Shown here one piece after another: positions 1 through 64,000 of a stretch of DNA of 64,000 bases. The notes under the pieces were generated by a model that was given only the letters and a program-made list of their open reading frames with translations, searched no databases and was not told the origin of the DNA. A program made the translations under genes and the position numbers. Position 1 is the stretch's first letter. Each line of letters starts with the position of its first letter. Source of the stretch: Ceraceosorus guamensis (lineage: Eukaryota > Basidiomycota > Exobasidiomycetes > Ceraceosorales > Ceraceosoraceae); assembly GCF_003144195.1 (NCBI RefSeq), contig NW_020290016.1, forward strand, positions 62,001-126,000, written 5' to 3'.

Positions 1-1504
1 ATGCAGGGTCGACTTCATTTAGAGTCGAGGGGGCACAGACCGCGAGAGCTGCGAGCTTCATTTGCCGTCCGCGGCCATTGGCATCTTTGCAAACACTGAT
101 GCACAGGCGAGGCGAGGCTTTCGACCGCATCCATACTCCTAGGCAGACTCGCCAAGAGTCAACGGTCGGCAATGTGAAGTCGGAAGCCCGTTTATCCACA
201 ACATGTCGGGACGAGACCCGTGAGCCTAATGTTGGCTTTGGGACGCTGTTCAACTCTCGAGACTGCAGTTCCGTCTCGCTCCGGTCGTCTGACGTCCAGA
301 CAGCTCAAGTACTGCTTGCCAGTCAGCATGGCCTGTCCATGGTAATTTCACAATATTGATGTCTCGGGGACGCGGCGCTCATAGAACAACAGCGAAGGCT
401 GGGAACCATGGATTTAGACTCGAATCGATCCCTATAGCTTCTGTCATTTCGCGCAAATCTGCCCGCGGCAAGTATCTGTATGCATCTAGTCGAGTCGCAC
501 AAGCCAAACAAGAGAGCCGTCATTGTCCAATTGTCTGGTTTCCAAATGAAGAGACCGTCTTGTCAAGTAGCCTGTCGTCAATGCAGGGCCAATCGCTATG
601 GTCGAGGCTTACATAGTTGAGCGGGTCTGTGCATCATGCGATGTGTGCATGCACCTATTCATTCAGTTTGATTGATTCTTTGTCCACACCCTAATTCAAT
701 CTCAGTCACGAACGATGAAGTCGTGGATGGAGTTTGACGTGTCCGCGCGACGCGTCAATTAAACGTGCGCCATGCAGCGGAGACGCGTTGCGTCCTTTCG
801 CACGTCACGCGCCTGCTGCTGCTGCTGCTCATACACAATCGTGAATCAAAATCACGACCAAGTCGTCATTATTGAGAGTCACAACAGACTGTAGTGGGTG
901 CATACACGATTATTCTTGATTTCGTGATTGCTTCTGATGTGTGTACAGTACGCGAGTCAAATCGGTCGTCCAACACTCACACTCAGAGTCAAGACTCGTG
1001 TCTTACGACTGCTGTGACTCTTGACTGGTGAAGTTGATCACTGCTGCTGGCTTTCCGACAGGCAACACTCTTGACTCCTCCTGCAGCAGTATCGACAGCT
1101 CTCTCTCTCTCTAGAGGTCAAGCTCCCCTGCTTTAGCGGCACAAATCCTGCAGATCTCGTCAGCCATTGCGCCCGATAAAGCTGCCATAGAGCACAGCTG
1201 TAAGCTCGGAGATCCAGGGAAGGAACCCAAGAAGCGATCCTTCTCTGAAGCCACTTCGCCCGTCACATCGACTTGTTCGATCTGCTGCCAATTTCCGCAC
1301 CACTCTCAGAGTTCACGGGCCGTCTGTCGATTTGACCAGCGCTGTAGACCGAGCCACAGCACGACTGCTTTGGTGACGTCAAGCATTCTCGACCGGACGT
1401 GCCGACCTTCGACATCTTCAACCTTGTTCTCCTCTGCTTTGCCGACCCTTCATCCCACGAGCACACGAGGTATCCTGCGCTCTGTCCGTGCTCATCAGTC
1501 GATC
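1..1504. other. Gene-poor leader region
   Basis: No coding region is supported here. The short open frames lack codon bias, splice signals or recognisable motifs. The stretch holds five CTG units near 813-827, a CT run near 1101-1112, and a cluster of the TCGTGA/GAGTCAAGA-type words typical of the intergenic DNA of this window (about 838-1035). The last few hundred bases are presumably the promoter of the downstream POL32-like gene. Confidence 0.6.
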
Positions 1505-3488
1505 ATGGCTCCAGGTCGTGCCGCAACAGCCGACAGCTTCTCGGCGACCCAACTGCGGGATGGCAAGGCTGTCACCGCGAGGCTGCTCTCGAGAGCATTG
1601 GGTATTCATCTCGATGAAGCACGGAAGTAAGTTCTGCTTCGTGGTTCATGGATTGATCACAGTCGGTGGTGCTGATCCAGCCCCCCTTCTACATGTCCTC
1701 TTCGCACTCGCGGCGCGCGCCAGAGAGCTAGCAAAGTACGCAGAGGCAAATGCGGAAGCGGTATGTGCTACATATCTCATAAGTGGCCGGTTGCGGCCGA
1801 GTCCGGCACAGAGATCAACTCATCATGTGAAGGAGGTTCATGAAAGTCGGCTCGAGGCAAGCTCATCTTCAGGGACTTCCCAGAGCGGCCAGAGGGGGTA
1901 CGCCGAAGCAGTTTCTCGCACAGCTATGCTTCTGGTGCCGTCCGAAGAGCTATCAAGTGAGCAGAACGTAGCTGGCGAAGCTAAGAAGGTGGCTCGGGCG
2001 ATCTCAATCGCGGTCCGACTGCTCCGTTTGCAGGCCGATTGAAATGCTGACACAAATCAATGACGCGCTTTCCTGTGCAGCGATCGGCTCGCGCTTCGAT
2101 GGCGAGCTGTCGAAGCAGCTCTACTCGCTCTCGCCTGTGATCAAGAGGCGCGCATCGGAGCTTGGTGACGGCAAAGTTTCAGCTGCAGGTCTAGATCCAG
2201 CCACTATCTCCCAGCTGATATCACTTGGTGTGCAAGTGCGAGAGATCGGCCTTGACAATGTCAAACCGGATTTCGGATGCATTGCCCTAGATGGGGTTCA
2301 GCAGGTGCGTTGAATCATGGCACAAAATCTTGAACAGCGGCTAGGATGTGCTGAAAGCAAGCTCGGATTTTTTGGTCGTGCCCGGCAGGTAGAAGCCAAG
2401 TCTATGCCAGCAGGTCTCTCTGCGCCCTCCCATCCCAGCGTACAGAAAGCCACACTTGCTGCCCGCGCACCGAGCGCTACCATCAAGAAAGAGCAGACAG
2501 AGACAGGACTATCCACGAGCGCAGCTGCAAAGAAGGCGCCCGGCGGTCTGAGCTGGAGCAAGGCTAAGTGAGACTATGCGTAGCATCAACTTGATGCATG
2601 CGAAGCTCAGCTCAGATTCATTTCCCTTTCAGCAGACCCCAGCAGACCCCTTCAGCTGCATCAAAGAAACGGAAAGGGCTGTTACCGGACTCCGAAGACG
2701 ACGATGAGTACGAGAGTCAAGATATGGACCAGTATGTTGAGGACGCCGAGGCCGCATCCCGGGATGCAGAACAAGAGAAGATCGGGTACTCGATGACCAC
2801 AGGTGAGAGCGTGTACCTGCTCACTAATTGTAGTGAGACAGCGTCGCTGAAGTGACTTCATTCACGTCAGACGGGGACACAGAAATGGCTAGCGATCAGA
2901 CAAAGGTGTTCAACATCGCAACGAGCTCCGCAAGCAAGACAGCCGAGCAACGACCAGCCACGCTTAGAAAGAAAAAGGAAGGTGGCAAGCGTGTAAAGAA
3001 GCAACGAGTGATTGTTCGAAAAGTCAAGACGAAGAATGCAAAGGGCTACACAGGTTGGTGTCGCTGATGTTGATGTATACATTCCTGCTTCTGCTGACCG
3101 CCCAAATCATGAATTGTGCCGTGCTCCAGAGATGAGGGAGGAGCAAGGCTACGAGTCGTACAGTACGCAAGAATCCGAGTCTGACGCGGACGTAGAAGCT
3201 TCAGTGAGCAAAAATGCGCCCGCAGAGGCTGTCGCCAAGACCACCAAAGCGAGGGACGTCGGCTCCGGCTCGAGCGTGAAGCCGCAAGCTCGGAATGAAG
3301 ACCGACGGCCAGAGTCCAGTAGTTCGATTGAAGGAAGCAGCGCTGCTCAAGAAAGGCAGGGTCGTACTTTTGCCCCGCATGCGTCCGCCGCGACGAACAC
3401 GACGCAGAACAGCGCTGCTAGCTCTGGCAACGCTAAGAAAAAGCCTGGGCAGCAAAAGCTGAGCGCTTTCTTCAGCAAGCCCAAGTGA
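1505..3488 (+). CDS. POL32: DNA polymerase delta subunit 3 (Pol32/Cdc27/POLD3-like)
   Basis: Accessory subunit of replicative DNA polymerase delta, which joins the catalytic and small subunits and tethers the enzyme to the PCNA clamp in the nucleus. My model has seven exons: 1505-1626, 1724-1956, 2081-2304, 2389-2567, 2633-2802, 2871-3053, 3130-3488, giving 489 aa in frame. The N-terminus has the family start (VTARLLSRALGIHLDEAR, then VCATYLISG), which pairs with human VTYKWLS...LHVTYLVSG. A middle stretch (QLYSLSPV) matches the usual VYS(I/L)Q strand. The second half is charged and low in complexity, with Lys/Arg patches and an acidic Ser-rich segment. The extreme C-terminus QQKLSAFFSKPK is a canonical PCNA-interacting PIP box (QxxLxxFF), which is the strongest single clue. 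The start is the first ATG, in frame with the conserved N-terminus. Confidence 0.88.
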
Positions 3489-3917
3489 ATGCAACGTCTT
3501 GCAGTGTGGGGATGCCATGGCAAACTTGATTCGGTTGTCACGCGATGCGTCTGTTTCACGCAAAGGTGAGTGAAGGGGACAACAATCGCCGGGCTTCTCT
3601 TTGCCGTTCGGACTGTGAGGTCTGGACCAGACATTCAGAACTTTCCAAGACGCTCGAGAGAAACAGCTGGCCTTGATGGTACATTTAAGGCGTTCTTTGA
3701 TGTCCCAGAACGGCTGCGCAGCATCAGTGAACTGCTGAGGTAGACTTTCCTCAGCAACACAGCGAGACGTCCCTGCAGCGGATCGAATGTGCGCGTCTTG
3801 ATGACCGAACGACTGATAAAGCCCTGCCGGCCTTTGTGGCTTCCTGAAGAGCAAGAGTGGACCCACATTGCGATCCTGAAGCGCGATTCGAGGAGGTGCG
3901 AAAGCGCTGCTGCTCTC
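3489..3917. other. Convergent intergenic spacer
   Basis: This is the 3' to 3' gap between the polymerase subunit (+) and DPH4 (-). It presumably holds both 3' UTRs. The minus-strand open frames that cross it are shadows of the POL32 last exon. I see no other feature. Confidence 0.6.
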
Positions 3918-4524
3918 CTAGTCTGGCTTGTCGTGAACTTCATCTTCGGACCATGTGACTTTGACCACTAGCGAGCAGCCGTCGCATTGAACGAGCAAGC
4001 CTTGCTTCGCAATGTCGTGCGTAGTGGAATCCATAGCTTGTTCGAGCCGATCAGCTCTGACGGCATAGCGATTGCCGCACCTGCATGGATGCGCAAAGCG
4101 CGGTGCAGCTGGATGGAGAACGTCTGCGTCTTGTTGCTCCAGCAGCTCGAACGCATCGATATCGATGACAGCTGAGATACGCGATTCTGCCCGCTTTGAG
4201 GACGCAGCATTGCAAAGGGTCTGGTGAATGTCGAGCTGGATGTCGTAATCGATTTTGCTTTGAGGGTCGCTCAGCACCGAGTAAGCATGGGTCAGTGCTC
4301 TAATGCGAGCGTCCGACTCGGAGGTGCGGCCTGTAGCAAGGCGATCAGGATGATGCTAGTCATGTTGTCGCATCGTCAGCTCTCCCATCCAGCTGCAAGT
4401 CTTCTAGTCGTTCGAGCCAGCTCACCAATTTGGCTTGGGCCAGATATGCAGCTCGGACATCGTATGATGATGCACCTCTTTCAACCCCAAGCAGCTTGTA
4501 AAAGTCCTCGTCTCTTTGACTCAT
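3918..4524 (-). CDS. DPH4: Diphthamide biosynthesis protein 4 (J-domain, CSL zinc finger)
   Basis: J-protein with a CSL-type zinc finger (DPH4/DNAJC24 family). It binds iron or zinc and supports the radical step of diphthamide synthesis on translation elongation factor 2 in the cytosol. There are two exons, 4524-4426 and 4355-3918, joined across a 70-nt intron; the product is 178 aa. Splicing joins YLAQAKL to HHPDRLATG and so creates the J-domain HPD signature, which is absent from either exon frame alone. The C-terminal half has the zinc ligands CRCG and CDGC, the latter followed by SLVVKV, in the usual CSL layout. The start is the ATG just before the J-domain helix (MSQRDEDFYKLLGV). Identification is firm because both diagnostic domains are present in the right order. 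Confidence 0.92.
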
Positions 4525-7480
4525 CTCATCGTCGCCGACCTCCCTGCGATGTGGACGCCTTAGTGAAGGATAAACAAGACGAAATCTGACCAAGAGGGCG
4601 CAACGCTATCGAGGCAGGAGAGTTGTGAGTGCGTACGAGAAGAGAAAGGTTCCCTTGTCGTTTGGGCACTGTTCGCCCTGTCCACGCCAGAACCATATTC
4701 ACATTAGACAAGGGCCGATTACGGCAAAAAGTCGAAGCAAGCAAAACAAAGGTCACGTGACGGTCTTTTTTGCACCTGAGTTGCGCCGCGTTACCGCGCG
4801 GCCGTCATGAGTAGGCCGTCTTTTCAGCCCGCGCGAAGATTTCTCTATGGCTCTTCTCTTTCCACCAACAACGCCCCCCCCCCATGCTGCCCCAGGCATT
4901 GACCATCCACCAGCGGTGTCTGACAGGCAGCGAGCAGTCGTTCGCGTACAGCTCATGAACGGGGTGGCGCTAGAACAAGCGACCAATCCGTTCCTCCTTT
5001 TCCAACTTTCAAGCACCTCGTTCAGGCGCGCTCTACGCGCGGGGCTCTTAATTGGTCCTGCTGCACTTGGGGCCGCGTTTGGGATGAGGTGTGGGAAAGG
5101 GAGGGACCATGGTTAGGTTCTCGCTGGGGACGCTGGGCAGCGCGACGCTCAAATCTCATCCACGACGTCGTGCAATATCAGCTCCCCAACACACCCGTTA
5201 CTGGACACTCGGGATTGTACCCGATAGAAGCATCTTGAACAACATTCTTCTAGACGATCGAGAGTTCGCTTGAATCGAGAGTCCACTCGCGATCACGACT
5301 TGAAGACTCTGGTATCAGTTGCGACGAGCGCGGAAAGTGCAAGTTCAGTGAAGAGTACTCGTAATCATGATGGCTATGTAATTCCTAGCATGTATACGTT
5401 GCAGGTGCGGCAACAGTTGTGATGGATCAAGATGCGATCGAGCTGCGCATCAGCTCGGATGTTTGTCGGTCCTCAGCTCCTACCATATAGCGCTGTCCCG
5501 CTACCAGGAGGGTGGCGATGTGAGCACTCATAGCAGCGCGGAGTCTCCTTGCGCCTTGCCACGTATCTTGTCCTTGCTGACAAGGCCGAATTCGCGACGT
5601 TTTGAGACTCAAGAAGATTGTATATCTGCAATCGATGCGAGTCCAGCCCACGCGAACAGCCACGCTCGACTCGAGTCGCGATCGAGTCTCGATCGTGGCA
5701 GCCCCTTTGCGTGAGACCGATAAATGTGAGATCCGAGTCGCACTTGTCGCGGTCGTTCAGAGACTGAGGGCTCGATCCCTTATCTCACCCATGATAGCAG
5801 CATCATGGAGCAAGTCTTGTCAAGCATCAAGATCATAATTACCAGCAGTCAAGTGTCATGGGGTACGTGTCTCCCTGAGACGAGGGATGGTGCCTGCACC
5901 ACGCAGATATGAAATTTGAATGAGTGAATGATGGGTCATGATCGATTGTTGCGACGAAGCTGGCTGAGCGGCAGCAATAACAAGATAGCACCGACCCTTG
6001 TGGCTGAATACGCGCACACCTTGGGTGCAAGCTTCATCATGCACTCGATCGTGAATGCAAGCGAGCTCTTTGCAGAGTCTTGACGAGCAGCCGAGCAGAC
6101 CGGGTCATGCGCAGATGCTTCCTCTGCCGACGTCGTCCGGGAGCATTTTTCCATATGCGATAAGCTCCCCAAGCGACTCGCTGATCTCCATCGTGAAGTC
6201 AAATAGCTATAGACTCGTCAGTTTTGCAGCCTCGTCCCGCTGCATGCCGGCCGGCACCCGACGTGCGATGCCCGCACACTTTGTGCTGACTATAGCTGCG
6301 CCAAGCTACATAGGTCGTCGTCAATGATGCTGCGTGGCGGACCTGATGAACGCTCAAATCCATCTGTCGACGCTCCCCGCCGTGGGTTGAGACATGCAGG
6401 CACCCACATTGCGGCCATTCGTTCCAATGAAACGATCTCGGTGCCGCGTTGACGCCATACGAGGCAATTTCGAGTTCGTCATGATGACGCAAAAGTCGTA
6501 ATAAGCGACCAGCAGCAGCACTCGTCGTGACTGCGTATCCAGGCGGGCGTTTCTCCTCTGCGAGCGTGTACCGCCAATCATGAATCCGCGCACATGAATC
6601 ACCTTGCGACGACACACGGACACAACTTTCCGTGATCCACACCTTGGCACTCTGACTTGATGACGATTTGTCCTGCGTCACAGATGATAGCAAAGCAATC
6701 TAAAACCCCTCATTGCTCTCGGTCGGGACGCGTGGCTGACAGGGGGTGAGTTGTGAGTCAGCGTCGTGAGTGTGAGCTAGTCTGCTGCGTGGCGGCCAGG
6801 GCGATGATGCGAATGATCCATGACTCAAGATTCAAAAATTGAGAATCCCGGAGCGCGGATGCTCGATCGACTGCGATATGAAAGTGCATGGGCAAAATTG
6901 CATGGAGACGACGATGCAACATTCGTGACTCTCTGATGAGAGTCAAGTCTGAGAGTCGGATGAGTCGTGAGTCTGACAAGATGCGCCAAGCTCGACCTGA
7001 ATCTTGAGAAACACCAACGTCACGAATGGTCGAGAGCCTTTTTTTTTTTCTTCTTCTCCTTTTGTGTGACGATACCTTTTGCATGTATGCGATCCACATC
7101 ACGATCCCATGATGGTTGATGTCTGAGGACGTAAGCCGAGGTGCATGCGCTAGCGTCATTTTCTTCCGAAGCTTGGCCGAGCACCCGGCAGCGGGATCGA
7201 TCGAGCTTCGCGGCTCATCTCAATGCTGGCGGCTCTCATTGTGCCCTTCCCGCGGTCTGCTCCCGCGCTCGCCCCTTTGCTGGCTGTGCAGAATGACCAC
7301 AGCGTGCGGCACGCGACGCGCGCGCGCTGTGCGTTCTCCTGCGGCCGGGGATGTGCGCGCATTTAGCACCTCACCTGCCTATACACCGCTAGTGGCCATT
7401 GCGATGACGCTGCGTTTGGTGGGTTTGAGCCTGAACCAAAACATCGTTTTACCGCCTTGCCACAGGGCAATTTAGGCTCC

Positions 7481-7481
<1 letters not shown>

Positions 7482-7526
<45 letters not shown>
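7482..7526 (+). repeat. (CAG)15 microsatellite
   Basis: Uninterrupted CAG trinucleotide run of 45 nt. It is the exact reverse complement, at the same length, of the CTG run 310 nt downstream, so the two arms could pair as a 45-bp inverted repeat. It lies upstream of the sugar transporter, outside any gene I support. Confidence 0.95.
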
Positions 7527-7528
<2 letters not shown>

Positions 7529-7835
7529 TTGATGTTTCCGGTATCACCTTTGCGCAGAATTGGTGAGTCAGTGGGAACGAGGCGAAGCGCGCGAGAGCGA
7601 GAATCGCAGGCTATAGGTCGCATCTCGGCCGGCCATCTCATCCGTCTCATGCCTACCTCTTTCAATGTATAGAGACAGGTATACCCCACAAACTTCCTGG
7701 ACGGCACCAAACCTCTTTGGAGTTTGTCGAGAGCGCGCCCTGCGGCAGGTAGGTCTTGGCTCCAGCAGGAACACTCACGACTGCTGGTCGCTTTGTCTGC
7801 CTCTGCCGTTGCAATTTGTGGAGAAAGTGGGCTGG

Positions 7836-7836
<1 letters not shown>

Positions 7837-7881
<45 letters not shown>
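7837..7881 (+). repeat. (CTG)15 microsatellite
   Basis: Uninterrupted CTG run of 45 nt, lying about 330 nt before the transporter start codon. It is the partner of the (CAG)15 run in inverted orientation. Confidence 0.95.
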
Positions 7882-7882
<1 letters not shown>

Positions 7883-8022
7883 GAAAAGTCAGGGACGAGA
7901 CTAGCGAGGGCATCTGGGGTTTGCCCTGCATCTGCAGCATACAGCACACGGTCGATTACGGATGTGGACCATGAGCGTGCATGGTACGACTTTGAGAGCA
8001 GCAAGTCCCCCTCTTCGTGGCA

Positions 8023-8028
8023 TATAAA
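8023..8028 (+). promoter_or_regulatory. TATA-like element of the sugar transporter gene
   Basis: TATAAA (in the context CATATAAAGA) lies 41 nt before an upstream in-frame ATG (8064) and 191 nt before the ATG at 8214. If it is a functional TATA box, transcription would begin at or after 8064. That argues for the downstream start with its CACCATG context. Confidence 0.4.
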
Positions 8029-8213
8029 GAACGCACCCGGATGGACAAGGAAAATCCCCAGGCATGACCCACAATCAAGCCGCTTCCTGCTCTTACCCTC
8101 CCCCTTCCGCGTCAACGTCCAAAGCCCGCCGCTCCACTTCTTCGATCTCGAGTGACCGCAGTGAATTAGCCGACACTCATCCTTTGCTCGCTCCGACGAC
8201 GTCCAACTACACC

Positions 8214-10493
8214 ATGACTGGGGAGCTCGCGCCTTCCACTGGGCCCGTCGTGGGCGACCAGCGCAAGTTCAGCAAAGCGAATTTACGACCGCTGATCTTT
8301 TGCAGCATCGCTGTAGTAGGTGCGGTCCTCTACGGCTATGATGGGTGAGTGGGAACGGTGCACGCCCATGCTCATCGCCGTTCCGCTGAACTCCTATGTC
8401 GACTTTTCCAATTATTGCAGAACGTACTTCAGCGCCATTCTGGAGATGAGGAAGTTCAAAGAGGATTTTGGTACAGTCATCGACGACATGGGAACCATCG
8501 ACATTACGTCCTCTCAACGATCCCTTCTAGCCTCCATCGTCCAGGCGGGCGAGTTCTGCGGAGCGCTCGCAAGCGCACCCATCGGCGACTTTGCCGGACG
8601 CAAAGGTGGCTTCATCAGTGCTGGTAGTCTCGTTGCTTTGGGCACTGTGCTGCAGATGGTCCACACCGGCAGCATTCCCCTCATGACCGTCGGACGGCTC
8701 GTTCTCGGCGCAGGAGTCGGTGTCATTTCTGCGACGACTAGTCGTGAGTAGACGCGCCTCATCAATGCCCAAGTGTTGATGTTCATCTCAAGCATCATGA
8801 TCACTTTCACGCGCGTATCGCAGCCTACCTCAGCGAAATTGCTCCCGTCTCTCTTCGTGGCCCTGTCGTGTCCGCATGGCAGCTCATGCTTGCCATTGGT
8901 CAAGTCATCGGAGCCGGTGTTGGTCTAGGCACAAGGGACATGGACAATTGTGAGTGCTACGATGCGGCTGGAGCAAGGAGGTGTCACAGACGCTGACACA
9001 GCGTCCTTCGCTCGGACACTGCCTTCGCAGCCTGGTCTTACCGCATTCCGATCATTCTCAACTTGGCCATCGTGGCCATTCTCATGTTCGGCATCATCTT
9101 TGTCTGCCCAGAATCCCCTCGTTGGCTCATCAACAAGGGTCGCGACGAGCAAGCGCGAGCAGCTCTTCGACGTATCCACAAGGGCCAAGACGACCCCAAC
9201 AAGGTGGTGGACCTAGAATTCTCCAATTTCTACCAGGCGCGACAAGATGAGATCGCCTCCCAGGGTGAAGGTGGCTGGCTTACGCTGTTCAAGAGCAAGC
9301 ATGACCGGAGGCGTCTCGCAATGGTCATCGGCGTGCTCATCTGCCAGCAGATAAGGTGAGTCCGCTGCCACCTGAGCACCGTCAAGGACGCATCCAGGCA
9401 CTCACATCCCTTGCTGGCCTTCCGTCTCTTTCTGCGCGTTTGCCCCACAGCGGAGTGAGTGGCACGTGAAAAGCCTTTAAATCTTCCCTTAAAAGTTGTG
9501 CTGACCCCTTGTCTAATTCCGCTCTCAGATTCAAATCGTCTTCAGCTACTCCGCCGTCCTCATTGCCAGCTTATCGCCAAACTTTGACGGGATTCTAGTC
9601 AACATCATCTACACGATCGTCGAGGTGGTTGGAGTACTCGTCGCCTTCTTGCTGGTGGACCGTTTCGGCAGGCGACCACTGCTTTTATGGACCAGCGTTC
9701 CGATGGTGATCAGTCTCCTCATTGCCGCTGCTCTGGGATCCCTCAACGACCGCAGCGACAATCAGAACCGTGCCATCGCCGCCATGTTCGGCATCTTTGT
9801 CTTTGCCTTCAACAACGCTTGGTGAGTGTAGGTGCGCAAGTAAGTCTTTGACGCTTGCGACATCGGCTGACGTGCGACTCGCATCGCCACAGGGGTCCCT
9901 TGGCTTGGGTCTGCGCATCCGAGCTATCTACTGGTGGGCAGAAGCAAAAGATCATGGCTGTCGGCTCTGCATGCTTCTGGATCTCTGCTTGGGCAGTCAC
10001 CTTCACTCTGCCTTACCTCTTTGATGAAGGCGAGGCGAACCTTGGCTTCAGGGTCGGCTACATCTACTGTGAGTTCAATCCACCTCGCTCGAATAGCGCA
10101 TGGTGTATTCTGACGCGTGATCTTCTCACCTTGAAAACCTCCAGGCGTCGGTGGTCTTATTGCCGCGTGGTATGTCTGGACTTTCATCCCCGAGACGTGA
10201 GTAGTGCAGGGCATGCAAGCACACATCATTCGTCCTTGCCATGTACTTACCAGTACTATGTGTTTGCTCTTATCCACTTATCCCCTAGGTTCGGCCGCAC
10301 TTTGGAGGAGATTCAACAGATGATTCAGAATGACGTTCCCACCCGCAAGTGGACCTCTTACGTCACCCACTTTGAGGGCACGACTTGGAACAACGATGTG
10401 GCTCGCGATGGAACGAGCAGAAACTCTGCCGACAAGGCCGGAAGTCTGGACGTCAAGCCCGACCAGCAGGCAACTCAGGTCCTCGACGCCTGA
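8214..10493 (+). CDS. Major facilitator superfamily sugar (hexose) transporter
   Basis: Twelve-helix plasma-membrane sugar transporter of the fungal hexose family (Rco3/Hxt-like), moving hexoses, probably with protons. The nine exons are 8214-8344, 8421-8743, 8824-8949, 9031-9355, 9451-9454, 9529-9821, 9893-10068, 10145-10196 and 10289-10493, giving 544 aa. An upstream ATG at 8064 would add 50 hydrophilic residues. Family signatures are all present: GDFAGRKG after helix 2, PYLSEIAP, PESPRWL in the central loop, QQISGIQIVF at helix 7, DRFGRRPLLL after helix 8, and WTFIPET after helix 12. The fifth exon is only CGGA (4 nt); it supplies the SG of the conserved QQxSG motif and restores frame. The stop codon lies in the first copy of a 74-bp tandem duplication. 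Transport substrate cannot be told from sequence alone. Confidence 0.9.
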
Positions 10494-10582
10494 TTGTGCC
10501 AGAACAACAGGCCGGAAGTTTGGACGTCAAGCCCGACCAGCAGGCAACTCAGGTCCTCGACGCCTATTTGTGCCAGAACAAC
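10435..10582 (+). repeat. 74-bp tandem duplication across the transporter stop codon
   Basis: Two adjacent 74-bp copies (10435-10508 and 10509-10582) differ at only about three positions. Copy 1 encodes the transporter C-terminus (AGSLDVKPDQQATQVLDA) and its TGA stop; the matching place in copy 2 reads TAT. Because 74 is not a multiple of three, the copies cannot both be read in one frame, so copy 2 now lies in the 3' UTR. Confidence 0.93.
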
Positions 10583-10778
10583 ACGCACAAAAGTCCGGGG
10601 ATCACGGCTCACTCGCGGGACACTTCCATAGACGAGGCATGTACTTTATCACGACACGATCTTGCAAATCGACAGATGATTACGACACGGGCAGTGTGAA
10701 AGGCAGGGGCAGTTTCGAAAGGCGCTTGATCGACGAAACGAGAAGCGCGAGTCGAATGGTGCCATTCTCAAAGGACGG

Positions 10779-11933
10779 TCAGTTGTCGGGGATCTGGTTG
10801 ATATCAGACACGTGTTTAGGTTCACTGCCGTTGAGGCCTCCTCGAAGACGCCTGCTAGCAGCGTAGACGCCCTTGCGCAGTCTGTTGAGTGATCCGAGAG
10901 GCTTGTGAGCTTCCAACCCGTACCAGGGATTGATGATCAATTCCTGCTCGTGGAAGCGGACGCGATGAATGGCAAAGCTTTCTTGAGGAGGAATGTTGAG
11001 CTTTGCGACTGTCACGAAGGGGTACTTGTCCTCGTCCCATCCGTTCCTGTTGTCCTCTACTGCTTGCTCTTGAATGTTCTCCAACAGCTGAACTTGGAAA
11101 TCGTACGTCGCTTCGTTGGACTTGTAGTACTCTTGCAACCAGTCCCTGAGGATAGTGTTGCCCTTGTGCTCCGGCTTCACCTCCCTCTTGGCGGCTTCTT
11201 GAGCAGCAGAGCTTGGCACCAGACGATGCTTGGCGACATATTCCCCATGCCTAAAAGCCGATTGGCTGTACTGAACTTGAGAAACCAAATGGATGTTGGG
11301 TATATGATTACGAGAATCTTGCACTTCGTAATCGTCCCTCTTCTTTAGCTCCCCATCCAGCTCCTTTGCATCGTGTCCGTGCTCAAGTCTAAGAGCCAAA
11401 ATGTCTCTGCAGACTCGAGCAGTACCGAGCTCGATGGCTGGAGCGCTGTTGAACTCGAAATCTTGCGTCTTTGCATCCACGTCCCCCAGCTTGGCACCTT
11501 CCACGCCGAATATCTTGAGGCCTATTCCGCGTGGCTGTGGAACCCTATCGTCGATCAGGTCCGTCGTCTCGGTACTGTAACGCAGGTGCACCTGATACGT
11601 TCCGCTCTTGGAGAAGAAACCTTGCGCGTACTCTGAAGGGGGCGTCGAAGCATCTGGAGAAGGAACAGTGATGGTGCCTTTGACCACTCCTTGCGTCTTG
11701 ACGTGCGTACCGCTAAAGGCTCGGCGATGACACTCGAACACTCGGCGTTGAGATTCGTTGATCTGTTCCTCTACTTGCTTGATCAGATTCTCCTCCTCCG
11801 CAGTCGACTTTGAGTCCACTCCCTGCCGTTGGCGAGGAAAGAAGAGGAGGCGTCGGTGAGAGCGGATTAGAGCAAAGCCAGCAACACTCACCGGGGCATC
11901 CCATCTGATGAATCTGGCAGAGCTACTGGTCAT
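10779..11933 (-). CDS. Catalase-like haem-binding protein (y4iL/SrpA-like)
   Basis: Member of the small catalase-related family of haem proteins (y4iL/SrpA-like), often peroxidatic rather than true catalases. There are two exons, 11933-11892 and 11822-10779, giving 361 aa. The 69-nt intron has a GTGAGT donor and CAG acceptor and no stop in frame, so a plain ORF would include it. The N-terminal part has the family pattern RRVFECHRRAFSGTH, then KGTITV and the strand HLRYSTE; PQPRGIGLKIFGV matches the catalase-fold core. The distal part has QSAFRHGEYVAKHRLVP, the family counterpart of the haem-proximal region. No peroxisomal PTS1 tripeptide is seen at the end (PDN), so it is probably cytosolic. 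It is convergent with the sugar transporter. Family assignment is good; activity is not proven. Confidence 0.82.
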   Translation of the reverse strand: MTSSSARFIRWDAPVSVAGFALIRSHRRLLFFPRQRQGVDSKSTAEEENLIKQVEEQINESQRRVFECHRRAFSGTHVKTQGVVKGTITVPSPDASTPPSEYAQGFFSKSGTYQVHLRYSTETTDLIDDRVPQPRGIGLKIFGVEGAKLGDVDAKTQDFEFNSAPAIELGTARVCRDILALRLEHGHDAKELDGELKKRDDYEVQDSRNHIPNIHLVSQVQYSQSAFRHGEYVAKHRLVPSSAAQEAAKREVKPEHKGNTILRDWLQEYYKSNEATYDFQVQLLENIQEQAVEDNRNGWDEDKYPFVTVAKLNIPPQESFAIHRVRFHEQELIINPWYGLEAHKPLGSLNRLRKGVYAASRRLRGGLNGSEPKHVSDINQIPDN

Positions 11934-14900
11934 GCTTGGAGGAATGTCTTTTTGCGGTGCGGAGATCTCTCCGGTTCTGGAGATGATGCAGTAGTAGTAT
12001 CTCTTTCAGACCTCGGATGGCGGAAGAAGCTTGCGTGGATTTGTCGTGATTCAAGGCGTGTCACGATGAGGTAGATTCACGATTGCTGTTCCCCTCCCTC
12101 ATGACGACTCGCCTATTGGAGCGCTGCTGATGAATGCCGAACCGCTCGTTGGTCGGCGAACCCCACACGGAATCGGGATTCATTCAGTGATTATCCTCCG
12201 ATATATTCGACTCCCAAGCCACCAGGAAAAGAGAAGGAGCAGGACCCTGTGCTGCAGGTGTTTCGTATGCCTCCACATCGCGGGTCGGATTAGTTGTGAT
12301 TTTCGAGTCTACATCGGGGCAACCAGCACGAATCACGTGACCGACTCATACCGGCTTGCGTCTTGATTGTGACTGTTGTGATTGTTCAGGGCAAAATCAG
12401 CAAGCGTGGCAGTCAGAAACCGTGAGCTTAGCAAGGGTCATCAGCACCCAGTCAATCGAGTCCTCAATTGGTTCATTTAGAAAGCATTCGTGATTGTCTT
12501 TTCTTGCCAGGCGAAGTGTGCCTGAACGCATGACAGAGAGCAGATTTGGTGCAAGAACACACACTCTTGACCAAGTATCTACGTTCGCGCGGGAAGCGTC
12601 CCTCCAGCACGGTTCCCAAGCGAGTCCCGGAGGTAGAGAGAGGTTCGCGCAGGTCGCTCACCCACGACTGCCATTCATCTTGAGGATCGTGGAGTCGTGT
12701 CGCTCATCTTACGCCCAATACTCTCACTCTCCAATCAGCCGTGAATGCTGGATGGGACCATTTACGATTCGATCGCAGCTGTACTCCCACGACTGCACGC
12801 TGTTACCCCCGAGGCTCCATGTGGACAAAAGGCATCTATCATCAGCATCGCGCTTGGATTAGCATAGCTAGCTATCTTATAGCTTTGAAGGCACCGCTTG
12901 CAAACGCGTATACGTGTGGCTTGCGGCGAGCGCCGCGCTGCATGCGCCGCCCCGCCCGCCTAGCTGCATGCAGCGGCGGCGATCCTGCTGCAACATCAAG
13001 CCCGCGCGGTTGAGCCAGAGCACCACCAAATATATAAACAGCGCCGCGCTTCTGAAGACGCCGCGCGGCGGGCTTTTGTCCTCTCCGCGACACGATTGAC
13101 TGATACCAAGCAACAGCAGCAGCAGCGCGCGAGGGCAGGAGGTTGATGCATGCATGGATGGATCGAGGCGCGAACGCGCGCGTATCCCATCTAATGCATG
13201 CCTGAGTACGCGCGGTGCCTTGATTCGCTCCTTTCTCCGTGCGAACTTTATTGATGCTCGCGGCTTGGCTCGCTTATACAATCGCTGTTTTGTGACGGCT
13301 AGAGCTAGCTTGCTCTGCCTGGCATCTTGGCGAAGCGCCACTTTGGGAGGACAAAGAAGGCCTGAATCATGTTTCCCGGTCGTCCAGCCCCGGCTCCTTT
13401 ATTGAGCGCTCAGCCACTTTGCTTGTCGAGCGGACGCATCCGCAATGGTGCACGCAGGAATCGGACTGGCCAACAGCTTGTACGTATTGTGTCGCCGAGC
13501 GCCTCGCAAAGTTCCTCTACTGATGGCCCCGCGCGTAGCCGTCGAGGAATAGCTTGGAAGAGCTGCTCGAGCCTCGCATTCTCAACTTGTAGAAGAAAGG
13601 ACTGACGATTGACGACTCGCGACTGTTTGTCCCTTTGAATCTTTGCTGGGAGCGCCTCAACGCGTCAGCGGCCGGACGCTGCATGTTGCACGCACGGCGC
13701 TCCCTCCGACGCGCGCCCCCACCGCGTGACTTGCTCTCTCCGCGCAGCAGCCCTTCTCTGCGGAGCTTTCCTCTCTGCCGCGCTTTTGCTGAGCTGCATT
13801 CGATTCGCGCACTCTTGATTGCGAGCCCTCCGGCGGCGGGGGAGCTTGCAAACATAGCACGTCGTCACCACTCACTGTGCTTGTCTAGCGCATCGTTCGG
13901 CGCACCTCGACCAGGGTTTGGCGATCGGACAACGGGGAAGCGCCAAATACTGGACCGCGCGGCCTGTTACTCTGCCCACTGCGCTGAATAGACCAGTCAA
14001 GACTTGCTCGCGTTCCGGCATGCGACGCAAGATCATGCGCAAGCTATACTCGAGACTGCGTGATGGCGAAGGAGGTGAAGAGTCAAGCCACACGAGCATC
14101 GAGAACCGCGTGGTCTTGTGAGGTGTCAAGATTCATCCTCGCTGCTCGCATGCATGGACGGCATTGTCGAGGTGGATTCGAGCTGTGTCCCGATGCCCCC
14201 TTGCTTCGACCCCTCATCGTCATGGATTTGGCGCGGATGCTTCAAATATCCGCATGCACACCATCCAAAGGGTCGTCCATCGACTTTAGCGTCGATGTTT
14301 GCCTTTCGTAGCGTGTCTCTCCTCCCTCTCTCTCCTTCTTCGCTTGCTCTGCACAAGTCCAGCACCAGCGTTTGCAGGTGGAGCTGCGCAGCCAAGCATC
14401 TCCCACGCTGGAAAGCTTGCGCATGCTGCCTTGCAGCTTTTCATTGTGGCTTGCCACGAATCGCACCTCAAGTCGAACGTCGTGAGTATCAAACAGGCGT
14501 GCTGATGCGGTCGAATGGCTCTTTGTGGGCCTCGTGTGAGCACACCGGTCAATGTTGTGCCTGCAGCTCGATTGACCGTGCCTACATCTCTCCCATGTGA
14601 TGGAATCAACAGAGCTCCATTGCGGACGAGCCGCTTCTTGCGAGGCATCACACTCTGCCAAAGTTACGAAGGGCCTAGACGGCTGCTCAGCGCTTGGTCC
14701 CCTCGCTCGCTGCTCACTTGCCCGGTGCAATCACGGCAGCCAATCACCTGGAAGGCAGACTCGCATCTGCTCGCTCCACAATATCACAGCACGTTCAGCA
14801 ACAACGGCGATAATCATACAAGGCACATTGTCTCTCTATAATAGTCTGCAGTCTCTCGTCTAGTACCTTGCTCCGTCGCGGAGGTTCAAGACGTTCCAGC

Positions 14901-15021
14901 GCTGAGTACCCTCTCGAAGAATACAAAAGGACATTTCTCGCGACTCGAATCATACCATACCTTGTCTCTCTAATCAGCGCCTTCCATTTTCCGGCACCAA
15001 GCACCTCAGCTAATCCTCACC
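11934..15021. other. Gene-poor region, about 3.1 kb
   Basis: No gene is supported. It contains TCACGATT/TCGTGATT words (12050-12100 and near 12490), GCATGC- and GCGCGC-rich islands (12900-13200), an AT-rich TATATAAA stretch near 13028-13038, and GC-rich hairpin potential around 13058-13076. The overlapping open frames on both strands at 12494-14860 conflict with each other and show no domain. The last few hundred bases are presumably the esterase promoter. Confidence 0.55.
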
Positions 15022-16961
15022 ATGCTCCATCAACGTGCTCGTGCGTGCGGCCTTTGGGTTTCACTCGGCCTACTTGCTTGCGTTTCCCGAGTCAGCACAT
15101 CACCGATTGCCCAGCTCGTTCGGCCCTCTCATGACACTAATGACCTCTCACACGTCGCTCTCGAGCGATCAACTTCCGAGACATCGTCCGCAAACATCCT
15201 CGACGCTCGCGACGACTGCTCCGATGGACCTCGAATATCCACCTCCATGGGACAAATCGCAGGGGCATCGGTAGCGGATGGCAGAGCCCAGCGCTTCACC
15301 TTGCCTTATGCTCAACCGCCTGTGGGATCTTTGCGCTTCGCAAATCCCCTAAACATCGTATCTTTTGGAACGGCGTCGTCCGTCTATGATGCTTCGAACC
15401 TTCCTCCACGATGCTACCAGTACGGAGAGGATGTGCGCGGTGGCACCGAGCCGTCGGAGGACTGCCTGTACTCGATCGTCTACAAGCCTACCAACGCAAA
15501 GCATGGCGACAAGCTTCCAGTATTGGTGTGTATATGCGTCCGCCTGGACTTTGTACGATGCTGCTGATCGCTTGCCTATATCTCCTCCCTCAGGTGTGGG
15601 TCCACGGCGGTAGTGGCATTGGTGGCGGCGCTACCAACGCCGGTCTGGACGGTTCCAACCTTGCCACGAGCCGAAATGTGATCGTCGTCGTTCTTCAGTA
15701 CCGTCTCGGCCTCTTTGGCTGGCTTCAAACCTCGGCATTGGTTGACGAAAGCAACGGTGGAGCACCAAACGGCACCAAGGTCTCCGGAAACATGGCTTTC
15801 CGAGACGTAGTCTCTGCCCTGCAACAACTTCGATCGGTTGCGCGCTCCTTCGGCGGAGATCCCAAGCTGGTGACGCTTATTGGACAAAGCAGCGGTGCTC
15901 AGCTCATTCGCTCGCTGCTAACTTTGCCCGTCGCTGCTCCACTTTTCCAACGCGCCATTCTCATTTCGGACACGGAGGACTACGGGCCAGCGACTCAAGC
16001 TCAAGCCAACACACTCGGAGACTACGCTCTCAAAGCTCTTGGCTGCACCGATCTGGCTTGTGCACGTGCTAAAGACAAGGATGACATTCTCAATGTCAGC
16101 TACGACACCTACTCAACTGTCCCTTTGGCCGACGGCTCAATCGCGGGCGGGACACCATGGAGACCCACGCTCGGCAAGTATCTCCCAAGCGGTATCGAGG
16201 TGGGCAAAGGCTTTCCCAAGCCGGTCATCCTCAGCACCGTGGCCAACGAAGCAGGCACTGTGGCTGGCAGCCTATTTGAACCGTCCACCCTCAACCCGGG
16301 ACAAAATCTGAGCGCGCAAGGCTCCATCATTACTCTGCGACAAGGCAATGCGCCTCTTCCGATCGGACAAGCTTTGAACTTGATCTTCAACCAGAACCGA
16401 GGTGTGCTGGCAACCAACGTTGCAGCATATTCTCCTGGTAGTCCGAGCAGCTTCCGCGTTCCATCGGCTGGTGCGGATGACGCTCCGCGCAAGCTCTTCG
16501 AAGAGATTGCGACGGATGGATTGTGGAGATGCGCCACCCAACGCAACGCTCGCACCCTGGCTTCCAACAGTCACGGCAAAGGCATCTGGCTGGAGCAGCG
16601 CAACATTGGCGCTCGCTACCCGTCCAATGAGGGCGTCGACTACTGCGAAGCTGCAGGCACCGTCTGTCACGAGGATGACATTTACCTCATCTTTGGTACC
16701 ACGCCTTCGCCTACTGATGCGCAACAGAAAGCCAGCTCAGAGATTCAGGCCAGGTACTCGGCGTTTGCACGGACCGGCAACCCGAATGTCATTGGCAAGA
16801 CTATATGGACGCAGGTGGGAGACGGCAATGATATCGATCTGCTCGTCTACGATGACCAGGGCAACTCTAGCGCCCAAAAAGGCCAGAGAACGAGCGCTTG
16901 CAACAGCAACGACGCTTGGGGCTCTAGAGTCAAATTTGACTGGCAGATCTACTCGTACTGA
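15022..16961 (+). CDS. Secreted type-B carboxylesterase/lipase
   Basis: Extracellular alpha/beta hydrolase of the type-B carboxylesterase family (fungal lipase/cholinesterase group), which hydrolyses ester bonds. Two exons, 15022-15525 and 15594-16961, are joined across a 68-nt intron, giving 623 aa. Residues 1-27 are a signal peptide (ACGLWVSLGLLACVSRVSTS). The family landmarks follow: PYAQPPVGSLRF near residue 100, EDCLYSIVYKP, VWVHGGSGIGGG as the oxyanion region, FRDVVSALQQL, and GQSSGAQ around residue 265 as the nucleophile elbow (GxSxG with Ser where most family members have Glu-Ser-Ala). The acid is probably the Glu in VANEAGT, and the catalytic His is in CHEDDIYLIF near the C-terminus. 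The gene converges with the CREG-like gene. Natural substrate is unknown. Confidence 0.9.
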
Positions 16962-17229
16962 TCCCATATCCTCTGCTTACCCGCTCGGTTTCCCTCTTCT
17001 CCTGCGGATGCACCTCTTTCTGAAATACCACATCATACAATACCAGGTCTGACGTCTGACTTTGCACAACGCGTCAAGCATGTCATCGTGCGATGCACAG
17101 CGCAAACTTGAAAATGTTTATGGTGGTAGAAAGAGGCACACATCTTGATACATGATGAGAGGGGCGACCAAATTTGATGCGTGTGGCGTTCAAGGTGGTC
17201 ATAAACGTGAGAGCTTGCCGAACAATTTG

Positions 17230-18225
17230 TCACGCTCGCCCCCCCTGTATGCGGAAAGCACCAAGAGCAGGTGGGTGATCGTCGCGACGGGTATCGCCGA
17301 AGAGCGCTGCGTAGTCACGAACGGCCGAAGTATGGGACTCGTCGTTGCTGTGAGACTTTGAGACGTCGTCGTCGCTTCCCGTGCCTTCTCGAACCCAGTT
17401 CCTGTCGATGTTCCACGCGTCTTGATCGCTTTCTGTCTCGGGCCTGGTCCGCCTCCACTGTTCCGCATCGATCCAGCCTATCCAGCTCTCGTCGCCAAAT
17501 CCGCCTACTCTGTACACCCTTTGCACCTCGAACCTGACAAACTTGGCCAGGTGAGGAGAGTCTGAACCGGGTACCCAGTGCGAAGCGTCGGGATGATGAT
17601 GCGTGAAGCATTTTTGGGACGAAGGGATCTGGGAAGAGGGAACGTCTTGCATTGTACCGAAGAGGGTCAGTCGTTGTTTGGAAGGCATTCCTTTTCGCCA
17701 GGATGAACGAGAGGGTTGCCAGGTCCCTCGAGAGGTCTCGAAGCGCGGATCAGGATCGGTAGGATCGGCCGATGGTTCAATGGAGAGCGTGCCTCGACGA
17801 GCGGGCGTATTCAGCACGTTGCGCCAATTTTGAGAGCTGCGAAGTGTGAGGGATAGGACGTTTGGGTCGCCGACAGTCATGAGTGTTTGAAACACCAATT
17901 GGCTCGGATCAACAGAAGGGTGTGCACACGCTCACACTGGTAGTGCTAGGAATAGCAGATCGCCATTGTCGTAGCAAGGAGCAAAGTACTCGGGACCGCT
18001 CAGCGCTCGCCCTGCCAATTCCTTGGGTTCGTAGTCTGAAGCGTAGACAGTGCTCAATGTGGCCACTCCGAATGTGCTCTGGTCGACCAGCAGATTTCGA
18101 GCTTGCTGAATGGCCTGCGAAGCCGTCTCTCTGGTCGTCGAGGCTGAAGCAGAAGAAGCCCTGATGGGGTATGAGGCGATAATGAGAAAGATGGAAGCTA
18201 GAATGTGGGATGATGAGAGGTGCAT
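17230..18225 (-). CDS. Secreted CREG-like/FMN-binding split-barrel protein
   Basis: Secreted protein of the CREG/pyridoxamine 5'-phosphate oxidase-like split-barrel family (Pyrid_oxidase_2). In fungi its function is mostly unknown. Exons are 18225-17936 and 17902-17230, giving 320 aa. The N-terminus is a signal peptide (HILASIFLIIASYPIRASSA). The core ARNLLVDQSTFGVATLSTVY, followed by GPEYFAPCYDNGDLLFLALP and later LSLTLR, matches the family order. The two parts join through a predicted intron of just 33 nt (GTGAGC donor, GAG acceptor). The alignment across the junction is right within one residue, so I treat it as a real ultra-short intron. The C-terminal 150 residues are hydrophilic with a Trp-rich, Asp/Ser-rich tail (GWIDAEQWRR). 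An upstream GTG-initiated extension was rejected in favour of the ATG. Confidence 0.78.
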
Positions 18226-18981
18226 TGTGAGCGTAGGCCTAACGTGCACAGCAGCCGAGCCGATAGCTGTGTGGTGGTGGTGTTTGGTGGTTGTGGTGTC
18301 CAGTCACTTTGCGTGGGGAGCGCGCAGTACAGTGCAGGGAACAATGAGTTGCGAGGTGGACAAATTATGAAGAGGTCGGTTCGAGCCAAGAGAATTTCGC
18401 GATTGTGAGTTGATTATGAGATCCAGAATGCACCACTTGAGCCTCACCACCTGGTTGAGCAGCAGCAGGTCGTGACTCTTGATGACTCGTAGCTTTGTGA
18501 GCTCGCAAGCCACGATCGATCGAGTGGAGGGAGGCCTACGCAGTCCACGCTCGCAAATCAGTTATCGTGCTTATTGTTGCCCAAACCAGACTTGAAAGCT
18601 AAGTTTCGGACTCACACTCTTGATTCATTCTCATAATCAACATTCATTTCCCCGCCTGTACGTCGCATTCTGTTCTCCGAATCGGCCACTCGAGAGGAGA
18701 GGCAAAAAATCAAACCAGTATTCAAACCACGTGACTTGATCATCCCAGTCGGTGCATTTGGTGAGCACGGACCTCACAGCACCACGCAGAATTGAACGTA
18801 CGACAGTCGATCAAGCGTGAATCATCAGGGTTCATGATCTACCTTGCTCCCTTACGGACATCCATTCATCACTTCTTTACCAAGCCTCACAGCATCCCGC
18901 GTCGCATGACAGTCACAAGCGTGCATAGCGATCTGCATTCTACAGATCGACAGCGCCCGCACTAGCCATTGACCCAACGTC
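18226..18981. other. Divergent promoter region of CREG-like and ULA1 genes
   Basis: About 750 bp between two divergent starts. It carries several TCGTGA/ACTCTTGATT-type words (18390-18420, 18465-18490, 18610-18630) and no supported gene. A GGTTCGAGCC word near 18378 resembles a tRNA B box, but no tRNA fold surrounds it. Confidence 0.5.
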
Positions 18982-21394
18982 ATGTCACAGCCGGTCCAGA
19001 CTGGCGGAAGCTTGTCGGAGCTGGACACAACTGGAGCTACGCAGGCATCGGCCTCTACGTGAGTCATTGTTGCTGCTATGTCCGGCGCTCGTCCTCCCAC
19101 ACTCTTTGAAATGACACTCTGCTTTTCTTTTGTTGCCGTGCATCACTCAGCGCTCGACCAGATGCGCATACACAGCGGTACGATCGTCAGCTTCGACTCT
19201 GGGCATCAAGCGGTCAACGTTCGCTCGAATCCTCCAACATCCTTTGCGTTGGTAGCTCTTCACTAGCTTGTGCCATCTTGAAGAACCTCATCTTGCCCGG
19301 CATTGGTACCTTTACGATTGTGGACGATGCCAGGGTAACCCAGGCAGATCTGGGCGTCAGCTTCTTTCTGGAAGAGGAGTGCATAGGGAGGAGTAGAGCG
19401 GCTGAGCACACACGATTCTTATTAGAGCTCAATCCGCAAGTCAAAGGCCATGCTGTGCAGTTGGTGAGGGTCGAGCGCGAACGGGCCACTTAGCGGCGCT
19501 GGTCTGGCTGACACCTGCCACAAAACCATCTCACAGCCTCCTTCACAACTTCTCTCCTCCTCCTCATCCCTCGTTACTTCTGCTACGCTAGTGCTCCTCA
19601 TCAACCAGCCCGGCTTTGTGTCGGACGCCATTGCAGATGCTGTGTGGCAGCGTGGAGTAGCAGCTGTGCCTGTTCTAGCCGTCAGAGAATCTGGCTTCGT
19701 TGGTGAAGTGAGGGCGCAGATCAGAGAGGCAGGCGGTGAGTACAAGCTTCGAATGCCTCCAGAGCACTCAATTCGTCGCGACTTACGCAGATTCGCGTGG
19801 TCGCGGTGCTCCAAAATAGTCATAGAGACGCACCCGACCTCCACAGACGACTTGAGACTGGCCCTCCCTTGGCCTGAGCTCGCCGCATTTGCTACCAACT
19901 ACGCAATCGATCCGTCCGACAGCCATTCCTATGCGCATATACCCTACATCGTCCTCTTGCTACGAGCCATTGAGTCTTGGAAAGAGAAGGTCAGTGTGGT
20001 CTGGACTCAATCTCGGGTGTTCTCGTTCTCACTTGCGCTCGTCATTCCTACAGAATGGACCGCCCCCAAAGTCTTCGGACCGGAAAGCGTTCGCAGCACA
20101 TATTGATGCAAGCAGAGTGGCTGAAGCTGAAGGCGAAAATTTCGACGAGGCGCATGCGGCACTTGGAACCCATGTCTGGAGAGCATTCACTGCACCTCCT
20201 GTTCCTGATGACGTGCGGAAGCTGTTCGAGGACCCAGCTTGCCACAGCGTTGGACCGCAAGTGAGCATTCCGCTTCGCAGCGAGCAGAATGGCATGGCGC
20301 AGCGCTGATATGCCTATCTCCTCGAATCATAGTCCTCCAATTTTTGGTTGCTTCTGCATGCGCTCCGATCCTTTGTCCAAGCCGAAGCTTCATCTCCAAT
20401 CCCAGGCGGTGCTGGCCTTCTGCCGCTGCCAGGAAGTCTTCCAGACCTTAAAGCACTCTCGACGACCTACGTCGAGCTCTCAAATCTATACCGCCGCAAA
20501 GCGAAGGCAGACCTGGAGCTGCTCAAGCTGCATTTGGCACAGACCTTACGTACGGCTGGAGTGCCATCAGATGCGATTTCGAGCGAGGAGGTAGAGAGAT
20601 TTGCTAAGCTTGCTGGACACGTGAGACTGGTCAGAGGTCGCAAGCTGAGCGAGCAGCGAAGTGCGCCTAACAAGGAATCGGTCTGTGAGTGTGATACGCA
20701 TCCCCTTTGGGCGTATCTTGCTCTGCTCTGCTCACAACCTCGCGGTTCCTCCTTGCGGCTCCGTAGTGATGGCACTTCAAGACCCGGTCAATCCAGTAGT
20801 CGTGCCTCATGCTCTCGCATTTCTAGCTTCAGATCGCTTCTACGCATCACACGGTCGTCTACCCGGGGCCTCCAGGGCCTACACTAGCTTGGTCCATGGA
20901 GATGCTCCGTCCAACTACTTTCCCCAAATTCACAACGAGTCCTCTTCGAACGGTCTGGGCTCGTCTCAAGAGAGAGCAAACAAGAGGCAGAAGAGCGACG
21001 AGCCAGAAGATGAGGACGAAGAGCTAGTTGCGAACGATGTGGCCGTCTTGAAGGGCATCGCCAAAGAGTTGGCGCAAAGTCTGGGGGTTGATGACGATGA
21101 ATTATTAGAGAAGGTCGAGCAGGCAGCCCATGAAATGTGAGTGAACCAACCGGCTGGCCGGGATTCGCATTGCGACTTTTCGCTTGACCTGCGCAGCGAC
21201 GGCTGACGGAAACATGAATCGCCTCGTCTCACAGCGTGCGCTCTGCTCACAGCGGCTTACCTTCGACGTCGGCTTTGCTGGGCGGTGTGGCAGCACAAGA
21301 GGCGATCAAACTGATCACGCGTCAGTACCTGCCGATCGACAACACTTCCATCTATGACGGCATACAACAAGCCATTGGTACCTTCAACTTGTAG
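18982..21394 (+). CDS. ULA1: NEDD8-activating enzyme E1 regulatory subunit (ULA1/NAE1)
   Basis: Regulatory half of the heterodimeric E1 that adenylates NEDD8/Rub1 for cullin neddylation. It lacks the catalytic cysteine, which sits in the UBA3 partner. The eight exons are 18982-19058, 19151-19463, 19537-19735, 19820-19989, 20054-20260, 20333-20684, 20767-21136 and 21235-21394, giving 615 aa. Landmarks: QRYDRQLRLWASSGQ near residue 32, ILKNLILPGIGTFTIVDD, ETHPTSTDDLRL, SSNFWLLLHALRSFV, NLYRRKAKAD, DRFYASHGRLPG, and the C-terminus GGVAAQEAIKLITRQY then GTFNL. Intron 3 (84 nt) contains no stop; removing it restores REAGVIETHP, the expected adenylation-domain junction. The first 35 residues are a low-complexity Ser/Thr/Gln leader. 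The gene is convergent with the kinase. Confidence 0.92.
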
Positions 21395-21792
21395 AGTCAG
21401 CAGTACGCGCTCAATGCCAATATGACTACGCCAACGGCGCAATGAAGCTCTGAACAATTGATTCGAAAGTAAGATGCAGCAATATCTACGAGGATCCAAA
21501 GCGCGAGCAGATGATCAGCATCAATGAATGTGGATAGGCCCGGGCGGGCGATGTGGTCCTGAAAAAGAGCGTGGTGTGGTGGGAAATGATGGGAAAATCG
21601 CTAGGGATGGGCAAAAGATTTCTAGGCGTTGGGAGCAAAGCATTGCTCGCGGTTGAGGCGCGCTCGTCGAATCCAAAGAGGTTTCAGGAAAGATGCGGAG
21701 CTATCCAAGATGATGGAATACTGTAGAGATGACGACGACTAGGGAACGTGGGAGGGAGATGTTTGCTGGCGTGTGGGCTGGGGCATTTCAGC
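21395..21792. other. Convergent intergenic spacer
   Basis: This is the 398-bp gap between ULA1 (+) and the kinase gene (-), presumably both 3' UTRs. No separate feature is seen. A GTCGAATCC word near 21667 is an isolated match to a tRNA B box without a tRNA around it. Confidence 0.6.
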
Positions 21793-24700
21793 TCAACGAC
21801 CCGTCATGGATACGCCGAGGCCAAACCCGACCGCACCAGGTGCAGGGCTGGCAGGAGTGGAAGGACCGCCAAGCGTCCACTGTCTGCGCAATTGTTCGCA
21901 CAGAGATCTGAAAGCGGTGGCAGAGCCCTTTTCATGCACCATGTGGCAGCTGGTCGAGTACATGACGTTTTCGCGTTGGGCCGAAGCGCCGCTCTTGCCC
22001 GAGTGGTTGCTCAATGCCGGGCTTGCAGCTCCGAATCGACTACCGTTGGATCCCACACTGAGCGCGGGCGAAGCTCCCACATTGGTGGCCGTGTGGCTTA
22101 GGGACATGGCGGCAAATTCGACCCGGAAGCGTAGAGGCTTGGAAGCAGAGATGCTTCCTCCTCCATCCCTGATCTCGGGCAAGGAGCACTTGAGCACGTT
22201 GGCGTTTTCCGAGTCCTCCACATAAACTTTTGCACCTGGACACGTCTGCAGGATGCGCTTCACCTCGTTGTGCGTCACCGAAAAGTTTTCGACGGAGTAC
22301 AGAGTGTGATGCACCGTCTTCCACTGGAACAGGCTGGTGAACCAGCTCTGCTTGGGGCTGTTTGGTGCGCCGCCCGAACTGCTTGCTACTGATGCTGGCG
22401 TACCTGGCACCGATGCATTGGCTGCCAAGGGGTTCTGCACATTCTTGTTGAGCGTGGCAAGGTCCAGTCCAAGTCCTGCATTCTTCTGCTGTTGCAGTCG
22501 CGTCGGACCTCGCGCACCAACGGCACCAGCTGCCAAAGCAGCCTGGCGTGCAGCTCCAGCGTCTTGGAGACGCTCGTAGGCGACAGACGAACGAGCAGAC
22601 TGAGCTTCATAGGCTGCTGTCTGAGTCTGATCAGCCGTAGAGGAGCTCTTGCGCCTCACACCCAAAAGACTGCGTCTTCTGCCCAAAGTCGGCTGGCGTT
22701 CGACTGCAGGCGTCGAGTCGTTCTTGAAGTGGAAGATGCTGTTCGGACGCGAGCCCGTCGGGGCCGCAGGCTTGGGAACGGCACGAGTAGAAGCGCGGTG
22801 CTCCTTGTCCACTACCGAGAGAGGAGCAGTGTTCACCGCAGGGCTTGGGAACGTCGGTGGCATCGGCGAAGTTGGGGTATAGGGATAGCCGCTAGACTCT
22901 GATCCGCTCTGAACGCTACCGTGATCGCCCGCATCATCGCTGTCCTCGTCAGCATCTTCAAATTGGTTCTGGTGATCGTCCTCGCCTTTAGGGGTAGCCG
23001 TCAGGCGAGCCCCGATACCAGAGTTTGCGCGGCTACGGCTGCTCCTGGAGTTGTGTCGAGGGACACTTGGGCGCGCTTGCGCTGTGTCCGAGCTTCCAAG
23101 GTTTGCAAGCTGTTCGGTGATGTCCTTCCAGATGCTTTGACCACTGGCCTCTCCTCGACTGCTGCCACCTCGAACGATGCTTGCGGGGCGTCCAGTTGGA
23201 GATGCCTTGCTCGGCGACGTAGACGTGCGCGCAAGAGGCTTTGGTGTCAGCTCAGGCGTGCGGGCCGTGTTTGCCCGCGATGGCGTTTTGTCGTCAGGTC
23301 TGCTCGGGGAAGTGTTGGGGCGAGAAAGAACGACGCCCTTTACTGGTGTACGATGAGCGTCTTTTTCGCCGCTGGCACGCGTAGGGGAAAGCAGAGGCTT
23401 ACGACCCGTGTCGAGCGCAGTGCGATCGGGTGAGCGTCCTCCGGTGCGGGGCCCAGCAGGAGACCGACGAGAGTCGATAGAGTTTGCACGACTTGGCGTT
23501 GGCGAGGCGTTTGCTTGGCGACCTAATGTCGACACGAAGCTTTTGGCAGGGGAGCTGGGCGCAGAGCCGTGAGCGTATTGCGGATGAGCGGCACTCAATC
23601 GGTCGTTCTGAGCGCTGCTAGGCTGAGTACCTCGCACCGGAGAGACAGGGCGAGAGCCGTGCTGTGCTGGTGCATTTGCCTCTATGGATGAGCCAGACGA
23701 AGTGGAGCCATCAGCGCGTGCCGAGCGCGAGCGCGAAGAAGAAGACGAGCCATTATCGTTGGAGCGACGGGGACGCGCGCGTTCCTGTTTGCTGGTCTTG
23801 AGAAATGTCGAGCCCTGGCTCTCTTCCGCAGCAACAGAGGCAGGTATACCCAAGGCGACTCCGAGGCTGTGGCCGCTGCGTTGTCGAGAGGGTGCCCTGA
23901 CGGGCCCGGGCTCGAGTTCGGGCTCAGGCTCAGGCTCAGGCTCCTCATCGTCATCCCCTCCATGCTCCTCGCGATGGCGCATCAACAGAGAGTAGAAGAT
24001 CTTTGGCCAGTTATCTTCGCTGCCACAAAGTTCCGTCATGAGCATCCGTTCGTCGTATTCAGGCCAGAGGGTCTTGAGGTTGCCGAGCAGCTCCACATCA
24101 ATCGTCGAAGGGTCCATGCGTTCTAATTGACCAGTCTCATCGCGTCCGAGAAGGGGCTGGACGGGATTGTACGAAGACTCGCGGCCACCATTGGTGAACC
24201 AAGGGTGCCTCATGATCTGATCCATTCGCAGACGTCGTTCGGGTTGGATCTCAAGCATGCGAGAGATCAAATCCTTGGCGCCTGGTTCGAGGAATGCTGG
24301 CATCTCAAAACGACCGCGCTTGACCTTGCTAAGGAGAACCTGAATGTTGGGATCGTCAAACGGCAAGCGTCCGCAGAGTAAGGCGAAGAGAATGATGCCG
24401 CAAGACCAGATATCGCTAGCGTCGCCCCTGTATGCCTTGCCGCTGACAATCTCCGGCGAAGCATAATGCGGACTGCCGCAGCTGGTCTCGAGCATCTTTT
24501 CTAGAGACACCGGCCCGCTAGGTCCAGATCCCAGAGCGGCCATACCAAAGTCGGCAACCTTGACGATCTGCTTTGTGGCGTCCAGCAACAGATTCTCTGG
24601 CTTCAAGTCACGGTGGCAGATTTTATGCTGGTGGCAAAAGTCGAGACCGAAGATGATCTGACGGAAGTAGGACCGCGCCTCATCTGGCTTCAATCTACCT

Positions 24701-25503
24701 TTGGCGACCAAGTGGTCGAAGAGCTCTCCGCCGGCGACGTACTCCATGACGAGGTACCTGTATGCAGACATTGGCTAGTCAGCTGCCAGCTCAGTGAGCT
24801 TCCGCAGTCGGCAGCCGACTCACAATTCTTTCGAAGTCTCGTAGACATCCCAAAGACCGATCAAATTGGGGTGCTCGATGAGCTTCATGATGACGATTTC
24901 CCGTTCGATGCCGAGCATCATCTTGTCCTGCTTTGCGCTCGCGTCGCGAAGAGAGACACGGGATGAGAGGATGAGCTGCTTGGGTACAATCTTGACAGCA
25001 GCTTGCTTGCCGGTGTATTTGTGTCTGGCCAGGCGGACGCGACCTGACGCAGGGCCAAGGGAAGTAGTAAGGCGATCTAGGTCAGGATGGAGGAGCGTGA
25101 CGAGCGCGTCTTGCGCAGACTCACCGCTAGCGCCCTGACCAACAAGCTTTTCGAGCACCCAAGGACCGATCTCTGCGGGATCGCGGTGCTCTCGCCGCTT
25201 CTCCGTAGCCAAGCGACCGCTGGGTTTACTAGCTTCTCGCTCTTGCTGCTCGCGCTCCTTGCGGGCTCGCCTCTCACGCTCAGCATCGCGGTCCGACTTG
25301 GAAGTAGGACGAGCAGCAGATGAGGCGGCCTGGTAAGTGTCGCGAGTGCGAGGCGCTGCGCTCGTCGCTGCTGCTCGAGCGGCTGAAGAAGGCGGCGCCA
25401 TGGAGCCTTTGACGGGAGACGCCGGACGACCTGAAGCATGATGATTGGCCACTGAGCTCGGCTGCAGCGCAGCACGCGCAGTCGACGAGCCTCTTGAAGT
25501 CAT
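21793..25503 (-). CDS. Gin4/Hsl1/Cdr2-type (NIM1-related) protein kinase with KA1-like tail
   Basis: Ser/Thr kinase of the fungal SNF1-related NIM1 group (Gin4/Hsl1/Kcc4, Cdr2), which acts at the septin bud-neck cortex in morphogenesis and mitotic entry. Exons are 25503-25125, 25043-24824 and 24757-21793, giving 1187 aa. A 100-residue low-complexity leader precedes the kinase domain. The glycine loop GQGASGRVRL forms only after removal of an 81-nt stop-free intron; otherwise 27 residues interrupt it. Other motifs: AAVKIV (ATP lysine), HRDLKPENLLLD near residue 250, DFGMAALG, SPHYASPEIV and DIWSCGIILFALLCG. After an autoinhibitory or UBA-like stretch come about 600 Ser/Pro/Arg-rich residues. 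The end (FQWKTVHHTLYSVENFSV...) resembles the fungal KA1 lipid-binding domain. The start is the ATG; a longer frame begins with TTG. Confidence 0.9.
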
Positions 25504-27665
25504 CGCTGCTGGTGCCGTCGTCAAGACAAGCAGGCTGATGTGGAATTCAGACCCGCGACCCCAAGGCGAAAGGATGAAATGTGCTTGTGGAGGCTATTCT
25601 TGGTCGAGTCGAATCAACGCAAATGATCTTGAAGAAGTCGAAAGTCGGAGAGGACGGGGAGGGAGAAGGAGGAATATGGTGGGCTTATGTGGGTGATGAT
25701 ACCTGAACAGGAGAATCTAAAGGCGAATGGAGAAGAGGGAGCCGCAAGGATGACCGGGTTGATGATGGGTCAGCGGAGAGGAGGCTCGCTATCCAAAGCG
25801 GCTGATTGCGTTCAGCAGGTGTTTGCTAGGAGTGCCGTAAGCGTGCTCACCCGAACGTCGCTAACCGTCTTTGGGACGTGAGCGGTGGCTAGGAAGGCTG
25901 GGCGACTCGGGCTCTGCAACTCAGGAGCTCGCTCAGTAGCAGTAGCACAGGCAGCGGAGAGGGGGTTGAGTGGGAGCGTGGGACAAGCACATTGGTGGCC
26001 AACGATATCAGCTTGGTCGTTGTGCAGTGTGCGACGTTGACCGTCAATTCAAGCGTTGATCAAATCGGGCTGATGCAGACAAGGGAGAAGGGCCAGGCAG
26101 AGAGTCAGACGAAGCGTGGCCCTGCCTGACACTTCTGGCGGTTCAACCGACGTGACCGGCGATCTGCAGCTGCTCTTTCCGCAACGATCAGGCTTCTCGC
26201 AACAAGCAGTCGAGGCCTCGGACAAGCACCGCTGTGTGCGCATCGGAGCGTACAGCGCGAGTGAAGGGTCACGGCGGGGCAGCGGATTGGAGCAACAAGC
26301 ATCAGCAAAGCAAACATGCTCGATGCACGGCAGTAGAGTTCAAACGGGTCGGACCTGGGCTGCACATTGACCGTCAAGGCGCGCAAGGCGTAGCGAGGAG
26401 AGGCATCGCAATGTGCCCTCCTGCTGCTCTGCCTTTCTCGCTGCAAGCTATCAACTTGGGTGTCCCATAAAGGGCCGAATGCAGATGGAGCAGGCCATGA
26501 GGATGTCCAACCAGCGTGACAAGGTGGCAGCCCTGTGGCGGCGGGGCTAAGGCTAGCGGTTGAGGGAACGAGCGAGCATCATTTCCGTAGCTTAGGATGG
26601 CACTGTACCAATGTGCAGTACTCGTGACTTCTGGACAGTCGAAGGTGGCTGCCGGTGACGGTAAAGGTGCATGAATGCTGCGAATCAAGCTCAATGGTTG
26701 GGTCGGGGCTCGCGTGAGATTGAGGGGGGCGCGCCGACGATCAGGTTGAGATGGATCGATGGAAGGGGTAGCAAATGTAGGCTACTCGACTGCCGCGTTG
26801 TGCGTGGCCTGCTGGCTGCCCACTGGCTGGCTGGCTGGCTGGCTGAGCGAGCGAGTGATAGGACGAAGTGAAATGCACGCCAGTCGTGAGTCATCTTTCA
26901 ATCGAAAGAACCTTTTGGGGGACGCGGGGGGCGGCTTGCACATCCTGCACATCCAGATCAACATGTCACCAACCTGCTCGGCATGTGCATCACATATATA
27001 TCCATCGCCACGGCGCGTTCAGCATGCAGAGCGCATCGCATCACGTGTTCCCCACCAGGAGCTGAGTTCGAGAATATTTGATACGCATTGAAAGCAGATG
27101 GCTCACGTGTATCTGAGCTTCATGGCTTTGCGGCGAGCCCGTGCGCATACAGCCCGCGAGCATGCAGCATGCGCGAAGTTCGACGACGACGCTTGCCGGA
27201 TGACTCTGCGCGCGCAGCGCTGTCGTGATGCTTATTGCCAGCGCCAGCCATGCATGGATAAGTGGATGGCAGCAGGAAGACCTCGTTGCTGTGCGCACAG
27301 CTCGCCCGCGCACGCACGCAACCAGTCGTGAGTGTCAATCGGACTCATGGACTGTTGCGGATGCACTCAGACTTGTCCGTTTGGTTGCACGGCACACAGC
27401 ACCGAGCTAAGTCGACGGCGACATAGCTTCCTACAACCATTTCCCGACGGCTTCAGCACATCTTCACTTCACTCCTTTCTGCTGTTGCATCGTCTTGTGA
27501 ACCTTTGAATCGCACTCGTAGCGACGTCCCTTGCTCCTAGCCTCACGCAAAGCAGCCGATAGAGCGCCGTGATAGCACGACCAAGGGTCGCCTGACCCCC
27601 TACTCTTCGTCCCTTCTACACTCGACCCACCGCACTCGACACACCTGCCTCCGGTACCATTCAAG
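25504..27665. other. Divergent intergenic region, about 2.2 kb
   Basis: Divergent promoters of the kinase (-) and clathrin (+) genes. No gene is supported. It holds the CTGG tetranucleotide run, two copies of the 11-mer CAGTCGTGAGT (26881 and 27323) and GCATGC-rich patches (27150-27260). CT-rich sequence just before 27666 fits a clathrin 5' UTR. Confidence 0.5.
26823..26845 (+). repeat. (CTGG)n microsatellite
   Basis: Just under six perfect CTGG units in the kinase/clathrin intergenic region. No functional context is visible. Confidence 0.9.
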
Positions 27666-30600
27666 ATGGGCGACAAGCCCATCAACTTCAACGAGCATGT
27701 CCAGCTCACTGCGCTGGGCATTCAGCCCGATAGCATCAGCTTTGCAAATGTGACGATGGAAAGCGAACGCTTTGTTTGCGTTCGAGAAAATGTCAATGGA
27801 CAAAATAGCGTCGCAATTGTGGACTTGAATGACTCTGCAAATTTGTAAGTGCTCTGCTTGTCATCGAAGAGCTACGAGGAGCAGCTGGTTGATCATTGCT
27901 TCGCGGCCAATGCTTAGAATGAGACGGCCGATCACGGCAGACTCTGCAATAATGAATCCGGTGCAGAAGATCATTGCGCTCAAGTCGCAGAGACAGCTGC
28001 AGATCTTCAACATTGAGGCAAAGGCGAAGGTCAAAAGCCATCTGAGTGAGTCTGTTTGCACTGCTACCTGCCGTCCTATTAGCAGCTTGGCTCAAGGTGT
28101 GCTCCTCCGTTGCGCACGCAGTGCACGAGGATGTCACCTTCTGGAAGTGGATTAGCAACACAAGTCTGGGTATCGTAACAGAAGGCTCGGTGTATCACTG
28201 GTCGATGGAAGGCGAGGCAGGACCTCAGAAGATCTTCGATCGTCACGCATCTCTTGCAGGCGCTCAGATCATCAATTACCGGGTATCGGAGGATGAGAAG
28301 TGGTTGGTGCTGATCGGAATCACTGCCAACAATGCGCCAGGAGCTTTCAGAGTCAAGGGTGCAATGCAGCTCTACAGTCGCGATCGAGGGGTCTCGCAAC
28401 CCATCGAAGGTCACGCAGCTTCCTTTGCCGATCTCAAGACTACGGATGCGCCAAACCCCTTCAAGCTCTTCACCTTCTCCGTCCGCACGGCCACTGGCGC
28501 AAAGCTTCACGTTGTGGAGATCGACCACCAGCAGGGCAATCCGACTTTCACGAAGAAGGCGGTAGATGTATTCTTCCCGCCTGGTGAGTACGATCAGCGC
28601 AGGCATTTGCAAGGCGAAGAGCCGGTGGCCTATGTTTTCCTTGCGCGTTGAATCCTGAGTCTGGAATCTAATCGCTTTGTCCTTGCCCTCTCTTGCCCAT
28701 GCAGAGGCAACAAATGACTTCCCCGTGGCGATGCAGGTCAGCAAGCGCTACGGCATTGTCTACTTGATCACCAAATATGGCTTCATCCACCTTTACGATT
28801 TGGAGTCTGGAACGTGCATCTACATGAACCGTATCAGTGGTGAGACTATCTTTGTGACGGCTGAGCACGAGACGACCAGCGGCATCATTGGGATCAACAG
28901 GAAAGGTCAAGTGCTGTCGGTTTCGGTTGATGAGGGAACGATCATTCCATACATTCTTAGGACCCTCAACAACACTGAGCTGGCCTTCAAGCTTGCTTCG
29001 CGCGGTGACTTGCCAGGAGCGGACGATCTGTACATGCAGCAGTTCCATCAGCTATTCAGTACGGCGCAATATGGCGAGGCAGCCAAGATTGCAGCCAACT
29101 CTCCCAGGGGCATTTTGCGAACAACGCAGACCATCGAGCAGTTCAAGCAGGTACCTAACCAGCCGGGCAGTCTGTCTCCCATCCTTCAGTACTTCGGTAT
29201 TCTCTTGGAGAAAGGCTCTCTCAACAAATTCGAATCGCTTGAGCTTGCTAAGCCTGTCCTTGTTCAAGGTCGCAAGCATCTGCTGGAGAAGTGGCTGAAG
29301 GAGAACAAGATCGAATGCAGCGAAGAGCTGGGTGACATCGTCAGACAACACGACATGAACCTGGCTCTGAGCGTCTACCTGCGAGCCAACGTCCCTAACA
29401 AGGTGGTCGCTTGTTTTGCAGAGACCGGCCAATTCAACAAGATCGTCTTGTACGCCAAGAAGGTTGGCTACACACCCGACTACGCCGCCCTTTTGCAGCA
29501 CATTGTCCGCATCAGCCCCGAGCAGGGTGCGGAGTTTGCTAGTAGCCTTGTTGGCGAGGAGGGCGGCCCTCTCGTTGACGTTGAGCGCGTGACGGACATC
29601 TTCATGGGCCAGAACATGATTCAACAAGCTACATCTTTCTTGCTTGACGCACTCAAAGAAAACAAGCCGGAGCAAGCCCACTTGCAAACGAGACTTCTCG
29701 AGATGAACTTGGTCAACGCTCCGCAGGTTGCAGATGCTATACTTGGCAACGAGATGTTCACCCACTACGATCGCCCTCGCATCGCCAACCTGTGCGAGAA
29801 GGCTGGCCTACTCCAACGCGCACTGGAGCACTACGAGGCCGATGCAGACATCAAGCGCGTGGTCGTCCACTCCAACCTTTTGGATGCTACTTGGCTCGTG
29901 GACTACTTTGGACGTCTGACTGTGGAGCAAAGCTTGGACTGCATGAAGGAAATGCTGCGCGTCAACATTCGCCAGAACCTGAGCGTCGTTGTTCAAATTG
30001 CAACAAAGTACTCTGACTTGCTCGGGCCCACGAAGCTCATCGAGATGTTCGAAGGCTTCAAGAGCTTCGAGGGACTCTACTACTACCTTGGCAGCGTTGT
30101 CAACCTCTCGCAAGATGCAGAGGTGCACTTCAAATACATTCAGGCCGCTACTCGTACCGGACAAATCCGAGAAGTCGAGCGCATCTGCCGCGAGAGCAAC
30201 CACTACAATGCAGAAAAGGTCAAGAACTTCCTCAAGGAGGCCAAGCTTTCCGACCAGCTGCCGCTCATCATCGTGTGCGACCGTTTCGGATTTGTTCACG
30301 ATCTTGTGCTCTACCTCTACCAGAACATGCTCATCAACTTTATCGAGGTTTACGTCCAGCGAGTCAACAGCTCCAGGACGCCACAAGTTATTGGTGGTCT
30401 TCTGGATGTGGACTGCGATGAGGGCGTCATCAAGAACCTTCTCACGTCCGTCACTGGCCCCATTCCTGTTGACGAGCTCGTAGAGGAAGTGGAGAAGCGC
30501 AACCGCCTCAAGCTCATCTTGCCTTGGATCCAGTCGCGCATCGACGCTGGCGCTACAGATCAGCCCTTGTTCAACGCCATAGCCAAGATTTACATCGACA

Positions 30601-33109
30601 GCAACAACAATCCTGAGAAGTTCCTCAAAGAGAACAACCAGTACGATCCCCGAGTTGTCGGGAAGTACTGCGAGAAGCGGGATCCGTATCTTGCGTACAT
30701 TGCCTATGCGAAGGGTTTCTGCGATGAAGAACTCATTGCTATCACGAACGACAACACCATGTTCAAGCACCAAGCTCGCTACCTCGTTATGCGCCGTCAG
30801 CTCGACCTGTGGTCTACCGTGCTCCAACCGGACAACGTGAACAGGCGCCAACTTATTGACCAGGTCACCTCGACGGCCGTGCCCGAGTCCACGAATCCAG
30901 ATGACGTCTCCGTCACTGTCAAGGCGTTCATGGCTGCTGACTTACCCCACGAGCTCATTGAGCTTTTGGAGAAGATCGTCCTCGAGCAGTCGGCGTTCAA
31001 CGACAACCGCAGTCTTCAGAACTTGCTCATGCTCACCGCTGTGCGCACCGACAAGGGCAAAGTGATGAACTACATCGACCGTCTCTCTGGATACGACGTC
31101 GATGAGATTGCAAAGATTGCGATCGATCATGGCCTTTACGAAGAGGCGTTCCGCATTTTCAGCAAGGCAGAGCAGCACACTGATGCTATGAACGTGCTCG
31201 TCGAGCATGTTGTCAGCATTGAGCGTGGCCAGCAATATGCGAACAAGCTGAACAAGCCAGAAATTTGGAGCCGATTGGGTAAGGCGCAGCTCGACGGTCT
31301 GCGTGTCAAGGATGCCATCGACTCGTACGTCAAGGCGGAAGATCCGAGCAATTACGCCGAAGTCATCGAGATTGCCGAGCATGCTGGTAGAGAGGAAGAG
31401 CTCATCCGCTTCCTCCAAATGGCACGCAAGAAGGCGAGAGAGCCGCAGATTGACACCGAGTATGCCTACTGCCTTGCCAAAGCCAACAGGCTTGGCGACA
31501 TGGAGGAGTTCTTGGGCATGACCAACGTTGCTGACATTATGAGCGTTGGAGAGAAGTGCTTCAATGATGAGCTGTACGAGGCTTCGAAGCTCTTGTTCAG
31601 TAGCGTGTCCAACTACGCTCGACTGGCCACCACACTAGTATACCTTGGCGATTATCAGGCTGCTGTTGATGCGGCTCGCAAGGCCGGCAACACCAGCGTC
31701 TGGAAGCAGGTCCACGCAGCTTGCTTGACCAAGCGCGAGTTCAAGCTCGCGCAGATCGCTGGTCTAGCCGTCATTCCGCACGCAGAAGAGCTGCCCTCCC
31801 TGATCAAAGCTTACGAGCAAGAGGGTTACTTCGACGAGCTCTTGACCCTTCTCGATGCTGCGCTCGGTCTGGAGCGCGCTCACATGGGTGTATTTACGCA
31901 AGCTGGTATCGCGCTCGCCAAGTACCGCCCCGAGCGCTTCATGGAGCATCTCAAGCTGTACTGGAGCCGCAGCAACCTGCCTCAACTCATTCGTACGGCT
32001 GACCAGTGCCACCTCTGGGCGGAACTGGTCTTCCTGCACCTCAAGTACGACGAGCCTGACAATGCCGCTCTGATCATCATGGAGCGCGGTGGTGTGGCTT
32101 GGGAGCACGACCTCTTCAAGACGATCTTGCCTAAAGTTGCAAATCTGGAAATCTACTACCGAGCACTCTCATTCTATCTGGAACAGCACCCACTCCTCTT
32201 GACTGATCTGCTCACCGTCCTGTCGGCTCGTATCGACCACGCTCGTGTCGTGCGCATGTTTGCGCGCAAGGACAATGACAACCTGCCGCTGATCCGAGGA
32301 TACCTCATATCCGTGCAGCGTCACAACATCGAGCAGGTCAACGACGCGTTGGCAGACTTGCTGATCGAAGAGGAAGACTACGAGACTCTTCGCTCGTCCA
32401 TCGATGCGTACGACAGCTTTGACGCCATCTCATTGGCGCAACGCTTGGAGCGCCACGATCTGTTGGAGTTCCGCAGGCTCGCTGCCCACTTGTACAAGCA
32501 CCGGTCAAGATGGACTGAGTCCATCGATCTCAGCAAGAGCGACAAGCTCTGGCGCGACGCCATCGAGACGGCCGCAGTTTCTGGAGAGGCGGAAGTAGCC
32601 GAGGGCTTGCTGTCCTACTTTGTCGATATCGGCATGAAAGAGGCTGTCTCTGCTGTGCTGTTCGCTTGTTATGATTTGATTCACGAAGATGTCGCCGAGG
32701 AGCTCTCGTGGCGACACGCTCTGGTAAGTCGGACTCAAGTCTTGTTGTGGCGATGTTTCAGAGACTCATGCCGCACTGCTCTCCATCAGCACGATTATCT
32801 GATGCCTTATCGATTGCAACGGATGCGGGACCGAGACACGCGCTTCAAGGCGTTGGAGAAGGAAGTTCGAGAAAGATCACTCAAGGATACGGCGAAGGAG
32901 AAAGCAGAGGAGGATGCGCCCATCCTCGGCCCTGGAATGGGCGGCACTCTGATGATCACTCAGGGAGCGACAGGGTGAGCACAAAGCTGTTCGTCGAGGT
33001 TATTTCTGTTCTCTTACATTTGACTGACGCGCATCACGCTACCACCGATTGCAGGATGAATGGTCCACCCGTTGGCGTACAACCGACCGGCTTTGGCATG
33101 GGTTACTGA
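27666..33109 (+). CDS. CHC1: Clathrin heavy chain
   Basis: Heavy chain of the clathrin triskelion, which forms coats for endocytosis and Golgi-endosome sorting. The six exons are 27666-27844, 27918-28045, 28122-28583, 28705-32723, 32790-32974 and 33055-33109. They give 1675 aa, the same length as the human chain. The N-terminal beta-propeller begins [19 protein letters not shown] and includes [17 protein letters not shown]. The linker and ankle follow, then seven CHC repeats of about 145 residues through the large fourth exon. The trimerisation end [16 protein letters not shown] depends on removing a 66-nt stop-free intron. The last exon gives a Gly/Met/Pro tail ([10 protein letters not shown]) typical of clathrin C-termini. 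The start is the first ATG, just after a CT-rich leader. Confidence 0.97.
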
Positions 33110-33364
33110 ACCCATCAACGACCTTCACTTTGTCAGCGGCCATCCCTTCTCTGCTTTGTAATTGAACCCACTTGTGCGCGAAATCCTACCCTTTTGACCC
33201 TGCTTCAGTTTGGCACTGCGTGCATACAGTCAAATGCGTGTTCATCTCTGCCATTGCGAAGGGGGTAAAGTGTGTGGGTGGTAAGGTACATGTGTGAAAG
33301 GGGAAGGAAGCGCTGACATCAAGTCAGGTCTTGCTGAAGATCAGCGCATTCTGTAGCCGGCCGA

Positions 33365-36300
33365 TCATCCTAGAAGGTCGAAATTGCTAGCAGAAGGGGC
33401 AGCGCGCGCATTCACGGTCGGCTCGCTGCAGACACGAAAGGGTAAGACGTGTCAGCATGGGTGGGAAAAGGCTCAATGTGGTATGAGCGTGGCGTGCATA
33501 CTCACGGATGATAAGTCCAGACCGCCAAGGGTTTGGCAGAGGTGACGGGGACGAAAGAAACCCACGGAGAGGCGGAGGTCGTCTCGCTGCTAGAGTGTGC
33601 CTCCGAATCGGAACCTGCGGCAGGAGATTCGCTGGCTCGAGCAGATGCGGTGGGAGAAGCGTTGCTAGACACGAGCGTCACCGCATTGCGCCAAGCTGCT
33701 GCGGCGATGCGCTGTGTGGCACTGGCTGTGCTTTCACTGACACTTGCTGAGCTTGGCGAGGTCGACATGGTTGATGCCGTTTCCGCCGAGGAAAGCGCGC
33801 TAGTCGTGGGCGTCGCACTAGAGGTGATCATCGCCGAAGGCACAGTCGGAAAGGCAGAGGGCGCGTCGCGCAACGCTTCCACGGCACTGGCATGTGTCGG
33901 CAAAGGCGCCGTCTTGGTTTGGCCTTTGATACTCTCAGCTCCGCCCGACGAGGTGCTGAACGAAGAAAAAACAGAAGCGGGCGACGATGCAGTGGATGCG
34001 CCGAAAGCCATTTGAGATCCTGCCGCCTCAGTGAGGTTCCCCTCCTTCGCTTGCTGGTCCTTCAAGTTCAAGGGAAGCTTGCCGAGAATGCCGCTCAAAA
34101 GTCCGCTCGCTTGGCTGCCAGTAAGCCCCGAGAGGAGGCCGGACGCTCCAGCAACAGCGCCCTGTCCCTGATTCAAAACTCCAGAGAGCTGACCGCCGAC
34201 CAAAGGAAGGCCATTGAGCGTGCCTTGTGCATTGCTCAGGGGACCGGTGACCGCGTTCGGAGTCAACAAGGAAGTGAGAGATCCGACATTGATACCCTTG
34301 CTGGCAAGCGCACGAATGGTGCTCGCATCGAGTCGAAGGCCCAGCTGCGTTAGCTGACCCAGCTGATCAACGTCGACACCTTTTGAGGCTAGAGCAGCGA
34401 TGGTGGCCGGGTCAAGACTCAGTCCTGAAGACAGTCCCGAAGCGAGACCCGGCAGAGGCAAAGACTTCGCTGCAAATTGGTAAGCCGAATCCGCAGTCTT
34501 GCTCGATGCGCCAGCGCTCGCTGTAGGGGTCGCGGTCGCATTCTGCACATTTTGAGTGGTGTTGCTGGACAGAGGCTGCTCCTTGAGAGTCTGCAATTGA
34601 GCGGGACTCAGCAGCCCTGGGTTCGCACTGGCAGCAGCGAGATCAGCAGCGTCGATGAGTGGCGGCTCTCCATCTTCCGCTTGAGCTTCGGCATTAGCCA
34701 CACTCTGCGCTGCAGCTGCAGCTGCATCGGCGGGTGTCCAGTTAGGGCCGGAAGCGCCTGTCGTAGCTGCACCCTGTAAGGCGCTTTGCAGTGCTTCAAT
34801 GACCTCTGGAGTCAATGAGGCCAAGCCAGGCGTCTTCGAAGCTACAGATTGAGTGGGAAGCAGGTTCTCTAGACTCGAAGGCAGCGTCGCAGGAAGCGAC
34901 CCAGACCCGAGAAGACCAGAAGCCAAAGGTAGACCGCCCGCGAGGCTTCCAAGAATCGAGCTTGGGGCAGCTACTGTGCCCAGAATACCAGACAGAGCGG
35001 TCGGAAGGCCAGCATTGGCGCCGCCTGCCAGACCGCCAACACTTGCCGAGCCAAGCAAGGCGCTAAGAGCGTTAGGGTCCAAAGAGGCCGGCAGTGCTAA
35101 AAAGTCCTGGGCTGACAACTTTGCACCGAGCTGTGAAGCCTGACCGGCGCTTGCTGACCCAAGGATACCCTGAAGCTTTGAGAGCTCAGCAGGACTGAGC
35201 TGAGGCGCTTGCTGTACGGGAGCTGTTCGGCCTAAAGCATTGGAAGAGCCGAGCAAGGCTTGTAAGCCGGGCAACTGAGCAGCTTGCTGGACCTGTGCTG
35301 CTTGTTGAGGCAACGAGCCGACCAGTGAAGACAGCTGAGGGTTTATCGTGCTCGAGACGGGAACGCTTTGGGCTAAGCCTGGCAGAGCATTCGTAAGACT
35401 CGAGAGGCCGCCACTCGGTCCTTGTAGGCCACCGAGAGCAATAGCGAGCGGAGAGTATCCTTGCTGTAGGGTGTTGCTGAGCGGCCAGCTTGCCTGCGGC
35501 GCCGCCCCAGATAGGAGGGACGCAAGTTGAGCAGCGATGTTAGCTGCTTGGTTCTGCGCAGTGTTGGCGCCATTTCCCAGCCCCGAGAGTGCAGGAGGCA
35601 ATTGACCGGTCACACCGCTTGAAATGCTCCCCAGCGGTGATGTTCCAAGACTTTGCTGCAGAGCGTTGGCCACACCGCTGAGCTGGGATGCGGACAAGCC
35701 TGGGAACGCTTGGGATAGCGCCCCAGTCAGAGCCGAAGCGGCGGCATTGCCGTAATTGGTAACTGGTCGGACGCCGTTGAAGACTGCATCTGGATCGCTG
35801 AGCGCATCTAGGCCTTGCGAGGAGTCACCAATGATTGAACCTTGCAATCCTCTCACGAGTCCTTCCATTGCAGCTCTTTGCTCCGAAGTGAAGTCTTCTG
35901 TGCACCATAGGGAGGCGATCAAAGTTAGCCTCCGCCTGTTCGAGCTTCCCGATCATGCTACACTGGAACTCACCTTTTGAGGATTCGCCTTGACGTTTCC
36001 CAAGTGTCTCTGGGTTAGCCTGGGCTTGAGAGGATTCGGCGCGTCGAAAAACTCGGTCTTGGCCCTCCAGCTCGTCAAAGTCATCGGCGTCAGCATCGCA
36101 GTCGTCTTCCTCGCTTTCATCTGCGCGCGTGACAAATTCCTCGTTCTGCAAGTCGTTGTCCTGATCGTTGGCACTCAGAAAGTTAATGTGAAGCCCATCC
36201 TCTGTGTCGGCGTCCGACACGAAAGCGCCATCATCAGCATCCGCATCCACTTCTGCTTGCGTGTCCGAGCTTGCCACGTTGTCGACATGACTATGCACGG

Positions 36301-37177
36301 TGACAAGTCGTTTTCTGAGATCCTCGGCAGTCGAGTCATCATCCGCAGGGGCGTCAGGCGAATCGGCCTCGGGAGCTGCATCGTTCGCAGGAGGCTGCAT
36401 CTTGGCAGCGGCGGGCCTCGAGGTGGGCTTGGCTTGCTGCCAATAAGTATGTGTACGCGTGCGAGTGGTAGTGACCGTCGTGTAAGGCGTCTCATAACCG
36501 TATCGATGACCTCCATGACGCTCGTGCTCGCGCTCATAATCGTACGAGTGGACATGCTCGGAGGTGTGACCGTGGTTCTCGGGAGCAGCTACATCTTGTG
36601 CCTCGTCAGCGGCCCTCAGCGCAAGCCACACTCTGCGAAGGACGCCCGCAGAGGCTCTTGCAGATGGTCTGACATCTTTGATCAAGCTCGAAGTGTCTGC
36701 CAGAGACTGTTGAGCGGAGCTTGACGAGGAAGACGCGCTTGCGCTGCGCCGAACACGGACCATCCCGCTCGCCCCATCCGCGCGATTCAAGGTGTGGCGC
36801 TTCGACTTGGCAGTGCTCCGACGGGAGCCAGCCGCAAAGTCAGCCGGCTTGTTTGTTTTCGCCGGTTCTTCGGAAGCGGTGCTGCTAGGAGCGATCACCA
36901 TCACGCTAGCCGTGACCGTAGTGGTCGAATTGGCTTCCTGCTTGGCTTTGTTGGCCGCCTGTATGGACCCGGTAGAAGTCGGCTTGGTGGCTTCTGCCGT
37001 GACGGTCAACGTCACTGTGGACCTGGGCTTGTCGACGCCTGCAACGGCGCTCGAGCTGACGTCAGCAGAGGTCACGAAAACAGAGTCGTGAACAGCAGGC
37101 TGTCCATTGATAGGCTGACTGGCTGCTAGAGCGAGAGCAGCGGCAACAGCGGGAGCGCTTGCGGCGGTGAGCTTCAT
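33365..37177 (-). CDS. Large secreted Ala/Gly/Leu/Ser-rich low-complexity protein, function unknown
   Basis: I do not recognise a family. Three exons (37177-35974, 35897-33506, 33425-33365) close in frame to 1218 aa. The first 22 residues look like a signal peptide (AVAAALALAASQP). Next come a Thr/Val/Ser-rich part, a His/Tyr patch (EHVHSYDYEREHERHGGHRY), a Thr-rich strand (YTTVTTTRTRTHTYW) and an acidic stretch with dibasic sites (LGKRQ, RKRL) that could be Kex2 sites. The second exon is about 800 residues of short LxxLLG, GLxSGL and ALxxxLP repeats, with a clearer duplicated unit (LDPATIAALASKG / LDASTIRALASKG) in its middle. It closes with a Ser/Thr-rich tail. Cysteines are almost absent, and I see no transmembrane helix or GPI tail. 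A cell-surface or hydrophobin-like coating role is only a guess. The gene converges on clathrin with a 255-bp gap. Confidence 0.7.
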
Positions 37178-40100
37178 GTTTACAGTATTAGAGAGCGGTG
37201 CTTCGATCCCAAAAGCCTATAGGGCAAGGATAAGAGGACCTTGAATGAGATGGATTGGTCGCGGCGGAACAGCTGATAGGACGTAGACCAGCTACGTATG
37301 TGAAGCCTGAAAGGTGGGAAGCAGATGTGATCTGGATAAAGTATAAGCAAACGTGTGAGGCAAGAACGGATGGCAATAGCAGGGATGACACGACAAAAGA
37401 GAATGATAGAAGGAAAGGAAAAGAGAGAGTCAAGCGAGAGCGGGAAGCCAATAAGCTGTTTCATATGTGTAGAGCTTGCCTCACCTCCCCTTGGAGGGCG
37501 CGTTTACGCATCCGCACTGCGCACAACTTGGTCGTCTGCGAGCAGTAAAGCTGACCGTAGCCGCAACGGCTGCCATTCTTGTCCGTCTTCAAGCAGCAGC
37601 GTAGCTGACCGTGCGAGACATAGCATCACGCTTCTTCTATACGTGATGGCAGCCAAGCGCCTGCCACAACAGTGACGCGCCTTCTGCAAGTCGACCGTTG
37701 CACTCCAATAACGGTCGCCTGTTGAGGACCGGTGCTGGTCGAATTAGTGAGTGTTCACGCAACATCGCCAGCGCGACGCGACAGCAGACGAAGCCTCAGA
37801 AGACTGATGTGGTCTTCGACAACGGTCGAGTCCGTGAGATGCCAGCGCATACCCTCCGAGCGCTGGGTTACCCTCCTCTGACGGATGGATGAAGGTCACA
37901 TCAGTCAGAGTCACGAGTGTGCGTGCGTGCGCGTGCCTGTCTTTCGCCCGTCCGTCATCTAGCGGCACGAGACCGCGCCAGTCGTGAGTGCCAGTCAAAA
38001 GTGTGTGCTTGCGGGACAGCCGGCCGAGTGCTCACGTGACTACAATTAGGCACCGGCGGTAGGTCACGCGAGCTTTGCCTTCGCGGACCAACGGCATGCA
38101 GTCGCGAGGCTCGTTCGAGAAGTCATCACTGAGAGAGCTACCGTAGGGAACACTGCTGAAGGGTGACGACAGCGCAGAGAAAGCCTCGAGTCGAAGAAGA
38201 ATACGCTGCGCAAAGCATCCGTGTGTCCACGCATCCTATAGCACATTCGCTGGCCGTGACTGATGCGTGAAGAGGCGTGACCAGTAACGCGCGCAATCAT
38301 GAGTTGCGGGTGCCGCGCGGGCGTCTGCATCCAATTGCAGATCCCCTCCAAACACCAGAGCCAGGCTCCAAAGCAAGGATCGAGAGCGAATCATCTCCAT
38401 CTCGAATGGTCAATGAGGATTCACGGATTGTAGAGTCAAGATTTCAAGAAGATTTAAAAGTCTGGCGTCTAACGCCGCAAGTTCTCAGGCCAACCCACGT
38501 CATCACAAGTTGCATTAGCCTGACTGGGCGTGATGCCGCGTGTGAAGCACAGCCGCGTCAGCGAAGAATAGACGCCGGCCCTGTTGCTGCTGCATGCAAA
38601 TGCTGAGCTGGTAGACACGCTACGGCAAGTTCCGCACCTGCATCTGCATCCAGACTCGGTCTTCCGTCGAAGAGGGCTCGCTAGGCGTCTTTTGACTGAC
38701 GATCGACTGTTCAAACTCAGGTTGAAGTCACGAGTATAGCCCCTTCACGATCTGGGATGAGCCACGGAAAGGACCCTCGTTTTTTGTTGCACCCGCGATG
38801 CATCCCTGCCCGCGCTCTGACGTATGTGGTTTCATCCCTCGTTTGCACGTACAGCTCGCCAGGACTGGCTCAGCTCGAACCGTCGGCCTATGCTCGCTTG
38901 ATTCGGAATGCGTGATCGAGGGCCCTGTACCAGTATCGGTGATCGTGTCCTAAGCATCGGCAAGATAGTCATAAGGCAAGCTGGAAGCGCCTAGCGTGTG
39001 TCACACACCCACTCTTGCCCTGACGCGCTGGGGATGCATCGTAGCAGACGATCCGCCACGACGCAGACGAGGCCGCGTGGAGGGGCTCTTGCGTGAGGGG
39101 CAGCTGCGCCCACCCCTTTTTCTGACGTGGAGCTCCGGTGCGCGTGATTGTTAATTGTATTTCAAGCTTTGACTGTCAAACTCTTTTCTTTGAATTTCTT
39201 GCACTTTCGACTCTTGACTCGAACAGAATTTGGAGAGGCGCCCCGGACTGACATTTGGTTCCCCGCCTTGAGCTGAGTTCCAGCTTGCACAAGCCTTGAT
39301 TCAAATTGCTTTCTGCTCAAGACTACTCTTCAAGATGATTACCAATCTATAAATTCAAAGTCATCAACTATTCGAAAGTCAAATGTCGCACAACTCTTAT
39401 TCAATAATTGGTAATCTTGGTCGTGAATAAGCATGTCAATTCGAGTTTGAATGCGAGCTCTACCAAATCATCAATCAAAATGCAGCATCCTCCGAATTCG
39501 TCTCGTGCGTCTCACAAATCCATCTTGACTGGTCAGGTACCGGAACCGCGCTTGCCGCCACGATGCATGAACTACGCTGCGATATGAGTATAGGTACCCG
39601 TACTCGCGCCGCTATCACGTATAGGCCACAGCAAAGTTGAATGTACAAATTTGTCCATGGGCGGTACGTGTGGTGCATGCTGGTTGGTGATCGAGCCAGC
39701 CACCGCGTATGGAGCGCAGCGGGCCCTCTGTGCGAGCTGCATGGCGGCGGCGGATTGCCAAGCATGCAGCAAAGCGCTGATGTGCCGCGTGCTCGCGTTC
39801 AGCTTCAAACGGCGCGCGGTCGCACAGTTCGCGGTGTTGTCCAAATCTAGAAATCATCGAATTCTGCCTCCGCAAGATGGTTCGCTTGCAACTCTTGAGT
39901 TTGACTCCCAACTGTTTTATTCCACCGGATGCAATCCTCTCACCTCGACGATCACGACGACAAAGGAGGCGCAGCGATTTTGGTGACCTTCCGCGCCTGG
40001 CCTTCATCACCACATCACCAAAACCTCGAGGAGTTGTGACTTCTTTCTACGACTAGTCTGCCTTGCAAGTCACATTCACGTGCGGTGATCGCGAGTCGAT

Positions 40101-40271
40101 CTCGCCGTCTCTCAATTCATCTATAGCATCCGGTCTCTCCCTTCGACTCCTCGGACACGACCGGCGCTCCCACGTTGGAGCGAATCTCAAGTCCAACGAG
40201 CTGCGCTCGTCGCCTTGTCATCTTCAGCGTCGTCAAAGGCAATCTCGACGGACGCGGCAACCGCCCCAAAC
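37178..40271. other. Gene-poor region, about 3.1 kb
   Basis: Divergent gap between the large secreted protein (-) and the CSC1-like gene (+). No gene is supported. It contains one CAGTCGTGAGT copy (37979), a long AT-richer zone of TTGA/TCAAG/CTTGA words (39140-39480), and a GCATGC-rich patch (39690-39830). The short frames near 39615-40013 on both strands are mutual shadows without motifs. The last 250 bases are probably the CSC1 5' UTR. Confidence 0.5.
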
Positions 40272-43200
40272 ATGTCAGATTCAGCGCAGACCGAAGGCGG
40301 TGGAGGAGGAGGCGGCAATGTGATAGCTGACAGACTGTCTGCCGCACTGGTGAGTCAAAGCTGCAGATCTCAATTTGCCGGGAGGATTGCATGCTGCGAG
40401 AGCTCCATGTTGTGGACGAGCCAGTGCTGATGGATTCTGATCTGCTGTTCGCACGTAGAATGACAGCGCCAAGCTGGATGGAGGGAGAGTTGCGATCGCT
40501 GCTGGCGCTTTTATCGGACTAGCTGCCATCACGCTACTTGGATTCGAACTGGTTCGTGGCAACAACAAGATGGTCTACGAGCCCAAGCGCAAGTACGCCG
40601 AAGCAGGCGCACCTCCTCTGAAACCAGTCAGGTACAGACCGCTTGGCTGGCTGACGAAGTACAGCGAAGAGGAGCTCTTGCCCTTGGTCGGTCTTGACGC
40701 GATAACCTTCCTGCGCTTCACGAGAATGATGCGCTGGCTCACCACCTGCCTAGCGATTCTGTTGTGCGCGGTGCTGATTCCCGTGGATCTGGTGTCCAGC
40801 GCTAACGGGATACCGACCAGTGGTGGTAATGATCAAGACCCTGGTCTACTTCGAAGGTTTACGATTCAAGCAGTGAGCGGTGGTGCGATTTGGGCCCACG
40901 TCATCATGAGCTACGTGGCAACTGGAGTCATCATTTTCTTTCGTGAGTGTTTCTGCACTCGACTTGCGATTCGAGTGCAATCATCACGGGGTTCACCGAG
41001 CATCTGCATCCTTTTGGCTCCTCTGCGCAGTCATCATCAATTATCGAAAGATGGTGCAGCTCCGGTGGGCTTGGTTCCGAAGTCCAGAGTACCAGGACCA
41101 ATTCTACGCTCGTACCTTGATGATGACGAATGTGCCCAAGCAGCTGCAATCGGACGCAGCGCTCAGCGGTTTGCTGTCGACCATAGGCATGCCGTATCCC
41201 ACTACAGAGGTGCACATCGGACGCGTGGTGGGTGCTCTACCTGACCTCATCGAGAAGCACGAAGAGACTGTGCGCAATCTGGAGCGCGTACTCGCTCGCT
41301 ACTTGCGCGACCCCAACAAAGTACCCGCGAAGAGGCCCACAGTCAAGGTTGGCGGCATCTTTGGACGCACAGTCGATGCCATTGACCACTACACAGAGCA
41401 GATCCAGAAGTACGAGGCTGCGATCAATCAATGGAGAGAACGTATAGCCGAGAAGAAACCCGAATCCTTTGGTTTCGCGTCACTTGCATCGGTCCCTTAT
41501 GCGCACGCGGCGGCTCGCTCTCTGCGTGGTAAGAAGACGCAAGGGGTACGGATTACGCTCGCGCCGGCACCAAAAGATGTCATATGGCACAACCTCACAC
41601 TGTCCAACGCCGCTAGGCGACGGTCAAGCGTTATCGGCTTCCTGTGGCTCGTCTTGCTCTGCTTCGTCAACGCAGTTCCATTGCTTGCCGTTGCTCTCAT
41701 CTCGCAGATGGCCACCTTTCGCGACATCCACTTCCTCGGCGCCTGGTACGCGGAGAGTGCGGCAACATTCCAAGGAGTTGCCGCTCTCGTGCCGCCAGCC
41801 ATTTCTGGCTTGTTTGGCTACTTCTTGCCTATTCTGATGCGTCGCATCGCCAAGTACAGAGGAACTACGACTCGCACCCGCCTCGACAGAATTATCACCA
41901 GCCAGTACTTTGCTTTCCTGGTCATATCGCAATTCCTGATCTTCACCCTGGTCGGGGTTGCGATTTCTGTCATCGTGGGCCTCATCAACAGGGTCGGACA
42001 GCACGAGTCTTTCGGCCAAATTTTCAATTTTCTCCGAGGTAACGTCGCAAATCAAATCCTCGTTCAGTACATCAGCTTCAGCAATTATTGGATGACATTT
42101 CTGCCGCTGCGTCTCTGGGTCGCCCTCTTCGACCTTGCGCAGGGAGTTCGCCTCGTTTTTGTTTGGTTCCAAAAGCACTTCCTCGGACGCACACCTCGCG
42201 ACTTCCGCGACTTTTCAAAGCCGCCCGTCGCAGAGTACGCCATACTCTATGCCAACCTGCTTTTCGTCTTTGCAGTTGCCATGCTCTATGCGTGTGTGGC
42301 TCCATTGGTGGTCGCATTCGCCGCTTGCGTTTTCTGGACTGCTAGCATAGTCTTCAAGTATCAGCTCATCTACGTCTATCGCACCAAGTCGGAAAGCGGC
42401 GGACGGCTCTGGAGAGTGATTGTCAACCGCATCCTCGCGTGCATCGTCTTCATGCAGCTCATTCTAGCTCTAGCCCTCTTGCTGAGGGGCAACAGTCGTC
42501 TCCAGGCGATTGCTGCCCTTCCACCCGTCTTGGCTGTGGTCGGTTTCAAGATCTATTGCGCCAAGACATTCGACCAGCGCTTCGACTGGTACATTCCGAA
42601 TGCGCAAGAGCTAGCGACTTGCAAAGTTCACGGTGGAGATCAACGTCACAACCGATTGCAGCGGCGCTTCGGCCATCCGGCTTTGCATCAGCAGCTCTTC
42701 ACGCCCATGGTGCATGCCCGCGTCAAGCACTTGCTGCCACAGATCTACCGCGGCCGCATGGAAGCGAGCACAATCTCCAACATCGATGGTCGCAAGACAG
42801 AGGTCGAAGAGATGGAAGGCGGCCTGCGGATCGCCGCAATCGAGGAGCAAGATCTCGAGTACGACCCGCACACGGATTCCGATGTCCGCTCAGTCATGTC
42901 CGGTACCACCTTCGCAGGAGTCGGAACCCCCACTGGATACGGACCCCCGAGTCGTGCCGGAACTGCACCAGACTTCGAAAACCAATATGCCAACTATCTC
43001 GCCGGCGTCGATGCACCCAGCCTTCCTCCTGCTGGTGACCAAGACTACGAGATGGGTAATATTGGAGGCCTGGCAATGCATGGAAGCCGAGACAACCTTC
43101 TGGAGAAAACTCATCCAGGCTCATTGTACAGCGATCACACCTTGATGGGAAGCGGCGGCCATGGCAAGAAAGGTTCACAGGGTCAGTACTCGTACTACAC

Positions 43201-43711
43201 CTCATCACCTGGCCCCACGCCCGGATTGGATCAGGTGCCGCAGACCAACTATACTCCCGGCGGCGGGCGAGGTCACCAGGCGACCAGCAGTGCAGGCGGC
43301 GGATACTTCCCTAGAGTGGACGCGAGCGGAGATTCTCGCTACCAGCAATACTACAACAACGGACCTCAACAAGGCCAACAGGAGCTTCGTCATCAGGCCT
43401 CGCATGGAACCTTCGCTCCAGGATCTTATTACACCGCGTCACCTCAAGGCTCTCCACGGGCTCAGCCGCAACGAATGTACGGCGGACCGCAGGGTAGGGC
43501 TTCTCCTGGCCCAGGAACACCGGGAGCGGCCGCTGCCGCATATGGGGGCCAAGCACCGTCGCAATATAGCTATGGTCAAGGGCCACGGCAGCCTTCCGGC
43601 GGGTATGGAGGCTACCAAGCGCCGGGTGGCAACTCGGGTGGCGGGTATAATAATGGCGGTCGGGGCGGCGGTCAATATCCTCACTCACGCCAAGGCACAG
43701 GAGGTTACTAG
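40272..43711 (+). CDS. CSC1: CSC1/OSCA/TMEM63-type hyperosmolality-gated cation channel
   Basis: Multi-pass plasma-membrane protein of the calcium-permeable, mechanically or osmotically gated OSCA/TMEM63 family (CSC1, Rsn1, Phm7 in yeast). Exons are 40272-40349, 40459-40942 and 41031-43711, giving 1080 aa. The N-terminal helix (VAIAAGAFIGLAAITLLGFE) and two further helices form the late-exocytosis part. The cytosolic loop follows (ARTLMMTNVPKQLQ, with a coiled stretch HEETVRNLERVL). The RSN1_7TM core starts near AARRRSSVIGFLWLVLLCF and includes FLPLRLWVALFDLAQ and PPVAEYAILYANLLFVFA. After about residue 740 the tail is cytosolic, very rich in Gly, Gln, Tyr and Ser, and probably disordered (GGYGGYQAPGGNSGGGYNNG). 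The start is the ATG after the UTR; an upstream frame opens with TTG. Family is clear, the specific paralogue is not. Confidence 0.92.
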
Positions 43712-44466
43712 ACAATGTCAAGCAATGCTCAACGCTTGGCCAAAGCATTCGCGAGCGACATGGTCATGTCATCTCTGTGCCCTTTCTTCGCCAGCTCCTT
43801 TTGCTTGCCGCGGCACGTCTGGTCAGACGCTTTTTCGACAGGGCGCAACGGTCATCACTCTACTTGTCTGCTCGCAATCTTGCTGTTCCGCATTATCCCT
43901 CGAATCCACCCTCCACGGACACTTCTTTGTGTGCAGACTCACGCGACGAGTAGTCATCTCATCCGCCGCGCGGTACGTCGAATCAGTCTTGCACTCTCTC
44001 ACACTCCCCCTAACTCCATTCCACGCCTCTTCCCCATCGTCATCACTATCACAACCCTTTCTGAAGCCCCTTTATGCCGCCCAATCTCGCCCGTCTCTCA
44101 CATACAATGTAAGCTCGCTATGGCACTCGCACGCACTCGAAATAAATTGCGACTCTTATTGTATCTTGCTCTAATGACTCTGAGAAGTTATGAACACGAT
44201 GAGAATGCTGCTTGACACAGCACCGTGACTTGCACGTGTGCCGCAAGCCTGTCCAGAATAACAGCGCAATAGACCAGAGCTTTTGATTCGGCTGACATTG
44301 ACCTCACATCACTTGTAGACTCGCAATGGCGAACCTAGCAATGAAGCCAAGCATTTCGCAAACGTCTCTGATGTCATTGATAGCGCTACCTTTACAGGAT
44401 GGAAATGTCTGGTGTGTGACGAATGAGAAAGTAGGCTACTGTGCGATCTATGGTGCCGCGCTGCCA
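43712..44466. other. Convergent intergenic spacer
   Basis: 3' to 3' gap between the CSC1-like channel and RAD51. It holds CT-rich 3' UTR-like sequence and no supported gene. Confidence 0.6.
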
Positions 44467-45982
44467 TTACTCGGTCTGGACGCATGCAATGCAACAGAAA
44501 TCAGCCACGAGTTGTTCTTCGCGCGCGAGCTTTCATAGCAGTGTCACTTACGGGGTCAGTTATTCCCTCTGGACCGATGCTGAAAACCGCGTCAGCCTCG
44601 GGGAGACATGGAGAATCGGCGATTCGGCAGATGCGTTGAGTGCCTCGACCTTTGCGGAAGTTCAGGCTAGATTGTAGGAGCGAGTATTGTCAGCAAGGTG
44701 CTGCTCCGAAGGGGCGTATACCAAGGGTCATGATGTGGAAGTTTCTCGTTCCGAGACTCACCGGGTAGTGCTGGCATGCGCAACGATATTTCCTCCGATT
44801 GGCTTCTTCGCGTCTGCACCCGCATATTGTCCTCCATCGACCTGCGCTACCACCTGATTGGTGATGACGACAGCCACGCCGAACTCGTCTGCGAGGCGCA
44901 TCAAGCCTCTCAAGAAGCGAGCGAGGTGGGTCTGCCTAGCACTTAGCTCTCCTCTTCCAGCAAAGTCCGTGCGGTAGAGCGAAGTGAGCGAGTCGACCAC
45001 TAGAAGGGAGAAACGAGACTCGGCCATCATCGCCGCTGCTTGAATCAGCAATTGCAGCTGGTGGTCGGCATTATAAGCCCTGGCGTAAGCCACATTGTCG
45101 AGAACTTCCTCGCCATTAAGACCGAAGCGCTCCGCAACAGCTAGCAATCGTACAGGACGCTGTGACGAACGTCTGATGATTGTCAGTGGCGCATACATGC
45201 TTGACACGGTCCACAGAAGCTCACAAACGTGCCCTCCGTATCGATGAACAAGCACTTGCCTTCGCCTCCACCCATATCAATGGGCAGCTGCAAGCATGCC
45301 AAGCGATGTGAGCTGAGTGGGAACACAGAGGTGCATACATTCGAAACGCACCTGGCAAGTCACCGCAAGGGTGTGACACAACTGACTTTTGCCCGTCCTA
45401 AATTCTCCATACAGCTCAGTGATGCTGCCAGTCTCCATGCCGCCGCCAAGAATGTTGTCCAAATTCTTCGAGCCTGTAGTAATCGTTACGAGCTCCGTCC
45501 GTCTCTGATGGTACTCCGTCGCGGTTGTAAAGCCCATCGGCACGAGCTTCGAGGCTGCATAGGAGCCTAGAGTCAGCTTTCCTCCGACGCATCGATTGAA
45601 CCCTTATGCCACTAGACGGATCTCTTACCCTCTGCAATGATCTTATCGGCCTTCGCTTCGCTGATGCCTTTTACAGTGAGCAGTGTTTTGCGAGGTGTGA
45701 AGGCGACGCTTTCGACCGTGTAGTATCCTGCCTCTGCCAGCTTCTTTGTGTCTGAGGAAGAGATACCAAATTCCTACGGCCACCAAATGACGATCGAGGT
45801 GAGCACCAGAGAGCTTCAGTGGTGATCCAGCCGACTGCCTTGAAAGCATCGCGCAAACATGTAACGTGACCCCGCCGCTGATTCAGTGCACGCACCTCTA
45901 GCTTTTGGACCAGCATGGGTCCGGCAACATCATCTTCGAACCCTCCCTCTTCGCCCTGTGTTGGTCTCTGCTGGTCAGACAT
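44467..45982 (-). CDS. RAD51: RAD51 recombinase
   Basis: ATP-dependent strand-exchange recombinase that forms the nucleoprotein filament in homologous recombination. The seven exons are 45982-45896, 45773-45629, 45554-45352, 45287-45225, 45159-44762, 44666-44552 and 44475-44467. They give 339 aa, the same length as human RAD51. The N-terminal HhH part has [16 protein letters not shown] and [11 protein letters not shown]. Next come [16 protein letters not shown], Walker [21 protein letters not shown], Walker B LLVVDS, the ATP-cap region [12 protein letters not shown], and [20 protein letters not shown]. These favour RAD51 over DMC1. The last exon is only ACC-GAG-TAA, giving GITDPTE. If that final GTAAGT donor is not used, the frame runs to a stop at 44501 and adds a basic tail, which would be unusual for the family. 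Confidence 0.93.
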
Positions 45983-46888
45983 CCTTGCGTAGCAGGAGGA
46001 GCTCGCTTAAAATGCTGTAACACAAGGGCGATGAACGCCCTGTATACGCGGTAGAAGAAGAATGAGAAAACGTTCCACAGCCCAGAATGAGGCGATTCAC
46101 AGGGTCACAGCTCTTGAAAACCTCTCGCAGAGCAAGGTGCGACCACTCGGTTTGCCACCGATAGCCTGGGTGTATGCTGAGGGGCTCAAGCTTCGGATGA
46201 AGGCAGTGTGGATTTGTATGAATAAGATGCAAAATGAAGTGGCGATGGGTGAGCGAGATTGCAGGTGTGTGCTGACTCGTGCTTGTGACAGGCGGTGTGG
46301 TGGTGAGGAACGAGGTTGGTCAGCGCCACAAGGTCCTCCTGAGACTTCCGTTTCAAAGCGGATTTTGCGAGCCATCAGCACTCCAACACCTGCACCAGAA
46401 ACCCACACAGCCCGCGTGCCCGGTGCTCGGATGCGCAGCCGCAAGTGTTGGACGCACGCGTGCCACCGCTGCCGCAAGTCAAGCGTGTGCGCGCGCTGCT
46501 GCTGCTGTGCTGCTGATGCTGCATGAGTATTATACATAGCACTGCTGTGGCGCGCCCGCGCGCCCGCATCGCGAGACGCGTCACGCGTCGCACCTCTCCA
46601 TCGATCCGCTCTCGCGAACGCTCAAGATTTGCCGGTGATGTGGTTTCGCAGACGGACAGCATGAGGTTCTGCTTTTGGCCACACCACGCAAGCAGCAGCG
46701 ACGGCAGATCAAGTCTCACAAGCCTCTCAAACCACTCACGCCAACCCTGTGAGACACCAAGCATATCTGAGACGTACATCAGCAGAGCAGAAATCAGCGA
46801 AGCGCACATCAGCGGAGCCTTGACTCAGACTATCGACTAGGAGACGCTTGAGACGCGCGTCTGTCGGGGCTCGCAGACGACAAGCGTG
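45983..46888. other. Divergent intergenic region
   Basis: About 900 bp between the RAD51 and GCP2 starts. It contains a CTG-rich patch (46495-46520), GCGCGC-rich sequence (46550-46590) and no supported gene. Confidence 0.55.
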
Positions 46889-49800
46889 ATGACCGATTCG
46901 AGAGCGGGACCATCGGCAGCGGGGGTTTTCGAGACCCCTGCTGCCCGTACCAGGGTGCGCAGATCGACCAAGCAGGTCAGCGCAAAGAAATTCGACAAGG
47001 TGAGGATCTCATCGGAAGAGAGGATCAGCACGGTGGACCGTGCGCGCATCCTCGCCAGCAATGACTCGCGACAGAGGTAGGCTGACATTGGCGTCGACTT
47101 AATCCCGTCTCGAAAGATGCTGAAGAATCTCAGCTCTGTCAAGAAGGGTAGCGAGCGCTTCCCGCATCTGAGGAGCGGCTCCATCGACTCCGTTCCTGGC
47201 CCGGGCGCTGCGACGAGTAGCCCGCCTGTTGGCGTGCACGGACAGGTCGATGCTCGCGAAGAGCAGAACGCAGCGCCCTACACGATCGGCGAGGAAGGCG
47301 AAGGCGGCTCGAGATGGACAGGTGGACTCGGAGACAATCATCTGAAGACGGAGTACTGGCTCAAGACCATCAAGCGAAACGATTGGAGTGAAGGTCTGAG
47401 CAAGGGTCCAGGGCTCGGGCCTGATGGGCCGACGATGGCAAAGGTGGCTAGGCGACAGCTGAAGGGTCGCGACAAAGGTGGGTATGCGCATCTTGCGACG
47501 AAGAGCGATGAGAGCGTACTGACTGTGTCGATTTTGTCTCGCGCCGACCGGTTGCCCTGCAACGACGCTTTCGCCCACCTTCAGTCGGGCAAGACTCCTT
47601 CGCGCACGAAGCTTCAACCATTTTCAACCCTCTTACCAGACGCGTTCCGGCTGCCACACCCCACAAAATCAGAGGTGCAGCTCCAAGGAAACCCAAAATG
47701 ACTGCTAGGCGGGATGACGACGCTTCGGCAGGGGATTTGACTGAGGTCGGCGCGCAGACACGAGATGAAGATGGAACGCCAATTGGCCTTGCAGATAGGG
47801 AAACCCAGGAGGCCCTCATATTGCATGATTTGCTGAACGTGCTAGCAGTGAGTCATAACGCTCCGCTTGGCGACTCTTTCTTCACGATAGCTCACACTTG
47901 ACCGCTCGGGCAATTAGGGCCTGGAAGGGCAGTACATCACGTACGAGGACCGGTACAAGCCTGACAGCCCCGCTTCTCAACTTCGCGGTGCCACCTGGTC
48001 TGTCGACCCCGCGTTGGGTGAGTGGATGTTGGCGGGGGTAGTCAGACGAGGTTGCTGACCTTCAAGCGCTCTACATCTGCTCCAGATCCATCGCTGAGAG
48101 ACTCCGTCGACAGGATACTGCCGCTTGCCACGTACTACACATCTGTCTTTGCCTTTATTGACGCCAAAGGAACCTTGGAGGCTGGCACTGTCATGCACGC
48201 TTTGTGCTCAGCGATCCGTGAGCTTCTCAAGGTGCGTACATGTGCCGCTCTTCGGGATACGAAACGGATCGAGACCCGCATACGAGTTTGCACTTTCTTC
48301 GTGACAGGATTATCAAACACTCCTGGTGCAGCTCGAGCACCAGCTACGCATCTCCAGGGACCTTACTTTGCAGCGTCTCTTCTACTATATCACTCCGACA
48401 TTGCGCACATTGCAGCTCGTGCACGGATTGACGAGCGCGATCAGAGATATCACCCACGCAGCTCTGATGAGCGAGGACAGCGAGGAGGAAACCGACGAAG
48501 ACGACGACGATGAACCGAGCGATGATGACGATGGGAGTCTTGAGCGCAACAGGCGGGAGGCGCTTGGCTTGGACGATGACGACGGAGCGGAAGACGCTTT
48601 GGAGACTGTCCCAGGTGGTCCAGTGAAAGGAGGCGAAATTCTAGCGATGGTGTGGGAGAGGTGCGAAAAAATGCGAGGGTGAGTATGTCCGAGCTTCCAG
48701 GCCGAAGGGGGTCTGCTCGGGTCACTAAAGCGTGCTTGTCAAGTGCAGGGATACCACGGCCCACAAGCTCTTCATGACGCTCTTTCAAAGGGCTTCCGAG
48801 CCGTATGGTCGCATCATGCTGCGATGGATCACTACTGGCGAATTATCGGACACCTATGACGAGTTCATGATCGCCGAGGATGCGCATGTGAACGTGGCGA
48901 GCCTGGAATCGGACCCAACCGACGAGTACTGGGATCGCAAATACACCTTGCGTGATGACTTGGTCCGCGAGCAAAGGGAGCAGCGCGAGCAAAGAGGCAT
49001 AGACTTGGCGCACGAAGACGAAGAGCTTGGAGCTAGGGGCTTTCTCACCGGCGGGGCTAGGATACCTTCGTTCCTGATGCCTTGGCGAGAGAAAATTTTG
49101 CTTGCCGGAAAGTATCTCAACGTGATCCGAGAGTGCGGAAAGGACGTTCGCAATACCGGGAAGAGAGGAGGTGCCGGTGCAATCGAGGACAGGCGAGCAG
49201 AAAGCGGCCTTGACAATGTCGATGTCTCGCCAGAGGTTGACGGCGACTTGATGAGCGACCAAGGGTGAGTGGCCTCGCGTGATGATGGCAGACAGACACT
49301 GGTCACTAAGTTTTGCCCTCGCACAGCTTCCTTCGTAGGATCCAAGAGGCGTACGAGCGCGCCAACAAAGCGCTATTGCGACTACTCCTTGTTGATCACA
49401 GCATTGTGCCTCGGATGCACTCTATGCGCCACTACTTTCTTATGTCTTCGTCGGACTTTTTCTCGTCATTTGTAGAAGCGGCTGGCAAGGAGCTCAGGCA
49501 GAAAATCAATCCTACACATATTCGCGACACTACTGGGAACCGCCTGCAAAGTCATTTGGGCCTTGTGCTCGGCAGCTCTTCCACCGTTGGCTTCACGGAC
49601 CCGTACCGCGAGGATGTCAAAATTGAGCTGGCGACGGAGAATGCTTACGATCAGCTCAAACGCATTGCGGAGACCAAAGGTGGCGTCGAGGCTGCTCGCG
49701 AGCAACTGGCTCGAAGAGCAAAAGATCGCAACCACGACACAATAGCGAGTGTGTATCTCTGGTCTGAGGATCAAGGGAGTGCTGTATGGTATCTGACTTC

Positions 49801-50691
49801 TTTCTCGCTCAACAGTACTCGAGCTGCTTCAGTTCAGCTTCTCGGTGCAATTCCCAGCTTCTCTCGTCATCTCCAAGAAGGCCATTCTGCGCTGGCAGTT
49901 TCTGCAGCGACCGCTGATCCACCTGAAGACGCTCGAAGGGAGTTTGTCGGCATTGTGGCTTGTGCACTCGGGCACAATATGGAGAGAGAAGCTTGCATCT
50001 TTCCCAGCCTTGGAGCAATGGAAGAAGTGCGTGTTCCGACTGCGACACAGGATGCTCTACTTGATACAATCGATGATCGCTTTCATCACTGCGGAAGTGC
50101 TTGAACCAAATTGGAAGAATCTCGAGGAGAAGTTGGAGAACGCAAAGACTGTGGATGGTCTGATGCATGATCACTTCAACTTCCTCAATGTCTGCAGGAA
50201 AGAGTGCATGCTTACTGACACTCGACTCGTAGACGTGAGTTGAACGGCAGGGCAATTCGTGCACGGCATCCGACACGTACTGACGACGCCTTTCGCGGTG
50301 ACTGCAGGCCCTACAGAAGTTGACTTCGACGATTGGACTCTTCATCGACAGGCATAACCAGCTAGTCGACCAGCTCACAATCGAAAGGTCACACTACCTC
50401 GCTGCTGCGCAAGCTGGTGAAGAGAGCGGCGTGACCCTGACGCAAGATTTGATGCCCTTCTTGCACAAGTACGAGAAGAGTTGGGAATCGCGATTGAGGG
50501 TGAGTTGGGTGCCATTGGTTTGGCCCTCTTGAAGTCTGCGCCCGGACTGCCCCTTTGGCTGACGCTCAGCGAGACTCGTGACTTGTTCCCTTTTGACCAT
50601 ACGCTAGAACTTCAAAGATGTCGTCAGCTTGCTGGCAAGCACAGAGAACCCCGCTGCGCAACCTTTGATGCAAAGGCTCATCAACGCCTGA
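46889..50691 (+). CDS. SPC97: Gamma-tubulin complex component 2 (Spc97/GCP2)
   Basis: Core subunit of the gamma-tubulin small complex, which nucleates microtubules at the spindle pole body. The eleven exons are 46889-47076, 47134-47481, 47640-47847, 47918-48017, 48086-48231, 48308-48678, 48749-49264, 49327-49748, 49816-50234, 50308-50499 and 50608-50691, giving 997 aa. Landmarks: DLLNVLA joined to GLEGQYITYEDRY at the start of GRIP1, TLRTLQLVHGL, TLFQRASEPYGRIMLRWITTGEL, FLMPWREKILLAGKYLNVIREC, then GRIP2 with RMHSMRHYFLMSSSDFF, LELLQFSFSVQFP and MHDHFNFLNVCRKECML. An acidic insert (EETDEDDDDEPSDDDD) interrupts GRIP1. The first two exons are unconserved and less sure; the 57-nt intron 1 has a poor branch site, and translation could begin at 47117 instead. 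Confidence 0.87.
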
Positions 50692-51932
50692 CGCCTCGTT
50701 CACAAGCCTCTGGACTCTCCTGCCCTTGCTGCTCGGTCTGAAGCTGAGCACCTTGCTGTATACTACCTATCAGGCTCGTCGCAGCTTACACGAATCGGCG
50801 CGCAAACGTCTTGATCAGTAGCGCGCTTTCAATTCGGCGATAGCCCGAGGGCGCCGGAGTGCAGCCTCAAAAGGGGCGCCAATGCCTGCTGGTTCCCTCA
50901 GAGATTGGCGGAGAGACGAGCTGGAATAAGAGATGGATATGGATTGCGCGGGAATTTGTGGTCAAATCAAGAGCGAAGCGTCAACGGTAGGAAAGGGGGC
51001 AAACGTAGTGTGGGGTGATTGGGGGTTGTAAAAGCGTTCGGGTAGGTCGCACAACCCTCGAGGGGTGAGCTGAACATATGCACAGAAAAGGAATGGTAGT
51101 GGTGTAAATGAGAACCCTTCCAACTGGTAGCAACAGCTGGAAGGGAAGAGATGGATACGACAGAGTCTGTTCGTCGATCGCGATCGAGCTGGTTGGACGA
51201 ATCGAGCATTGGCGGCGGTGCGGTCGGCAGGATGGGGTCGCGGCATCTGGAAAAGATAGGCCATACTCGTGTTAGTGGTGCGACTTGAGATCTGATGCGT
51301 GCTGTGCTCCGGGCTGATGAAGCCCGTCGAGATTTCACGACCGCCCGAATCGTCTGTTTGACAGCTACCAGCGCCACGTGTGGCTAGAAGTAGTGGCACG
51401 GGCACCCCAATCGAACACACATCTGCGGCGCTACCGATTCGGCAGCAAAGGTCCGTTTGTCCAACTAGACATCACCCCGCCCTCGCCGACGTTCCGTTGA
51501 TCAGGTGGTTGGCGTTCCTTCGACTTCGTGGGTCACTGTCTGCCGTCCTGCTCTCCAGTGCTGCCCATCGCGAAGCAGTCCCGCTACTCACCATGTACGT
51601 GCGCGTGCCTGTCCCGCGCAATTTGGACCAACCGACCCTTGCCAAAGCTCGTTCGGCCGCTCAATACGGAGCACATTGACGGTCGCTAGAGGAAGCTGGT
51701 TTTGGACAATTGAAGAGACAAGATGATTGCTACGAGTGGAAGTCATGTGATTGTGGACGAGAATGAGCTGGTTGGATATGTGTGAGCTGAGAGCGTGATG
51801 CTGGTAAGGCTTGGCTGCATCTCTAGATTGGCTGTCGTGTTTGTAGATGACCCAAGATCGAAGCATCTGAGCCGCATAGAAAAGAGAGGGCACCTGAGCC
51901 CACAGAATCCTCTAAGGCTAGTGCTTCGCCAT
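50692..51932. other. Convergent intergenic region, about 1.2 kb
   Basis: Between GCP2 (+) and the small acylated-protein gene (-). A 152-codon minus frame (50962-51420) is rich in Pro, Ser and Arg, with no motif, signal peptide or conserved block, so I leave it out. No RNA gene or repeat is recognised. Confidence 0.5.
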
Positions 51933-52343
51933 TTATCCTTGTCTAGTCCTGTTCTCCTTCTCGGCCTGCTTGAGACGTTCCTCGAGAGTCTTGGACTTGT
52001 GAAGTTGACTAGCGGTCAAACGTTCCCTCTCGGCTCCCGAAGTGCGGTCAGAGTAGCGCATACCATCGGCGACGCTTCCGTGGTAGGAGGAAGTGGTACG
52101 TTGAAGGTCGTTGCCGCTCTTGGAACCCTTGGTGTCGGTTCGCTTGAGGTCCTTCTTGGAGGGAGAGGAGAGGCAGGAACCCTGGTGGAGACGGTGGCAG
52201 ATGGACAGCCAAATGCGCAAAGGTCAGTCATACGCATCGAGGAAGCTAAGCGGTTTGCAAGTGCTCCTGCGACTGTCCCTCGACACGTAGCAAGGGAGCG
52301 CTAACGTGCCTAGCAACAAGGAGTCGTGCGAGATACGCACCAT
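51933..52343 (-). CDS. Small protein with N-myristoylation/palmitoylation-type N-terminus
   Basis: Not recognised by name. The model has a first exon that is just the ATG (52343-52341), then a 159-nt intron (GTGCGT donor, an ACTGACC branch site, pyrimidine-rich tract, CACCAG acceptor), then exon 2 at 52181-51933. The product is 83 aa. It begins MGSCLSSPSKKD: Gly2, Ser6 and a Lys pair fit an N-myristoyltransferase substrate, and Cys4 could be palmitoylated, which would place the protein on the cytosolic face of a membrane. The rest is hydrophilic; the C-terminal third (GAERERLTASQLHKSKTLEE) should be a charged helix with heptad-like spacing. Small fungal proteins with MGxCxS starts and such helical tails are known but poorly characterised. 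Without the splice the frame has an unremarkable Met start, so the splice is inference. Confidence 0.62.
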
Positions 52344-55305
52344 GGTGGATGCTGAGGTCTGGTAGGTGTGTGAGTTGTGTGCAAAGGAGGAGCAAAGAAA
52401 GCTTTTGCTCGATTCGGTGTGCGATGAACGCGTGTTGATTGTGGATGCAAAGATGAGGAATGATGGAGGATTGCAGGAAGGATGATGAAGTGGCAGATTT
52501 GCAAAGCGATCGCTTCTGCATGCTCAACTCAGTTGTCGCCCCACTGAAGAGAGCGCGGCAGCCTGTACGCGGTAAGCGTCAAATGATCGAGACGAGCAGC
52601 CGCAACCGCTGCTTCGATCGATACCGCTCGAAGCGTCATCCTCTGGCCTCACCCTTGCTGCACGCCCGTAGAGGCACCACACCGCTGCTGATCGCCCACT
52701 CGTGATGACTGGACAGATCATGCGCGGCAGCACGGTGCCGAGCCTTTGAGCCGCGCGCTGTCTGCGCGCAGCCGCGCGTCATTAGGGGCCGAGCTGCACG
52801 ATAGCTGATGCGATACACTCGTATGCGGCAAGGCATGCACCACAGGCGCGCTGAACGAACATGCAACATCTTCGCTCCTGCATGACTTGCTGTGCTATCG
52901 AAAGCGGTCGCAGGCTCCCGCTTGCGTACGAGCAGTGTCGCAGCGCTCAAGTGTCATCCTGAATGCAGCCTTCAACGCGGCGTCGACGCGCCCCGAGAAT
53001 TGGCGCGATGAAGAGGGGGGGGGGGGGGGGAAGCACAGGAGTCACCCTGGGTCTCCGAGGCTGACTGACTCAATCAAGCAGCTCCTCGAGCCACATCAGC
53101 CCATCTTGCAGGCCTGGACGTACGCGTGCAGTCAGCGCGCGACTCAGCCTCCTAAGGCCCGCTGTCAAGCTTAGACTGCTGCAGTGCATTGCCATTCATT
53201 TCCGACCTACTATGCGGATCCTGTCCTTGAAATTGGCATGATAATCCGCTTGAAATACTGCGAGCAATTCAAGATTGTGAATGTCAATTTCTTAATTGAT
53301 ATTGCTGTGCTGTATATATGCATACACCGCATGATGCTTGCGCAGAGGCGGCTCGAAAGTATTCCTGCCGGCATACGGTGGCGTAAGCTGCGCTGCCACT
53401 GTGCTCATTTTGTTGCTTTGCGCACGAGCATCACAGCGGTGTACTGGTAGAAGAGGAGGCAGGGAAATTTGCGCAGCCACCCATGCAATGTCACAGACTC
53501 CATCGTCACCATCAGGAGCATACGCCGTACTGTAAACTGGCGGATTCAAGGATCTGCATGGAAGCTTCGCGTCCTAGAAGTGGGCTATGCAGTCGTGAGT
53601 TTTGGGTGTGACCATCTCTGCGCATCGTAACCAAAAGAATCAATCACGAATGATATCAGGCGTTTTCTCTCTCAGCTGCGACAGTCATACAAGATAGTCG
53701 AGAGCAAAAAGTCCCTGCCCCTTGTTTCGGTAGTCACTAGCACGCTCGAGGTGAAGTTGTCAAGCTGTCGAGCGTTGCTAACCTTCTGGTCTTTCGCGGT
53801 GAACGAGCAGATTGCTTTCGAGCTCTGAGGTTGCACCCGTTGGGCAAACAATCTTTACTGCATTTGCTCAGCGCTGCGGACAGGCAACCGACGAGCGTCT
53901 TTGGGTATAGGTACTTACACACATTCATACAACAGTCAGAATGAAAGATTGTTGAATCAAAATTTGAGCAAGTAAATGGTGGAGCGTGCTCGACCGGTGA
54001 GCGACTCGTGCCCCTGCAGCTGATGCTGCTGCTGCTGCCAAGCAATCCTGTCAAGTCTCGGCGTGCCTTAGCGCGCACTGAAATACTCCTACAGTATATC
54101 ACCCTGCACAGCCGGATTGGATGGGCCACACTCTCGTAATCCGTCACGATGCAATCGAGGAGAAGCTTCTTATCTTGTCATTCACGATTGGCTAACAAGA
54201 TCGCCGACTCGACCAGCCCGTGACGTGAGAAGGCGAGAAGGGGATGAATACACCTTTGATTCTCGATTAATGACGTCTATCATTCAAATTCTCATTTTGA
54301 TTGGCTTTTGCCGCGCTCATCTTCACGCACGCAGTACGGGGTACTACTCGCGTGTATACAGCTCGACCTTGAGGCGCAAACGTCTCTCGGTGACAAGCGG
54401 CACTCACCCCGATAGCCCTCGCATCTGCTTTGTCCGAGCGAAAGCGCTTCAAAATGGTCACCGATTTTGTCTTGTGTAAATTTGAGACGAAGAAATATCT
54501 GAGTCAAGAGTGACGCGGATGCGCAACCGCATATGCAATCTTGAATCTCGAACCTTGAATCTTTGAGCTCAATTCAAGAGTGTAGTTCGTTGCACTCAAA
54601 TTCTTGATTATTCACCATTCACGATTCTTGATTTTTGATTTGATTCTTATCGAGAATGAGCGCACCCGCACGTGACGCATTCGAGCCGCGCGCACGCGTC
54701 ACGTCAAGCATGCATGCACCTGAGGCGGCAACACGCGCGCGGTCACCGCATGCGAAGGCTGGGCCTTGCAGTGCTGCAGCCAATTCGCGCTTGAGCACGT
54801 TCTTGCCCGCGTCTGTCGCGTATGGTCTCTGACCGCCCGTGCCGCACACGCGCGGCTATTCGAATTTCGAGCGGATGGGTGTGGCTGCACGCCATGCACG
54901 GACGCCAGCTGCTGCAATCAGGAATCGAGCCGGCGGAAAAGCAGATCGTGGGTCTGCCAAGGAGAAGAAAAGGCTCTCAGCTGTCGAGTGGAGACGGGAG
55001 GCTTTAGACTCACACTGATATATGAGTGCTGTGTACCTGTGAGTCCCTTTGGTCATATACACTTCACCTACTTTGCTTCCTCACTCTGTCCGGTTCGATC
55101 ACCGCTCATCTTTCGCCTTTTGCCCTTCACCTGCGACACATTCGCTCGTTGCATACCTTGAAGGAGACATCGCAAGCCAAGGACGTGCTAGCCAACCTCG
55201 ACCTCCACATCCATCCGCCCATCCATCCACCCACCCATCTGCTCGATCACTCCATCAACACTCAGAAGCCGTCACCCATCCACATCTGCGACGTGCGCTT
55301 CAAAG
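52344..55305. other. Gene-poor region, about 3 kb
   Basis: No gene is supported. It contains the 16-G run, one CAGTCGTGAGT copy (53590), GCGCGC/GCATGC-rich patches (52730-52870 and 54660-54780), and a TTGA/CTTGAATC/TCACGATT-rich AT zone (54480-54650). Pyrimidine-rich sequence with CATCCATC-type words (55200-55260) probably belongs to the 5' UTR of the next gene. Confidence 0.5.
53015..53030 (+). repeat. Poly-G run of 16
   Basis: Sixteen consecutive G bases in intergenic DNA. A run this long is also a common place for sequencing length errors. Confidence 0.85.
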
Positions 55306-56767
55306 ATGGCGACCACACTAGTAGCGCTTGTGGGTACTGGTGTTGCTCTGTCTGCAGCCTTAGTCCAGACCTCTATCCTATCCGACCCGGTGAGTAAGGC
55401 GCTGCAGTGTCAATCCTTGGCCTGTCTCCCGCGGGCAAGCGCTGAGCAAGCTGCCAGACCACTTCGAGTTTGCGCTCGATCGACATACCCCAAACACATG
55501 CTCACATACCCTCTCTTGCTCGCTCGCCGCCTCCAGGCTAAACCTCTGCGAGCTGTCTTTAGCGCATGCACAAACCCGAGGAGAGCGAGTCTGAGTACCG
55601 ACTTTACGTTGGGAATCTTCAAACCTGCAGATGATGCGCTCTGCCTTGCTCTCACTTATTTCAAAACGCTTCTATCTGATGGACCGGGTATCGGCGTGAG
55701 TGCAAATAGCCTGGTGTCAGCATAATTGCGTGGTCCATCGATGATCTGCTCACTTCGCATCATCGCACTTCTTTCTCTTCTAGGCCGCCTCTCTGCTCGC
55801 TTCTGTACTCATCCCAATGCTTTTCCGACTAACGTATATCTCCGTCTCGCCAAATAATCGCACCGTGTTGCGCGGCATTGCCTTGCCCATTGGCTTCCTG
55901 CTCGGCGGCATCGCGTTCGGCTTTGGGACGTTTCTCTCCTCCGTGGGCTCGCTGGTGTACATTGCGGGGCTCTACGTTCAAGTAATCTCTCCCAAGTCGA
56001 GCTTGCCGCTGCTGCCAAGCCCTGCTCCAGCAGTCTACGCAGCGAATCTCGCCAACATGATCTTCATTGCTATACTCATCTCCATGGCGCTCTTCGATGT
56101 GGCAGGGCAAAATTGGCTCAATGCGACCACCGCCTTCTGTCTCTCGCCCCTCGTCGTCTACTTCCCGCTGCTCTTTCTGGGTGTGCGGGAGACGGTGGTG
56201 CCAAAGACGGAGGAAGAGGCAAGGAAGGAGCTCGCCAGCTACAAAGCTGAGGAGGTCAGCTACTGCTACGAGCGAACCTGGGCCTACCAAAGACAAGTCT
56301 CTCTCCTCAGCTCCACGCTCTACTGGTACGGCCTGAACCGAATCGTTATGGACCTCATCTTCCTCAAGTCTCCGCTAAGCTATGCGGCCCATTTCATGCT
56401 CTACCAATTCTTCGGCACCGTCTGGTTCCTCTTCCTCATCAGGGTAGCGGAGCATCTGACCACGCGCAGCGTTTCGCCCATTCATCCTATCACGGGCCAA
56501 CCGCGTTCGGACGTGCAAAAGGAATGTTCCATTGCCATAGCTGCCGCTCCTGCTGGGCACCCCGCCACCGAGACTGGCTTGCTCGGCAACAGCCTTGTCG
56601 CAATCCTTGCTGGACCTGGAACAGCTATGAGTCTCTGGTGGGCTCATGGAGAGGAGCGGGGTGGCTGGATGGCTAGAAGAGCATGGAGGGAAACCCAGGC
56701 AGTGGGAGCAAAGGCGGTGGCAGACAGCAAAGCTATAACAGATGGCCAGCATGCCAAGCGGGAATAG
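55306..56767 (+). CDS. Multi-pass membrane protein, family not recognised
   Basis: Three exons (55306-55389, 55537-55695, 55784-56767) give 408 aa in frame; the first intron (147 nt) has no stop. The N-terminus MATTLVALVGTGVALSAALV is a signal anchor or first helix. A soluble stretch containing TLGIFKPADDALCLAL follows. Strongly hydrophobic segments are ASLLASVLIPMLFRLTYI, LPIGFLLGGIAFGFGTFLSS, SLVYIAGLYV, ANMIFIAILISMALF and FCLSPLVVYFPLLFLGV. After a charged cytosolic-type loop there is one more (FMLYQFFGTVWFLFLI), then a tail with ETGLLGNSLVAILAGPGTAM. I see no transporter, GPCR or enzyme signature. Its 3' end faces NOP2. The exon model is convincing because hydrophobic periodicity continues across both junctions. 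Confidence 0.75.
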
Positions 56768-57200
56768 ATCTGAAAAAGGAGAGAGAGAAAGAAAAGGGGT
56801 CGAAGAAGGAGGAGAGCCCAAAGCACAGTGATCAACAGGGGTCAGCGGTAGCTCCAAGGAGACAGGGTGTGCGGAAGCGCAAGGGAACGATTTGATGAGA
56901 CTACCTGCTGCGTGTCTACCCTCCAAAAGCGCCCCTCAAATATGCGCGAAAAGATGGTTGGGTATTTAAGAAGCCTGTCACACGATATTGTATTCTCAAC
57001 GAATGGTGCCAAAAGCATTGCGCGAATGCCCTGCTTTTGTTGCGTGACGCAAAACTGACTGGTACAGCCGGTAGAAATCAACGTATACCAAATTGCAAGA
57101 GAAATTCCAGGATGGAATGCACCACAGATACGTGGTGTGACGGTGCTTTGCCAGATACGAGCTGGTCCGAGCTTGCACTGGGCCATTGTCGCCCAAGTTC
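56768..57200. other. Convergent intergenic spacer
   Basis: This is the 433-bp gap between the membrane-protein gene (+) and NOP2 (-), presumably both 3' UTRs. Nothing else is seen. Confidence 0.6.
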
Positions 57201-59768
57201 TCAAGCAGAGACACCATGGGGAACACGAGTCTTTCCAATGGATGGTTTGAATCCTCTCTTCTTCTCGGCCCTCCTCTGACTCTTGGCAATCATCTCCGAG
57301 TCCTCCTCGTTCTCCTCGAACAAGCTCTGATCTCCCGTTGCCCCAGCATCGTTTGCGTCGATCGACATGGAGACGTCTCCGTTAGCATCGGCGGAAGCAG
57401 AGACTTCATCCTCCATCATTCGCACTTCTCCAGACTTTTGCGATGGCTGACGAGGAGAGACTTTGAGCTTCGCGAGGAAAAAGCCGTCGACATTGTGCGT
57501 GTGAGGCTTTGCAAGAGGTAAACGCAGAAGGCCCGGTCAGTCTAGTAGGCAAGTTCCTCTCGTCGATGAGACAAAAGACTCACGTAGACCCTCTTAGCGA
57601 GGTTCATCTTCGGATCAAAGCGCTTATCCCTGAACGCCTTGAAGCCTTCCCTGCCAAACTCCACGCCGGTCGGCACGAGTTTGACGTTTGGTCTCTTCTT
57701 CAAGGCATAGTCCACTACCGCTTCATCCTCATCCACGAGTACGCTACAGGTACTGTAGACGACGTAACCTCCCGTAGCGCTTCGCGTGTTCACGCTGTCA
57801 ATGGCACAGAGGATCAGTTGTTTTTGAAGGTGCGTCAAGAGCTGAAGATCTCTCTCAGACTGCGTGGGCAAAGCATTATCGGTCAGCGACGAATTGAAGA
57901 CATCTGTTTGATCAAACGAACCTTGTTCGTCTTGACGCTAGCATCTTTGCTGATCACGCCCGTCCCGCTGCAAGGCGAGTCGAGCATGACCCTATCGAAT
58001 CCCCCAATGACCTTTGGGAAAGCTCTTCCGTCATAATTGCACACGACTACGTTCTTGCATCCCATCCTGTGAATGTTTGCGCTCAAGCTCTTCGTTCTCG
58101 CCTTGTTGCTATCGTTCGCAAAGACGACACCGGTATTTTGCATGAGAGCGGATAGGTAGGTCACTTTGCCACCTGGGGCAGAGGCCATGTCCAGCACCCT
58201 CTCTCCCGGTTGTGGTGCTAGAGCGATGCAAGGCAGGAAGGAGGAGGCAGCTTGGAGCATGTAATGGCCTGCTAGGTACTCTGCCGTAGCTCCGATTGGC
58301 ACGCTAGATTCAAAGACTTGCAAGCCTACTTTGGACCATTTGCCCAGCGGTTCCAGCGTCACGCCTCGGTTGATCAGTGCTTGTGCCAGATCTCTTCGAC
58401 GCGTGCGAAGAGTGTTGGTGCGTATCGTGACAGGTCTGGGTCTCTCGTTGGCCTCGAAAAATTCGAGCGCCTGGAGAAGCGCGGGTGGGTGTGGAGGAGC
58501 AGGACATCAGCTTCACAACAACATCCGCATCGAAGACTGGAGCTCTGGCAACACGTACCTCAGCAGCGGGGAAAAGCTGCAGCAGCCGCTCAGCCAAGAA
58601 AGCATTGTAGCCATAGTACGCGCAAATATCCAAAACGAGTTGCTCAGTGTACTCGCTGCGACTCCTGCCATCCCTGGCCAGGTTCTTAAAGTCGGACAGG
58701 ATATTGACTACCTCCTGCATTCTCAATTGCACCACCTGCAAGTCCACCCCCTTGGCAGACTCGGCGTCTCGCTCTTCGAGCGTGGGAAGGATGAAGTCTC
58801 CTTCATCGTCCTCTTCTGCGAACGATCCATCCGATTCGTCTTCGTCCTCAGTCACCTCGCTGAGCTCCAAATTCTCATCACCAACTTCGCTGTCTTCATC
58901 CCCCTCTGACCCTTCCTCGCCATCTTGGTCGTCGGAGTCGAGGGTGTGGCCTTGACTCTTTAGGAGCAGCTCCAATCTCTCAGCTTCAGCGATGTACTTT
59001 TTCCTCTGCCTTTCGCTCAGCTTGGTACCCTTTGGAGGCAATTCGGGGAGCTGAAGCGGCGCAGCTTCTCCATCTCCCTCCTCCTCGTCTGCGTCATCAG
59101 ACTCGTCCTCCTCATCCTGCGCACCGACCAAAGGATCGTCGCCTTCCTCGTCGCCCGACATCTCCAGTCCCAAGGCTGCTTGATCATCCGAAGCATCTTC
59201 GTCCGAGTACTCCACTCCGCTGCCTGAGGAGGAAGCTCCTTCCACCTCGGCTTCGTCCTTCCCATCATGTTCCTCGCCATCTAGTCCTTCGAATTCGTCT
59301 GCTAGCGCTTCCTCCTCATCGCCGCTAGACAAGCCATCGAAGCCGTCGCCTGCCTCGTCTTCCGAGTCGAACGCGATGCTGTTGAAAGACCAAAGGGAAG
59401 GCAACGCAAGTGAGACTTCGAGACTGAGGCCCTCAATACAGTGGCTTCTGGTGCTCTCACCTTCTCTCAATCTGTTCTTTACCTGTAAACTTCCCCTTTC
59501 CCTTGCTGGTTTTCGCAGCACCACGCTGTACGCCGAGGCCACTCTTGACCTTTGCGACCTTTCCTCTAGCTCTCTCATCTACCTCCGGATCCAAATCCAC
59601 GGCTTTTCGTTTCCCATTGCTCTTGGAAGGCGCAGTGAGGGCAGTAAGCTCCTCAGCACCCGACGTCTTGGCCTTGACCACCTTTGGGCTCTTGCGAGGA
59701 GCGGAACGGGAAGCGTCGGGAAAGAGGGGGGCTGGAGGGGGTTGCTTTTGCTTCGATCGACGTCCCAT
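57201..59768 (-). CDS. NOP2: 25S rRNA (cytosine-C5) methyltransferase Nop2
   Basis: Nucleolar S-adenosylmethionine-dependent m5C methyltransferase of large-subunit rRNA, required for 60S assembly. The five exons are 59768-59461, 59378-58559, 58470-57922, 57859-57584 and 57506-57201, giving 752 aa. The N-terminal 100 residues are basic (nucleolar type, MGRRSKQKQ). A long Asp/Glu/Ser tract follows, then PELPPKGTKLSERQRKKY. The catalytic region begins ALEFFEANERPRPVTIRTN and contains GKWSKVGLQVFESSVPIGA, SAM motif LDMASAPGGK, DSPCSGTG (motif IV Cys) and YSTCSV (motif VI catalytic Cys), then RVYPHTHNVDGFFLAKL. The C-terminus is basic. Each junction restores a conserved block. The gene is head-to-head with TMA16, another 60S factor, across a 612-bp shared promoter. 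Confidence 0.95.
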
Positions 59769-60380
59769 CCTGGCGTACTCAGGCTTTCAGGATACGTTGG
59801 TGGCTATCGGGAAGTGGCTTGACGACGTCTGTGGAAGGTAATGAGAGATAGTCAAGGCATGCCTGTAATGAAGAACGCTCGAGGTGAGTGTCCAGCATCA
59901 GCTCAAGCCGGTAGCAGCTACACCATGCAGCGCCCGAAACGTGAAGGAGAAATTTGAACGAACTACTTAGGTACTTGCATGTATGCAGCGCGCAAGCAGC
60001 AGAGGCAAACAGCGCCAAAAATTCCATGCGTGATCTCGCGCGAGAAGAAAAAAAAAATGGGGTCGCAGAATTGAATTCAAGTTCTGCGCCGCCGCTTTAT
60101 TATTGATGGAGCATCAGTCACGAGCAGCGCGTGAAGGCAGATAAAATTGACACCGCCACGCAGAGAGGAGCAGCGCACGAATGGTCGCAGAGGCTTCTTT
60201 GCTTTGGCGTGCGGCTTCATCGCTTTCAATCATCAGTGCCTTTCCAAGTCACCTCCGAATCCAGATCGCTCATCTCCCACAAAGCGTCTCTTGCCCCTCA
60301 TCCTGATCTCGAAAGCTTCCGCCTCGACCTCGTGTGGAAAGCTTGCTACCCTAGAAGAGCTCTCGAGTCTTGTATTCAGT
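59769..60380. promoter_or_regulatory. Bidirectional promoter region of NOP2 and TMA16
   Basis: This 612-bp gap separates two divergent 60S ribosome-biogenesis genes. It contains an A-rich run (60040-60056) and an AT-rich stretch around 60098-60108. I could not pick out a known ribosome-biogenesis promoter motif with confidence. Co-regulation is inferred from arrangement and function. Confidence 0.45.
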
Positions 60381-61327
60381 ATGGGAGGCAAGAAGCTCAC
60401 TGCAAAGACGATTAGGAGAAAGAATGCCGCGACGCATCCCGATTCCAGAAGAGCTGCTCAGCTGCAGAGGGTCGCCCATCGGCAGGAGAAATTGAGCTCT
60501 CAGAGAAGTGACAGGAAGAAGGATGTGGCCTCAAAGCGTGAGTGAGCAGGGTGCAGAAGGAGGAGAGCGGTGCGGCGGACGAAGAGGCGGGCTGTTGTGT
60601 TCGCGGACCAAACCCCTGACAGGTGCGCTCGCATGCTTGTTCTGGGAGGCAAGTGAGCTACCAACGAGAAGTGAAGATGCAAAGTTGACGCTCCCACGTG
60701 TTCTTGCCTGCAGTGGAGAGGTTACGTGTGATGATCGCGCTCTTGCCTTCCAAAACGACGCACCTAGAAGACTTGTCGAGCCTTCACGCGCACGTTCGCA
60801 CAAAGTACCTCTCGCGTCATTCGACCGACCTGCAAGCCTTTAAATCGCAGCGCAGACAAGGGCGTCCACCCGACATGCGAGAGGTTCGACTGCAAGATGC
60901 GGTCAAGCGCGATGAGGAAGAGTACAGGACTGGATTGGTCGTGCCTGACCTGTTGGACCGCAACAATGTCGCATTGTTGCGAAAGTGGGTCGAAGATGGT
61001 GCGAAGAATCAGCACCAGTTGGGTTTGTTCAGGTTCAGAAAGATCAGCGCGCTCTATCCGTGAGTATGCCGATGGCCATGGGACGGTGCAGAGGAGCAGG
61101 CGCATCAACAAATGGCTGAAGGTGACATCACGCCGTGTCTCGTTCGCGCATTCAGAGATCAGTTCACCCTCGTCCAGGCTGGACTTCATAAAGATCTCGC
61201 GCCCACAATAGAGGCCATCGGTGAAGCTTCCGGATCCGGACACGTTCTGGGTGACGACGATTCAAGTGACGTGGAGGAGGATGACCAGCGGGCAGACGCG
61301 CCGCAAGCCATGTCTACGGATGCTTGA
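60381..61327 (+). CDS. TMA16: Translation machinery-associated protein 16
   Basis: Conserved nucleolar/nuclear factor bound to pre-60S ribosomal particles. The three exons (60381-60537, 60714-61059, 61156-61327) give 224 aa. The N-terminus carries the family signature: basic MGGKKLTAKTIRRKNAA, then HPDSRRAAQLQRVAHRQEKL. After the first intron come LERLRVMIALLP, RHSTDLQAFKSQRRQGRP, TGLVVPDLLDRNNVALLRKW and QLGLFRFRKIS, in the order expected for Tma16. The last exon yields YPDQFTLVQAGLH and a short acidic tail (DDDSSDVEEDDQ). A competing frame over the last exon was rejected because it breaks this join. The 3' end lies 101 bp from the convergent FUR1 gene. Confidence 0.9.
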
Positions 61328-61428
61328 GAAAATCAGACATCCCCACAGTCCACGCATGCAAACGTTGCGCTGCATATTGTGCTCGTGTAGCATTCAATTC
61401 TAGTAAGGCTAGCGCTCGCCATTCTGCA

Positions 61429-62955
61429 TCAGCAAAAGTATCGATCGCCAAAGTCTCCGAGACCGGGCACGACTGAGGTGAAAGCAAGGGGCAGACGCAA
61501 GGAAGGAGCGCATCAGCAATGAGATCCCCATTGCGAGGGCTCATCTCCATGACCACAGAGCGCAGACTCACTGTAATTCCTTTCATCCAACCCCTCATCG
61601 ACCCAAGCGCTAATAACTCTCACTTCTGGATACCTAGCATATACATTTGCTAGTCCCTCGGGACTGGCGACTAGGTTGAGGAATAGGATCCGAGACGCTT
61701 CCACCCCGTGAGAAATGAGGACTTCGATGGCCTGCAGGACCGAGCCTCCCGTAGCTGATCACGCCGTGCGCATCCGACGAAGCGCCGCATGTCAGGGCTC
61801 TGCTCTAGACTGCACTTGTGTATCCTTCACCGATCTAGACGCAGCTGCATAGCGTCCCAAACTTACCTAGCATGGGATCCAAGAGCAGGACCCATCGCTT
61901 CGCAACGTCTTGCGGCAGTTTCGCATAGACTACAAGAACGATTCATAGTGTTGCGAGTCAGCAAGATGGCCGTGGTGTGGAGAAATGGCGCTGGCATCTC
62001 ACACAGCTTTGGTTTCGCCGTCTCTTCGTCCTGCAGCGAGGTGTGGTTGAGTGGTATCAGCGTCTCAGCGCGCGATGGCTTACTTCTATAAAGATCAAGC
62101 TTGCTCAACTCACCCGCTGAATCCTGGAGAATGGAATCGCGCGCGGCACGGAGGGACGAGAGTCAGAGCGACGCTGCGCACCTATGCTCCACCGATGAGA
62201 TGCATGACCCTGTGTTTCGATCCCTCATACTTTTTGCGCGTTTTCTCGTGGTCGTCCACCACGACGAGGTTCGCCGAAGCGCTTGACGCACATGCTCATC
62301 TACTCACAATATCTTTCCGATCCTGACGCTCCTGCAGCACTCCCGCAATCCACTCTCCATAGCTTCCCCAGCTCTCAAGATCGACACTCCGCAGATCCTC
62401 CCCTCAAATTTCAGTCCTGCCATTACATCAAGTCGCGAATGGACAAGGTGCGTCAGCTGCGATGCTCTGTGTGTGTGTGTGTGTGTGATGTATGCGCAGC
62501 TTCGAAGTCCAAACTTACCATCATAAGCCCCACCGGTGGATGTCTGCACCGTCTTCTCGAGCGTGGGCAAGTAATTCAATCCTTCCTCTACTACCATACG
62601 TATGATCCTGTCTGCGTAAAAGATGAAATCGGATCGAGAAGTAGCGCTGGACCTGATGATTGTCAGGAGCGCATCTTGAGGTAGGACGAGAAAGTGAGGG
62701 AGTGTGCGACGCCAATCGTCAGTAGAGGTCTGACGGTCTTGCGGTTGCGCAAAGCAAATAGATCGGCCCAGCCCATTTGAATGGCGAGCGCGACCGCAGC
62801 TCCGGCTTCGGTCTTGGCTAAGCGCTGCGCTGCAATCCTCGTCACTCACTTAATTGAGCCGTTTGAGCAAGCCTGGTAGCATTGGGCGGTAAGACGATGC
62901 CTTGCCCAGCCGTGGCAGGAGCAACACTTTTCGTCGCTTCTCCAGCCGAAGGCAT
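61429..62955 (-). CDS. FUR1: Uracil phosphoribosyltransferase
   Basis: Cytosolic pyrimidine-salvage enzyme that makes UMP from uracil and PRPP, and the enzyme that activates 5-fluorouracil. The eight exons are 62955-62850, 62674-62519, 62416-62308, 62123-62114, 62030-62003, 61929-61867, 61754-61572 and 61472-61429, giving 232 aa. Landmarks: NATRLAQTAQL, RSDFIFYADRIIRMVVEEGL, LKFEGRICGVSILRAGEAM, RECCRSVRIGKIL then IQR then DEETAKPKL, WVLLLDPMLATGGS (PRPP loop), LFLNLVASPEGL, WVDEGL, and GLGDFGDRYF. IQR comes from a 10-nt exon, and DEETAKPKL from a 28-nt exon. Intron 2 carries a (TG)10 tract. The protein ends YFC, whereas the family usually ends YFGT. Frame and family agree at every junction. 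Confidence 0.93.
62468..62487 (+). repeat. (TG)10 microsatellite inside FUR1 intron 2
   Basis: Twenty nucleotides of alternating T and G on the plus strand, read as CA repeats within the 102-nt second intron of FUR1. Confidence 0.92.
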
Positions 62956-63658
62956 CTTCGAAGTTAACTGGACGCGAAGTCGACGTGTCGTGTGAGTAAG
63001 AAGTGGGGATGGAGGAGGTCGGTTGAGCGACGCGCGAGCCAGTCGATGGAGCCGGGAGAAGGCGAAGAGGGGTACGAAGCAGAGTTCAGAATCCAAGAAT
63101 TAAGAGGGTCGTGCAGGTCAAGGACAAACTCAAAACAAGGGTGCGAATGAGCAGTCATGAGCGAGTGAGAGTGTGCGTCAGAAGTCGAGCAGGTGTGCGC
63201 CAACTATACGACGACTCTTTGAGTCTTGCGTCTTATCTACAGTCACCCAGTGAAGTGTAGTTTTGAATCGAATCAAGATCACTCGTAACTTTGAATCTAA
63301 AATCACAATCAACTTTCAGCCCCAAAAAAAAAAGAGCTTTGATATCACGCTGCATGCATAAAGTCTTTACCGGTAGTCACACGAGGCGGAAGCGGCGCGC
63401 TGCCTTGCGCCGACCAAGCCCACAATTAAGCGTTCGCGGTGTGCCGGCTGCCTGCTGCATGCTGTCTGCGATGCCCCCATGCAAGTGCCGGTGGTTGATG
63501 AAGCACCCATACGAGCCAATGCAACTCCCTCATGAATTGCAATCAGCCTCAACAAGAAGATGTCTGGCATTGCAAGTGGGATGGTGAAAGCACACAGGAT
63601 TGACAGGGGATGAAGAGCGAGCGAGTCGCGGTATTGGCGAGTGCTGCGAGCATGCCTG
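62956..63658. other. Intergenic region upstream of FUR1
   Basis: About 700 bp holding the FUR1 promoter and the 3' flank of the NmrA-like gene. It has an AT-rich TTGAATC/ATCAAGATCAC patch (63255-63330), an A run (63322-63332) and GCATGC words (63350-63460). No gene is supported. Confidence 0.5.
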
Positions 63659-64000
63659 CTACTTGCCCTGGAAGAACTCGACGGGACTAGTATGACGAGG
63701 CTTGAAGCCAATGAGCTCATTGTCGTTCTTGTGATGGGCGTTTCCAGTCCCACCGAGCTGGTATGCGAGCCAAGCAAAGAATCCATTCTGATCCGGCACC
63801 TTGCTAGCTTCCAAGAAGCTCTCAGAGGGCACGACTTTGGCCTTATCCTCGCTCAATCCGACCTGCTCCACAATCTGCTTAAAGTCGGTGTCGAAGCTTG
63901 ATATTTTGATGTTTCGGTTGTGCAGCTCTTTGGAAGGCAGAGTTGAAAAAGCGGAAGCGACGGCCAATCCGATATCCTCCTCTGCGGTGGAGGAGAACTT
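63659..64000 (-). CDS. NmrA-like/atypical SDR NAD(P)-binding protein, C-terminal part
   Basis: Only the C-terminal 113 residues lie in the window; the gene continues past the right edge, so its start is not visible. The first visible part, FSSTAEEDIGLAVASAFS, has the pattern seen after the core Rossmann domain of NmrA-like and isoflavone-reductase-like proteins (an S/T-x-x-DIG-x-A-x-A helix). The strand NRNIKISSFDTDFKQIVEQV follows, then a substrate-cap-like tail (FFAWLAYQLGG and ELIGFKPRHTSPVEFF). Such proteins act as NAD(P)-dependent reductases or redox-sensing regulators. The nucleotide-binding GxxGxxG motif would be outside the window, so the call rests on the tail alone. Confidence 0.6.
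   Translation of the reverse strand, partial: KFSSTAEEDIGLAVASAFSTLPSKELHNRNIKISSFDTDFKQIVEQVGLSEDKAKVVPSESFLEASKVPDQNGFFAWLAYQLGGTGNAHHKNDNELIGFKPRHTSPVEFFQGK

Follow-up and report, generated by a model that had tools for sequence, protein, structure and literature searches.

The transporter locus

The window analysed here, which means the whole stretch of 64,000 nucleotides of Ceraceosorus guamensis DNA, carries on its + strand a gene whose product is a sugar porter by family match and a predicted sugar transporter. A model assembled from GT-AG introns comprises nine coding exons and eight introns. Coding exons 1 to 4 lie at 8214-8344, 8421-8743, 8824-8949 and 9031-9355, coding exons 6 to 9 lie at 9529-9821, 9893-10068, 10145-10196 and 10289-10493 (the last including the stop codon), and the candidate microexon, coding exon 5, consists of the four nucleotides CGGA at 9451-9454. 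All eight introns begin with GTGAGT, and their lengths range from 71 to 95 nt. The position of the start is uncertain: an in-frame ATG at 8064, an alternative to the one at 8214, would add 50 codons and give a predicted protein of 594 aa with a Ser/Thr-rich head.

With the start at 8214, the protein matches Pfam PF00083 (Sugar_tr) at 344.1 bits (cut-off 22.3), over profile positions 2-451 of 452. The best 5 of 50 solved-structure matches are Sugar transport protein 10 and a D-xylose transporter, which we take to be STP10 and XylE, respectively. In these five matches, QQISGIQ of the transporter aligns with QQITGIN (STP10) and QQFVGIN (XylE); the QQxxGI motif that marks the beginning of a sugar porter's second half is present as QQISGIQ, and the QQISGI stretch presumably belongs to transmembrane helix 7. 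A tblastn search of the window (E up to 1) returned only the gene's own exons and a 74-bp repeat, with no second copy of the transporter, and no relatives of the protein were found in the viral contigs or the prokaryote contigs scanned with it. The window contains no Rfam match at the gathering score.

Nearby genes encode a clathrin heavy chain, an RSN1_7TM/PHM7_cyt protein and a GCP_C_terminal protein; these neighbours and the shortness of the introns point to a fungus. Upstream of the transporter there are two perfect triplet arrays, equally long and opposite in orientation, (CAG)15.3 at 7482-7527 and (CTG)15.3 at 7837-7882, both of which are translated, as poly-Ala and poly-Gln, by a minus-strand open reading frame at 7363-8268. 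The 74-bp repeat is a tandem duplication at 10435-10583 (2.0 copies, 96% match) that lies across the transporter stop codon (10491-10493); its second copy has TAT where TGA stood, which leaves the copied tail without a stop. Adjoining the transporter is a minus-strand frame of 408 codons (10779-12005) with no Pfam match at E 0.001. Farther along the + strand, a stop-to-stop frame of 523 codons (15390-16961) matches carboxylesterase (COesterase) from profile position 107 only, so that the first part of that gene is either upstream or missing.

Four probable coding nucleotides between two introns

On the + strand, the left boundary reads CAGCAGATAAG and then GTGAGT at 9356; coding exon 4 ends in CAG CAG ATA AG, after codon position 2. 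The following acceptor, the four nucleotides and the next donor (CCCCACAG, CGGA and GTGAGT) together occupy 9443-9460, and the right boundary runs from this GTGAGT at 9455 to CTCTCAG, after which ATTCAAATC begins at 9529. The sequence itself confirms what the first-pass annotation had noticed, namely that CGGA alone lies between an acceptor and a GTGAGT donor. CGGA completes the Ser302 codon with its third base and encodes Gly303 in full, and coding exon 6 continues with ATT CAA ATC, of which ATT CAA encodes Ile304 and Gln305. The flanking introns are intron 4 (9356-9450, 95 nt, phase 2, GTGAGT...CCCCACAG) and intron 5 (9455-9528, 74 nt, phase 0, GTGAGT...CTCTCAG). The gap of 173 nt between coding exons 4 and 6 is approximately twice as long as the six other introns of the gene (71-92 nt), and it can be divided into one GTGAGT intron of 95 nt and another of 74 nt.

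The consequences for the reading frame are also as originally proposed. When CGGA is included, the gene model translates to an intact protein of 544 aa, with the stop ending at 10493. When it is skipped, translation ends after 324 aa at a stop at 9598, and the Sugar_tr score of the product is 206.8 bits.

Splice signals and chance

Splice sites were scored with a donor/acceptor matrix trained on the gene's six other introns. Donors 9455 and 9356 rank first and second among the 42 GT dinucleotides in 9031-9821. Acceptor 9450 is the best of nine AG dinucleotides in 9397-9580 and the sixth of 54 over 9000-10000, where two of the training acceptors and three exonic sites score higher. The acceptor of intron 5, at 9528, is modest, with a score of 1.79, which places it only fourth of the nine and outside the best 12 of the 54. 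By the same matrix, the acceptors at 9545 and 9569, which are in frame with the donor at 9356, score 0.82 and 2.42, respectively, and acceptor 9397 scores 2.01; the six training acceptors, each scored with itself left out, reach down to 0.5, and the matrix thus separates acceptors poorly. Introns 4 and 5 each carry their own GTGAGT, branch-like motif and YAG. The motif in intron 5 is CTGAC, 24 nt before the intron end, which occurs in four of the eight introns of the transporter; that in intron 4 is CTCAC, 46 nt before the intron end, which we take to be a weaker branch-like motif than CTGAC. An origin of the arrangement by duplication of a neighbouring intron was considered and rejected, as blastn (E up to 0.1, introns with 30-nt flanks) gave no intron-intron matches; one 19-nt match was found elsewhere in the window.

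The bare arrangement proves nothing, because YAG-N4-GTGAGT is not rare: it occurs three times in the window, always on the + strand, where 1.08 occurrences are expected on both strands. The narrower pattern CAG-YGGN-GTGAGT occurs once, against 0.03 expected. As a further control, the 173-nt gap was subjected to 20,000 dinucleotide shuffles with its GTGAGT start and AG end fixed. An in-frame AG..GT exon of 1-13 nt appeared in 13,062 of these, which means that such a pair alone is no evidence. An in-frame exon of this size with a GTRAGT donor was present in 97 of the 20,000, a 4-nt exon coding for SG in 95, and a 4-nt exon that codes for SG and also has a GTRAGT donor in one. The combination of length, SG and GTRAGT donor is far beyond chance. 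Within the actual gap, if the outer sites stay as they are and no intron is shorter than 40 nt, three of 11 AG..GT pairs keep the frame, and the Gly is restored by CGGA only.

Conservation of the glycine

In the alignment with prokaryotic Sugar_tr matches, all 18 loci scoring above 340 bits, a cut that was set after most of the residues were already known, have Gly in the Gly303 column. These 18 are every row above 340 bits in two Sugar_tr listings; seven of them (L083 to L089) were picked partly by motif, being the same genes that led to their genomes (the positions overlap), and the other 11, which were not reached via the QQxxGI motif, all have Gly. When lower-scoring loci are included, Gly is present in 22 of 27, and the remaining five, with lower scores, have a gap. 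The 27 loci derive from Pfam profile matches, comprising 20 of the 30 loci of the first listing, five of the 29 new loci of the second and two rows of the second without a locus; a set of 80 loci chosen partly by the QQxxGI motif was left out of the count. Gly also stands at the same column in XylE and STP10.

It had been claimed that CGGA completes a strictly conserved QQxSG(I/N) motif. This holds for the Gly; in contrast, the 18 strong matches have S, T, V, C or Q in the Ser302 column, and Ile304 also varies. The residue that CGGA would supply whole is therefore the one that is conserved in the sugar-porter QQxxGI motif, and the serine is not strictly conserved.

Interpretation and alternatives

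The sequence, the reading frame, the splice-site consensus and the conservation of the glycine are direct observations. They make it very probable that the four nucleotides CGGA form an internal exon in a nuclear gene for a sugar porter, located between two short U2-type introns. For introns under 100 nt, recognition across the intron is expected, and introns 4 (phase 2, 95 nt) and 5 (phase 0, 74 nt) would each be recognised in this way (intron definition). Because each intron has complete signals of its own, the 4-nt exon would not need to be recognised across itself. Reading the gap as a stwintron (nested twin intron) was rejected: neither intron disrupts the splice elements of its neighbour, and four coding nucleotides lie between them, so that introns 4 and 5 could be removed in either order. 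Inclusion of CGGA would restore both the frame and the conserved Gly of QQxxGI, and skipping would truncate the protein. We infer that both introns are removed in vivo by intron definition, in whichever order, and that the exon is most likely constitutive.

Several other readings of the gap must be weighed against a constitutive 4-nt exon. One is a single longer intron from donor 9356 to acceptor 9545 (or 9569), which would leave CGGA intronic and make the protein 7 (or 15) residues shorter, the missing residues coming from the QQxxGI stretch and the part directly behind it. A scan of single-intron models, with donors in 9250-9499, acceptors no farther than 9650 and intron lengths of 40-300 nt, gave 25 in-frame donor-acceptor pairs, none with CGGA in the product, and only two of them have a consensus donor. 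These two use the acceptors 9545 and 9569, which are absent from the first-pass annotation; they yield proteins of 537 and 529 aa, and acceptor 9569 even scores slightly above 9528 (2.42 vs. 1.79). However, either intron removes GIQIVFS or more, including the Gly present in all 18 strong relatives, and the earlier statement that no nearby site provides both frame and motif is thereby upheld. Moreover, the 537-aa form scores 322.9 bits against Sugar_tr, 21.2 bits lower than the 544-aa form, the intron would measure 190 or 214 nt compared with 71-92 nt in the other six, and CGGA would lie between its consensus sites by a coincidence of the kind seen in one of 20,000 shuffles. This reading appears very unlikely. 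Still less credible is the use of another tiny exon in the gap. Two candidates, 9456-9465 (10 nt) and 9398-9437 (40 nt), are indeed open in frame, but they encode QQISEWHIQ and QQIRHSHPLLAFRLFLRIQ, respectively, with no Gly at its place, and their donors, GTGAAA and GTTTGC, are non-consensus; the acceptor of 9456-9465 scores 1.39 and that of 9398-9437, at 9397, scores 2.01. An error in the sequence or assembly, such that the true genome has one intron and four extra exon bases at one junction, is conceivable in that a single sequence is at hand, and it has barely any probability in our estimation. Insertion of one nucleotide at the junction keeps the frame but leaves the Gly absent, so the loss of four coding bases would be needed to explain the case by an assembly error. 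Only 8 of the 256 possible 4-mers yield QQI[ST]GI at the junction, and this reading would also require that a coding 4-mer flanked by consensus splice sites had arisen by accident within the intron.

A further alternative overlaps with the preferred explanation: the microexon may be real but facultative, with skipping or the use of alternative acceptors serving as an off-switch for the transporter. Skipping does lead to an early stop (324 aa), acceptor 9528 is no stronger than 9569, and a glucose-responsive microexon of 20 nt has been described in Trichoderma Xlr2 (PMC11121469). On the other hand, no sign of regulation stood out on inspection of the sequence, and a constitutive exon of 4 bp is known from MPC1 (PMC9929638); facultative use seems unlikely, if less so than the readings discussed above. 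In its more specific form, as a metabolic splicing switch in which conditional skipping, or acceptor 9545 or 9569, shuts off sugar uptake post-transcriptionally, the idea is speculative and rather improbable; the products of such a switch may be a truncated or an internally shortened transporter.

If the gene is spliced as predicted, with CGGA as an exon, automatic annotation probably breaks it, introducing a frameshift or an internal deletion into the transporter. The gene would also be a natural test case for how short introns keep an exon that is far below exon-definition size.

Comparison with known microexons

Exons of 1-8 nt have been published, including a 1-nt exon in Fusarium and a 4-bp exon in human MPC1, and several of these precedents are backed by transcripts (PMC12940212, PMC4674806, PMC9929638). 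The earlier view that an exon of four nucleotides is near the limit of splicing is contradicted by the 1-nt exons of Arabidopsis and Fusarium (PMC4674806, PMC12940212), and CGGA leaves the known lower limit of exon size (1 nt) unchanged. The predicted 4-nt exon is a well-supported candidate for a rare gene structure of an already known kind.

In plants, conserved microexons of 1-15 nt include a 4-nt cluster, with RECQ3 (PMC8831610), and coding exons of 1 nt are present in APC11 of Arabidopsis (PMC4674806) and in VPS55, where GTRAGT donors are found, as here (PMC8831610, PMC4674806). Such exons are often absent from annotations; they have support from RNA and from conservation in many species (PMC8831610, PMC4674806), whereas CGGA is predicted from one sequence. 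The MPC1 exon is similar to CGGA in being exactly 4 nt long, not a multiple of three, and located in a transporter gene (PMC9929638). It is included constitutively, which for CGGA we infer, and it is flanked by introns of kilobase size and its retention is attributed to exon definition via flanking sequences (PMC9929638), whereas both introns are shorter than 100 nt in the sugar porter. With regard to intron size, a study on C. elegans PRP-40 argued that intron definition can retain exons whose small size does not permit exon definition, and that a short flanking intron lessens the need for help (PMC8378409).

Among fungi, a partial search of the open-licence literature, performed mostly by listings, found no 4-nt exon. 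Mentions of 'microexon' in two Cryptococcus papers concern only a read-mapping option, and in two fungal papers that matched a search for tiny exons, the phrase referred to exons averaging 476.4 bp, or 462 bp. Fungal stwintrons likewise consist of two short introns that fill one apparent long gap. However, in stwintrons one intron sits within a splice element of the other, whereas the elements are intact here and four coding bases lie between the introns; a term search of the available text of a stwintron paper (PMC5639578) returned no mention of microexons. The P450 genes of Phanerochaete chrysosporium, which is also a basidiomycete, have small introns, and their exons can be as short as 6 bp (PMC1184071); among them is an 8-nt exon inside a conserved motif (PMC1184071; PMC12940212). 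The shortest of these exons, at 6 bp, belongs to P450 genes (PMC1184071), compared with 4 nt in a sugar porter here.

A close parallel is with the Fusarium P450 CYP621A, in which a 1-nt exon forms the middle base of a Gly codon in a conserved motif and is found in transcript reads (PMC12940212). That exon, a single nucleotide in a P450 as opposed to four in a sugar porter, was missed by gene models, is kept in 20 orthologues and has been seen in SRA reads (PMC12940212), whereas CGGA is a prediction from the sequence. Given the Fusarium report, the predicted CGGA exon is unsurprising, and its value is that of an annotation warning and a test case. If spliced as predicted, it would be a further fungal ultra-short exon that completes a Gly codon in a conserved motif, with introns of less than 100 nt each. 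The Fusarium exon and the predicted one are both fungal, ultra-short, a source of bases for such a codon and needed for the frame (PMC12940212), and in both genes an over-long gap served as a hint, exceeding double the normal size of an intron in CYP621A (PMC12940212) and measuring 173 nt in the sugar porter.
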